Part shown: positions 1 through 45,476 of the stretch, one piece after another
Numbering within the stretch: position 1 is the stretch's first letter
Layout: every line of letters starts with the position of its first letter
DNA from: Bacteroidia bacterium
GTDB taxonomy: Bacteria > Bacteroidota > Bacteroidia > SpSt-205
Length of the DNA stretch: 45,476 bases
Direction: 5' to 3'
Assembly (NCBI GenBank): GCA_026413325.1
Contig: JANZYW010000011.1
Span: 1 to 45,476 of the forward strand
Made by a program: the position numbers and the translations under genes
Notes under the pieces: model-generated
What the model was told of the DNA's origin: nothing
Seen by the model: the letters and a program-made list of their open reading frames with translations, nothing else
Database searches by the model: none

Positions 1-19
1 AGATGTGTATAAGAGACAG
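1..19. other. Tn5/Nextera mosaic-end adapter remnant
   Basis: The first 19 bases, AGATGTGTATAAGAGACAG, are identical to the Tn5 transposase mosaic end used in Nextera-type tagmentation libraries. They sit at the extreme end of the window and interrupt glyA, so they are almost certainly untrimmed adapter rather than genomic DNA. Confidence 0.96.
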
Positions 20-790
20 GTCTAAGATGGCGCTCATTTTTTTGAGGGTGCCCTTAGCCGTTCGTTCTCCGAAAGGATTGTCAAAGTCGATGCCCATCAT
101 AATAATCCCTCCTCGGGGGCCCCGAAGGGTTTTATGAGTAGTGCTGGTGACAATGTGACAATGGGGAAGAGGATTGTGCAGGAGGCCCGTTGCGATGAGG
201 CCTGCAGGGTGTGCAATGTCGGCGACCAAGAAAGCTCCCACTTCGTCCGCAATAGAACGAAGGGTCGCCCAGTCCCAATCTCGAGGATAGCTGCTGGCGC
301 CTGCCATGAGGACTTTGGGTTGGAAACGACGCGCCTTTTCTCGGATCTGGTCATAGTCAAGCAGATAGGTATCTGCTCGGACGCCATAGTGCTCCACGGT
401 GTAGAGTCTCCCAGAGGAGTTCATAGGGCTGCCATGTGTGAGGTGGCCGCCGTGAGCGAGCTCGAAGCTCAGAAGCTTCTCCCCTGGTCGAAGAAGCGCC
501 AGCAAAACCGCTTCATTGGCCTGGGCCCCCGAATGCGGCTGCACGTTCACCCATTGGGCCCCGAAAAGAGATTTCAGCCGGTCTTGAGCTATTCGCTCTA
601 CCTCGTCTGCATACTCACATCCTCCGTAGTAGCGCTTACCTGGTAAGCCCTCAGCGTACTTGTTGGTAAAAACAGACCCCAGCGCCTGAAGTACGGCTGG
701 GCTGGCGTAGTTCTCTGAGGCGATGAGCTCTAATCCCTCCTCCTGGCGTCGCCGCTCTGCCTCGATCCAGCCAAAAACGGGATCTATCAT
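20..790 (-). CDS. glyA: serine hydroxymethyltransferase, 3' part missing
   Basis: Pyridoxal-phosphate enzyme that interconverts serine plus tetrahydrofolate with glycine plus methylene-tetrahydrofolate in the cytosol, feeding one-carbon and purine metabolism. The visible 257 residues start at ATG 790 and run open into the adapter at the window edge. Diagnostic parts are [10 protein letters not shown] (21-30), [14 protein letters not shown] (44-57), the [10 protein letters not shown] loop (111-120) and the PLP-lysine motif [13 protein letters not shown] with Lys220. The family is about 420 residues, so roughly 160 C-terminal residues lie outside. A promoter-like TACCTTCG ends four bases before the ATG. 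Confidence 0.96.
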
Positions 791-794
791 AGAA

Positions 795-802
795 CGAAGG
801 TA
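795..802 (-). promoter_or_regulatory. -7 promoter box of glyA
   Basis: On the minus strand the sequence is TACCTTCG-TTCT-ATG. The box matches the Bacteroidota TAnnTTTG consensus except for C in place of the third T, and ends 4 nt before the glyA start codon. A start this close predicts transcription beginning at or next to the ATG. Confidence 0.6.
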
Positions 803-942
803 ACAATTTAGGAAGGTTGCATGGGGTAGAAGGAAACCTCGCCCATAAAAGGAGTCAAAGATGTACGCTTGGATAAAAGATAAAGAGCACGATTTAGGAA
901 AAAGCACTGAAATAGAGGTTCTTCCTGAGCATGCGCTAAAGC

Positions 943-2628
943 TTAGACTTGAAATAACTTTTCCAGCGTTTCTTCGTTCAAACGAAAACGAATACGCCTC
1001 CCGCTGGGGCTGTGATTGGGGTCTTCACACTGCGAAAGATCACCCCATAAGGTCTCTACGGCCTCCGCAGTCAGGGTATACGGCGGCCTCAGGGCTCCAT
1101 ATCGAGCGATATGTTTGGCCAGTCTTTCGCGCCAATCAGCCGGGAGAGTGTCACACTCGGCCACTCGAACCAGCTCTTCTAAGAGGAGGGGGGCTGTAGC
1201 GGGGGGTAGACCAGCGGGGATAGCATGCAAAACAGCTTCTCTTCCTTCCCGGATTTCCAAAGCAAGACCTCGCTCTATCAAAAGTGGCTGCATTTCAGCG
1301 AGAAGAGACGCCTGAGCCGAAGATATAGGGGCTAAGGCGGGAAAGAGCAAACCTTGCGATGCGACAGGGATGCCCTGAAGATACCGCTCATACAAGATCC
1401 GCTCATGTGCTCCCAATACATCGATAAACCATGCATCCTCCCTTTTCGCTATTATCAGAAAGCGACCATACAGCAGCAGAAACTCTCCCCGAGGAGAGGG
1501 GGGAGGCGCAAGGGAAAGTCTTTCCTGCTGAGGAGGAGTGAGCGGACTCGACAGCTCGACAGCCGAAGGTTTAGGGGGTAAAGTGATAGAGGGACGGTGA
1601 AACCAATCTGTCGGGATCGATAGATTGCTCACCGCCAGTACACGCCGCACAATACTCGTGAGCATGGCACGTATTTCCAGCTCATGAAGGAGTCTGGCCT
1701 CTGTTTTGGACGGAGTTACATTGATGTCTACTTGGTCCGGCGGGACTTCCAGAAAAAGCCAGTATAAAGGACGAGTCTCCGTAGGGATAAGTGGTCTGTA
1801 TAACTGATAAAGCGCCTGCTGGATGGAAGGATGTCGAATGTACCGACGATTAATGAACAGGAAGTTCTCTCTATTCTGGGGGGGAGTTTCTTCTGGCAAG
1901 ACGATATACCCCCGCACGACGAACAAAGAGGTCTCTTCTTCTACGGGAACGAGAGCGGCTGTACTCAGAGAGGGATGAAGGGCCAAAATACGTTCTGCCA
2001 GACCTGTAGGGGGAAGGTCATAGATCAAGGCCTGATTGTGGTAAAAACGAAAATGTCTCTCAGGATGTGGATACGCTAAGCGAAAAAATTCCTGGAGATT
2101 GTGTCGATGTTCTGTGAGGTCTGACCGAAGTGATTTTCGGCGAACGGGTATATGCTGGAAAAGTTTCCGAACAATAAGGGTCGTCCCGCTTGCGCAGCGA
2201 ACTGGCTCCCCCAGGCGTTTCATACCAAACGAGATAACTACATGCGTACCTATCGCATCTTGGGGACGTCGTGTAAACAGTTCTACCTCTGCTACCGCAG
2301 CGATGCTGGCCAGTGCTTCTCCTCGGAAGCCTTTGGTTCCAAGTCGATAGAGGTCTTTTGCCTCCCGAATCTTTGAAGTGGCATGCCGCTCGAAACACAG
2401 CTCAGCATCCAACGGAGACATCCCTATACCCGTGTCCGTCACCTTTATTAGGGCCTTGCCTCCTTCTTCCGTCCAGAAGGTTATCATATTTGCCTCTGCG
2501 TCGATAGCATTCTCTCCTAACTCCTTGATCACGGAAGCCGGTCGCAAGACTACTTCCCCCGCTGCGATCTGATTGATCACCGACTCAGGCAGAATCTGGA
2601 TTCGTTGCTCAAGGGCGTCGGTAGTCAT
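943..2628 (-). CDS. mutL: DNA mismatch repair protein MutL, degenerate endonuclease motif
   Basis: GHKL ATPase that links MutS mismatch recognition to downstream repair. The N-terminal ATPase motifs are intact: [10 protein letters not shown] (35-44, with Glu36 and Asn40), DTGIGM (65-70), ERHATSKI (80-87) and [15 protein letters not shown] (98-112). The C-terminal dimerisation/endonuclease domain is recognisable, but the usual DQHA(X)2E(X)4E reads [12 protein letters not shown] (encoded near 1398-1430), keeping Asp and both Glu but losing Gln and His. The CPHGR zinc motif is replaced by SPSGR. I chose ATG 2628 (561 residues, overlapping the upstream gene by 20 nt). An in-frame upstream start at 2679 would add 17 residues with no family similarity. 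It is the last gene of the cutA-DUF2279-hydrolase-mutL operon. Confidence 0.93.
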
Positions 2629-3841
2629 ATCGAAAAGCAGAGAGATCTGGGAAATAAGGTCGGCGGCGTCCCGTCTCATACCGGTAGAGAACCCAACCTA
2701 GCTCTCTCAGAAAGTGGAGACCAGTACTCCAAGCGTATCCCTGTGCAGAAGGGTAGCCCGGTGTGCCCTCCCCGATATAAATCACCGCAGACAGGAAAAA
2801 TTCCACCCCCAAGTCAAAATCTACAATATATGCTACATCCGAGAGATAGCCATATGCCATCCCTACCTTGTTGAAGATCCGTATTCGAGAGGGGATAGGG
2901 GTAGTATCAGCTCCAGCCAGAAAGTATTTCCGAATGCCATCATGATACTCTCGGAGGTTATAGTCGGGGTCTTTGGCCTCAGAAGGATACATCGATAGAT
3001 ACCGCCGCAAGAGATGATAGTCGTTGCTACTGAGCTGGAATCGCTCTCGAGGTCGTACCGCTTGAGGAAAGAGGAGACTGATAAGGAGCGCGTGCGCATC
3101 CTTAAGGCTCAGAGCGTTGCTCTGAGAGGGAAGAAGATAGGGGTGCCCCTCGTACGGATGGGGGGGAAAGTTATCTGTGCAAGTAGGAGGGAGGCGGTAA
3201 GGCTCCTTCCCCTCCCGATGGAATAGCACGCCTTCCACGCATCGATTTTCCTCAGGCGTGCAGCTGCGACCCAGTCGGTGGGCGAAGTAAACCGAAGTGT
3301 ATCCCTTCTGTCGTAGGCTATGTGTTGCATGGGCTGGCCCTACGAAGGCATATAGGTAGTCAAATGTGGGGTTGTCACTATAGACAAGCTGTCGGCGTAT
3401 GCAGTCTGCCATCGAATACATTTGAGTAGGGGGACGAGCTAAACACCCCTTTTTCTCTGGTTGTAAGCTCATGGGCGTTCGGACAGTGATACCGTGTCCC
3501 TTGAGTCGTTCTACTTTCTCTAATGCCAAGGCGATAAGGGGGAGTTTGACCAAGCTTGCGGGGTAGAAATATTCTGTTGTGTCGAGGCGGAAAGCATAAT
3601 GCTTGAGGATCGGGCGGTTCTGCCCATCCCGATTCACTTGGGTATAGATGATTTGGAGGCGATAGGTTTTGGCTGCCCGCAGATAGGGTTGCAGGTTCGG
3701 AGCCCGCTCCCGAAGAAGGCGCTCTAACCATACCGTATCGGGGGAGGAAAGGCTATTTACCTGTGCGCGATAAGGTTGAGGAGGGAGAAAAGCCCCCAGG
3801 CTAAAAATACACCCAGGCCAGACGAACCTTCGGAGAAACAT
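2609..3841 (-). CDS. exported serine hydrolase of the class A beta-lactamase fold
   Basis: The 410-residue protein has an N-terminal signal-like segment (about 1-26) followed by a penicillin-binding/beta-lactamase-like domain. The three active-site signatures can be seen: SLVK with Ser96 and Lys99, SDN at 155-157, and KVG at 325-327 (in place of KTG/KSG). The N-terminal and middle regions are longer than in classic class A enzymes (about 290 residues), so the substrate cannot be called; cell-wall peptide hydrolysis or a carboxypeptidase-like role is as likely as beta-lactam hydrolysis. Its start overlaps the preceding DUF2279 gene by 41 nt, and its end overlaps mutL. Function beyond 'serine hydrolase' is inference. 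Confidence 0.82.
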   Translation of the reverse strand: MFLRRFVWPGCIFSLGAFLPPQPYRAQVNSLSSPDTVWLERLLRERAPNLQPYLRAAKTYRLQIIYTQVNRDGQNRPILKHYAFRLDTTEYFYPASLVKLPLIALALEKVERLKGHGITVRTPMSLQPEKKGCLARPPTQMYSMADCIRRQLVYSDNPTFDYLYAFVGPAHATHSLRQKGYTSVYFAHRLGRSCTPEENRCVEGVLFHREGKEPYRLPPTCTDNFPPHPYEGHPYLLPSQSNALSLKDAHALLISLLFPQAVRPRERFQLSSNDYHLLRRYLSMYPSEAKDPDYNLREYHDGIRKYFLAGADTTPIPSRIRIFNKVGMAYGYLSDVAYIVDFDLGVEFFLSAVIYIGEGTPGYPSAQGYAWSTGLHFLRELGWVLYRYETGRRRPYFPDLSAFRYDYRRP

Positions 3842-4619
3842 ACACCAAAGCGGGGAACGGGGTTTTTATAGCCACAAATATACGCAGAGCCCAGCGCCCC
3901 TTCTGGAAGAAGGTCTCCCAGTGGGGATCCATACTGAGAATCCATCGGCGCTTCTCCCGAGCTCGAATCACCTCTGTCGGTTCTCGACCATAGCCTCCGA
4001 GTAGTCCCTCTGCCCCATGGCCGATAGCGATGCCTATCGGTAACTTCTCATGAAAGCCACATAGCCAGTAGGTCTGTCCATTGTAATCTTTAAGTATCTG
4101 GGCTAAACCCCGTCCCAATAGGTCCGGACGTTGCTGCGCATAAGCAGTGGGCCAGAAGGAAAATCGAAACCCTATGCGCCAGGGACTTTTTCTTATGGCT
4201 TCAGAGAGGCAAAAAAGGGCCGTTCCCGCTGTATTTGCAGCTACATCCCATACAGAGGCTCCCCACTTTGGGAAAAAACCATCCGCAATCTCTATAGAGG
4301 TTTGAAAGCTCCACGCTAAGAGCATACCCCACAAAAAGGCTTCTTGACTCGTGTATCCACTAACAAGAGCCCATTCCCTGTATATCCCGCTCAAGTGATA
4401 GGTCGTCCATACATGCCCCAGCTTGTCCATTTGCTTCCATTCCGCCCCATCATCGAACAATCTCCAGCCTTGTGCGCTTTGCCAGGTATACCAAGAGGCC
4501 ATCGGGGCTCCATACACCAGCCCATAACTGGCACCTACCCCACCCCAGAAAAGAAAAGGACGGCGGCCGCTATCGGGAGATACGATAGCGCCAAGCCATA
4601 TGACGGCCCTAATAATCAA
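3801..4619 (-). CDS. DUF2279 family putative membrane/periplasmic protein
   Basis: The 272-residue protein resembles the DUF2279 family common in Bacteroidota. The family signature is visible in the stretch WKQMDKLGHVWTTYHLSG (about residues 61-78), followed by hydrophobic segments and the conserved SIEIADGFFPKWGASVWD region (about 108-125). The N-terminus (VIWLGAIVSPDSG) is a short hydrophobic stretch, perhaps a signal or first membrane segment. It overlaps cutA by 11 nt upstream and the serine hydrolase by 41 nt downstream, so it is co-transcribed with both. Molecular function is unknown for the family. Confidence 0.78.
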   Translation of the reverse strand: MIIRAVIWLGAIVSPDSGRRPFLFWGGVGASYGLVYGAPMASWYTWQSAQGWRLFDDGAEWKQMDKLGHVWTTYHLSGIYREWALVSGYTSQEAFLWGMLLAWSFQTSIEIADGFFPKWGASVWDVAANTAGTALFCLSEAIRKSPWRIGFRFSFWPTAYAQQRPDLLGRGLAQILKDYNGQTYWLCGFHEKLPIGIAIGHGAEGLLGGYGREPTEVIRAREKRRWILSMDPHWETFFQKGRWALRIFVAIKTPFPALVYVSPKVRLAWVYF

Positions 4620-4941
4620 ATCCCGTTTCTTTAGCTATCCACTGGAGGTATGCGGGTAGCCCTTGCGTAATGGGCAGGTGTACGATAGCAGGTACCTGGT
4701 ACTTGTGGTGCGCTCTGATGAGCTTCTCGAGCTCTTCGTAATAAGAATAAGGGGCCTTAAGCAGCAAAAGAACTTCTGAGGCTTCTTCGATTTTTCCCTC
4801 CCACCAGTATACAGAACGAACCGAGGGGATAATGTTGGCACAAGCAGCCAAACGGCGCTCGACAGCTAAGCGACCGATACGATGAGCCTCCTCCTCATCC
4901 CCACACATGACGTACACTAATCCGAAATCAGGGCTTTCCAT
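4609..4941 (-). CDS. cutA: divalent-cation tolerance protein CutA
   Basis: Small trimeric ferredoxin-fold protein associated with metal tolerance; its precise role is unsettled. With ATG 4941 it has 110 residues, the normal family size. It carries the family hallmarks GLVYVMCGDEEEAHRIGR, ERRLAACANIIP, SVYWWEGKIEE and YQVPAIVHLPITQG. A TTG at 4974 is also in frame but would add 11 residues unlike the family, and a promoter-like TATTTTG lies between the two starts. First gene of the minus-strand operon that runs on to mutL, and divergent from the DUF429 gene. Confidence 0.93.
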   Translation of the reverse strand: MESPDFGLVYVMCGDEEEAHRIGRLAVERRLAACANIIPSVRSVYWWEGKIEEASEVLLLLKAPYSYYEELEKLIRAHHKYQVPAIVHLPITQGLPAYLQWIAKETGFDY

Positions 4942-4997
4942 ATCAGAAGCTGCAAAATACACCAACAGGCGCAATCCATGAAAAACTGCATCTCCAA

Positions 4998-5015
4998 AAT
5001 GTTTGTCTAAACATT
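4998..5015. repeat. perfect 7-bp inverted repeat between divergent genes
   Basis: AATGTTT-GTCT-AAACATT is a perfect hairpin or operator-like palindrome with a 4-nt centre. It ends directly before the GTG start of the DUF429 gene and lies between it and the divergent cutA gene. It could bind a dimeric regulator; no regulator gene is nearby. Confidence 0.5.
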
Positions 5016-5570
5016 GTGTGGGTAGGGATAGATTTGGCTGCTTTTCCTACTCGTCCCTCTGCAGTAGCGGTGGGCTCATCCTGGACAGACCTTCTGGTGC
5101 AGACTCAGTACGGAGACGCTGAGATACAAGCTCTCCTTCACACGGTAGAGAAAGCATGGGTGGATGCGCCCCTGACACAGGGAAACGGTCCATTTCGGGA
5201 TTGTGACCGCCAGCTTCACGGCTTGGGCATATCCCTTCTCCCGATCACATGGAGCTCTATGCAAAAGCTCTACAGGCGAGCGGTAGGCATGAAGAGCACA
5301 CTGCCCCATGTATGCTTCTATGAGACTTTTCCCTGGACTCTATACCGATGGCTTCTGCAGAAGCAAAGCCCCCCACTTCCCAAGCGATTTCGGAAAGAAG
5401 ACGGCATTCTTCTATTAGAAAAATGGGGGAAGGAACAGGGGTTGCGAGCCCAGCCTGCTTCTGTCCACGAATGGGATGCAATAGCGTGTTGGGTGATAGG
5501 GTGGTTGTATGAAAAAGGCGAAGCCCACGCTATAGAGGGGCAAGAAGGATGCCTCTGGATACCCGCCTGA
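5016..5570 (+). CDS. DUF429 family protein (predicted RNase H-like nuclease)
   Basis: The 184-residue protein starts at GTG 5016 with MWVGIDLAAFPTRPS, the typical opening acidic strand of DUF429 proteins. It continues with VEKAWVDAPLTQG (a second acidic motif), FRDCDRQLHGLGI, and near the C-terminus SVHEWDAIACWVIGWL, where Asp completes an RNase H-like acidic triad. The family is predicted, not proven, to be nucleases. The gene stands alone on the plus strand, about 50 nt upstream of smc, which has its own promoter. The start overlaps no other gene and directly follows a palindrome. Confidence 0.8.
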   Translation: MWVGIDLAAFPTRPSAVAVGSSWTDLLVQTQYGDAEIQALLHTVEKAWVDAPLTQGNGPFRDCDRQLHGLGISLLPITWSSMQKLYRRAVGMKSTLPHVCFYETFPWTLYRWLLQKQSPPLPKRFRKEDGILLLEKWGKEQGLRAQPASVHEWDAIACWVIGWLYEKGEAHAIEGQEGCLWIPA

Positions 5571-5608
5571 CGAGAGCGTTGTCCACACTTTTCCCCTATC
5601 GTATCTCC

Positions 5609-5616
5609 TATCTTTG
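5609..5616 (+). promoter_or_regulatory. -7 promoter box of smc
   Basis: TATCTTTG-ACCTT-GTG: a perfect TAnnTTTG box that ends 5 nt before the smc GTG start codon. Confidence 0.72.
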
Positions 5617-5621
5617 ACCTT

Positions 5622-8600
5622 GTGAATTTGCGTTCCATCGAGCTAAGAGGCTTCAAAAGCTTTGCCGAACCCGTCAAGCTCCCGCTCTCTGCCCGACTCA
5701 TCGGAGTGGTGGGCCCCAACGGCTGTGGCAAATCCAATATTGCGGATGCCTTCCGCTGGATAATGGGCGAGCAAAAAGGGCGTCTCCTGCGTATCGAGAA
5801 AGCAGAAAACTTGATTTTCAACGGTACTGCTCACCGGAAAGCACTCCCCTTTGCGGAGGTCACTTTGGAAGTAGAGAACTTTTCCCCTGAACTGCCTCGG
5901 CTGGCGTTTACCCGGCGAGTCCACCGTTCAGGGGAGAGTGAATACTTCTTGAATGGCACACCAGCCCGCATGAAAGATTTCCTCTCTTATTTCTGGCAAG
6001 TAGGGCTTACCTCACAGGGTGTCTTAGATGGCGGCCAAGTAGAAGCACTCATTCACGATAGAGGAGGGGCCCGTCGTGCCCTCATCGAATCTCTTGCGGG
6101 TATCGAGCGCTATCACCACCACAAGAAAGAGATGGTAGGAGAGCTTGAGAAAACTACACTGGCGCTGAATCAAGTAGAAGGTCTATTGAGTCAGCTTCGA
6201 GAACAAGCCGAGCAGTTGGCCGCCCAGGCCGAAAAGGTGGAAATCTATAAAAAGCTCCGGAATGCCTACCAAGAGCTTCTCCTCTCCTGGATCTCTCAGG
6301 AGCTGTCCGCCCTCTCCAAAACCAGGAATCAGCAAGATCAGCAAGTATCAGAGCATGCACATTCTCTCCGAACCCTTGAGGAAGAGATAGGTTCACTTCA
6401 GCTTAGAATAGAATCTCTGGAGGCTGCAGCGGTAGCGGGTCAGCTACAGGAGATGGAGACCACACACGAGCGCATGCATACCCAGTGGCAAGAACTCCTC
6501 CGGGAAGAAAGTACCATTCAAGAGCGCCAACGGCAGCTGGAGCGACAGCTGAAAGATTTAGAGGAGGAAATTCAATATCGAGGCCGGCAGCGAGAGGAAC
6601 TGCATCAGGAGGAAAGCCTCCTTCGGGAGAAGCGCCAGCACCTGGATAAGAGCTACACAGCAGCCCAAGAAGCGCTCTCTTCTCTGATGGCGATTCAGAG
6701 CCAAACGGCTGCACAGCTCCAATCCGCCGAGGAATCGTTCCGTCGCATAGAAGCCCAAAAGGCAGAAGCTTCCGCCCACCTCCAAAAAGTACAATCTCGC
6801 CTTCGGGCTATAGAGGCCAATCTCGCACCCGTAGAAAACCAGCTTGCTTCGTATGCTTCTGAAAAAAGCGATATAGACCATCACCTCGAACAGCTCGCTT
6901 CTGAAAAACAAGAGACAGAGAGAAAGCAAAAGAACGCTTCTATAGGTATTTTAGAGCTGCAGAGTCAGCTTACAGCCTTAGAAGCCCAACGGCGGGCTCT
7001 ATATCGGGAAAAAGAGCGGCAGTTAGCCCTTCTCCAACGGGCAGAGGCCTACTTGAAAGGCATCCAATCTCAGAAAAGTGCCCTACAAGCCTTGCTTGCT
7101 CAGGCGGAGGGGTGGCCCTCTTTCTTCGGAGAACTCCGTAAAAAGTGTGGCGTCGCTTTCTGGCGCACGGAAGACATTTTTTTCACAGAAGGCGCCACCC
7201 TCCCTCTGCTTGGATTTCTTCTCCGATTAGAACCCCCTACCTTATGGGTACATTCCGAAGAAGACGCACAGCAGCTCCATCGTTTCTTGGTGGAGCAGCA
7301 GGAAGGCTTTTTCGCTGTACGTGTCTTCAGTCCCCAGCATACGGCTTCCTCTCCTACAGGGACCTGGATAGACCGATTACAAACATTAGAAGGTTTTGAG
7401 GGACTGGCGCATTTCTTGTGGGGAGATATAGAAATCCGTGAAGAGGAAAAACAAGAAAGCTCACATTCCCCCGTTCGTGTCTTAAGCAAGGATGGACGAG
7501 TCATGTACCTTCCCGATGGTTATATATATCATCTTTCACCCGCTAACACGGCTCATATTGGTCTGCCTCATCGCATTCAACGTCTCTCTCAAGAAGAAAA
7601 GAGCTGGACTCAGCGATGCGCCCTCCTGAGAGACAACCTATCGGCTATAGAAAAAGCCTTGTCCCGCTTGCCTCTTCCTCTTATTCGACAACGCCTCCAT
7701 GCAGCCGAGGCAGATCTTCGGCAGGTTGAAAAACACCTGGCGGGGCTAACAGCGAGAGAAGAGGAGAAACGGCGTCGGAAGGAAAGGCTTGCCCAGGAAA
7801 TAGAGCGATTGGAAGCTCAGCGCCGCACCCTTCAGGAAGAGAAGAACGCCACCTTCCCTTCGCAAGAACACTGGAGAGCAGAGGTCGAGAAAGCGGAAGA
7901 AGAGCTACAAGCAGCTCAGAAAGAGCTGGCCTCTCTCCGACAGAGACACCAGCAGCTTCAGAAGTCTGTCCAGGAGCAGCGTTTCCAGCTCGTCCACATG
8001 GAAAACGAAGCTAAATCCACGGAAAAATCACACAAACTGATCACTCAACAGCTGGAGGAGATCCGAAGACGTATGATTTTCTTGCAGGGAAAGCGAGAGG
8101 ATTTGCTGAAGGAAACGGGGGAGGCTGTTCAGCGGCTGCAGGACCTTCATCAAAAAAAACAGACTTTAGAGCCGCAGATTACAGAGCTGGCTTCCCAAAT
8201 GAAAGCCTTGCGGGAGCGCCAGCGAGAAATCGAATCCCAACTTTCAGAACTTCGCCCTTTATTGGTACAGAAGCAAAAAGAACGAGAAGCGCTCTTGGCA
8301 GCCATTTCCCGTGTAGAGCTTCGTCGATTAGAGGTAGAGCAGCGTGAGGCCCTTCTTCATCAACGGCTTTCAGTAGAGTTACAGCTTTCTCCTGCAGATC
8401 TACCCCCCCCTCCCTCTTCCCGCCTCAAAACCGAAGAGGTCGAAAGTCGTTTGGCCCAAATCAAACAGGAGTTATCAGCTCTGGGTGAGCTAAACTTCGA
8501 AGCGGCGGCTTCTTTAGATAATCTGAGAAAACGAGAGCAACAGCTTCTCATGGAAAAAAGAGACATAGAAGCCTCCCTGTCAGAGCTTCAAGCCCTCCTG

Positions 8601-9104
8601 CATACTTTAGATAGAGAGGCAAAAGAGCGATTTCTCCAGGCATTTGATGCTGTACGAGAACGATTCAAAGTCCTTTTTCAAGGACTTTTTGCCGAAGGAG
8701 ATACCTGTGATTTGCTTCTTATCGACCCAGAGGCCCCGCTCTCCAGTGAGATAGAGATTGTCGCCCGACCAAAAGGCAAAAAACCGCTTTCTCTTCAACA
8801 GCTTTCTGGGGGAGAAAAGGCTTTGACAGCCTTAGCACTTCTTTTTGCTACGTTTGTTATCCGTCCTTCAGCGATCTGTATTTTAGACGAAGTAGACGCT
8901 CCCCTCGATGATGTAAACACACACAAGTTCGGGCAGCTTCTGCGCCGTTTCTCAGAAGAAACGCCCCTTCTCGTGATTACACACAATAAAGTCACGATGT
9001 CGTATTGTGATCAGCTTTTCGGTGTTACGATGCCGGAGCCAGGAGTGAGTGCAGTGTTGGCAGTAGAGATGTCGAGTGCGCAGGAAGTCGTACATGCTGC
9101 ATGA
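5622..9104 (+). CDS. smc: chromosome segregation/condensin protein SMC
   Basis: ATPase of the SMC-ScpAB condensin that compacts and separates chromosomes. The 1160-residue size is typical. The Walker A motif GPNGCGKSN is at 31-39, followed by the Q-loop region, a long coiled coil (about 160-490), a hinge (about 500-650), the returning coil (about 660-1000), then the ABC signature QLSGGEKALTALAL and Walker B AICILDEVDAPLDD near the C-terminus. The hinge is poorly conserved and lacks the usual glycine-rich GVxGxxxDL start, although LWVHSEEDAQQLHRFL fits the hinge fold. GTG start, chosen because it begins the conserved MNLRSIELRGFKSF. No scpA or scpB lies nearby. The stop overlaps the next gene as ATGA. 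Confidence 0.97.
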   Translation: MNLRSIELRGFKSFAEPVKLPLSARLIGVVGPNGCGKSNIADAFRWIMGEQKGRLLRIEKAENLIFNGTAHRKALPFAEVTLEVENFSPELPRLAFTRRVHRSGESEYFLNGTPARMKDFLSYFWQVGLTSQGVLDGGQVEALIHDRGGARRALIESLAGIERYHHHKKEMVGELEKTTLALNQVEGLLSQLREQAEQLAAQAEKVEIYKKLRNAYQELLLSWISQELSALSKTRNQQDQQVSEHAHSLRTLEEEIGSLQLRIESLEAAAVAGQLQEMETTHERMHTQWQELLREESTIQERQRQLERQLKDLEEEIQYRGRQREELHQEESLLREKRQHLDKSYTAAQEALSSLMAIQSQTAAQLQSAEESFRRIEAQKAEASAHLQKVQSRLRAIEANLAPVENQLASYASEKSDIDHHLEQLASEKQETERKQKNASIGILELQSQLTALEAQRRALYREKERQLALLQRAEAYLKGIQSQKSALQALLAQAEGWPSFFGELRKKCGVAFWRTEDIFFTEGATLPLLGFLLRLEPPTLWVHSEEDAQQLHRFLVEQQEGFFAVRVFSPQHTASSPTGTWIDRLQTLEGFEGLAHFLWGDIEIREEEKQESSHSPVRVLSKDGRVMYLPDGYIYHLSPANTAHIGLPHRIQRLSQEEKSWTQRCALLRDNLSAIEKALSRLPLPLIRQRLHAAEADLRQVEKHLAGLTAREEEKRRRKERLAQEIERLEAQRRTLQEEKNATFPSQEHWRAEVEKAEEELQAAQKELASLRQRHQQLQKSVQEQRFQLVHMENEAKSTEKSHKLITQQLEEIRRRMIFLQGKREDLLKETGEAVQRLQDLHQKKQTLEPQITELASQMKALRERQREIESQLSELRPLLVQKQKEREALLAAISRVELRRLEVEQREALLHQRLSVELQLSPADLPPPPSSRLKTEEVESRLAQIKQELSALGELNFEAAASLDNLRKREQQLLMEKRDIEASLSELQALLHTLDREAKERFLQAFDAVRERFKVLFQGLFAEGDTCDLLLIDPEAPLSSEIEIVARPKGKKPLSLQQLSGGEKALTALALLFATFVIRPSAICILDEVDAPLDDVNTHKFGQLLRRFSEETPLLVITHNKVTMSYCDQLFGVTMPEPGVSAVLAVEMSSAQEVVHAA

Positions 9105-9691
9105 AATACCGACTTCACCGAACTCGAAAGGAGTGGATCGTCGTGGGGGAAAGAGTCCATTATGTGGGAGGGAATCTTCGTATCGCATGGGAGGAAGCTT
9201 TCCTTGCCTACGGACTCGAAGGACGACAATGGGGCACTGTCTTACTGGTGGGAATGGGTGCCAGTCTTATGCAGATAATCGCCCAAACGGCAACCCCTCC
9301 CTTGCCTCAGGTCACGGTTCTGGAGATAGATGCAGATATGCTGGCCCTTCAACAAGCCCACTATACTCTTCCTCTGACGTACTTTCCGCACATCGGAGAT
9401 GCTGCCTCTACCCTCCCTACGCTCTCACAGAAGTATGATGGCATTTTCGTCGATGCTTTCCAGGAAGATACTATCCCTGCCTCTCTTCTCTCCTCCTCTT
9501 TTGTAGAGGAACTGCACAGGCATCTCTCCCCGACAGGCTTGCTATTTTGGAATGTACTCTTGTCTGCCGAAGCGAAGGTGGTTGGGGAGCTCCTAAGGAA
9601 GGCATTTACAGCGGTGAGACAGTGGCGCTATCCTCCGCATATCTTCTGGGCGGCTGCCCATGATGAGGTAACCTTTCCCTTACCTTTCTAA
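9101..9691 (+). CDS. spermidine-synthase-like class I SAM methyltransferase fold protein
   Basis: The 196-residue protein is translationally coupled to smc (ATGA overlap). It has the Rossmann motif I LLVGMGAS (about 49-56), an acidic strand end VTVLEIDADM (motif II, about 72-81), HIGDAASTLP and the YDGIFVDAF motif typical of spermidine synthase-like proteins. The N-terminal beta-domain of true spermidine synthases is short here and substrate-binding residues cannot be assigned, so polyamine synthesis should not be assumed. It may be one of the many small SpeE-like methyltransferases of unknown substrate. Confidence 0.75.
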   Translation: MKYRLHRTRKEWIVVGERVHYVGGNLRIAWEEAFLAYGLEGRQWGTVLLVGMGASLMQIIAQTATPPLPQVTVLEIDADMLALQQAHYTLPLTYFPHIGDAASTLPTLSQKYDGIFVDAFQEDTIPASLLSSSFVEELHRHLSPTGLLFWNVLLSAEAKVVGELLRKAFTAVRQWRYPPHIFWAAAHDEVTFPLPF

Positions 9692-9736
9692 AGAGGAAAG
9701 CGTAGGTATCCATTGCTTTAGATCATCAAAAGTTAT

Positions 9737-9744
9737 TTACTTTG
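9737..9744 (+). promoter_or_regulatory. -7 promoter box of the porG-uppS-bamA operon
   Basis: TTACTTTG-CCGC-ATG: close to TAnnTTTG (second base T in place of A), 4 nt before the start codon. The CCGC spacer is the same as that before the acyl-CoA synthetase gene at 35677. Confidence 0.55.
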
Positions 9745-9748
9745 CCGC

Positions 9749-10609
9749 ATGCGATCATTTGGGCCGCGCCTGGTCGTCCTTTTTGTACTCAGTTCCTGCC
9801 TGTGGGCACAGCGAGGAGCTTATAAGAGCTACCTGGCTCTGGGCCCATCTGTGGGTATCACCAACTACAAGGGAGATTTAGATGATGATTTCACCCTTAA
9901 GTTCACGAAGCCAGGATTTGGGTTTAATTTATTCTACAACTTCAATCCACATCTTCGAGCTCGTATTGGCTTTGTACAGGGATGGATGGGTGCGGCAGAC
10001 TCGGTCAGCGTGGATGAGTTTCGAAAGTGGCGCAATCTCCATTTTCGTTCCCACTTGACGGAGTTTAGCTTACAGTTTCTGTACGAGTTTTTTGCTTCTC
10101 CGCGGCTGTATCGCTTTCGTCCCAGTTTTTCGCCCTTTATTTTCGCAGGTGTAGCGATCTTTAACTTCGATCCGAAGGCTCGCGCCAGCGATGGAAACTG
10201 GTACAGGCTTCAGCCTTTAGGTACCGAGGGACAGTTCCTTAACGATCCCACTCGTACCTATCCTAAGCCATATGCTTTGACACAGGTTTCTATTCCAATG
10301 GGGATAGGGGGGCGTTGGCGACTCGCAGATAGGTGGGATCTGTGGGTGGAGCTTGGGCTTCGTAAGACTTTCACGGATTACCTGGACGATGTAAGTGATC
10401 GATACCCTCCTCCCAATCTCATGTTGGCTCAAATGGGCCCTATAGCTGCCGAACTCTCTGATCGAAGTGGGTATCGAGCTCAAGGGAGTAGTGGCTTCGA
10501 AGCCAATGACGTGAGAGGATTCGTAAATCAGAAAGACTGGTATGTTTATACCGGTGTAAGCGTGACCTATATCATAGACCCTGGGGAGCGCTGCCCGAAG
10601 TTTCGCTAA
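9749..10609 (+). CDS. PorG-like (DUF6089) outer-membrane beta-barrel protein
   Basis: The 286-residue protein has a signal peptide (about 1-20, ending SSCLWAQ). A series of amphipathic beta strands with aromatic girdles follows, opening with the family-typical YLALGPSVGITNYKGDL, which fits a small outer-membrane barrel. In Porphyromonas the homologous PorG works with the T9SS and is encoded directly upstream of uppS, bamA, two skp genes and murI, exactly the order seen here. I assign it by this context plus strand pattern; sequence similarity cannot be measured here. Stop and the next start overlap as TAATG. Confidence 0.74.
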   Translation: MRSFGPRLVVLFVLSSCLWAQRGAYKSYLALGPSVGITNYKGDLDDDFTLKFTKPGFGFNLFYNFNPHLRARIGFVQGWMGAADSVSVDEFRKWRNLHFRSHLTEFSLQFLYEFFASPRLYRFRPSFSPFIFAGVAIFNFDPKARASDGNWYRLQPLGTEGQFLNDPTRTYPKPYALTQVSIPMGIGGRWRLADRWDLWVELGLRKTFTDYLDDVSDRYPPPNLMLAQMGPIAAELSDRSGYRAQGSSGFEANDVRGFVNQKDWYVYTGVSVTYIIDPGERCPKFR

Positions 10610-11346
10610 TGGAGAAAATTCTCAGGGAGCTTGATCCGAAGCGGATACCGCAGCATGTAGCGATCATCATGGATGGAAATGGGCGATGGGCCCAACGGCA
10701 AGGAAAAAGCCGACTTGAGGGCCACCGCTCTGCCATCCAAGCTGTGCGAGAGGCGGTAGAAAGCGCTGCGGAAATAGGGGTCCGCTACCTGACTTTGTAT
10801 GCTTTCTCTACGGAGAACTGGCATCGCCCTGCCGAAGAGGTTGAGGGTCTTATGCATCTCCTGAGCCAAGTTCTCGAAAGAGAAGAAGCGCAGCTTGTCC
10901 GAGATGGTGTGCGTCTACGGGTGATTGGTATGATGGAACGGCTGCCTTCTGCCGTTTCTCAGCGACTCCACAAAACTCAAGAAAAGACTCGATCTGGGGA
11001 CCGCCTTACCCTTGTGCTGGCGTTGAGCTATGGAGCGAGGCAAGACATTCTCCAGGCGGCCCAGCGCCTCGCTCTCGAGGTACAAAAAGGTTACCTTGCT
11101 CCCGAGGAGATAGAAGAAGCCACTTTTCGATCGTTTCTATCCACGCGGGATATACCTGACCCAGAACTGTTGATTCGCACCAGTGGGGAACAACGCATTA
11201 GTAACTTCCTCCTCTGGGAGTGTGCATACACTGAATTTGTATTCTTGCCTACCTTGTGGCCCGACTTTCGACGGGAACATTTCTATCAAGCGGTATGGGA
11301 ATATCAGCAGCGCGAGCGTCGATTTGGGCGGGTGCTTTCTTCTTAG
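10609..11346 (+). CDS. uppS: isoprenyl transferase (undecaprenyl diphosphate synthase)
   Basis: Cytosolic cis-prenyltransferase that makes the C55 lipid carrier precursor for peptidoglycan and O-antigen. 245 residues, normal length. Family motifs are HVAIIMDGNGRWAQ (16-29, catalytic Asp22), LTLYAFSTENWHRP, and near the end DPELLIRTSGEQRISNFLLW and the YTEFVF...WPDF stretch. Located between the PorG-like gene and bamA, which overlaps its 3' end by 52 nt. Confidence 0.96.
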   Translation: MEKILRELDPKRIPQHVAIIMDGNGRWAQRQGKSRLEGHRSAIQAVREAVESAAEIGVRYLTLYAFSTENWHRPAEEVEGLMHLLSQVLEREEAQLVRDGVRLRVIGMMERLPSAVSQRLHKTQEKTRSGDRLTLVLALSYGARQDILQAAQRLALEVQKGYLAPEEIEEATFRSFLSTRDIPDPELLIRTSGEQRISNFLLWECAYTEFVFLPTLWPDFRREHFYQAVWEYQQRERRFGRVLSS

Positions 11347-13769
11347 TGGGGTTTGCCCAAGAGCTCTCGCCTGCTACTGCCCGTGTAGTGGAGATCGCAG
11401 GTCTGCGTGTCGCAGGCACCCAATATCTGGACCCACAAGCGGTACTGATCGCCAGTGGTCTCTATCTGAGCCAAAAGATACGCATCCCTGGAGAAGATTT
11501 AGCCCTTGCGATTCAAAAACTCTGGAAGCAAGGTATCTTAGGGGATGTCCAAATATGGGCAGATAGCCTAACGGACGAGCGCGTATGGTTGGTTATCCAA
11601 GTCGAGGAACGACCTCGACTAAGTCGGTATACCATTCGAGGGGTCAATAAGTCTCAATCCAAAGAGCTCTCAGAAAAAATAGGCCTCGTTCGGGGGACGA
11701 TATTTACCGAAACGCAGCGCCTCAATGCCCAACGGGTGATTCGAAATTATCTTCAAAGCAAAGGGTACTATCAAGCGCAGGTTTCTACCCAGATCGATCC
11801 TGATACGGGAGCCCACACGGTTAAGGTACTTTTTCTCGTGAAAAGAGGACCTCGGGTGAAGATAGCCCACATAGATATACAAGGCTTACAAACAGTCTCC
11901 TCCTCTTGGGCTAAGCGTCAGCTCAAGGAAACAAAAGAACGCCGATTCTATCGCATCTGGAAGCGCTCTCGCTTCCAGCGCAATGAGTTTGAAAAAGATC
12001 AGGAAAAGCTCATCGCTGCGATGCGCAATAAGGGGTATAGGGATGCTCGCATCCTTTCGGATACGCTCTGGTTAGCCGGTCCGAAACAGCTTTACCTGAG
12101 GCTTCATCTCTACGAAGGGAGAAAGTACTATTTCAGGAACATCTCATGGGAAGGTAATTCCGTGCACGACTCTGCCGCACTGAGTCGTGTCTTAGGTATC
12201 AAGCGGGGAGAGGTATATAACCCCTCTCTTTTGGAGCGTCGTCTCCAGATGGATCCCAATGGCAATGACGTGGCTTCTTTATACCTGGATGATGGGTATC
12301 TCTTCTTTCGAGCTGAGCCCGTCGAACGCATCGTGGGGGAAGACTCTGTGGACCTGATTATACGAGTCTTTGAAGGCCCTCAGGCGACTATACGCCGCAT
12401 CTTGGTGGAGGGGAATGACCGTACCCGAGACCGGGTTATTCTCCGAGAGATACGGACCTTACCAGGGGATAAGTTTAGTCGCAGTGCGCTTATCCGCTCA
12501 CAACGAGAGCTGCTGGCATTGAACTACTTCGATCAGGAGAAGACAAATATCATTCCTTTACCAGAACCTTCGGAGGGCGTAGTGGACTTGAAATATGCCA
12601 TGGAGGAACGCCCCTCTGATCAGGTGTTTTTGCAGGGAGGATGGGGAGGTCGTATCCGAGACGCCTATGGAAATCCCATCGGGGGGGGGCTTATCTTGAC
12701 TGCTGGTCTGCGATTCAACAACTTTTCCTTTAGCCGTATCCCGAATAAGCGAGCTTGGCGTCCACTCCCCACAGGAGACGGCCAGCAGCTCGGCCTCCAG
12801 ATCCAGCTCAATGGACGAGGGTTTCAGAACTACGCTATCAACTTTTTAGATCCCTGGTTTGGCGGGAAAAAGCCCAATTCCCTGGGCTTTTCTGCCTACT
12901 ATTCCGTACAGAGGGCACTTTTCTCAGATTATTATCTGTCTATATTGGGTGTTTCTACCGATCTCGGACGACGTTTGCGTTTCCCGGATGATTTCTTTCG
13001 TAGCTATACTACGTTTGCGTATCGTTACTACACAGCTAAAAATGCATTCGCTCTTTTGGGGGATAGGGGAACGGCCTTCGTGAACATTCTTTCTCTGCGG
13101 CAGGCGATAGAGCGTACCAGTATTGATGCCCCCATCTATCCCCGCTCGGGTTCTTCGCTGGTGGTTTCACTGGAAGCGACTCCGCCGTGGTCTTATCTCC
13201 TCGGTCCCTCTTACAACGTAAGTCGAGATGCGCTTCGGCTCTTAGAGTTTCACAAGTGGCGAATGGATGCACAGTTTTACGTGCGTGTGGTAGGAAATAT
13301 GGTTTTAGCTCCTCGTTTTCGATTAGGATTGTTAGGTCGGTACAATCCCTCTGTGCCTTTTTCTCCCTTTGAGCGTTTTTTCGTGGGCGGGGATGGCATT
13401 CAGGGGTTCAATATCGATGGCCGAGAAATCATAGCCCTGCGAGGATATGCTTCTCCTTTCCTGGGGCCTGCTAACGGTTCTCTCGCATTTTCGAAGTTTA
13501 CACTGGAGCTGCGGCAGCCGATCTCCCTCAATCCCGCTGCGACGCTATGGGTGCATGCCTTCACAGAGGGAGGGAATGCGTGGGGTTCTCTGAAAGCATT
13601 CAACCCCTTGCAGCTTCGACGTTCTTTTGGTGTCGGGGTTCGCATATTTTTGCCCATGTTTGGGCTATTAGGAGTAGATTACGGGTATGGGCTTGACGAT
13701 GCGCGAGACCCGAATGGGCTCCCACTTGGAGGTAGCCGCTTTCATTTTATGATAGGCCAACAACTGTAA
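11295..13769 (+). CDS. bamA: outer-membrane protein assembly factor BamA (Omp85)
   Basis: Inserts beta-barrel proteins into the outer membrane. With ATG 11295 the protein is 824 residues and begins with a signal peptide (MGISAARASIWAGAFFLVGF). POTRA repeats follow over about residues 25-405 (for example VVEIAGLRVAGTQYL, VKIAHIDIQGL, TIRRILVEGNDRT), then the barrel, with the Omp85 motif region VGGDGIQGFNIDGRE and a terminal beta-strand ending FHFMIGQQL. An upstream GTG at 11256 would put 13 non-signal residues in front and overlap uppS further. Two chaperone genes of the OmpH/Skp family follow directly. Confidence 0.95.
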   Translation: MGISAARASIWAGAFFLVGFAQELSPATARVVEIAGLRVAGTQYLDPQAVLIASGLYLSQKIRIPGEDLALAIQKLWKQGILGDVQIWADSLTDERVWLVIQVEERPRLSRYTIRGVNKSQSKELSEKIGLVRGTIFTETQRLNAQRVIRNYLQSKGYYQAQVSTQIDPDTGAHTVKVLFLVKRGPRVKIAHIDIQGLQTVSSSWAKRQLKETKERRFYRIWKRSRFQRNEFEKDQEKLIAAMRNKGYRDARILSDTLWLAGPKQLYLRLHLYEGRKYYFRNISWEGNSVHDSAALSRVLGIKRGEVYNPSLLERRLQMDPNGNDVASLYLDDGYLFFRAEPVERIVGEDSVDLIIRVFEGPQATIRRILVEGNDRTRDRVILREIRTLPGDKFSRSALIRSQRELLALNYFDQEKTNIIPLPEPSEGVVDLKYAMEERPSDQVFLQGGWGGRIRDAYGNPIGGGLILTAGLRFNNFSFSRIPNKRAWRPLPTGDGQQLGLQIQLNGRGFQNYAINFLDPWFGGKKPNSLGFSAYYSVQRALFSDYYLSILGVSTDLGRRLRFPDDFFRSYTTFAYRYYTAKNAFALLGDRGTAFVNILSLRQAIERTSIDAPIYPRSGSSLVVSLEATPPWSYLLGPSYNVSRDALRLLEFHKWRMDAQFYVRVVGNMVLAPRFRLGLLGRYNPSVPFSPFERFFVGGDGIQGFNIDGREIIALRGYASPFLGPANGSLAFSKFTLELRQPISLNPAATLWVHAFTEGGNAWGSLKAFNPLQLRRSFGVGVRIFLPMFGLLGVDYGYGLDDARDPNGLPLGGSRFHFMIGQQL

Positions 13770-13772
13770 CGT

Positions 13773-14276
13773 ATGATACGCGTACTTGTCACAAGTGCAT
13801 TTTGGCTGGGGATACTCAGCGCACAGAAGGTCGGTTTCGTTGATAGCCAGGCGCTCTTAGAGCGTATGCCAGAGTACAAAGCTGCTGAGCAGGAGATAGA
13901 ACGTCTCACTCAGCAGTGGCAAAAAGAAATAGATGACCTCTATGCTCGGGTGGAACAGCTTTTCCAGCAGTATCGGGAGCAGGAACCCCTCATGTCTCCT
14001 GAGATGAAGCGGCGGAAACAGGAAGAAATCGAGTCGGAGGAGCGAAAGGCCCGCGAGCTACAGCGGAAACGCTTTGGGCCTAACGGCGACCTCTTTAAGC
14101 AGAGAGAAGAGAAAATGAAGCCTGTTTTAGACAGACTTCAGCAAGCTATCCAAGCAACCGCTCAAGAGAAAAAGTTTGCCATTGTTCTCGACCGCAGTGC
14201 GGGGGGAGTGGTGCTATATGGGGAAACCGGTTACGATCTCACAGAAGCCGTAGCCGCTCGACTGGGTTTACGGTAA
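13773..14276 (+). CDS. periplasmic chaperone, OmpH/Skp family (first copy)
   Basis: The 167-residue protein has a signal peptide (about 1-17, ending SAQ). The mature protein opens with KVGFVDSQALLERMPEY, the standard OmpH start, followed by a charged helical hairpin (about 35-130) that forms the tentacles of the Skp trimer, and ends with KKFAIVLDRSAGGVVLYGE. It keeps unfolded outer-membrane proteins soluble for BamA. It lies 3 nt after bamA. Confidence 0.9.
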   Translation: MIRVLVTSAFWLGILSAQKVGFVDSQALLERMPEYKAAEQEIERLTQQWQKEIDDLYARVEQLFQQYREQEPLMSPEMKRRKQEEIESEERKARELQRKRFGPNGDLFKQREEKMKPVLDRLQQAIQATAQEKKFAIVLDRSAGGVVLYGETGYDLTEAVAARLGLR

Positions 14277-14333
14277 AAACGGAGGAACATGGATTTTGGA
14301 TACAGGGAAAAGGTATACTCCAGTAGAAAGCCC

Positions 14334-14341
14334 TACCTTTG
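14334..14341 (+). promoter_or_regulatory. internal -7 promoter box before the second ompH gene
   Basis: TACCTTTG-GGTC-ATG: a perfect TAnnTTTG box 4 nt before ATG 14346. It both suggests an extra promoter inside the operon and decides which of several in-frame ATGs is the start. Confidence 0.6.
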
Positions 14342-14345
14342 GGTC

Positions 14346-14981
14346 ATGCAATGGTACATGCGGCTGATCGGATTAGCCGTGCTTTTTTCTTGCACACAGC
14401 CCGCCGTTTCCCCTGCACAGCCAGCGCACAAGTCGCTGCGCATCGGGTACACTAATCTGGAGTTAGTTCTGAGCTATCTCCCCGAAGCTCAACAAGTCGA
14501 ACAGCAGCTCCGCACCTACGAAAGGAAAGTCATCGAACAGCTCAACATCAAACAAAGCTACCTCCAAACAAAGGTAGAGGAGTATACAGAGCTTAAGCAA
14601 CAAGGTAAGCTCACGCCTGCGCAAGAAGAAGAGCGGCGAAAAGAAATCATGCGTCTGGATGAGGAGATCAAGCGATTCCAAGAAGAGTCTGAACAGAACT
14701 ACCTGAAAAAGAAGGCAGAGCTTCTCCAGCCGGTCATAGAGCGGCTTCAAAAAGCGATAGATGAGCTCGCAGCGGCAGAGGGGTATGATTATATCCTCAA
14801 TAACTCTAATTCAACAGGAGTTGCGTTTATCTTACATGGACCCAAAGGGGATGATGTGACTGAGCGGCTTCTCAAGCGACTGGGTATCGATACCAGTAAG
14901 ATACAGCGGCCTGATTCAGGGGGTGCGAGTAGCTCTACTGGTGCAGGTGGGGGTACCTCTTCTACTCCTCCGAAAAAGTGA
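14346..14981 (+). CDS. OmpH/Skp family chaperone, probable lipoprotein (second copy)
   Basis: The 211-residue protein starts at ATG 14346, placed by the promoter box 4 nt upstream. An ATG at 14289 also opens the frame but would put 19 polar residues before the export signal. The signal ends in the lipobox LFSC (Cys16), so this copy is probably membrane-anchored, unlike the first. The OmpH core starts at LRIGYTNLELVLSYLPEAQ, has a long charged helical pair, and ends with a low-complexity Gly/Ser/Thr tail (about 185-211). The stop overlaps murI as GTGA. Confidence 0.86.
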   Translation: MQWYMRLIGLAVLFSCTQPAVSPAQPAHKSLRIGYTNLELVLSYLPEAQQVEQQLRTYERKVIEQLNIKQSYLQTKVEEYTELKQQGKLTPAQEEERRKEIMRLDEEIKRFQEESEQNYLKKKAELLQPVIERLQKAIDELAAAEGYDYILNNSNSTGVAFILHGPKGDDVTERLLKRLGIDTSKIQRPDSGGASSSTGAGGGTSSTPPKK

Positions 14982-15769
14982 GGGTAGTCGGGGTCTTTGA
15001 CTCTGGATTAGGTGGACTGATTACAGCACGGCTTCTTACGGTTCGTGCTCCGGGCGTGGCTATCCACTATTACGGAGATACAGCACATTTACCGTATGGT
15101 GACAAATCTCCCGCTCAGATTCGCTCTTACGTTCGAGAAATAGTCCGTTTCTTGGTAGAGGCGGGTGCCGAATCGATAGCTATTGCTTGCAATACGGCCT
15201 CGGCTGTAGCGGTAGATGTCGCCCAAGCGGTAGCCGGTTCCTTGCCCGTTTTTGATGCGATTTCTCCTGCGCTCAAGCTCCTATCTTCCAAAACTTTCCC
15301 TGAACCTATTGGCGTGGTCGGAACTTACACTACGATTCGTTCGGGTATATATGGCGAGCATCTTCGAGCGAAAGGGTACGAAGTCAAAGAGCTGGCAACT
15401 CCTGTATTAGTTCCCCTTATTGAAGAAGGATGGGTAGACCACCCCGCCACAGAAGCGGCTCTGCGTACGTATTTGGATGCCTTAGGGGAGGTAGGTACGC
15501 TTCTTTTGGCATGTACCCACTATCCCCTACTTCTTTCACCTATTCGACGATATTACAGGGAGCGAGGGTGGAATGTATCGATTCTCAGCACGGCAGCCCT
15601 CCTGGCTGATGCAGTCGCAGAGGCGCTGGCTCCTCCTGTTTTGGGTTCAGCTGAAACTGCCTCTACCTTCTGGGTTTCAGATCTTTCTCCTCGTTTTCTT
15701 CAGCTTGCCGCTCATTTCTGGGGGGCCCCGTTAGAGCTGAGGGAATCTTCTGCAGTTATGCTTTCTTAG
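14978..15769 (+). CDS. murI: glutamate racemase
   Basis: Makes D-glutamate for peptidoglycan. 263 residues, starting at a GTG coupled to the previous gene. The family pattern is complete: VGVFDSGLGGL (4-14), YYGDTAHLPYGDKS, the first catalytic cysteine in IACNTAS (Cys71) and the second in LLACTHYPLL (Cys179). Last gene of the envelope operon; its 3' end overlaps the convergent beta-hydroxylase gene by 14 nt. Confidence 0.96.
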   Translation: MRVVGVFDSGLGGLITARLLTVRAPGVAIHYYGDTAHLPYGDKSPAQIRSYVREIVRFLVEAGAESIAIACNTASAVAVDVAQAVAGSLPVFDAISPALKLLSSKTFPEPIGVVGTYTTIRSGIYGEHLRAKGYEVKELATPVLVPLIEEGWVDHPATEAALRTYLDALGEVGTLLLACTHYPLLLSPIRRYYRERGWNVSILSTAALLADAVAEALAPPVLGSAETASTFWVSDLSPRFLQLAAHFWGAPLELRESSAVMLS

Positions 15770-16529
15770 GGGGCTTTTTGCCATAGAAGAGCTGTTCCCA
15801 CGCCTTTTCTCGTTCTGCAGCTTCTGTAATATAGGGGGTGAAATAGGCCATATTGAGGAGGAGCCAGTTCATGAGATTCGCGGGGAAGTATAAGGGGCGA
15901 ACGAAGTCCACGAAGAGGACGACTCGGATTCCGGAAGTGTTGTTGTGCACCTCGTGCTCGAAGCAGTCGTCAAAAATGAGAACCTTCCCTTCTTGCCAGG
16001 AGAGCTTTTGGTCATGTACGCGTATCCAGCAGTGTTCTCGGGGTTCTGGTACGATGAGGCCCAAGTGGAGACGCAATACGCCGTTATAGGGTCCCCTGTG
16101 GGGTGGGATGTACTTGCCTGGCTCCAGAATAGAAAAAAAAGCGGTTTTGATGCCAGGTATTCGACGAAGGAGACGAGTGGTTTCGGGGCAAGCCCGAGTA
16201 TTAGTTTCACTCCACCGTCCGTAGCCGCAAAACATGAAGGTTTTCCAGTTTTGGTCTTGAGTGATAGTCTGCACTTCAGGGGTTATTTCATGAAAAGCAG
16301 GAAGTTCATCCTTTCTTTCAAGAATTTTGTCTAACTCCCTGCGCACGACCTGCCAGTTCTCTTCCAGCTCGCGAGCCCAAGGGAAGAGGCGGACGTCGTA
16401 GACGGGAGGGTTCCCATGGACAGCGAGACGAACATTCCATTCTTCTACGAAATGGATGAGCTCCTGAGTAACTTTCTCACCGAAGGAGCGAGGCTGCTTC
16501 AGTGTTCCTCTGTACACTCGGCTGGCCAT
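15756..16529 (-). CDS. aspartyl/asparaginyl beta-hydroxylase family dioxygenase
   Basis: A 257-residue Fe(II)/2-oxoglutarate oxygenase of the AspH/LpxO type. The iron and co-substrate residues appear in PPHRGPYNGVLRLHLGL (first His ligand), FDDCFEHEVHNNTSG (second His ligand) and RVVLFVDFVRP (Arg for 2-oxoglutarate). The C-terminus has hydrophobic and aromatic segments that may sit at the membrane. Substrate unknown: bacterial relatives include lipid A hydroxylases (LpxO) and peptide hydroxylases. Transcribed alone from a perfect -7 box, divergent from the PhoD-like gene. Confidence 0.88.
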   Translation of the reverse strand: MASRVYRGTLKQPRSFGEKVTQELIHFVEEWNVRLAVHGNPPVYDVRLFPWARELEENWQVVRRELDKILERKDELPAFHEITPEVQTITQDQNWKTFMFCGYGRWSETNTRACPETTRLLRRIPGIKTAFFSILEPGKYIPPHRGPYNGVLRLHLGLIVPEPREHCWIRVHDQKLSWQEGKVLIFDDCFEHEVHNNTSGIRVVLFVDFVRPLYFPANLMNWLLLNMAYFTPYITEAAEREKAWEQLFYGKKPPKKA

Positions 16530-16533
16530 AGGG

Positions 16534-16541
16534 CAAAAGTA
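16534..16541 (-). promoter_or_regulatory. -7 promoter box of the beta-hydroxylase gene
   Basis: Minus strand TACTTTTG-CCCT-ATG, a perfect TAnnTTTG match ending 4 nt before the start codon. Confidence 0.72.
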
Positions 16542-16603
16542 TGTTATCTGCCAGTAAAGAAAGAGGGATAAGTCTCATTTATTGGGGTGGTAAGAAGTAG
16601 GAG

Positions 16604-16611
16604 TATATTTG
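16604..16611 (+). promoter_or_regulatory. -7 promoter box of the PhoD-like gene
   Basis: TATATTTG-CCCC-ATG, a perfect match 4 nt before the start. A TTG at 16582-16584 lies 19 nt upstream of the box, where the Bacteroidota -33 TTTG element is expected. Confidence 0.75.
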
Positions 16612-16615
16612 CCCC

Positions 16616-18484
16616 ATGCGATACTCTCTCCTGCTTGGGCTTTTGGCTTTGTGGGCCCAGCCTACGCATCCAGGACGTGCCTATGTACGTACGAGTCAGG
16701 CCCCTTTTCTCCATGGGGTGGCATCTGGTGATCCCCTCACCGACCGGGTGATTCTCTGGACACGTGTTACCCCTCCTCAGAACTGGACGGGGTCTATATC
16801 TGTCAGTTGGCAGGTTGCAACGGATCCACAGTTTTCTCAGGTGGTTGCTTCTGGATCTACTTCTACAGATGCGGCTCGGGATTATACGGTGAAGGTAGAT
16901 GCCACTGGTCTCCAACCTGGGCAGTGGTATTATTACCGTTTCCAGGCACTCAATGCGACATCTCCTATCGGACGAACTCGTACGGCGCCTACTGGGAGCG
17001 TTTCCCGCCTTCGCATCGCGGTCGTCTCTTGTGCTGATTATCAAAACGGTTTTTACAACGCATATGAGAACATCACCTTGCGGAATGATGTCGATTTCGT
17101 CCTTCACTTAGGCGATTATATTTATGAATATGGCCCCAGTCAAAATACCGTTCGGCAGTCTGAACCTCCTCGGGAGATCCTTACATTAGAAGATTATCGG
17201 ATTCGGTACTCTCATTATCGATTAGATTCGTCTTTACAGTGGCTCCATCAGAACTACCCCATGATAGCGGTGTGGGATGATCACGAACTTGCGAATGATG
17301 CATGGACGGGTGGAGCTCAAAATCACGATCCTGCAACGGAAGGATCTTTTGCGGCTCGAAAGGCAGCTATGCTACGGGCATATCATGAGTGGATGCCATT
17401 TCGTATGCCGGATCCCACAGATTCCTTGCGTATCTGGCGCAGCTTTAGTTGGGGGGGGTTAGCTGACTTTATTCTCTTGGATACTCGCCACTACGGACGG
17501 GATCAACAGATTTCTGCCAGCAACCCACTGGGGCTTGATGTAAACAGCCCGGCTCTCAATGATCCCAATCGTAATCTTCTTGGAGCTGCTCAGCGCAACT
17601 GGTTGGTCCAAAGGTTGAAAACTTCTGCCGCTCTGTGGCGGCTCATTGGTCAGCAAGTCATGGTTGGCCCTCTTCGAATTACCGTATTTGGTACTACTTA
17701 TGTTGTAAATCCAGACCAGTGGGATGGATATCCTGCAGAGAGAAGGCGGATTATGGATAGTTTGATTCAATATAATATCGGAAACGTGGTATTCTTGACT
17801 GGAGATATCCACACGTCCTGGGGAAATGATTTGCCTTTTGGTCCTGGTTCGTATAACAATAGCACAGGTGCTGGTTCGACTGCAGTGGAGTTTGTCACAC
17901 CCAGTATTACGTCAGCCAATGCGGCTTTCTTAGGGAATTTTGCCAATCCCTCTCTCGTCAAGTCTCAAAATGCTCATGTCAAATACGTGGATCTGACTCG
18001 ACATGGATATGTGCTTTTGGACATTACGCCGCAGAAGGTCCAGGGAGACTGGTACTATGTGAATACGATTAGCCAGCCTGTGCCGGGAGAGACTGTCGGG
18101 GAGGGTTGGTATGTACTGACCGGAGAACGGTTTCTTCGGCAGGCAGGGAGTCCAACATCTGTTCCCGCCGGCTATAATCCCCCTGTCATTCCTCGTTCTC
18201 CAGCTTCTAGCCTGAGTTTCAAGTCTCCCGTATTGGTGGGAGTGTATCCCAATCCGGCGCAGGAATATGTAACGCTTCAGCTTCATACGACTCAGGCGCA
18301 AGAGATTAGCTTGATACTTTCTACAGTGGAAGGTCGCCGGTTGGCGATGTATTCAGTCCAGACCCCCTCCGCAGGAACACATTATTATCAGGTCCCGTTA
18401 GAGAAAATCCCAAATGGGGTATTTCTGCTTACGGTGGAAACCCAGGAGGGAGGGCGACAGTCTTATCGTCTTCTCAAGCGATAG
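16616..18484 (+). CDS. secreted alkaline phosphatase D family protein with T9SS sorting domain
   Basis: Exported metallophosphatase, 622 residues. After the signal peptide (about 1-18) comes the PhoD N-terminal domain (FLHGVASGDPLTDRVILWTR), then the metallophosphatase core with SCADYQ, VLHLGDYIYEY, AVWDDHELANDAW and LTGDIHTSW, which carry the metal ligands. The last 80 or so residues form a type IX secretion C-terminal domain: VGVYPNPAQEYVTLQL, then IPNGVFLLTVETQ and a basic end RLLKR. Expected to cross the outer membrane by the T9SS and to act outside the cell on phosphate esters or diesters. Single-gene unit. Confidence 0.93.
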   Translation: MRYSLLLGLLALWAQPTHPGRAYVRTSQAPFLHGVASGDPLTDRVILWTRVTPPQNWTGSISVSWQVATDPQFSQVVASGSTSTDAARDYTVKVDATGLQPGQWYYYRFQALNATSPIGRTRTAPTGSVSRLRIAVVSCADYQNGFYNAYENITLRNDVDFVLHLGDYIYEYGPSQNTVRQSEPPREILTLEDYRIRYSHYRLDSSLQWLHQNYPMIAVWDDHELANDAWTGGAQNHDPATEGSFAARKAAMLRAYHEWMPFRMPDPTDSLRIWRSFSWGGLADFILLDTRHYGRDQQISASNPLGLDVNSPALNDPNRNLLGAAQRNWLVQRLKTSAALWRLIGQQVMVGPLRITVFGTTYVVNPDQWDGYPAERRRIMDSLIQYNIGNVVFLTGDIHTSWGNDLPFGPGSYNNSTGAGSTAVEFVTPSITSANAAFLGNFANPSLVKSQNAHVKYVDLTRHGYVLLDITPQKVQGDWYYVNTISQPVPGETVGEGWYVLTGERFLRQAGSPTSVPAGYNPPVIPRSPASSLSFKSPVLVGVYPNPAQEYVTLQLHTTQAQEISLILSTVEGRRLAMYSVQTPSAGTHYYQVPLEKIPNGVFLLTVETQEGGRQSYRLLKR

Positions 18485-18490
18485 GGCCTG

Positions 18491-18498
18491 TATCTTTG
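18491..18498 (+). promoter_or_regulatory. -7 promoter box of the DUF697-M16-purQ-nuoLMN operon
   Basis: TATCTTTG-TTCT-GTG, perfect consensus, 4 nt before the GTG start, and only 6 nt after the stop codon of the PhoD-like gene. Confidence 0.7.
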
Positions 18499-18502
18499 TT
18501 CT

Positions 18503-19069
18503 GTGGTTGAAAGAGAGAGACAGGCAGGTAGACTCATCCGTGAACATATGATAGTTGCGATGGGAGCGGGCCTTATCCCGCTCCCATTTGCTGATTGGGC
18601 GACCACTACCGCCGTACAGCTCAATCTGGTTCGGAAGTTAGCAGAGGTTTATGGGGTTCCTTTTCTTTCTGGGATAGCGAAAGGATTGATAGCGAGTCTG
18701 GTGGGAGCTACTGCTGTCCGGGGCGGGGCTACCTTGGTTAAACTTCTCCCTGGCGTGGGGTGGATGATTGGGGGTCTCACTGCGTCGGTTTTGGCGGCGG
18801 CTACTACGTATGCGGTGGGGAAAGTCTTCCAATCCCACTTTGCAAGCGGAGGTACTCTGCGGAATTTTGATGTGGAAGCGGCTCGAAAAGCCTATGAACG
18901 GGCTTTTCGGGAGGGACAGGGGGTATATGAAGAGCTGCGGAAAGAGTCTACCTCTCCCTCTACAGATCTCTATGAGCACCTTCGTAAGCTTCATGAGCTC
19001 CATCAGGGCGGAATATTAACGGACGAAGAATACGAAGCGCAGAAACGGAAGTTATTAGAACGGTTGTGA
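18503..19069 (+). CDS. DUF697-type membrane protein with C-terminal SHOCT motif
   Basis: The 188-residue protein starts at GTG 18503. The first 110 residues match the pattern of DUF697 proteins: an amphipathic start, IPLPFADWATTTAVQLNLVR, then glycine/alanine-rich hydrophobic segments (about 50-75 and 85-105). A charged linker follows, and residues about 155-188 form a short C-terminal SHOCT motif (LHELHQGGILTDEEYEAQKR...LL), a small oligomerisation or targeting module. Function unknown. It heads an operon that goes on to an M16 homologue, purQ and nuoLMN; the stop overlaps the next start as GTGA. Confidence 0.75.
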   Translation: MVERERQAGRLIREHMIVAMGAGLIPLPFADWATTTAVQLNLVRKLAEVYGVPFLSGIAKGLIASLVGATAVRGGATLVKLLPGVGWMIGGLTASVLAAATTYAVGKVFQSHFASGGTLRNFDVEAARKAYERAFREGQGVYEELRKESTSPSTDLYEHLRKLHELHQGGILTDEEYEAQKRKLLERL

Positions 19070-20310
19070 GCTTTCAAGTGCAGTTTACCCCTCCGGCTTT
19101 GCCTGAAGAAACCTGGCTGGAGGGCTTATCGCTTTATTGGGTAAAAAGGGATGGACCTTTGGTTTCTTTTTTGGCTATTTGGGATGCTCCTTCGCTGAAG
19201 GACTATGCTCCAGGAGTTCGTCGTCTCTTGCTTCGCTTGTTGTCTGAGGAGAATACGTATTATCCTAAAGGGGAGCTGGGGCGTCGTTTGACGAAATTAG
19301 GGTGGACTTGGAGCTGGGAAGCCCATCGCGATGCGATTTTTCTTACAGCCGAGGGCTTGGTAGAGAATGTAGCCTCCGCTCTGTCTCTTCTTAGCAAGAT
19401 GGTTGAGTACCCACTGCTTCGAGGAGAGGGGGTACGCCGGCAGCTTTATCGCCTCGTAGAAGAGCATCAGCGAAGGTGGGCCAGCCCGGCTTATCGAGCC
19501 GATGGGAAGCTCGCACAGCTTCTGTGGGGAGACTGTTACACGGTAAGCGAGGCTGCTTCCCGAGATCTGCTGATGGAGCTTCCTATAGAGCAGGTGGAGC
19601 TCTATTACAACCGTTTCCTGCGTAGGGGGCTTCGCGCGATTGTAGTGGGAGGGCCGTCCATCCCTACTGAGATACACGAATGGACCCGGTGGGTTGCTCC
19701 GATTCGTTATGAGATTCCCTGGCCTTGGAAACGTGGAAGGTCAGTTTGCTACACCGAGCACATGCCTGAGGTCCATCAAGCCTCTCTTCGTTTAGGGTAT
19801 CCCTGGATTCGTTCTTCGCATCCTTTGTATGGGTTTTACAGATTGGCTCTGGTTCGATTGGGGGGCTATTTTGGTTCTCAACTCATGCAGGTTATCCGAG
19901 AGGAGGCAGGCCTCACTTATGGTATTCATATTCGGGTAGAGGAGACACAGATAGGTAGTTTCTTTAGTATTGTTACAGAAGTGGCTCAAGATCGGGTGAG
20001 AGAAGCAGTTGCACGGATAGAGCAGGAGGTGCAGAAATGGAGTACTTGTCCTTTTCCTCAGCCCGCCCTTCTGCGGGAGGTGCGGAACTACCTCCTAATG
20101 CAGTATATGCCCGAAGGCCTCTCGGAGTGGATATATCGGATAGGGCGATTAGTAGCAGCAGGTCGTTCCGTGGCGGATTATGTCCAGCAAGGGGAGCAGA
20201 TAGCAGCGGCTCAGTGGGAGAGGTGGCCGGAGCTGTCTTTGCCCGCAACTCCTTGCGTTCAGGTGGGTGTCGGGGTAGATTCGGCTATTTTTGCCACGGC
20301 ATGCGTTTGA
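19066..20310 (+). CDS. M16 peptidase-like protein without zinc-binding motif
   Basis: The 414-residue protein has the two-lobed M16 fold pattern. The N-terminal half resembles an M16 domain (LLSEENTYYPKGELGRRLTK..., where active enzymes have HxxEH plus a distal Glu), and the C-terminal half has the typical LGGYFGSQLMQVIREEAGLT followed by YGIH. No HxxEH or HxxDH can be found, so it should be catalytically inactive, like the non-catalytic chains of bacterial M16 heterodimers. No active partner lies in the window and no signal peptide is visible. GTG start overlapping the preceding stop. Confidence 0.8.
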   Translation: MSFQVQFTPPALPEETWLEGLSLYWVKRDGPLVSFLAIWDAPSLKDYAPGVRRLLLRLLSEENTYYPKGELGRRLTKLGWTWSWEAHRDAIFLTAEGLVENVASALSLLSKMVEYPLLRGEGVRRQLYRLVEEHQRRWASPAYRADGKLAQLLWGDCYTVSEAASRDLLMELPIEQVELYYNRFLRRGLRAIVVGGPSIPTEIHEWTRWVAPIRYEIPWPWKRGRSVCYTEHMPEVHQASLRLGYPWIRSSHPLYGFYRLALVRLGGYFGSQLMQVIREEAGLTYGIHIRVEETQIGSFFSIVTEVAQDRVREAVARIEQEVQKWSTCPFPQPALLREVRNYLLMQYMPEGLSEWIYRIGRLVAAGRSVADYVQQGEQIAAAQWERWPELSLPATPCVQVGVGVDSAIFATACV

Positions 20311-20951
20311 GGGCAGGGATAGTAGTATTTCCTGGGAGCAATTGTGATAGAGACTTATACTATGCTTTGGAGCGGGCAGGCATGACTCCTCGGTATCTCT
20401 GGCATCGGGAAGAAAAGCTGCCGCCGTTAGAAGCGATTTTTTTGCCTGGCGGGTTTTCTTACGGAGACTATCTCCGAGCGGGTGCTATCGCTCGTTTTGC
20501 GCCGATTATGCGGGCTATTGAGGTATATCGAGAGAGGGGGGGCTTCATCATGGGCATTTGTAATGGTTTTCAGATTTTGGTAGAGGCAGGCTGGTTGCCC
20601 GGTGCCCTGCGCCGAAATAGCCATGGGCGGTTTCTTTGTACGACCGTGGAGGTGGAAGTTTTTGGGGAAGGGCCTCTTTCTTCGTATTTGGCGGGACGGC
20701 GCTATCGCTTGCCTATCGCGCATGCAGAGGGAAGGTATGTTCCTTCGACGGATTTACCTTCCTGGGGTATTCGGTATGTGCCTGCACCTGCTCCCAATGG
20801 AAGTTATGCTGCTATAGCTGGCGTGGCCGATGCCACTGGTACGGTTTTGGGGATAATGCCTCATCCGGAAAGGGCCTGTGATCCCTACCAGGGACAGGCG
20901 GATGGATTAGATTTTCTACGAGGCATCGCCCGATATTTACAGCAGCGGTAG
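20301..20951 (+). CDS. purQ: phosphoribosylformylglycinamidine synthase, glutaminase subunit PurQ
   Basis: Class I glutamine amidotransferase that supplies ammonia to PurL in purine synthesis. 216 residues from ATG 20301, which begins the conserved AGIVVFPGSNCDRDL. The nucleophile is Cys87 in GFIMGICNGFQIL, with the catalytic His/Glu in GIMPHPERACDP near the end. This is the small stand-alone type that works with small PurL and PurS; neither is in the window. A further upstream in-frame start lies inside the M16-like gene and is not credible. It overlaps that gene by 10 nt and is followed 2 nt later by nuoL. Confidence 0.94.
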   Translation: MRLRAGIVVFPGSNCDRDLYYALERAGMTPRYLWHREEKLPPLEAIFLPGGFSYGDYLRAGAIARFAPIMRAIEVYRERGGFIMGICNGFQILVEAGWLPGALRRNSHGRFLCTTVEVEVFGEGPLSSYLAGRRYRLPIAHAEGRYVPSTDLPSWGIRYVPAPAPNGSYAAIAGVADATGTVLGIMPHPERACDPYQGQADGLDFLRGIARYLQQR

Positions 20952-20953
20952 AA

Positions 20954-22372
20954 GTGGGGACTCGATGGCTTCTTTGGTTGCTCTTTTTAGGAGGTATTCC
21001 CCTGGGCTTTTGGGTTGAGGAGCCTCTCCTGCGGTCTGCTGTTCATATTACTTCTGCGATTGCTCTATATACTTCTTTCTATGCGAAAGAGCGATATGAG
21101 CTGTATGCGATTTTATATCTGCTCTCTATGGGGGGGGTGTTTCTTTTTGTACATGGAGAAAGTTTGATATGGATTTTTGCGGGTTGGGAACTGGTCAGTG
21201 TGGCAGCGTGGGGGTTGATTGTATGGGGGAGAGGGCTCCGTGCGCGGGCCCTTGAGGTGGGGTTGATAACCTTCTTGATTAATCGCCTCGGGGATGTTTT
21301 CTGGTTGGCTGCTTTGTTTGGGGAGGGGCATTATCCGGAAGGATTTCTGATCGGGGGAGCTATCAAAGCGGGTCTGTTCCCTTTTTCTTTCTGGCTCGTC
21401 CAAGCGATGTATGCGCCGGCCCCCGTATCAGCCCTCTTACACTCTGCCTTGCTGGTCTCTCTGGGGGTGTATTGGCTTCTTCGTTATCCTGGATGGGGAG
21501 AAGGACTCCCGACAGAAGTTATGCGTGATGTAGGTTGGGTAAGTGGATTATTAGCGGCGATAGGTGCGATAGGGAGTCGTCGGCCTAAAGTGACCCTGGC
21601 ATGGACCACGGCAGCGCATTTGGCTTTGATTTTGTCCGAGTGGCCGGATGAAGCCATGATGAGGACGCTTCTGCTGCGACACAGCTATCTCAAGGCTGCT
21701 CTTTTTCTGCTGATAGGTGTAGCTCAAAAGACCGGCTATTTTTCTCCGATTGTGGGAAGTTTGGCAATCGCAGCTACTTTTCTTTTGGGAATGGGAGGCA
21801 TAGGGAGCAGTACAGGAGCTATGATAGCAGAAGGCATCACTGCAGTGGCATTAGGGAGAATGTTTCGTCATGTGGGCTTTGGGCGGCCAGAATACACGAT
21901 AAGATACCTCGTACTGATAGGTGCTGTGTGCTTACTCGGGAGCTTTTATTTCATGGAAGGGCTAATGGGATCTATGCGCATAATGAATGCCTGGGTGGGC
22001 CTTGCTATAGGGTTTGGTTACATTTTTCCCTGGCGATATGCTTGGAGCTGGCGTTTCGACAAAGATGTAGCTGAGGCTTTTTATGGTTTATATGAATCAT
22101 GGATTCGTCTCAGTTTTTTTATAGATAGATTGGATTTCTATATTAGCAAGATCGTGGATTTCATCTCTTATGCATTTCTTCTTCTCGCAAGTTGGGTAGC
22201 ACGACTGGAGCTCTTTTTGATAAGGGTAGGATGGCCCTACATAGCATACAACAGTCGACGGGCGCTTGCTTGGCTTGTCCAGTATGAGCAGCCTTTATTA
22301 TACAGACAGGCTTTGCGTTGGGGTTTTCTGGTCGCACTCATGGGAGGGTTTTTATGGAGGTATTTGCACTAA
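20954..22372 (+). CDS. nuoL: NADH-quinone oxidoreductase subunit L, compact variant
   Basis: Antiporter-like proton-pumping subunit at the far end of the complex I membrane arm. It is 472 residues, well short of the usual 600 or more. Core features are FAGWELVSVAAW (Glu79), INRLGDVFWL, AIKAGLFPFSFWL (Lys138) and PAPVSALLHSALLVSLGVY, then RRPKVTLAWTTAAHL (Lys212) and HSYLKAALFLLIG (His243, Lys247). The usual GFFSKD/E motif of TM12 is replaced around 280-293 by a glycine-rich MGGIGSSTGAMIAEG, so the distal lysine seems lost. A long amphipathic C-terminal stretch (about 365-455) and a last hydrophobic segment resemble the lateral helix and final TM. GTG start. Confidence 0.86.
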   Translation: MGTRWLLWLLFLGGIPLGFWVEEPLLRSAVHITSAIALYTSFYAKERYELYAILYLLSMGGVFLFVHGESLIWIFAGWELVSVAAWGLIVWGRGLRARALEVGLITFLINRLGDVFWLAALFGEGHYPEGFLIGGAIKAGLFPFSFWLVQAMYAPAPVSALLHSALLVSLGVYWLLRYPGWGEGLPTEVMRDVGWVSGLLAAIGAIGSRRPKVTLAWTTAAHLALILSEWPDEAMMRTLLLRHSYLKAALFLLIGVAQKTGYFSPIVGSLAIAATFLLGMGGIGSSTGAMIAEGITAVALGRMFRHVGFGRPEYTIRYLVLIGAVCLLGSFYFMEGLMGSMRIMNAWVGLAIGFGYIFPWRYAWSWRFDKDVAEAFYGLYESWIRLSFFIDRLDFYISKIVDFISYAFLLLASWVARLELFLIRVGWPYIAYNSRRALAWLVQYEQPLLYRQALRWGFLVALMGGFLWRYLH

Positions 22373-23751
22373 ATGCCCTGTGGCTTGGGCCGGTTGTCGC
22401 CGGGGGGGTGAGCCTGTTTCTCTCTCGTCGTATGCTCTTGGGCTGGTTGGTTCTACACGGCTTTATACAGGTGCTGCTCTGGATATATCTCTATGAGGAG
22501 GGAGAAGGATTGGGCCCGGTTTGGAGTTTTCTCTGGTTTTCTTTTGGGAGCAAGCCCTTTTTTTATGCCATAGGTCTCCATCCAGTAAATGTGTGGCTAC
22601 TTTTGCTTACGATCGTCGTCGGGCATGCGGCTCTTTTCTATGCTTTCTCTGATACTCCTCGCATACGGTCTTTCTTTGCGCTTGTATTTATCTTATTAGG
22701 TTTCGTACAGGGAGTATTTTTGGCAAGGGACGTATTGTTGTTTTTTATATTTTACGAAGCGTCGCTGGTACCGGCTTTTTTGCTGATATATGGATGGGGG
22801 GGGGCGTTTCGGCGGGCTGCTGCGGTGAAGTTTGCCATTTTCACGTTGGGGGGGTCTGTGCTCTTGATGATAGGGATTTTATGGGGGTATGTGGGGAGAG
22901 TATCAGGGGTGTGGGAGGAATGGCGGGCGATGCCTTTGCCCGCAGGGGCCTGGTTACTCATGACAGTAGGGTTAGCGGTAAAGCTGCCTTTGATACCTCT
23001 GCACAGCTGGTTAGGGGAGGCTCATGTGGAGGCAGATACCCCTGTTTCTATGCTGTTGGCTAGCCTTCTTCTCAAGTTAGGGGGATTTGGGCTTCTGTCG
23101 TGGGTGTGGATGGATGGAAAGGAGTGGGCTTTCTTTCTACGGATATGGGGTGGAGTTTCTCTTCTATATGCTGCGGCTGTGGCTACGGCGCAGACGGATC
23201 TGAAGCGAGTGATAGCTTTCACTTCTATTGGGCACATGGCGCTGGTCGCTATCGGGGCGGGGTCAGGCTCTATGATAGGCATTCAAGGGGCTTATCATCA
23301 GTTATTTACGCATGGCATAGTGAGTGCGGGGTTATTTGCATGGATAGGGCTTGTGGAGAAGCAGATGGGAGGGCGATCTCTTTCGTTTCTGAGGGGGATT
23401 TTTGCTGGGCGCTCTCGGTGGCAGCTTCCGGCTGTGTTGTTGTTTTTTGCTGCGATGGGAGTTCCGGGTACAAATCTTTTTGTGTCGGAGCTTTTGGTGA
23501 TTTGGGGGGTTGGCGTGGGTGCGGGGTGGTTTTGGGCGATGTTGCCTGCCTTGAGTCTTCTTTTGACAGGGGTATATTTTTTGCGGGTTTATCGGGAGTT
23601 GGCACAGCCTATGGGAGCTGTGCAGGGGGTGGATAGCGGTATCTTTTTTTCTCCCCGAGAAGCAGTGGTGTGGTTTCTTATTGGCTGGGTACTGGTTGGT
23701 GGGGTATATCCGCAGCCGTGGTTAGAGCTCTTGAGCTATGTGGGGCCTTGA
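22354..23751 (+). CDS. nuoM: NADH-quinone oxidoreductase subunit M
   Basis: Second antiporter-like subunit of complex I, 465 residues from ATG 22354 (MEVFALNALWLGP). An upstream in-frame ATG at 22318 would lie deeper in nuoL. The signatures are complete: FFIFYEASLVPAFLLI (essential Glu), VGLAVKLPLIPLHSWLGEAH (Lys), VEADTPVSMLLASLLLKLGG, AQTDLKRVIAFTSIGHMALV and MGVPGTNLFVSELLVI. About 14 membrane segments. Overlaps nuoL by 19 nt and nuoN by 14 nt, so the three are co-translated. Confidence 0.95.
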   Translation: MEVFALNALWLGPVVAGGVSLFLSRRMLLGWLVLHGFIQVLLWIYLYEEGEGLGPVWSFLWFSFGSKPFFYAIGLHPVNVWLLLLTIVVGHAALFYAFSDTPRIRSFFALVFILLGFVQGVFLARDVLLFFIFYEASLVPAFLLIYGWGGAFRRAAAVKFAIFTLGGSVLLMIGILWGYVGRVSGVWEEWRAMPLPAGAWLLMTVGLAVKLPLIPLHSWLGEAHVEADTPVSMLLASLLLKLGGFGLLSWVWMDGKEWAFFLRIWGGVSLLYAAAVATAQTDLKRVIAFTSIGHMALVAIGAGSGSMIGIQGAYHQLFTHGIVSAGLFAWIGLVEKQMGGRSLSFLRGIFAGRSRWQLPAVLLFFAAMGVPGTNLFVSELLVIWGVGVGAGWFWAMLPALSLLLTGVYFLRVYRELAQPMGAVQGVDSGIFFSPREAVVWFLIGWVLVGGVYPQPWLELLSYVGP

Positions 23752-24952
23752 CCGGCTGTGGCCGGAGATGTTTTTGATGGGCGTCGCCCTCGGTCAGCGA
23801 TGGCGGGGGGTAGGTGTGGTAGGACTTCTGGCATATGGGGCAGGGGTGAGTTGGCAGGTGGGGGAGACATCTTTTCTTCTTTCTCTCTCCTCTCAAAGTG
23901 TACCTTTTGTAGCGCTGATGGTAGGGCTTACGGTACTGGCGTGGTTGTGCATGCCGCTAAGGGGAGGTGCATCGTGGGCGATGATTTTGCAGGTGGCTTC
24001 TTACGGGCTTCTTCTGCGGAGTACTCATCTGGCGTTTAGTTGGGCGCTGCTGGAAGTAGCCGCTTTATCGGGTTATTTTTGGGTATTTACGATAGGTTCT
24101 CGGGAAGGTCGATTAGCTGCGGCGATTCGATACTTTACGTGGAGTGTGATGGGCTCTGCGCTCTTGCTTTTGGGGATCGGGAGCCGTTTAGCGATAGGGA
24201 AGGGGCTACAATATCCTCTGGAAAGTGGGGGAGGTGTTGCAGATGCGCTGTTAGGGTGGGGGTGGGCCATAAAAATGGGATTTATTCCGTTTCATTTTTG
24301 GCTTATAGGGGTATATAGAGTTATTCCTCTTGTATGGGCGGCTTGGTTTTCCGTCGTCCCGAAAGGGGCCCTTCTCTTCAATCTATTGGCTCTTCTTCCT
24401 CCTGAGGGGGGACTACAGTCGGGTATATTTTATTTTTTGGGAGCGGTGTCGTTAGTAGGGGGATATGCGTTGGCTTGGCGGGGTAGCACTTTGGCAGATA
24501 TGTTGTTTTGGGGAACTTTTTCTCAAGTGGCTTACATAACGCTGGTGAGTATACCTGGAGCGCAGCCAGCTGGCCGGATCTTTTGGATAGTGTACGGCGC
24601 TGCGAGCTTCCTTAGTTTTTTATATGTGGAGCGTCCTTGGCGGGGGCGGGTAGGGAATGCAGTGGGGCTTCTGCTACTGGCTAACTTAGCAGGTCTCCCC
24701 CCTGTAGCGGGCTTTTGGGTCAAGTTTCGTCTCTTTTGGGAGGCTTTTCTTCGCATGGAAGGGAATATGCGGATTCTTCTTGTGGGGGCTGCAGGACTTG
24801 CTACGATAGCTGGATTTATGGTGTATGGACATGTCCTATGGCGGCTTTGGCAGGAGCCTTCTTCGGTTTCGGTACAACCTGCTTTTTGGTGGAAATGTCT
24901 TTACTTGGCAGGCGCTCTTGGCCTGTTAGGGGTAGGGTTATGGGGCTTTTAG
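23738..24952 (+). CDS. nuoN: NADH-quinone oxidoreductase subunit N
   Basis: Third antiporter-like subunit of complex I, 404 residues, shorter than the usual 450-490. Recognised from position after nuoM and from SWALLEVAALSGYFWV (Glu), WGWAIKMGFIPFHFWLIGVY (Lys then HFW), SFLSFLYVERPWRG and LLANLAGLPPVAGFWVKFRLF (terminal Lys). About 12-13 membrane segments. It ends the operon and its stop region overlaps the convergent cysteine desulfurase gene by 15 nt. The remaining nuo genes (A-K) are not in the window. Confidence 0.92.
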   Translation: MWGLDRLWPEMFLMGVALGQRWRGVGVVGLLAYGAGVSWQVGETSFLLSLSSQSVPFVALMVGLTVLAWLCMPLRGGASWAMILQVASYGLLLRSTHLAFSWALLEVAALSGYFWVFTIGSREGRLAAAIRYFTWSVMGSALLLLGIGSRLAIGKGLQYPLESGGGVADALLGWGWAIKMGFIPFHFWLIGVYRVIPLVWAAWFSVVPKGALLFNLLALLPPEGGLQSGIFYFLGAVSLVGGYALAWRGSTLADMLFWGTFSQVAYITLVSIPGAQPAGRIFWIVYGAASFLSFLYVERPWRGRVGNAVGLLLLANLAGLPPVAGFWVKFRLFWEAFLRMEGNMRILLVGAAGLATIAGFMVYGHVLWRLWQEPSSVSVQPAFWWKCLYLAGALGLLGVGLWGF

Positions 24953-26101
24953 GGTGGGAGTTAGCTGCTGTATAGCCTGTGAGAGGTGCAGGAGGGCATT
25001 ATCTATATCTGTCTCGGTAGTGGGGAGCCCGAGAGAGAATCGGAGAGTGGCCTGAGCTTCTGCTGGTGTGAGACCCATTGCAAGGAGGACATGTGATGGC
25101 TCTGGACGAGCCGAGCTGCAGGCAGCTCCAGTGGCGGCTGCGAGTAGGGGAGCTCGAGCAAGGATGTCTGAGGCTTTCAAGCCGGGAAAAGTCACGCTTA
25201 GGGTATTTGGGAGGCAGGGGGCGTCTTTCGCATTTAGGCGGGCGAGAGGGTATAGCGACTGGATTCCTTCCCAAAGTTTGGTTTTGAGATAGGTCATCTG
25301 AGAGGAGAAGCTGGACAGTTTTTCATAGACTCGATGAAGAGCTGTGGCCATGCCCACGATTAGGGGTACTGGGAGGGTGCCACTCCGCAAGCCTTTTTCG
25401 TGGCCTCCTCCCAGTAAAAGGGGTTTGAGGGAGACTCGGGGTTGTTTTCTTCGCATGTATAGCGCGCCAACTCCTTTTGGACCGTAAAACTTATGGGCGG
25501 AGAGGACGGCGAGGTCGACGGGGAGCTCATCGAGCGAGAAGGAGAGTTTTCCTGCTGCTTGGGTGGTGTCACACAGGAAAAATACGCCTGCCTGGCGGGT
25601 TAAGGCTCCTAACTCTTGGATAGGTTGGGTCACGCCCGTTTCATTGTTAGCGAGCATGATGGCGACGAGGAGAGTGGTAGGACGGAGAGCGGTTCGGAGG
25701 GTATCGGGTTCTATGATACCGGAGGCGGTTACGGGTAAGATTTCTACTATCCATCCCCGTTTGCTTAGGGCTTGAGCTGGGTCTAAGACAGCTTTGTGCT
25801 CAGTGGCGGCGATGAGAAGGTGGTTTTTACCCGTTCCTTCGTAGGCCTGGGTTAGGCCCTGCAGGGCAAGATTTAGGGCTTCTGTGGCTCCACTGGTAAA
25901 GATCCATTCTTGAGGGGAGGTGTGAAAGAGGGAAGCGATTTGAGCTCGAGCCTTTTCTACGGCGTCGAGGGCTTCCTTTCCCCAGAGGTGGGGACTTGCG
26001 GGATTGCCGAAGTGCTTCTGGAAGTAGGGGAGCATTGATTCTAAGGCTTCTGAGAGTAAGGGGGTAGTGGCATTGTAATCCAAGTAGACAGGGGCTATCA
26101 T
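24938..26101 (-). CDS. cysteine desulfurase, IscS/NifS family
   Basis: PLP enzyme that takes sulfur from cysteine for Fe-S clusters and tRNA thiolation. 387 residues. It opens VYLDYNATTPLLSEALESM and has SGATEALNLAL, the cofactor lysine in SAHKFYGPKGVGALY (Lys204), GTLPVPLIVG and the mobile catalytic cysteine loop GAACSSARPEPSHVLLAMG (Cys328). The sequence fits the IscS/NifS class I group; no iscU or regulator is nearby, so I leave the symbol blank. Last gene of the SiaB/SiaC-like operon, 6 nt after the preceding stop. Confidence 0.94.
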   Translation of the reverse strand: MIAPVYLDYNATTPLLSEALESMLPYFQKHFGNPASPHLWGKEALDAVEKARAQIASLFHTSPQEWIFTSGATEALNLALQGLTQAYEGTGKNHLLIAATEHKAVLDPAQALSKRGWIVEILPVTASGIIEPDTLRTALRPTTLLVAIMLANNETGVTQPIQELGALTRQAGVFFLCDTTQAAGKLSFSLDELPVDLAVLSAHKFYGPKGVGALYMRRKQPRVSLKPLLLGGGHEKGLRSGTLPVPLIVGMATALHRVYEKLSSFSSQMTYLKTKLWEGIQSLYPLARLNAKDAPCLPNTLSVTFPGLKASDILARAPLLAAATGAACSSARPEPSHVLLAMGLTPAEAQATLRFSLGLPTTETDIDNALLHLSQAIQQLTPTLKAP

Positions 26102-26107
26102 AGGGGT

Positions 26108-26656
26108 CTACTTCCGCACTGTACGGGCCAGAAGTGACTCGACCAGTTCCTCGAGGGGCTTAAAAGCCACGGCTACGAGTGCTTTGAGTCCAAAAGAAAA
26201 AAAACTGGCCCACTGGGAGGTCGCATCAGAAGCGGTCTGTTCTATGTAGTATTCAATCAGTTCGGTGACCATGAAGATGACGATCGTGCTGATACCTAAT
26301 ACAGTAACAGCTTTTCTTCTGCGCTGACTTGCCTGTAAAGCGTCTAAGGTATCTTGCAGCTCTTTATTTTTCTGTTGAAGTTCAGCGTTGTACCGAGCGA
26401 TCTCTTCGTTTTTCTCGGCCAGTTCCTGGTTGGCGGCTTTGAGCTTTGCTTGGAGTCGGTCTCCCATCCGAGTGACCAGGCGCGCGGTCTTGAGAAGGTC
26501 TTCATAGCGCTGCTGGATCTCCTCCAGGCGGGCCCGCTCCTCGCTTTGTGGCGGAAGGCTTGTTATCCAATTTCTAAGCTTTTCTGCCCCTTCTTCCTCT
26601 CGTTGAAAGCTAACACTGGGTTCACTGATCGTAGTGATATCACGCCGACTCTTCAT
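26108..26656 (-). CDS. coiled-coil membrane protein next to SiaB/SiaC-like genes
   Basis: No family recognised with certainty. The 182-residue protein has a polar N-terminus (1-35), a helical segment (YEDLLKTARLVTRMGDRLQA, about 51-70) running into a clear coiled coil (about 68-112, with repeated N/E/L-rich heptads such as QELAEKNEEIARYNAELQQK), a basic RRRK stop, and one strong membrane segment (about 117-136). A second hydrophobic stretch (about 148-170) follows and the end is basic. The Y-LL---L-R--D--Q--L--N pattern resembles stalks found before GGDEF or phosphatase domains, but no such domain follows. Overlaps the SiaC-like gene by 17 nt. Confidence 0.6.
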   Translation of the reverse strand: MKSRRDITTISEPSVSFQREEEGAEKLRNWITSLPPQSEERARLEEIQQRYEDLLKTARLVTRMGDRLQAKLKAANQELAEKNEEIARYNAELQQKNKELQDTLDALQASQRRRKAVTVLGISTIVIFMVTELIEYYIEQTASDATSQWASFFSFGLKALVAVAFKPLEELVESLLARTVRK

Positions 26657-27056
26657 TTATGGGTACAAGCTCGAAAGGAACTTTGACAGCGGCTTGGTAA
26701 TCCAGACCCGCATCTTCCATTTCTGTATCCTCTTCTAAAAATATCCAGCGGATATGGACAGGCTGTCCTTTTTCATGCAACGATTCGAAATATCGAAAAA
26801 GGTCCAGTAGTACTTTGGCTGTGCTCGTATTGAAATATTCCAGACGAACCTCCAGGATGAAAGGGTCGGGTTGAGGAATATGTCGTTGAGCTAAATTTTC
26901 AAGCCATTGCAAAATGGGACCATAAAACTTTAGAGAATTTTCTGGGTAGGAGTTTCCTCCTATAAAAAACTTTCGATTTCCAGGGTCAAATATGATCTCC
27001 GGTGTGGTGAAGGTTGGCTCTATAACTAATTTTTCGGAAGTAGTCAGGTCACTCAT
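26640..27056 (-). CDS. SiaC-like protein (DUF1987 family)
   Basis: The 138-residue protein matches the SiaC/DUF1987 pattern: TTPEIIFDPGNRKFFIGGNS (18-36), the highly typical NSYPENSLKFYGPILQWLE (35-53) and LEYFNTSTAKVLLDLFRYFE (72-91). In Pseudomonas SiaC is a small protein whose phosphorylation by the SiaB kinase, and dephosphorylation by SiaA, switches binding to the diguanylate cyclase SiaD. The NTST segment (76-79) lies where the family's phosphosite is expected. Here it overlaps the SiaB-like gene by 8 nt and the coiled-coil membrane gene by 17 nt, so all three are co-translated. Its downstream partner is unknown. Confidence 0.82.
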   Translation of the reverse strand: MSDLTTSEKLVIEPTFTTPEIIFDPGNRKFFIGGNSYPENSLKFYGPILQWLENLAQRHIPQPDPFILEVRLEYFNTSTAKVLLDLFRYFESLHEKGQPVHIRWIFLEEDTEMEDAGLDYQAAVKVPFELVPINEESA

Positions 27057-27561
27057 GGCTTTTGAGAAAGAAAATAGCTTTTACCGTGAACCAGCTGTGT
27101 TCTCCCTCTGCAGGGGTAAGCTCGTAATCAAACTTATCTGCCTTGAAAAGGACTTGTAAGAGCCCTAAGTTCGCTCCTCCACTGTCGGAGTAAGACCCAC
27201 TCGTCAGAGTATTATGATGGAGATTCTCCAGTTCTGCTCTACTCATTTGAGTAAGATTTTGGAGATAAGATTGCAAAAATATCTCTTGGCTATAATAGAC
27301 GAGATTCTTTGCGGTTAGTACGATCCCTTCATCTGAGCGACTTAGGCTTAATAGGGGAGGCTGGTTTTCGCTATGTACAGCATAATGGATGATGTTCTGA
27401 GCAAGTTCTATCAGACTTGAGATGATTTTTCTGCGCAAAGGGGTGCGTATTCCTTCTTCTACTAAAAGTTTGTCTAAACTTCGTACTATATGTGGGAGCA
27501 CCTCCATGTCGAGAGGTCCTTCGTGGCGAAACAGTAACCTATGTTCATAGGACACAGCCAT
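27049..27561 (-). CDS. SiaB-like HATPase-fold protein kinase
   Basis: The 170-residue protein shows a compact GHKL-type kinase pattern like SiaB: the N-box helix SSLIELAQNIIHYAV (48-62, Glu52 and Asn55) and a glycine-rich ATP-lid motif SDSGGANLGLLQV (125-137). In Pseudomonas SiaB phosphorylates SiaC. The next gene is SiaC-like and overlaps this stop, which supports a kinase-substrate pair. First gene of a four-gene operon; promoter box 10 nt upstream of the ATG. Confidence 0.78.
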   Translation of the reverse strand: MAVSYEHRLLFRHEGPLDMEVLPHIVRSLDKLLVEEGIRTPLRRKIISSLIELAQNIIHYAVHSENQPPLLSLSRSDEGIVLTAKNLVYYSQEIFLQSYLQNLTQMSRAELENLHHNTLTSGSYSDSGGANLGLLQVLFKADKFDYELTPAEGEHSWFTVKAIFFLKSHE

Positions 27562-27571
27562 GGAATTTTTA

Positions 27572-27579
27572 CAAAGGTA
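27572..27579 (-). promoter_or_regulatory. -7 promoter box of the SiaB/SiaC-like operon
   Basis: Minus strand TACCTTTG with a 10-nt spacer before ATG 27561. Perfect consensus; a short leader of a few bases is expected. Confidence 0.62.
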
Positions 27580-27591
27580 GCGAAAAAGTTT

Positions 27592-29124
27592 TCATGGAGA
27601 GATAGCGAGTCCGTACCCCGCCAGCGCGATTTCTCGCACTGCTCTGAGTTGGAGAGTGGGAAGTTGTAAGATATAAACTTTGCCCGGGGCACCAGGTAGC
27701 CCTCCTACGTAATGATGCGGAGGATCCCCTCCAGCTGTATTTTCATAAGAAACAAATAGCTGATTTTGAAGGGGGTCGACACCGATGCCTCGGGGGAGGT
27801 GTCCCAGGTTGAAAACGTGGGTGAGAACTCGCAAGGTTTGGACGTCAATGAGTGCAATCGCTCCCAGCTTATTCCCTTGCAGAGAGGGTGCAGAAGCTTT
27901 CAGACAGGCTACGTATAAAAGACCTTCATGGTAAGCCATCAGCTTGGGAGCTGCAGCGGTGGGTAGGACGGCTACTAAACTGTCATTTCCTTGAGAAAAC
28001 ACCCGGACTTCATTGGCCACATCACAGCTGACGAAATAGTATCTGCCAGAAGGTTCCGCCAGTATCTGATAAGGTCCCCAGCGGTTGTCTGTCTGTGGCA
28101 AGGCATTCGGGGTGAGGGGGATCTGGGTAAAATCAATGAACCGGCTCCTGTCCGGGGCGATTTCTACTTTTGTAATGTAATTTCCACTATTGGCGGTTAC
28201 ATATGCGTATCGAAAATCAGGCGTGACCCACAATCCATGGGGACGAGCGATGATTTGCCCTGTAGGGTCTCGCAGCTCGTCAATCACCCGCATCTCTTCT
28301 GTGTCGATAAGGGAGAGTTTGACAGGGGCGGTAGTAGTAAAGTGCGTAACTACCGCATATCGTCCATCGCTACTCAGCTCTATATGGGCTGGATCCGGTG
28401 CGATGGATACTCGTCCTACTTTTTCGTAGGTATCGGTGCGATATTTTTCTACAGCAGCTCCGGCTATGAGGGTGACATATAAATACCTTCCATCGGGAGA
28501 GAGCTGGATGTAGTGAGGACTCTCTACCGCTCCTGGATTGATCCCTACTGGGATGTAGTGCATGAGATAATACCTATCCGCATCTAGGACGGCGATGAGA
28601 TCGCTTCCCGCAGCACATATGAAAGATTTCCTTCGGGTAGAGAGGGTCCTATGGGCCCAAGGCATTTCTCCTTTCGCATTGCGAGCTCCTTCCTGGATCC
28701 ACTGCCGCAGGAGGGAGATTTCCTCTGCAGTGAGGAGGTTGCTTCTATCTGGAAGGGGAGGGGGCATGAGGGGCTCCGCACTGGGTCCTAAGGTAGAGTC
28801 CCAGTTCACTTGCCAGAGGAGATGAGACCAATCTGGATTTCCAGGTACGACTGGGGCCACCTCCCCGCTGTAGCCGTAGAAGAGACTATCCCATCGACTC
28901 AGGTTCAATCTGGTAGAGGGAAGAACCCCTCCCGAAGGGTTCGTTCCATGTTCATGCGGGGGAGAAGCAGAAGAAGTGTTTGAGCTGTGGCATCCTGCGC
29001 AGCGTCGAAGGAGTATCTTAGCCACAGGTGCGGGATAGCCGCTGGGATCACTGAGAGAGGGCGGGTCGGCGGGGTCTCGACACCCTATCAAACACAGCCA
29101 TATCCCAATCCATAAGGTACGCAT
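27592..29124 (-). CDS. lipoprotein with cytochrome c motif and YVTN-type beta-propeller
   Basis: The 510-residue protein starts at ATG 29124; a TTG at 29136 overlaps the promoter box and is unlikely. A lipoprotein signal with lipobox LIGC (Cys15) precedes a short domain with one heme-binding motif CAGCH (42-46), LLRRCAGCHSSN being typical of the Planctomycete-type cytochrome c domain. That domain closes with LTAEEISLLRQWIQEGAR at about 140. The rest (about 170-510) forms a seven-bladed propeller with repeats such as SPDGRYLYVTLIAGAAVEKY and SSDGRYAVVTHFTTTAPVKL. Likely faces the periplasm or cell surface. Electron partner and ligand are unknown. Confidence 0.83.
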   Translation of the reverse strand: MRTLWIGIWLCLIGCRDPADPPSLSDPSGYPAPVAKILLRRCAGCHSSNTSSASPPHEHGTNPSGGVLPSTRLNLSRWDSLFYGYSGEVAPVVPGNPDWSHLLWQVNWDSTLGPSAEPLMPPPLPDRSNLLTAEEISLLRQWIQEGARNAKGEMPWAHRTLSTRRKSFICAAGSDLIAVLDADRYYLMHYIPVGINPGAVESPHYIQLSPDGRYLYVTLIAGAAVEKYRTDTYEKVGRVSIAPDPAHIELSSDGRYAVVTHFTTTAPVKLSLIDTEEMRVIDELRDPTGQIIARPHGLWVTPDFRYAYVTANSGNYITKVEIAPDRSRFIDFTQIPLTPNALPQTDNRWGPYQILAEPSGRYYFVSCDVANEVRVFSQGNDSLVAVLPTAAAPKLMAYHEGLLYVACLKASAPSLQGNKLGAIALIDVQTLRVLTHVFNLGHLPRGIGVDPLQNQLFVSYENTAGGDPPHHYVGGLPGAPGKVYILQLPTLQLRAVREIALAGYGLAISP

Positions 29125-29133
29125 TGTATCTAT

Positions 29134-29141
29134 CAAATATA
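29134..29141 (-). promoter_or_regulatory. -7 promoter box of the cytochrome/propeller gene
   Basis: Minus strand TATATTTG, perfect consensus, 9 nt before ATG 29124; it covers the alternative TTG start at 29136 and so rules it out. Confidence 0.65.
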
Positions 29142-29183
29142 GAGATTTTGAACTAAATCCCTCTTCAAAACGTTTCGTCCTTT

Positions 29184-29669
29184 ATGCGTGCATTCTGGAT
29201 ATCTCTACTGGGGATGAGTGCGGCTCAAGTGCAAGTGGGACAGGAAGTTCCTGCTTCCCTCCAAGCAAAAGATGAAAATGAGCAGGTAGTTTCTTTTGGG
29301 AAATTGAGAAGTCAATGGGTGGTGCTTTTTTTCTACCCGCACGATGATACGCCTGGTTGCACTCGGCAGGCAAAGGAATTCTCCCGTCTCCTCCCCGAGT
29401 TTCAGAAACAGGGAGCGGTCGTATTTGGTGTAAGTGCACAGGGAGCTGCCAGTCACAGGGCCTTCAAGAAAAAGCACAATCTTTCTATCCCTCTTCTCGT
29501 GGATGAGGATGGCAGCCTTTCTAATCTCTTCGGTGTCAAGCGTATGATGGGTATGTGTAGCAGGGATGTCATCGTAGTCGATCCCCAAGGGAAAGTGGCC
29601 TTGATTCGACAAGGGGTTTCTCCTGATACCAGTCCTCAGGAGATCTTAAGCTGGCTCCGACAAAAATAA
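29184..29669 (+). CDS. exported peroxiredoxin of the Bcp/PrxQ type
   Basis: Thiol peroxidase, 161 residues. The first 15 residues (MRAFWISLLGMSAAQ) look like a signal peptide, so it probably acts outside the cytoplasm. The peroxidatic site is FFYPHDDTPGCTRQAKEF with Cys59. The usual resolving cysteine five residues later is a lysine (Lys64); the only other cysteine is Cys125 in MMGMCSRDVIVVD. It may therefore work as a 1-Cys enzyme or use Cys125. No perfect -7 box precedes it; the 47-nt gap to the divergent propeller gene must hold its promoter. Confidence 0.9.
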   Translation: MRAFWISLLGMSAAQVQVGQEVPASLQAKDENEQVVSFGKLRSQWVVLFFYPHDDTPGCTRQAKEFSRLLPEFQKQGAVVFGVSAQGAASHRAFKKKHNLSIPLLVDEDGSLSNLFGVKRMMGMCSRDVIVVDPQGKVALIRQGVSPDTSPQEILSWLRQK

Positions 29670-29671
29670 AT

Positions 29672-29697
29672 AGCCCCTTCCCAAAAGGAAAGGGGCT
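29672..29697 (-). terminator. hairpin terminator between convergent genes
   Basis: AGCCCCTT (29672-29679) pairs with AAGGGGCT (29690-29697) around an inner CC/GG pair and an AAAA loop. On the minus strand it is followed by ATTTATTTTTG, a T-rich tract, so it best terminates the collagen-like lipoprotein gene. It lies only 2 nt after the peroxiredoxin stop and may also act on that transcript, although no T-run follows on the plus strand. Confidence 0.7.
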
Positions 29698-29718
29698 CGC
29701 ATATAGGGATAAATGATA

Positions 29719-30348
29719 CTATTGGCCTGTCGTGCGTCCGTAATTTCGAGTAGGAATAAGTTTTACAGCGAAGCTTCCCTCCACTGTGTCGGCATGGGTA
29801 TTCGTACCCACTCCAGGCACGTTATTGTAAGCGGGTCTAATATAAGTGAATTGCCCCGAGATAGAATCACCCGTGATGACGAGATTACTTACAGTCTGGG
29901 TGGTGCCTGAGAAGAAACCGGGAACACTGGGGAGCTGCTGGATAGAATAGGTAGGAACAGGCTGAGAGGAGATATCCGCTGCTGTGCCTCCAAGACTGAG
30001 ATTGGATATGGTGTTATTAGAGGCATCATGACGAAAGGTAAGGCTGAGGGATCCTATACCTAAGCTGTCTTCTCGGGAGAAGGAGAATTCTCGGGTATTG
30101 GCATCGATGCTTCGCCAGATACCTGGTGAGCTCAAGTAGAAAGAATAAGAAAAAGAAAAGTTGAATGAGGCTCCATTGTTGTCTCTCCCTCGAGCGGTCC
30201 CGCGAATGTATCCTTGTCGAGGTCTTACAAGGTCTTCTCCAGCGGGTCCCTGAGGTCCTACGGGCCCTTGAGGCCCCTCTTTGCCTCGGCAGCTCCAGAG
30301 GAGGACTGCCATGAGTGCGATGGCTGTGGGTAAAACGAGGTTACGCAT
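29719..30348 (-). CDS. lipoprotein with short collagen-like repeat
   Basis: The 209-residue protein starts at ATG 30348, fixed by a perfect promoter box 4 nt upstream. The signal ends in lipobox LWSC (Cys20). Directly after it comes a collagen-like Gly-X-Y run, GKEGPQGPVGPQGPAGED (about 22-39). The rest is a Ser/Thr/Asn-rich beta-type domain with phrases such as SFNFSFSYSFYLSSPG, without recognised family. Collagen-like stalks behind lipoprotein signals occur in many Bacteroidota surface proteins. Single-gene unit with its own terminator. Function unknown. Confidence 0.8.
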   Translation of the reverse strand: MRNLVLPTAIALMAVLLWSCRGKEGPQGPVGPQGPAGEDLVRPRQGYIRGTARGRDNNGASFNFSFSYSFYLSSPGIWRSIDANTREFSFSREDSLGIGSLSLTFRHDASNNTISNLSLGGTAADISSQPVPTYSIQQLPSVPGFFSGTTQTVSNLVITGDSISGQFTYIRPAYNNVPGVGTNTHADTVEGSFAVKLIPTRNYGRTTGQ

Positions 30349-30352
30349 AAGC

Positions 30353-30360
30353 CAAAGGTA
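30353..30360 (-). promoter_or_regulatory. -7 promoter box of the collagen-like lipoprotein gene
   Basis: Minus strand TACCTTTG-GCTT-ATG, perfect consensus with the 4-nt spacer. Confidence 0.7.
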
Positions 30361-30679
30361 AAGCAGCTTCTCCAAAGGAGAAAAGGGAGGCCTGCCTTTT
30401 TGCACTTACCCCTTCCTTTTTTACCCCACCTCCTCGATCTGCTTTTAGCTCATAGAATATCTCTTACTAAAAGCTATCATCCTTCGAGGCAGACGCAAAT
30501 AGAGACGAGCCTTCGGGCCTACGGTTTGGTATGCATACTCCGTTCTATCTTTTCTGGACTGGGTGAAAGAATACCGTTCCGCTGCAGTAGGCGAGTTTGT
30601 GCCTAATCTTCTTTTTTATCATCAAAAATCCGATGGGAGGGGCATAGAGAAGGATTATCCCCCCCTTCCCGAAAAAGTC
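30361..30679. other. 319-nt intergenic region with inverted repeats, no gene recognised
   Basis: This is the only long gap without a gene. It contains a near-perfect palindrome AAAAGGGAGG/CCTGCCTTTT (30381-30400, one mismatch), an 8-bp stem GCTTTTAG/CTAAAAGC (30441-30448 with 30467-30474) and a GCC-TTCG-GGC tetraloop hairpin (around 30509-30518). I see no tRNA, tmRNA, SRP RNA or 5S RNA signature and no convincing reading frame. It may hold the alaS terminator region, upstream elements for the lipoprotein gene, or an unidentified small RNA. Confidence 0.4.
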
Positions 30680-33271
30680 CTATTGAAAGAGAGCTCCTGA
30701 GAGAATTTCTTCTACCTTTTGGAGAGGAAAAGAAGAACTGGATAGCCTCCCTACTGCTATCTGGGCATTTCCTCCTCCTCTGGCACCGAGGGATTGAGCT
30801 AACTGCTGGAAAAGACTTTGAGCACTTTCTGGCGCAGCAACGCCGAGGCCTGTTTCTGATCCTTGATGAGCTAAGACGATAAAAGTCACATTCGGACGCT
30901 TTTTATGTAAAATATGCAGAAAATCCTTGAGTGATGCCTCCTCAGGTAGAGATATTTCTCGAAGGACCACAGGCTTTTCAGCCTGAAATGCGCTTTCTTT
31001 TTCCCAGACACGTATCAGCTCATCAGCATACAGGTGCTGCCATTTATGGATCTGGTTTCGAGCAGATTCGATCTCTTTTAGGGTTTTTTCTAAAGAACGC
31101 AAGGGTTGAGAAGGCCGCTTGAGTAGTGTGTTGATCTCTTCCAAGATTTGAAGTTGGGACTGCACCCAATCCACGTAGGCCTTTGCGACTACTGCTTCTA
31201 TGCGGCGGACACCAGCGGCGATAGCAGTTTCACTGATAATCTTGAAGAAGCGAAGGTCCAGTGTATTGTGCACGTGTGTGCCGCCGCACAGCTCCCGAGA
31301 AAAGCGGCCTCCGAACTCGATCATCCGTACTTTTTCTCCATATTTTTCCCCGAACAGGGCTATGGCTCCTTTTTTGAGTGCCTCTTCGTAGGGAATGTCT
31401 CGGTATTCTCTTCGGGTGAGAGCTGCGTTGATTTTGCTATTGACGAGCTCCTCTATTTCTTGTAGCTCCTCTGAGGAGAGTTTCTGAGGGTGGGTGAAGT
31501 CGAAGCGCAGTCTATCGGGAGCTACTAAAGAGCCACGCTGCTGAACATGGGAGCCGAGAATCTCTCGTAGAGCTGCATGGAGCAGATGGGTGGCTGTATG
31601 ATGACGGGAGGTCGCTTCACGGCGAGAAACCTCTATGACAGCATGCCATTCTCCCTCAGGATTGCGAGGAAGTTCAGCTACTACATGGACGATGGTGTCT
31701 TGTTCTCGGTATACGTGTATGACAGGGAGTGCTTGCCGACCTCTACGGAGCTGTCCCGTGTCACTTACCTGTCCTCCCCCTTCCGGATAGAAAGGCGTTC
31801 GGTCGAGAACGACGTGGTAAAAAGTCCCTCGTGCTTCTCGCATTTCTCGGAGGCGGACGATATGGGAGCGGGTTTCGTAGACATCATATCCGAGAAACAA
31901 AGAGTGCTCCCCCTCTGTGAGTTCTATCCAGTCACCATAGGTTTTTTGTGTGGCTTGGCGGCTTCGTGCCTTTTGTACGGCTAAGGCCTGTTCAAATCCT
32001 TCTATATCTACTTGTAAGTTATGCTCGCGCGCGATCAGCTGGGTTAAATCTATAGGAAAGCCATAGGTGTCATACAGTTCGAAGGCGACTTCTCCTGGGA
32101 GAAGGGACGATTTATGTTGATGTAGATAATTTTCCAGGCGACTAAGCCCTCGCCCCAAGGTGTGTAAGAAGCTTTCCTCTTCTCCATGAATGACCCGTTG
32201 GAGGGAGTCTATCTGGTGTGAGAGCTCAGGAAAAGTGGGAGCGTATAACTGGGCCAGAGGGGGGACGAGTGCATGGAGAAATGGGCGCTGCTGTCCGAGA
32301 TATTGATATCCATATCGTACGGCTCGTCGGAGCAATCGACGCAAGATGTAGCCAGCGCCGATATTTCCGGGAAGTTGGCCATCCGCAATTGCGAAGGCTA
32401 CTGCTCGTATATGGTCACAGACCACTCGGATGGCTATATCGGTCATTTCGGACGTTCCATAGCGCTGTCCTGTGATCCGAGTAAGTTCTCTCCGCAGCGA
32501 TTCGAAGATATCGATATCGTAGGTAGATTTTTTCCCTTGAAGAGCCATGGCCAGTCGTTCTAGACCCATGCCTGTATCTACACTTTTGAGAGGGAGGTTT
32601 TCCAGACTTCCATCGGATCGGCGGTTGTATTGGATAAATACTAAGTTCCAAAGCTCGATGACCTGAGGATTTCCTGTATTGATAAGAGGGGCAGCTGAGC
32701 CTGTGGGGTTTGGTCGCAGGTCGATATGGATCTCCGTACAGGGGCCGCATGGACCTGTATCACCCATTTCCCAGAAATTATCTTTTTTCCCAAAAAACTG
32801 GATGCGCTCAGCGGGGACGAAGCGTTGCCAGAGCTCGAACGTTTCTTGGTCAGCAGGTAGACCCCATTCTTCATCCCCTCCAAAAACTGTGATATAGAGC
32901 CTCTCTTTGGGCAAGCGATATACCTGTGTCAGCAGCTCCCATGCCCAAGCAATCGCTTCTGCCTTGAAGTAGTCACCGAAAGACCAGTTGCCCAGCATCT
33001 CAAAGAAGGTATGATGATAGGTATCATGTCCTACTTCCTCTAAGTCGTTATGCTTACCTGAGACGCGAAGGCATTTCTGTGTATCAGCTACCCGAGGAGC
33101 AGGAGGTTCCTTGAACCCCATGAATACATCTTTGAAGGGATTCATTCCTGCATTTATGAAAAATAAAGTGGGATCATTTTTATTCACCAAAGGTGCAGAA
33201 GGCACAATAAGGTGATCCTTTTGGGCAAAAAAATCCAAAAAGGTCTGGCGTACTTGAGCCGTACTCCACAT
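30680..33271 (-). CDS. alaS: alanine--tRNA ligase
   Basis: Charges tRNA-Ala. 863 residues, normal length. The catalytic core is clear: FFAQKDHLIVPSAPLV, FINAGMNPFKDVFMG, KCLRVSGKHNDLEEVG, HHTFFEMLGNWSFGDYFK and GCGPCTEIH-like DTGPCGPCTEIHID. The editing domain has HHTATHLLHAAL (HxxxH zinc site) and the distal CGGTHVHNT. The C-terminal oligomerisation/C-Ala part ends with ARGGGNAQIAVGR. Transcribed alone on the minus strand from a perfect -7 box, divergent from the PorE-like gene. Confidence 0.97.
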   Translation of the reverse strand: MWSTAQVRQTFLDFFAQKDHLIVPSAPLVNKNDPTLFFINAGMNPFKDVFMGFKEPPAPRVADTQKCLRVSGKHNDLEEVGHDTYHHTFFEMLGNWSFGDYFKAEAIAWAWELLTQVYRLPKERLYITVFGGDEEWGLPADQETFELWQRFVPAERIQFFGKKDNFWEMGDTGPCGPCTEIHIDLRPNPTGSAAPLINTGNPQVIELWNLVFIQYNRRSDGSLENLPLKSVDTGMGLERLAMALQGKKSTYDIDIFESLRRELTRITGQRYGTSEMTDIAIRVVCDHIRAVAFAIADGQLPGNIGAGYILRRLLRRAVRYGYQYLGQQRPFLHALVPPLAQLYAPTFPELSHQIDSLQRVIHGEEESFLHTLGRGLSRLENYLHQHKSSLLPGEVAFELYDTYGFPIDLTQLIAREHNLQVDIEGFEQALAVQKARSRQATQKTYGDWIELTEGEHSLFLGYDVYETRSHIVRLREMREARGTFYHVVLDRTPFYPEGGGQVSDTGQLRRGRQALPVIHVYREQDTIVHVVAELPRNPEGEWHAVIEVSRREATSRHHTATHLLHAALREILGSHVQQRGSLVAPDRLRFDFTHPQKLSSEELQEIEELVNSKINAALTRREYRDIPYEEALKKGAIALFGEKYGEKVRMIEFGGRFSRELCGGTHVHNTLDLRFFKIISETAIAAGVRRIEAVVAKAYVDWVQSQLQILEEINTLLKRPSQPLRSLEKTLKEIESARNQIHKWQHLYADELIRVWEKESAFQAEKPVVLREISLPEEASLKDFLHILHKKRPNVTFIVLAHQGSETGLGVAAPESAQSLFQQLAQSLGARGGGNAQIAVGRLSSSSFPLQKVEEILSGALFQ

Positions 33272-33275
33272 GCAA

Positions 33276-33283
33276 CAAAGATA
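33276..33283 (-). promoter_or_regulatory. -7 promoter box of alaS
   Basis: Minus strand TATCTTTG-TTGC-ATG, perfect consensus with the 4-nt spacer. Confidence 0.73.
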
Positions 33284-33320
33284 GGCAAAGCACGCACGCT
33301 TCGCTGAGGAAAGTTAACCT

Positions 33321-33328
33321 TATATTTG
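33321..33328 (+). promoter_or_regulatory. -7 promoter box of the PorE-like gene
   Basis: TATATTTG-CGCTGGC-ATG, perfect consensus, 7-nt spacer. It lies 37 nt from the divergent alaS box, so the two promoters must share upstream DNA. Confidence 0.72.
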
Positions 33329-33335
33329 CGCTGGC

Positions 33336-35348
33336 ATGCTGCGGCACGTTACACTCTTTTGTTTAGGAGCGACTACCCTCTGGGCTCAATCGGGGAAAGT
33401 TCGTAAGCTGCTGGCGGAAGCAGACAAGGAATACTACGTCTCTCGTAATCCTGAGCGCGCGGCTGATCTGTATAAGCAAGTCCTCTCATTAGAGCCCAGT
33501 AACCAATATGCGGCTTACCGGCTTGCCCGGTGCTATTGGTATACCAACAATACCGAACAGGCGGTGGAAGCCTATCAGAAAGCGTTGGCTATCAGTACGG
33601 AAGCTACGGATACGATTTATCTCGATCTGGGTATTGCACAAAAAAAGTTGGGTCGCTACCCCGAGGCTATGCAGTCTTTTCAAGAATTTCTCCGCAGGCA
33701 CAAAACTCAAGATATCCTCCGAAAACAAGCAGAAATAGAGCTGGAAGGGTGCCGTGTGGCACAGCGTCTTTTAGCGGAGCAACCTGCCTATGAGCTTTTT
33801 GCGCTCGCTGCGGTAAACTCGCAAGCAAGTGATTATGCCCCTGCCCTTTTTGTGGTAAAGAGTGATACTTTTCTTATTTTTACCAGTCATCGAACTGGAG
33901 GTCAAAGCACGGCCCGTTTCCCTGAATATGGAGAACCTACCTACTCCGATCTGTGGGTTATCCAGCTGAAGAGTGACACCGCTTTTTTGGGGAAAGCCAC
34001 AGGAAAGGTTCAGAACCTGGGCAAGCGGGTCAATACAGCCGCCAACGATGGGGGGGCTGTCATATCCCCAGATGGGCTAACGATGTACTATAGCATTTGT
34101 GGCCAAGGAAAGTACCATAAGTTTTGGGGGTGTAGCATTTACCAAAGCACCTTTGACCCCCAGAAGAAAGAATGGGGCCCTTTCGAGAAGATAGAAGCGC
34201 TTGCGGGAAAGCGCGAAGTGGTCACCAACTCGAGAGGGAAGAAAAAGTTAGTTCCCACCTATGATGCCCAGCCTACCCTCTCCCCTGATGGTAATCTCAT
34301 GTACTTCATCTCGGACCGAGACGGAGGATTAGGAGGAACCGATATTTGGTATGCCCAGCGGGTAGGAAAAGAATGGGGGGCTCCTGTTCATGCCGGGAAA
34401 ATCATCAATACGCCTTTCAATGAAATCTATCCGCATGTGGGGAGAGATGGAAAGACGCTTTATTTTGCTTCTGATGGCCACCCGGGCTTAGGAGGATACG
34501 ATATCTTTCGTGCCGAAGGGCGCTTGGCTACATGGCAGCAGCCTCAGAACCTCGGTTCTCCTATCAACTCTTCGTATGATGATTTCTCTCTTTTCTGGGC
34601 GAGGCAAGATACCTTAGGCTTTATCGCCTCTAACAGACCAGGTGGACGGGGACGAGATGATATTTACACTGTGAAGCGCATCTTCCGACCGAAGGTAGAG
34701 TTAGCCGTTCACGGTACTGTACGGGATGCTTCCTCCAAGCTGCCCATTCCTTTCGCCACCGTTACTTTATACGAGGTGCAGGCGGATAAGCTCATACCTC
34801 GCGATACCTTTAATACGGATCAGAGTGCTTCCTATCGCTTCACGCTTGAGCCTGGTAAAGATTATCGTCTGATAGGAAATGCCCCTGAGTACTTAGCCAA
34901 TGAAGTAGCTGTTTCTACGAAGGATGCAACGAAATCAATGGATCTGGAAGCTGACATCGATATTTATCTGGACCGTATCGAAATCGCCCGGCCGATCGTT
35001 CTCCAAAACATCTACTTTGACTTCGATAAATATGATATTCGACCCGATGCTGCGACCGAGTTAGACAGGCTTGTAACCCTTCTGCAGCAAAATCCTTCGT
35101 TGCGGATCCTCATAGGTGCACACACGGATACAAACGGAAGTGAGCAATATAATATCAAGCTCTCTAACAACCGAGCGAAGTCTGTGGTTGGATATCTTAC
35201 TCAAAAGGGAATAAATCAAAAAAGGCTTACATGGGTCGGGTATGGCGAGTCTCAGCCGCTTATCTATCCAGAGCTCTCAGATGCGGATGAACAAGCCAAT
35301 CGACGGGCTGAGTTTCGTATTTTAGGACTGGATTTTGCTGAGAAGTAG
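33336..35348 (+). CDS. PorE-like OmpA-family protein (TPR, PD40 propeller, CarboxypepD_reg, OmpA)
   Basis: The 670-residue exported protein has a signal peptide (about 1-17, LWAQ) and then TPR repeats (about 20-130, e.g. AADLYKQVLSLEPSNQYAAYRLARCYWY). A PD40/WD40-like propeller follows (about 165-450, with STARFPEYGEPTYSDLWV, LSPDGNLMYFISDRDGGLGG and repeated ASDGHPGLGGYDIF-type motifs), then a carboxypeptidase-regulatory-like fold (about 455-540) and a C-terminal OmpA peptidoglycan-binding domain (NIYFDFDKYDIRPDA ... IGAHTDTNGSEQYN ... LSNNRA). This domain order is that of the T9SS component PorE, but PorE is a lipoprotein and no lipobox Cys is seen here. Other OmpA/PD40 proteins share the order, so PorE is inferred. 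Confidence 0.82.
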   Translation: MLRHVTLFCLGATTLWAQSGKVRKLLAEADKEYYVSRNPERAADLYKQVLSLEPSNQYAAYRLARCYWYTNNTEQAVEAYQKALAISTEATDTIYLDLGIAQKKLGRYPEAMQSFQEFLRRHKTQDILRKQAEIELEGCRVAQRLLAEQPAYELFALAAVNSQASDYAPALFVVKSDTFLIFTSHRTGGQSTARFPEYGEPTYSDLWVIQLKSDTAFLGKATGKVQNLGKRVNTAANDGGAVISPDGLTMYYSICGQGKYHKFWGCSIYQSTFDPQKKEWGPFEKIEALAGKREVVTNSRGKKKLVPTYDAQPTLSPDGNLMYFISDRDGGLGGTDIWYAQRVGKEWGAPVHAGKIINTPFNEIYPHVGRDGKTLYFASDGHPGLGGYDIFRAEGRLATWQQPQNLGSPINSSYDDFSLFWARQDTLGFIASNRPGGRGRDDIYTVKRIFRPKVELAVHGTVRDASSKLPIPFATVTLYEVQADKLIPRDTFNTDQSASYRFTLEPGKDYRLIGNAPEYLANEVAVSTKDATKSMDLEADIDIYLDRIEIARPIVLQNIYFDFDKYDIRPDAATELDRLVTLLQQNPSLRILIGAHTDTNGSEQYNIKLSNNRAKSVVGYLTQKGINQKRLTWVGYGESQPLIYPELSDADEQANRRAEFRILGLDFAEK

Positions 35349-35351
35349 GCT

Positions 35352-35657
35352 CTGAGGGGGCGGGGGCTCCTGCGCTGAAAGGGATTCTTTCAGAGGAAAG
35401 TCCGGGCGCGAGGGAGCAGGTCGCCCTCCGAAAGGAGGGGGCGAGATGCCGCAAGGGTCTCGCACGGATAGGGCCACAGAAAAGATACCGCCCGAAAGGG
35501 TAAGGGTGAAAAGGGATGGTAAGAGCATCCCCGTGGGCAACCCCCGACCCGCGCAAGGCCAAGCAGCCAGCGGTGAGAGCTCCCAGAGCTGGCGGGTGGG
35601 CCGCTCAGAGAAATGCAGGAGTAGAAACAGAACCCGGCTTACCACCTGCCCCCTCTT
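35352..35657 (+). ncRNA. rnpB: RNase P RNA, bacterial class A
   Basis: Catalytic RNA that matures tRNA 5' ends. Universally conserved blocks are in order: AGAGGAAAGTCCGG (35393-35406), CCACAGAAAAGATACCGCC near 35473, GGTAAGGGTGAAAAGG with GGTAAGAGC further on, GGCAACCCC, CGCAAGGCCAAG, and the P4 3' strand CAGAACCCGGCTTA (35628-35641). Terminal helix P1 is formed by GAGGGGGCGGG (35355-35365) with CCTGCCCCCTC (35645-35655), 11 pairs including one G-U. The ends given are P1 plus a few bases. It starts only a few nt after the PorE-like stop, so it is probably processed from that transcript or has a promoter inside the gene's end. Confidence 0.96.
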
Positions 35658-35664
35658 TATTTGG

Positions 35665-35672
35665 TATATTTG
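35665..35672 (+). promoter_or_regulatory. -7 promoter box of the acyl-CoA synthetase / atp operon
   Basis: TATATTTG-CCGC-ATG, perfect consensus with the 4-nt spacer, 10 nt after the P1 helix of rnpB. It fixes the start of the acyl-CoA synthetase at 35677 rather than further upstream inside rnpB. Confidence 0.75.
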
Positions 35673-35676
35673 CCGC

Positions 35677-37488
35677 ATGGAGATTCGACGCTTGCATGAC
35701 ATTCTTGCAGAGCAGCTTCATCAGCCCCGCCCCGATGCTATAGCCGGTAAGAAAGGAGGGCAGTGGCGTCGCTACAGTACAGAAGAGGTCGCTCAGCTTG
35801 CAGATACAGTCAGCCGTTCTTTTCTCAAGCTTGGTCTGCAAAAAGGCGATCGAGTCGCCCTGGTATCTAACAATCGGCCAGAATGGAACATTATCGATTT
35901 AGGAGCCATTCAGCTTGGGCTCGTGGTCGTACCGATGTATGCAAACTCTATCCCCAAAGATTATGAATATATCCTCCAGCACTCCGAGAGTCGGGTACTA
36001 TTTTGCTCTGGAGGAGAAGTATGGCAAAAGGTGCGTTCTATCCTTCCCTCTTGCCCCTCAGTTGAGCGAGTATATGTTTTTGATCCTGAACCCGATGCTA
36101 CTCCATGGGAAGCTTTTCTCAAAATAGGAGAAAATGATGCAACTGACCTCCAACCGTACAAAGACGCTGTTCTCGCCGAGGATTGGGCTACTTTCCTGTA
36201 TACTTCAGGAACGACGGGCACACCTAAAGGAGTTATTCTCTCTCATCACAACATCGTGGCCAATGTACTTACCGTCCGTTCTCTTCCTCTTATACCCAGA
36301 AGCCCTGATGGAGAACCTTTGCGAGCGTTGAGTTTCCTACCGTTGAATCACAGCTTCGAGCGAATGGTTTTTTATACCTATCTTTCCTTAGGAATCGGGG
36401 TATATTATGCAGAAAGCTTAGATACGATCGGTGAAAATCTCAAAGAAGTAAAGCCACATGTCTTTACTTCCGTGCCCCGGCTTTTAGAGAAAGTATATGA
36501 GCGCATCATGACCACCGGCAGGTCACTTACAGGTCTGAAGCGCACCCTTTTCTTTTGGGCACTTGGTTTAGTAGAGAACTACGATCCAGAGAAAGCCTCT
36601 ACTTATTCGATTTCTTATCGGATACAACTTGCTCTTGCACGGGCCCTTGTTTTCAAGAAATGGAAAGAAGCTTTAGGAGGAAATGTCCACCTCATCGTTA
36701 CAGGAGCGGCAGCTTTGCCGAAGCACTTAGCCCGCATTTTCTGGGGGGCGGGGATCCCTATCATGGAGGGGTATGGACTCACCGAAACCGCTCCGGTAAT
36801 CTCTGTTAACACGTTTGATGCGTATCGGCTTGGCTCCGTAGGGCGCCCCATTCCAGGGGTGCAGGTTCGGATAGAGCCGTTGGAGGGATATACGGAAGGA
36901 GAAGGAGAGATTACAGTCCAGGGGCCGAATGTAATGGTCGGCTACTACCGAAATCCAGAAGCCACCGCAGAAGTTCTAAAGGAAGGGTGGTTTTACACAG
37001 GGGATGTAGGAAGATTGGACAAAGATGGATTTCTGTACATCACAGACAGGAAAAAGGAGCTATTTAAGACCGCTGGTGGCAAATATATTGCCCCTCAGCC
37101 CCTGGAATCTGCTCTCAAGAGTTCATTTTTCATAGAGCAGGCGATGGTAATCGGAGAATATCGGAAATTCCCGGCCGCTTTGGTAGTCCCCTCTTTCCCA
37201 AACTTAGAAAAATGGGCGCAAGAGCGCGGGCTTCGCTTCAGCAGTAGAGAAGAGCTCATCCATCATCCTCAAGTGGTCGATCTTATTCAACAAGAGATAG
37301 ATAAAATCAATGAAGGTTTCTCTCAGTTCGAGCGGGTGAAAAAGTTTATACTTCTATCTAAAGAATGGACCATTGAAGGAGGGGAGCTAACCCCTACGTT
37401 GAAGCTCAAGCGGCGAGTCTTATTGACTCAGTACAAAGACGTTATAGATGCCCTTTACGCCGAAGCAGAAGCCCAATCGGCAGGGTGA
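35677..37488 (+). CDS. long-chain fatty acid--CoA ligase (AMP-forming)
   Basis: Activates fatty acids to acyl-CoA, at the inner face of the membrane. 603 residues from ATG 35677. The same frame is open upstream to 35446, but that stretch is RNase P RNA. Adenylate-forming signatures are FLYTSGTTGTPKGVILSHHN, LSFLPLNHSFERM, IMEGYGLTETAPVISVN, GWFYTGDVGRLDKDGFLYIT and RKKELFKTAGGKYIAPQPLE. The 600-residue size and ELFKTAGGK fit the FadD/ACSL-like FAA1 group. Its last 41 nt overlap atpZ, so it heads the atp transcript. That link is unusual but may only reflect compaction. Confidence 0.93.
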   Translation: MEIRRLHDILAEQLHQPRPDAIAGKKGGQWRRYSTEEVAQLADTVSRSFLKLGLQKGDRVALVSNNRPEWNIIDLGAIQLGLVVVPMYANSIPKDYEYILQHSESRVLFCSGGEVWQKVRSILPSCPSVERVYVFDPEPDATPWEAFLKIGENDATDLQPYKDAVLAEDWATFLYTSGTTGTPKGVILSHHNIVANVLTVRSLPLIPRSPDGEPLRALSFLPLNHSFERMVFYTYLSLGIGVYYAESLDTIGENLKEVKPHVFTSVPRLLEKVYERIMTTGRSLTGLKRTLFFWALGLVENYDPEKASTYSISYRIQLALARALVFKKWKEALGGNVHLIVTGAAALPKHLARIFWGAGIPIMEGYGLTETAPVISVNTFDAYRLGSVGRPIPGVQVRIEPLEGYTEGEGEITVQGPNVMVGYYRNPEATAEVLKEGWFYTGDVGRLDKDGFLYITDRKKELFKTAGGKYIAPQPLESALKSSFFIEQAMVIGEYRKFPAALVVPSFPNLEKWAQERGLRFSSREELIHHPQVVDLIQQEIDKINEGFSQFERVKKFILLSKEWTIEGGELTPTLKLKRRVLLTQYKDVIDALYAEAEAQSAG

Positions 37489-37654
37489 TTGGCGCCGCTT
37501 GCTAACCTTTGGAATGGAGATACTCGTTATTTTTTGCGTTTGGACGGCTCTGGGGTTCCTGGGAGATACGTATTTGGGTATGAAGCCGTATGGTCTTTTG
37601 GTGGGAGGGCTTCTCTCAGTTGTACATGTTTTATGGAGAATAGTGCGGTTATGA
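37448..37654 (+). CDS. atpZ: AtpZ/AtpI-like small membrane protein
   Basis: The 68-residue protein has two membrane segments (about 22-40, MEILVIFCVWTALGFLGD, and about 45-64, KPYGLLVGGLLSVVHVLWRI). Size, the short GDWRRLLTFG lead and the GFLGDTYLGMKP turn match the AtpZ family found at the head of Bacteroidota atp operons. It is thought to help c-ring assembly or Mg/Ca transport. Start overlaps the acyl-CoA synthetase by 41 nt; stop overlaps the next gene as ATGA. Confidence 0.8.
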   Translation: MPFTPKQKPNRQGDWRRLLTFGMEILVIFCVWTALGFLGDTYLGMKPYGLLVGGLLSVVHVLWRIVRL

Positions 37655-37995
37655 GAGCGGCGGTGGGGCTCTTGTTGCTTACTCTTATGGGGGGGGTGCT
37701 GTTGTACAGCATGTTTGGGGTGGTTTTTCCAGAGGCGAGAACTGCATGTGTCTGGGCATGGACGGGAACGGGCTTGATAGCTCTGCTGGCATTTTGGCTC
37801 AGAAAAAAGCTTTCGGGTATGGCCGTCGCTTTAGCTCCAACGGCGGTTCGCCTGTTTCTGTTGCCTCTGTGGCTGGGAGGGGTCGCCTGGATTTTTTCTC
37901 CTCCGCTTCTTCCGTTTGCCTTCGTCAGTATAGGAGCTGTCCTTGTATTCCTGGTAGCTGAAGTCGCTTTGACTCTTCGTAACTTGCGCCGCTGA
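37651..37995 (+). CDS. UncI-like four-helix membrane protein of the atp operon
   Basis: The 114-residue protein starts at ATG 37651, coupled to atpZ. An earlier in-frame start at 37489 would translate DNA that is atpZ in another frame. Four hydrophobic helices can be seen (about 2-23, 29-50, 57-80 and 83-106). The sequence is not well conserved, but position between atpZ and atpB and the topology match the AtpI/UncI-like proteins of Bacteroidota. It probably aids assembly of the c-ring. Confidence 0.7.
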   Translation: MRAAVGLLLLTLMGGVLLYSMFGVVFPEARTACVWAWTGTGLIALLAFWLRKKLSGMAVALAPTAVRLFLLPLWLGGVAWIFSPPLLPFAFVSIGAVLVFLVAEVALTLRNLRR

Positions 37996-37997
37996 AT

Positions 37998-39029
37998 ATG
38001 AAGAGAAGCCTGTTAGTGCTATGGGCCTTCGGAGCATATGCCTGGGCGGGCGGAGGAGAGGGCCCTGCTGGGTTCATATTAGAACACGTAAAAGACAGCT
38101 ACGACTGGCATATTACAGATATTCCCTGGGGGAAAAATCCAGATGGGACGACACATTATGTAGCTGTGAGCATCCCTCTTCCCAGGATTATTTATCACCC
38201 TACTCGTGGTCTTTCTGTATTTTTTGTACAAGGTCATACCCCTCAAGAAATACGGCAAAACTTAGAGTCGCGCGGGTTTACGCTTACCCCCGAGGGGAAG
38301 ATAGCAGCCTTGGACTGTCAACCCATTTGGGATTTTTCGTTCACCAAGACAGCCTTTCAGCTTTTGCTGGTAGGGCTTTTCCTTCTCTGGATAGGTGTTT
38401 CTGCTGCGCGAACCTATCTTCAGAGGGGAGTAGCCCCTCCGAAGGGGACTGCACGGTGGCTTGAGCCGATTGTTCTTTTCATACGCAACGAGGTGGCCCG
38501 GCCCAGTTTACATCATCACGCTGACCGCTTTCTTCCGTATCTATTGACGGTTTTTTCCTTCATCTGGTTGAGCAATCTTTTTGGGCTCACCCCGCTCAAC
38601 TCCAATATCATGGGGAATATCACTCTTACCTTCTTGCTTGCGCTGTTGACATTTCTTCTGGTACAGCTCAATGGTACGAAGGCTTATTGGCAGCATATAT
38701 TTTGGTATCCTGGCATGCCTGTATGGCTGAAGCTTTTCATGATGCCCATAGAGCTAATCAGTATGTTTACTAAGCCATTTGCTCTAATGATGCGTCTTTT
38801 TGCTAATATATTGGCCGGTCACCTGATGACGCTATCTATAGTGGGTCTTATATTCATTTTAGCAGCTGTATTGAAGTCGGCTGCAGCTGGATTTGGGGTT
38901 GCTATTTTTTCTGTTGCCTTAGGGTTGTTTGTGATGGCGTTGGAGACTTTAGTAGCGGCTCTTCAAGCCTACATCTTTACGATGTTGACAGCAGTTTTTT
39001 TAGGGATGGCTTTGGAAGAATCTCATTGA
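37998..39029 (+). CDS. atpB: F-type ATP synthase subunit a
   Basis: Membrane stator subunit forming the proton half-channels. 343 residues, longer than the 240-270 of most bacteria because of an exported N-terminal part (about 1-115), typical of Bacteroidota. That part has a signal-like start (MKRSLLVLWAFGAYAWAGG) and DSYDWHITDIPW. The core has ADRFLPYLLTVFSFIWLSNL, FGLTPLNSNIMGNITLT, the essential arginine in ALMMRLFANILAGH and the last helix LETLVAALQAYIFTMLTAVF. Followed 23 nt later by atpE. Confidence 0.95.
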   Translation: MKRSLLVLWAFGAYAWAGGGEGPAGFILEHVKDSYDWHITDIPWGKNPDGTTHYVAVSIPLPRIIYHPTRGLSVFFVQGHTPQEIRQNLESRGFTLTPEGKIAALDCQPIWDFSFTKTAFQLLLVGLFLLWIGVSAARTYLQRGVAPPKGTARWLEPIVLFIRNEVARPSLHHHADRFLPYLLTVFSFIWLSNLFGLTPLNSNIMGNITLTFLLALLTFLLVQLNGTKAYWQHIFWYPGMPVWLKLFMMPIELISMFTKPFALMMRLFANILAGHLMTLSIVGLIFILAAVLKSAAAGFGVAIFSVALGLFVMALETLVAALQAYIFTMLTAVFLGMALEESH

Positions 39030-39036
39030 AACTCGC

Positions 39037-39044
39037 TACCTTTG
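39037..39044 (+). promoter_or_regulatory. internal -7 promoter box of atpE
   Basis: TACCTTTG, perfect consensus, 8 nt before ATG 39053. Extra transcription of atpE would fit the higher copy number of subunit c. Confidence 0.55.
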
Positions 39045-39052
39045 CGCCCAGT

Positions 39053-39292
39053 ATGTGGTTAGAAGCAGCAAGTACATTACATTACTTAGGTGCCGCCATC
39101 GGTGCAGGCATCGCCGCTATCGGTGCAGGGCTTGGGATCGGTACATTAGCAGGTGCGGCGCTTCAGGGGATTGCTCGGCAGCCTTCTGCTGCTGGAGATA
39201 TTCGCAACAACATGCTAATCATGGCTGCCTTTATCGAGGGGGTTGCTTTGATTGCAGAGGTAGTAGCGATACTTATCATCTTCCTGAAGTAA
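39053..39292 (+). CDS. atpE: F-type ATP synthase subunit c
   Basis: Forms the rotating c-ring. With ATG 39053 it has 79 residues, the normal size, in a helical hairpin. Helix 1 is glycine-rich (YLGAAIGAGIAAIGAGLGIG, 11-30), the polar loop is ARQPSAAGDIR (41-51), and helix 2 has the ion-binding Glu62 in AAFIEGVALIAEV. A second acidic residue, Glu69, sits one helix turn on. No Na+-type Q-ES/T signature is evident, so protons are the likely ion. A TTG at 39026 would add nine residues and overlap the promoter box. Followed by a strong terminator; the F1 genes are elsewhere. Confidence 0.95.
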   Translation: MWLEAASTLHYLGAAIGAGIAAIGAGLGIGTLAGAALQGIARQPSAAGDIRNNMLIMAAFIEGVALIAEVVAILIIFLK

Positions 39293-39320
39293 AAGCTCCG
39301 CCGGATACCTTTGGGATGTA

Positions 39321-39351
39321 CGCCGCCCGCACTTGTGGGCGGCGTATTTTT
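39321..39351 (+). terminator. intrinsic terminator of the atp operon
   Basis: CGCCGCCCGC (39321-39330) pairs with GTGGGCGGCG (39335-39344) around an ACTT loop, ten pairs including one G-U, followed by TATTTTT. The T-tract is at the same time the -7 box of the next gene. Confidence 0.88.
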
Positions 39352-39352
39352 G
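39345..39352 (+). promoter_or_regulatory. -7 promoter box of the mce-purM operon
   Basis: TATTTTTG-TCCTGTA-ATG, perfect consensus, 7-nt spacer. The box is the T-tract of the atp terminator, so terminator and promoter share the same eight bases. Confidence 0.6.
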
Positions 39353-39359
39353 TCCTGTA

Positions 39360-40304
39360 ATGCGGATGCATATCTCTCGTGAAGCCCAAATAGGCCTACT
39401 TACGGCAGTAGCGATAGTACTGCTATTCTTTGGGCTCAACTATCTCAAGGGCCACTCCGTTTTTCAGCGGTATAATACATACTACGCTGTCTTCCAGAAT
39501 GCAGATAACCTCTCCACGAGTGATAAGGTTCTCTACAGGGGATACAAAGTAGGACAAGTGCAGGACCTTCGGTTTAACCCTCGTACGGGGGAGGTTTTGA
39601 TAGAGTTCGAAGTATTGCGAGAAATACCCCTTCCCACAGATAGCAGGGCTACCATCACGAATCTGGATCTGTTAGGTACCAAGGGTCTCTGGATCGTGCC
39701 TGGTACCGAAGCGAAGTTGGCTCAAGATGGAGATACACTGCGGGACAGTCTGGCCACTGGCACCTTTGATAAGGTCCTGCAAGAGCTGCGTCCTCTGAAA
39801 GAGCGCTTGGATACCTTGCTGGGGCAGCTAAATCGAACAGCCGCTCATCTCAATGAGATTCTGGATGCAAAGAATGGAGAAGTCCCGCAGACATTGGGTT
39901 CTATTCGAAGGCTGGCGAGCCGTGCAGATGCGGAGCTCATGGCCACCGGTCCTCGCCTGCGACAGACTCTTACGGAAGTGGATAAGACTCTGGCTGAGCT
40001 TCGACCTCGCATGACGAGTACCTTGAGGGGAGTTGAAAGAATTACAGACTCCATAGGGCACAGTCTGCCTCCATTATTGTCTCGGTTGGACTCATCCGCT
40101 GCTCAGCTGCATACTACGCTTCGTTTGCTCAATGAAGGGCAGGGGTCTATGGGGCTTTTCCTGAGAGATAGCTCCCTGTACCGTGACCTGGATCGTACCA
40201 CTGTGAGTTTACGTAAGTTGCTGGAGGCGCTTCGGCAGCACCCTGAACGGTTTGTTCATTTCTCCATTTTTGGACGGAAGCCCACAAGACCTCCGAACGA
40301 ATGA
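39360..40304 (+). CDS. MCE/MlaD domain lipid-transport protein
   Basis: Membrane-anchored substrate-binding subunit of an Mla-type lipid transporter, 314 residues. The start is ATG 39360, or ATG 39366 two codons later. One N-terminal membrane helix (about 11-29, IGLLTAVAIVLLFFGLNYL) leads into an MCE domain (about 38-115; LSTSDKVLYRGYKVGQVQDL, ATITNLDLLGTKGLWIVPG). A long helical C-terminal region with an SPAAQL-like coiled pattern (about 130-290) probably forms a tube or tether. The MlaE/MlaF transporter genes are not present. Stop overlaps purM as ATGA. Confidence 0.88.
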   Translation: MRMHISREAQIGLLTAVAIVLLFFGLNYLKGHSVFQRYNTYYAVFQNADNLSTSDKVLYRGYKVGQVQDLRFNPRTGEVLIEFEVLREIPLPTDSRATITNLDLLGTKGLWIVPGTEAKLAQDGDTLRDSLATGTFDKVLQELRPLKERLDTLLGQLNRTAAHLNEILDAKNGEVPQTLGSIRRLASRADAELMATGPRLRQTLTEVDKTLAELRPRMTSTLRGVERITDSIGHSLPPLLSRLDSSAAQLHTTLRLLNEGQGSMGLFLRDSSLYRDLDRTTVSLRKLLEALRQHPERFVHFSIFGRKPTRPPNE

Positions 40305-41452
40305 GAGAGCAGGAGGACTGGTATCGTTCGTTGGGTGTATCTGCCCACAAAAGCTTCTTGGAGAGGCTGCCCGGCCATTCATCGGAATATTTTGTTTCAC
40401 TGAATGCCGATATCGCGGGTGACCCGGGATATCGTTTTGCTCTGCATGCGGACGGGGTGGGTACGAAAGGGATCCTCAGTTACCTCTGGTGGAGGGAGAG
40501 CGGGCGCCTTTCTCTCTGGCGGGCCTTAGCTCAAGACGCACTGGTCATGAATACCGATGACATGGCGTGTGCTGGGATCACGGATGGATTTGTTTTTTCC
40601 ACGACCATTACGAGAAATCCTTTCCATATCCCAGACGAGGTAGTTCAAGAAATCATAGCGGGCGTCTATGGCTTTGTAGAACGGTTGCAGGAGTGGGGTT
40701 TTTCGGCTCAAGTCGCAGGAGGAGAGACGGCTGACATGCCAGATGTAGTGCGCACGGTCGGCCTCGAGGCTGTGGCGGCAGCCCGTATATCTGTAGAGAA
40801 GCTTCTCCCCATACGTCGCCCCACTCAAGAGGTATGTATAGTAGGCTTAGCCAGTGCGGGCCAGGCTATATACGAAGAGGAATACAACAGTGGTATTGGA
40901 TGCAACGGCCTGACAGCGGTACGTCATTTGCTTCTTTCCGCACAGTATGCATCCCGTTTTCCTGAAACCCTTTCTCCCGAACAGAGTATTGCCTACCAAG
41001 GGCGGTATGCTCTTACCGATTTGGTCGAAGGTTACCCGCTGGGGGAGCTGCTAATTTCTCCTACTCGGACCTATCTCCCCATCCTTCGAGAGATGTACCG
41101 TCGGTATGCTGCCGATATATATGCCGTCATTCACTGCACGGGGGGAGGGCAGCGAAAAGCCCTGAAGTATCTTCCCTATATGGTGATTCGCAAAGAAAAT
41201 TTCTTTCCGCTACCTCCGCTCTTCTCCTTATTAGAGGGCACTCGTTCGTGGCAGGAGTTATTTGAGGCATTGAATATGGGGCATCGAATCGAACTGTACG
41301 TTTCTCCAGGCGTTGTGGATGAGCTCATAGCGCTTGCTCACGAGTTCAGAGTAGAGGCGCAAGTGATCGGGACTGCTCGTCCGAGTGAGCGCCCTACCCG
41401 TATAGAGGCCTCGTTTCGGGGAGAGAGCTGGGTTTGGAAGAGAGAAGGGTAA
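40301..41452 (+). CDS. purM: phosphoribosylformylglycinamidine cyclo-ligase (AIR synthetase)
   Basis: Fifth step of purine synthesis, ATP-dependent ring closure to aminoimidazole ribotide. 383 residues. Motifs are FALHADGVGTKGILSYLW, ALAQDALVMNTDDMACAGI, SAQVAGGETADMPDVV and the ATP-grasp-like ASAGQAIYEEEYNSGIGCNG. It is somewhat divergent from the 345-residue proteobacterial enzymes but of the length common in Bacteroidota. Translationally coupled to the MCE gene, with no functional link obvious. Confidence 0.92.
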   Translation: MREQEDWYRSLGVSAHKSFLERLPGHSSEYFVSLNADIAGDPGYRFALHADGVGTKGILSYLWWRESGRLSLWRALAQDALVMNTDDMACAGITDGFVFSTTITRNPFHIPDEVVQEIIAGVYGFVERLQEWGFSAQVAGGETADMPDVVRTVGLEAVAAARISVEKLLPIRRPTQEVCIVGLASAGQAIYEEEYNSGIGCNGLTAVRHLLLSAQYASRFPETLSPEQSIAYQGRYALTDLVEGYPLGELLISPTRTYLPILREMYRRYAADIYAVIHCTGGGQRKALKYLPYMVIRKENFFPLPPLFSLLEGTRSWQELFEALNMGHRIELYVSPGVVDELIALAHEFRVEAQVIGTARPSERPTRIEASFRGESWVWKREG

Positions 41453-41591
41453 AAAGGGGCTCATTTTAGGCTGCATTCTGCGAGGGTAGATTGGACACAA
41501 GAGGGTTCTGATCACTTAGGTTGCAGACGCTGAATCGGCTACCTACCCACGGTTTGCATGCCTTATCGCAAGGTAGATGAGCTGTTTTTCC

Positions 41592-42107
41592 TTAGGTTCT
41601 ATCGTGGAACCGTTTCTCTGCTGTCTCTCTATAAGTGAGGTAGGTGTGCTCGTCGAATGCGACTAAATACAGGGCTTCAAAATGAGGAGCTGCTTCTTCC
41701 AGGACGTTTAGGGCGATGGGGGCTGCTTCTTCTACGGGGAAACCGTAGATTCCCGTACTGATAGAGGGGAATGCCACTGTGCGAAGGCGGTGAGCTTGGG
41801 CCAGGAGGAGTGCGCTTCGATAGGCCTTTTCTAATAGGAGGGCTTCTGATGCTACTCCTCCTCGCCAGATAGGTCCGACGGCATGGATCACATATCGAGC
41901 TGGCAGACGAAAACCAGGTGTGATACGGGCTTCTCCGGTAGGGCATGGTGCGACTGCTCTACAGGCTTCTGCCAACTGTGGCCCCGCGGCTTTGTGGATA
42001 GCCCCTGATACGCCTCCTCCTGGAAGGAGGCTTTCATTTGCTGCATTGACGATGGCATCTACAGCAAAGAGGGTAATATCTCCCCGTACGATTGCTACTT
42101 TTCCCAT
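41592..42107 (-). CDS. macro domain protein (O-acetyl-ADP-ribose deacetylase type)
   Basis: The 171-residue protein is a single macro domain that binds ADP-ribose and probably hydrolyses O-acetyl-ADP-ribose or removes mono-ADP-ribose. Key motifs are VRGDITLFAVDAIVNAANES (8-27), LLPGGGVSGAIHKAAGPQL, TGEARITPGFRLPARYVIH and VAFPSISTGIYGFPVEEAA. These fit the YmdB/MacroD group. Single-gene unit, convergent with purM and divergent from the glycosyltransferase. Confidence 0.93.
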   Translation of the reverse strand: MGKVAIVRGDITLFAVDAIVNAANESLLPGGGVSGAIHKAAGPQLAEACRAVAPCPTGEARITPGFRLPARYVIHAVGPIWRGGVASEALLLEKAYRSALLLAQAHRLRTVAFPSISTGIYGFPVEEAAPIALNVLEEAAPHFEALYLVAFDEHTYLTYRETAEKRFHDRT

Positions 42108-42111
42108 AGAG

Positions 42112-42119
42112 CGAAGCTA
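42112..42119 (-). promoter_or_regulatory. -7 promoter box of the macro domain gene
   Basis: Minus strand TAGCTTCG-CTCT-ATG, consensus except TTCG for TTTG (as in glyA), with the 4-nt spacer. Confidence 0.55.
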
Positions 42120-42128
42120 TGGTATTGG

Positions 42129-42136
42129 TAGTTTTG
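42129..42136 (+). promoter_or_regulatory. -7 promoter box of the glycosyltransferase gene
   Basis: TAGTTTTG-ATAGA-ATG, perfect consensus, 5-nt spacer. Only 9 nt from the divergent macro-domain box, so the two promoters are almost back to back. Confidence 0.65.
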
Positions 42137-42141
42137 ATAGA

Positions 42142-43167
42142 ATGCAGGTTACGATTTGGCTCCTTCGAGATGTAGTCCTTCATCCGAGAGGGTATTACCG
42201 ATTGGCTCGCAGTCTTGCCAAAGCATTTCCTGTGCAGGTTGTGGGACGGCCATTGCCGCCTGTGGAGATAGAGGGTCCGCTTGCCTCAGAGATTGCCTCT
42301 GAGGTGTGGGAGCAGCTTTGCAGCATACCTCTTTCTTCCTCTTTGAGCCTCACCTTTTCGAAGCGATGGCTCCCTCCCGCTCCAAAGGGGGGAGTGGTGA
42401 TTTGCAATCCTATCGGTTTCTTGTTTGCTGCCTTGTATGGGGTGAGACCTGCAGTTTGGGATATCTGGGAAGACTATCGGGCGAACTTTTTACATGACCC
42501 TGCGTATGATTTCTTCCAGAGGCTTTTTCGGTTAGCGAGCTGGGAGATTTTATCCCCTTGGCGTGGGATGGCATATGCGTATGGCCTGGCGGAATATGCG
42601 TATGCGCGACTCACTCCCCTCCATCGGAGTTTTTTTATACCCAATGCTTTTGTCAAAGTAGAAGATGCCCCGCCACTTTTACCGAGTTTGACGGGAAGGT
42701 ATGCGCTGTACACTGGAAATCTGGCGGAGGGGTGGGGCCTTTTTGAAGTGCTGGAGCAGGTTCTGGAGCAGCCTATGGTTCCCTTTGTACTGGCGGGTAG
42801 TTTGAAGTCTGCTTCCATAGAGAGGGGGATTCGCTCTTACTTGAGGCGGCATCCCGCATGGCTATGGTTTCGGAGTGCCTTTGTCCCTTATCCTGTAGTG
42901 CAAAACCTTCAGCGATACGCAAAGTTCATTTATGCGATGTACAAACCCCTACCGCATCTGCGGGGGAAGATCCCCGGTAAGTTTTATGAAGCGGCTGCCC
43001 TGGGTGTGCCTTGTGTGTATCCGACTGGGGTGAGCCCCGTCTGGGACGCTTTTTGGAGGCGTTATCGGGAGGAGCCCGATGCACCTGAACTGTACTGGAG
43101 TTTCTATGAGCCTTACTTGTTGGAAGGGATAAGCAGGGCCTTAGAGCGGTCGAAGCAGAGGGGGTAG
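42142..43167 (+). CDS. glycosyltransferase, GT-B (GT4-like) fold
   Basis: The 341-residue protein starts at ATG 42142, fixed by the promoter box; the open frame continues upstream into the macro-domain gene. The N-terminal half (MQVTIWLLRDVVLHPRGYYR) is the acceptor lobe. The C-terminal half has RYALYTGNLAEGWGLFEVLE, PFVLAGSLKS and the nucleotide-sugar motif GKIPGKFYEAAALGVPCVYP (about 283-302), typical of GT4 retaining enzymes. Probably adds a sugar to a cell-surface glycan; donor and acceptor unknown. Its 3' end overlaps gpmI by 27 nt on the other strand. Confidence 0.82.
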   Translation: MQVTIWLLRDVVLHPRGYYRLARSLAKAFPVQVVGRPLPPVEIEGPLASEIASEVWEQLCSIPLSSSLSLTFSKRWLPPAPKGGVVICNPIGFLFAALYGVRPAVWDIWEDYRANFLHDPAYDFFQRLFRLASWEILSPWRGMAYAYGLAEYAYARLTPLHRSFFIPNAFVKVEDAPPLLPSLTGRYALYTGNLAEGWGLFEVLEQVLEQPMVPFVLAGSLKSASIERGIRSYLRRHPAWLWFRSAFVPYPVVQNLQRYAKFIYAMYKPLPHLRGKIPGKFYEAAALGVPCVYPTGVSPVWDAFWRRYREEPDAPELYWSFYEPYLLEGISRALERSKQRG

Positions 43168-44700
43168 CATTTCTTCTGGGATAGGTAGCCCCATAAGTGT
43201 GAGTACAGTGGGGGCGATTTGAGGTAAGATACCCGGCTCCAGTTGATAGGACAGAGGGGAAGAGCTCAGGAGAATACAGGGGACGGGAGCGGTCGTGTGC
43301 GCAGTATGGGGGCTACCGTCAGGCTCCCGCATACGGTCAGCGTTTCCATGGTCTGCTATGAGAAGAATAGTATAACCTGAAGACAAAGCGGCTTCTACCA
43401 GCTGAGCTGAGCAAGCGTCCACTGTCTCACATGCTTTTACCGCTGCTTCCCAGACGCCGGTATGACCTACCATGTCAGGGTTTGCGAAATTCACGCAGAT
43501 GAAGTCTATTTTTCCTTCTTGTAGATGAGGCAGCAGAGCGTCTCGTACTTCATAGGCGCTCATCTCAGGTTTGAGGTCATATGTTGCGACTTTTGGGGAG
43601 GGGATAAGGATACGGGCCTCGTGGGGAAAGGGCTCCTCTCGACCTCCATTCAGGAAGTAAGTGACATGGGGGTATTTTTCGGTTTCTGCGATGCGAAGCT
43701 GGTGCAAGCCTGCGTCTGAAATAACCTTTCCTAAAGGTTTTCCCACTTGACCTTTGCTGAAAAGAAAGCGTACCCCTCTTTCTGTGAAGGCAGGGTCGTA
43801 CTCGGTTAGGGTTATGAAATACAGGGGAAATGGCTGTAGGTCGGGTGGGAGGGGTATGGATTCTCGCCCCGTACGTTCCGTAGGTAGATCGCCTACATAG
43901 AGGGCTTGGATGAGCTGGCGAGGACGGTCGTTTCGAAAATTGAAAAAGAATACGGCATCATCCGGGGATAGTGGAGCAGGATCAGCGATAACTGTGGGGG
44001 GGAAAAACTCATCTGTTGTGTTTCCGGCGTAGTGATGGGCTATGGCAGCTTCAGCTGTAGGGAATGCAATTCCTTCCCCGAACCGGAGTAAGCGGTAAGC
44101 TGCTCTCGTGCGCTCCCATCGACGGTCTCGATCCATCGCATAATACCTGCCGATGAGAGAAGCTAATCGACCCTTGGGTAGAGTCTGAAGCGCTTTCTCG
44201 GCTGTAGAGAGAAAAGGAAGTGCACTTTGCGGGGCTGTATCTCGTCCATCCGTAAAGGCGTGGAGGTAAACTGAGCTGGGAATCTCCGCTTCCTTTAGGT
44301 GACGGATGATCTCTAACAGATGAGAAAGCGAGCTGTGTACGCCTCCATCAGAAACCAGACCCATCAGGTGAAGAGCTTTTCCGGTGTCATGCAGGTATCG
44401 GATAAGGTCTCTGAAAGCAGGATTTTTTTGTAGGCTTTCTTGGGTTAGGCTGCGTTGGATGCGGAGAAGGTCCTGCCACATAATCAGGCCCGCCCCGATA
44501 TGCAGATGCCCCACTTCGGAATTGCCCATTTGTCCAGGGGGGAGGCCTACGGCCTCCCCTGAGGCCTGTAAAGCCACAAAGGGATAGTGCTTTCGTACAG
44601 TGTCGTAAAAAGGGGTATGAGCTGCGTCTATTGCACTAAGGCTGGGATCATCGGCGATGCCCCAGCCATCCCATATGAGGAGCAGGACTTTCCTCTTCAT
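43141..44700 (-). CDS. gpmI: 2,3-bisphosphoglycerate-independent phosphoglycerate mutase
   Basis: Interconverts 3- and 2-phosphoglycerate in glycolysis with two metal ions. 519 residues, normal length. Signatures are VLLLIWDGWGIADDPSLSAI (metal Asp11), the phospho-serine site GQMGNSEVGHLHIGAG (Ser61), GLVSDGGVHSSLSHLLEII, HAFTDGRDTAPQSALPFL, FFNFRNDRPRQL, FICVNFANPDMVGHTGVWEA and ADHGNADRM. Start ATG overlaps the stop of the PAS-domain gene (ATGA). Confidence 0.96.
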   Translation of the reverse strand: MKRKVLLLIWDGWGIADDPSLSAIDAAHTPFYDTVRKHYPFVALQASGEAVGLPPGQMGNSEVGHLHIGAGLIMWQDLLRIQRSLTQESLQKNPAFRDLIRYLHDTGKALHLMGLVSDGGVHSSLSHLLEIIRHLKEAEIPSSVYLHAFTDGRDTAPQSALPFLSTAEKALQTLPKGRLASLIGRYYAMDRDRRWERTRAAYRLLRFGEGIAFPTAEAAIAHHYAGNTTDEFFPPTVIADPAPLSPDDAVFFFNFRNDRPRQLIQALYVGDLPTERTGRESIPLPPDLQPFPLYFITLTEYDPAFTERGVRFLFSKGQVGKPLGKVISDAGLHQLRIAETEKYPHVTYFLNGGREEPFPHEARILIPSPKVATYDLKPEMSAYEVRDALLPHLQEGKIDFICVNFANPDMVGHTGVWEAAVKACETVDACSAQLVEAALSSGYTILLIADHGNADRMREPDGSPHTAHTTAPVPCILLSSSPLSYQLEPGILPQIAPTVLTLMGLPIPEEMLPPLLRPL

Positions 44701-45476
44701 GAGAGAGAAGATTGGAGGGTTTGAATGATGTGGCGCAGCTCGTAAATTTCATGGTCTTTTGCTTGAAGAAGGGCCTCATAATCTTTTAGGGTTTCGATCG
44801 GAGCATGGTTTTTCAGCCATTCCGCTTTTAGGATCTCACAAGCCTCCTCGGCGGGTAAGAGGACGGCAAGGAAATGGGCTTCTTGTGGGAATATGGCGAG
44901 GAAGTACAGGCTATCTACCCCTCGAGCATTTCGGTTGGTGAGAAAGCCTTGCCAGGGCTTGCCCCGACCGATGGTAGCCCATAGGTTCATGAAGAGATAG
45001 TCAGGTGTCTGCGGACTTCGTAGGATGCGGGTAGGCTGGCCTATAAAAAGTTCGGGACTGTAGCCCAGCATACGGAGGAGAGCGGGACTTGCTGCCTGTA
45101 TGATTCCATTTCGGTCTGTGAGAAACCATGGAAGAGCGTCCAGTCGATGAGGAAGATTCTCGGTCTGCGTTTCGAGTTGTCGAAGTGCCTCTTTGAGACG
45201 CTGGGCTTGGACTTTCTGACGAGTGATGTCAAATGCGACGCCGATGTACTTGTAGGGTTTCCCTTCTGCATCTAAGACGGGGGTGATAGTGAGATACACC
45301 CAGAAGGGGGTGCCATCTTTGGCTGTATTTTCTACCTCTCCCTGCCAGACGAAACCACTCTTGATGCGATCCCACATCCGTTCAAAGAATTTGGGTGGGT
45401 GGGCTTTGCTGCGGATGATGCTGTGTGGTTGCCCGATAAGCTCTTCTCGTGAATAGCCCCATAGATAGGTAGCTTC
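44697..45476 (-). CDS. PAS-domain sensor protein, 5' end missing
   Basis: Open at the right edge; 259 residues visible, reading from the window end in the same frame. Two PAS domains can be seen. The first (about 1-90) contains LWGYSREELIGQPHSIIRS, ENTAKDGTPFWVYLTITPVL and the PAC motif KYIGVAFDITRQK. After a helical linker (QRLKEALRQLETQT), the second (about 105-220) has TDRNGIIQAASPALLRMLGY, SPELFIGQPTRILRS and GFLTNRNARGVDSLYFLA. The end is a short coiled coil (about 230-259). No kinase, GGDEF or other output domain follows, so any output lies upstream or in a partner. Translationally coupled to gpmI. Confidence 0.85.
   Translation of the reverse strand, partial: EATYLWGYSREELIGQPHSIIRSKAHPPKFFERMWDRIKSGFVWQGEVENTAKDGTPFWVYLTITPVLDAEGKPYKYIGVAFDITRQKVQAQRLKEALRQLETQTENLPHRLDALPWFLTDRNGIIQAASPALLRMLGYSPELFIGQPTRILRSPQTPDYLFMNLWATIGRGKPWQGFLTNRNARGVDSLYFLAIFPQEAHFLAVLLPAEEACEILKAEWLKNHAPIETLKDYEALLQAKDHEIYELRHIIQTLQSSLS

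Follow-up and report, generated by a model that had tools for sequence, protein, structure and literature searches.

SiaABCD of Pseudomonas aeruginosa, the closest described system, comprises the phosphatase SiaA, the kinase SiaB, the phosphoprotein SiaC and the diguanylate cyclase SiaD (PMC8457831). The phospho-acceptor of Pseudomonas SiaC is T68 (PMC7647112, PMC8457831), and in the crystal structure of the SiaC-SiaD complex SiaC holds the cyclase via V78, R80, I81, S82, D83, R84, Y85 and Q86, among others, with Ser82 of SiaD bonding the SiaC threonine (PMC8457831). Those who solved the structure proposed that proteins with a SiaC domain modulate their neighbours (PMC8457831), which anticipates the principle discussed below. 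In the literature searched no report was found of SiaBC with other outputs, of a shared docking-stalk domain or of a membrane hairpin in this context. The logic of the system resembles that of the STAS-based switches (RsbU/RsbW/RsbV and HsbR/HsbA/HsbD), in which a small STAS-like protein changes partner according to a phosphorylation state governed by a kinase and a phosphatase; SiaC, however, forms a separate family (PF09345), and the putative target at the locus described here is a coiled-coil membrane protein rather than a sigma/anti-sigma factor or a cyclase.

The window, i.e. the whole stretch of 45,476 nucleotides that was analysed, corresponds to contig C22 in a Bacteroidia genome of 2.19 Mb with 99% completeness. 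Its minus strand carries, in this order, a gene for a SiaB-family GHKL protein kinase of 170 aa (27049-27561), one for a SiaC-family regulatory phosphoprotein of 138 aa (26640-27056) and one for a coiled-coil membrane protein of 182 aa (26108-26656), which is the positional equivalent of SiaD and the putative SiaC target. The genes overlap by 8 and 17 bases, and the single-operon trio described in a previous, sequence-only reading of the window is thus found in place. A cysteine desulfurase gene (24938-26101) begins on the same strand 6 bases past the trio, so that the operon may hold four genes or belong to a longer transcript. The desulfurase and, on the other side, a beta-propeller-like protein with a heme motif (CxxCH; 27592-29136) flank the trio in all 11 relatives of the genus and family. 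Among the open reading frames at 20-34 kb of the window, no phosphatase or GGDEF gene adjoining the trio was identified.

The trio thus shares with SiaABCD a SiaB and a SiaC that bear the catalytic and acceptor motifs, a target gene placed downstream, and a predicted SiaC-binding motif in the stalk of the target. It departs from SiaABCD in that its operon has no SiaA, a two-helix membrane domain stands in place of GGDEF in the target, and the stalk bears one copy of the motif, as opposed to two in SiaD. Lacking both SiaA and a GGDEF target, the trio is not a SiaABCD module; rather, the probable target of this SiaB/SiaC partner switch, which is based on threonine phosphorylation, is a docking-stalk protein embedded in the membrane and not a diguanylate cyclase.

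As judged from its sequence, the SiaC-like protein is a member of the SiaC family (PF09345; 2.6e-34, 117.9 bits against a cut-off of 24.5) with the predicted phospho-threonine motif intact. A phmmer search matches it to chain 6kko_C (2e-15), and in Foldseek its AlphaFold2 (AF2) model (pLDDT 93.8) finds among PDB entries significant matches that are all Pseudomonas SiaC chains (6KKO, E 1.7e-12), the predicted fold agreeing also with 6K4F and 7E6G. Alignments to 6kko and within the family (A5) place N76-T77-S78 on N67-T68-S69 of the Pseudomonas protein, which makes Thr77 (motif EYFNTST; 26826..26828, minus strand) the equivalent of Thr68. The SiaB-like protein is likewise a SiaB-family member at the Pfam level (PF19788; 2.1e-20, 73.2 bits, cut-off 26.6), and its kinase motifs are intact. 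It falls just under the cut-off of the NCBIfam SiaB subfamily (NF038262; 83.5 bits against 85) and scores 40 against 225 with the NCBIfam SiaB equivalog, so that it does not fit the model of the Pseudomonas ortholog. A profile of 13 SiaB relatives (A8) finds in the PDB a sole match, 6kko_A, the SiaB of the SiaB-SiaC complex, at 8e-33. The N-box E52-x-x-Q55-N56 (27394..27408, minus strand) aligns with EMTQN of Pseudomonas SiaB, E52 being invariant and Q55 and N56 present at 90% or more in the alignment of the 13 proteins; in the G-box SGGANLG (residues 127-133; 27163..27183, minus strand), L132 and G133 are nearly invariant in A8.

The connection between the third protein and this pair rests on its stalk, in which residues 51-76 (YEDLLKTARLVTRMGDRLQAKLKAAN; 26429..26506, minus strand) form a predicted SiaC-docking motif that maps to Y68-N93 of SiaD. 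Sixteen docking stalks, attached to membrane tails or to enzyme domains and with no Pseudomonas sequence among them, were made into a profile (A4) and searched against 177,635 PDB sequences; the top match is SiaD itself (7e6g_A of entry 7E6G, E 2.5e-4; the next match has E 0.05), which is matched in two domains, precisely the pair of SiaC-binding motifs that has been published (PMC8457831). At the level of residues, V61, R63, D66, R67 and Q69 of the window protein are identical to V78, R80, D83, R84 and Q86 of SiaD, M64 and K73 resemble I81 and R90, and Gly65 takes the place of S82. This amounts to 5 of the 13 SiaD contact residues, a count also attained, in one register or another, by 2.9% of shuffled stalks. 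Since the single-sequence match is modest, a separate profile was trained on enzyme-fused stalks, and the significance of the relation rests on the profiles. The enzyme-only profile (12 stalks fused to enzymes) was run over SiaD, all open reading frames of the window, three further loci from this genome and 1000 shuffled versions of the window stalk. It matched just four sequences, namely SiaD (2e-6), the stalk of the window (8e-10) and two stalks from contig C53 of the same genome (8e-16 and 9e-8); no shuffle was matched. A phmmer search of the PDB with the coil alone gave nothing useful, and a 43-column profile of the motif (A3) was too short to find SiaD. A further likeness is the short helix that precedes the stalk, SiaD also having short N-terminal helices (PMC8457831). 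The profile evidence indicates that the third protein and SiaD have homologous stalks, the homology covering the very residues of SiaD that SiaC grips, and the third protein is therefore best read as a SiaC target, with a predicted contact at this motif.

Conservation of the gene order extends well beyond the window. Every one of the 11 relatives from the genus and family has the trio intact, which by itself is weak evidence of a functional link because the flanking genes are conserved too. However, the order SiaB-SiaC-stalk-hairpin is found in nine GTDB families, i.e. in eight more (f28, f38, f41, f49, f76, f109, f111 and f119), where the trio lies mostly in different gene neighbourhoods; the association of the third gene with SiaBC noticed in the window is thereby borne out across Bacteroidota. 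Of a further 394 genomes of the phylum, 21 have SiaC; the window-type profile gives matches that span the docking motif in 16 genomes (17 with one doubtful), 15 of those having SiaC. Coil matches in proteins of 800-1400 aa, which start from about profile position 65 and leave the docking motif uncovered, were discarded in this search. For the co-occurrence of stalk and SiaC, Fisher's test gives p of about 1e-20 with phylogeny ignored, and the effective sample is smaller than the number of genomes since the stalk-positive ones fall in a handful of families. It might be argued that the coiled-coil protein is a chance neighbour of SiaBC and that its stalk resembles that of SiaD only in generic coiled-coil composition; indeed, coiled coils do yield weak spurious matches, and the likeness of the single sequence to SiaD is modest. 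Against this stand the linkage in nine families, the co-occurrence with SiaC, the failure of all 1000 shuffles (0/1000) to match and the ranking of SiaD as the top PDB match at its exact binding motifs, so that such an explanation is already largely refuted and hardly credible.

If the stalk is a docking handle for SiaC, what follows it need not be a cyclase, and the wider sample shows a variety of solutions. Within the phylum sample, a docking-stalk gene lies within a few genes downstream at 21 of the 32 SiaC loci, and the output it carries is a histidine kinase in seven cases, GGDEF in four (one with a broken frame), the stalk only in four, a class III cyclase in three, SpoIIE in two and the hairpin in one; a SpoIIE-type protein lies upstream at many of these SiaC loci. 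The window operon is like these docking-stalk operons of other Bacteroidota in having SiaB-SiaC followed by a protein that starts with the same docking stalk, and differs in ending in a membrane hairpin, whereas they have an enzyme or no output domain and, in most cases, a SpoIIE phosphatase lying upstream. The stand-alone stalks, of 77-99 aa, follow SiaC (L176:4227-4484, L177:3503-3802, L191:3706-3963 and L197:3628-3861), and in L176, L191 and L197 they are followed by a protein of about 980-1230 aa (AAA+ in L176, the one scanned), an arrangement that makes the stalk look like an adaptor subunit in its own right. At L190:4162-6039, a single protein combines a receiver with the phosphatase (SpoIIE) and the kinase (SiaB) of the switch; SiaC and a stalk-hairpin protein lie downstream. 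On a tree of 38 SiaC proteins the distribution of output types requires 6 changes, the minimum for 7 types, as compared with 21 for shuffles; output type thus tracks the SiaC tree, SiaC and its output being inherited as cognate units. The SiaC proteins with membrane outputs cluster in the tree with a support of 89/77, which is not firm. Adjacency is not universal, since in another Bacteroidota sample most SiaBC pairs are without an adjoining docking-stalk gene. Such pairs often adjoin a large TerB-ABC transporter protein of about 1020 aa, which is a candidate further target (L187:4342-7413; likewise at L183, L186 and many of the loci L091-L162). Natural SiaB-SiaC fusions are also found (L098:158-1201 and L121:5090-5962), each followed by a second, separate SiaC.

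The third protein of the window has no family match above cut-off in Pfam or NCBIfam, and its whole model has no significant Foldseek match in the PDB; Pfam and NCBIfam scores for augmin, SMC and the like are below cut-off and were set aside as coiled-coil noise. The AF2 model has a short helix (residues 18-33), a continuous helix (39-145) and a third helix of low confidence (147-181). The stalk helix (residues 39-112; 26321..26542, minus strand), for which pLDDT mostly exceeds 90 as far as about residue 110, runs unbroken into the first membrane helix, which the hydropathy maximum, with its peak at 116-134, places at about residues 116-136 (26249..26311, minus strand). The second membrane helix, at about residues 150-168 (26153..26209, minus strand), ends in a KP motif and is weakly hydrophobic, with a lower hydropathy peak and low modelling confidence. 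With a long helix, hydropathy peaks and no enzyme domain family, the description of the protein as a stalk-like coil joined to membrane helices, made from the sequence alone, is upheld. Conservation in two alignments (A1 and A7) delimits the two-helix membrane domain, TM2, to residues 108-176 (26129..26335, minus strand), with E132, K158, K166-P167 and E169 conserved and a motif KP[ILM]E. In A1, which consists of 18 hairpin proteins gathered by sequence as relatives of the third protein and then aligned, the invariant residues are R67, L68 and Q69 in the docking motif and E132, K158, K166 and P167 in the hairpin, with N97 and L107 between.

The two-helix domain corresponds to no Pfam family. 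With a threshold of E <=1e-3, it is matched in 40 of the 375 genomes searched in the class, the weakest of these matches being doubtful. It also forms the C-terminus of TPR-coil proteins (L165, L166, L221 and L224-L228) and of a receiver protein (L041); it is therefore modular, and its distribution suggests an uncharacterised module used by several signalling inputs. The position of the hairpin in these proteins bears on the possibility that the membrane protein is a sensor rather than a target, a signal from the membrane or periplasm passing via the hairpin to the stalk and deciding whether SiaC is held or set free for action elsewhere. The topology predicted from the AF2 model and hydropathy would permit such inside-out signalling, and another input would be useful to an operon that has no phosphatase sensor, but the loop joining the membrane helices is short and leaves scant room for a sensor domain, output enzymes occupy the same slot in relatives, and the REC-hairpin and TPR-hairpin proteins place the hairpin at the output end. 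Thus, a sensor seems improbable, and the hairpin is better taken as the output of the SiaC switch.

The rest of the genome provides both a candidate for the missing phosphatase and a comparison for the stalk. The absence of SiaA claimed in the sequence-only reading is correct for the locus and does not hold for the genome, where 20 SpoIIE matches (19 above the family cut-off) include one that heads a second Sia operon; a phosphatase encoded elsewhere, of the PP2C type that had been envisaged, is thus available. The lack of a GGDEF cyclase holds for both, since genome-wide no GGDEF or class III cyclase domain (PF00211) was detected, the control genomes being positive. Together with stalk homology to SiaD and linkage, the absence of a detectable cyclase of either kind supports the idea, put forward in the sequence-only reading, of the same switch with a different output. 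The second operon, on contig C53 (L017, G000:C53:12000-24000; 3793-9447), encodes a PAS/GAF-SpoIIE phosphatase followed by SiaB, SiaC, SiaB and SiaC, and then by two stalk proteins that each have one membrane helix. The first of its SiaB proteins (6121-6693) has lost QN of the N-box and looks like a pseudokinase, and one of its stalks (4312-4776) has a degenerate docking motif. The window-type SiaC and a pair of C53-type SiaC genes are kept in 11 of 11 genomes of the genus, and metagenome-assembled genomes with closely related Sia operons are from uncultured Bacteroidia, e.g. SKYB7 and SKYG57. Two orphan SiaC-like proteins (L018:3921-4499 and L019:4442-4813) have no adjacent SiaB and carry Ser in place of the phospho-threonine (NSS).

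In total, the genome encodes five SiaC-like proteins, three SiaB-like proteins and three detected docking-stalk proteins, and the excess of SiaC over stalks is one reason to consider that the hairpin might be a mere anchor, i.e. it might keep SiaC (and SiaB) at the membrane, as a tether or sink, and control how much SiaC is free to act on another, unlinked target. The third protein is indeed small and without an enzyme domain, and the two single-helix proteins of C53 join the docking stalk to an unrelated membrane tail, as if any anchor would do. On the other hand, conservation of the hairpin exceeds what hydrophobicity would demand (E132, K158, KP, E169), and its reuse on TPR and receiver proteins suggests a specific role. 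An anchoring function is thus a serious but rather unlikely alternative to the preferred reading, in which the membrane protein is the regulated target.

At the level of sequence, a switch acting on this target is supported by the kinase and acceptor motifs, the stalk homology, the conserved linkage, the interchangeable outputs and the absence of the usual output. By analogy with the Pseudomonas complex, unphosphorylated SiaC would bind the third protein as it does SiaD, gripping the conserved motif Y..LL....VTRMGDRLQ of the cytoplasmic stalk, and would stabilise a parallel stalk dimer. As the stalk forms one helix with the first membrane helix, SiaC binding would likely alter the pairing of the hairpin, and may thus set its pairing or oligomeric state and, with it, a membrane output. 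Phosphorylation of SiaC on Thr77 by SiaB would, again as in Pseudomonas, release SiaC, and a SpoIIE phosphatase encoded elsewhere would reset it, the best candidate being the PAS/GAF-SpoIIE protein of the C53 operon. The contact between SiaC and the stalk, the direction of regulation, the identity of the phosphatase and the function of the hairpin as an output, as opposed to an anchor or sensor, are the parts of this scheme that we infer.

SiaC-type proteins are widespread, and their sole established target in the literature searched is one Pseudomonas cyclase. The docking stalk would provide a sequence rule by which SiaC targets can be predicted among cyclases, phosphatases, histidine kinases and membrane hairpins, and it makes the control exerted by SiaBC outside c-di-GMP signalling a testable question. 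There is an even chance that the SiaC switch is a general plug-in, in which a portable stalk serves many outputs, the one found here being a modular two-helix membrane effector, not described before and common to TPR and receiver proteins, that alters a membrane process and employs no second messenger. If the proposed reading is true, the SiaC switch would have an interchangeable output, which in this bacterium would be a small membrane protein carrying the same docking handle.
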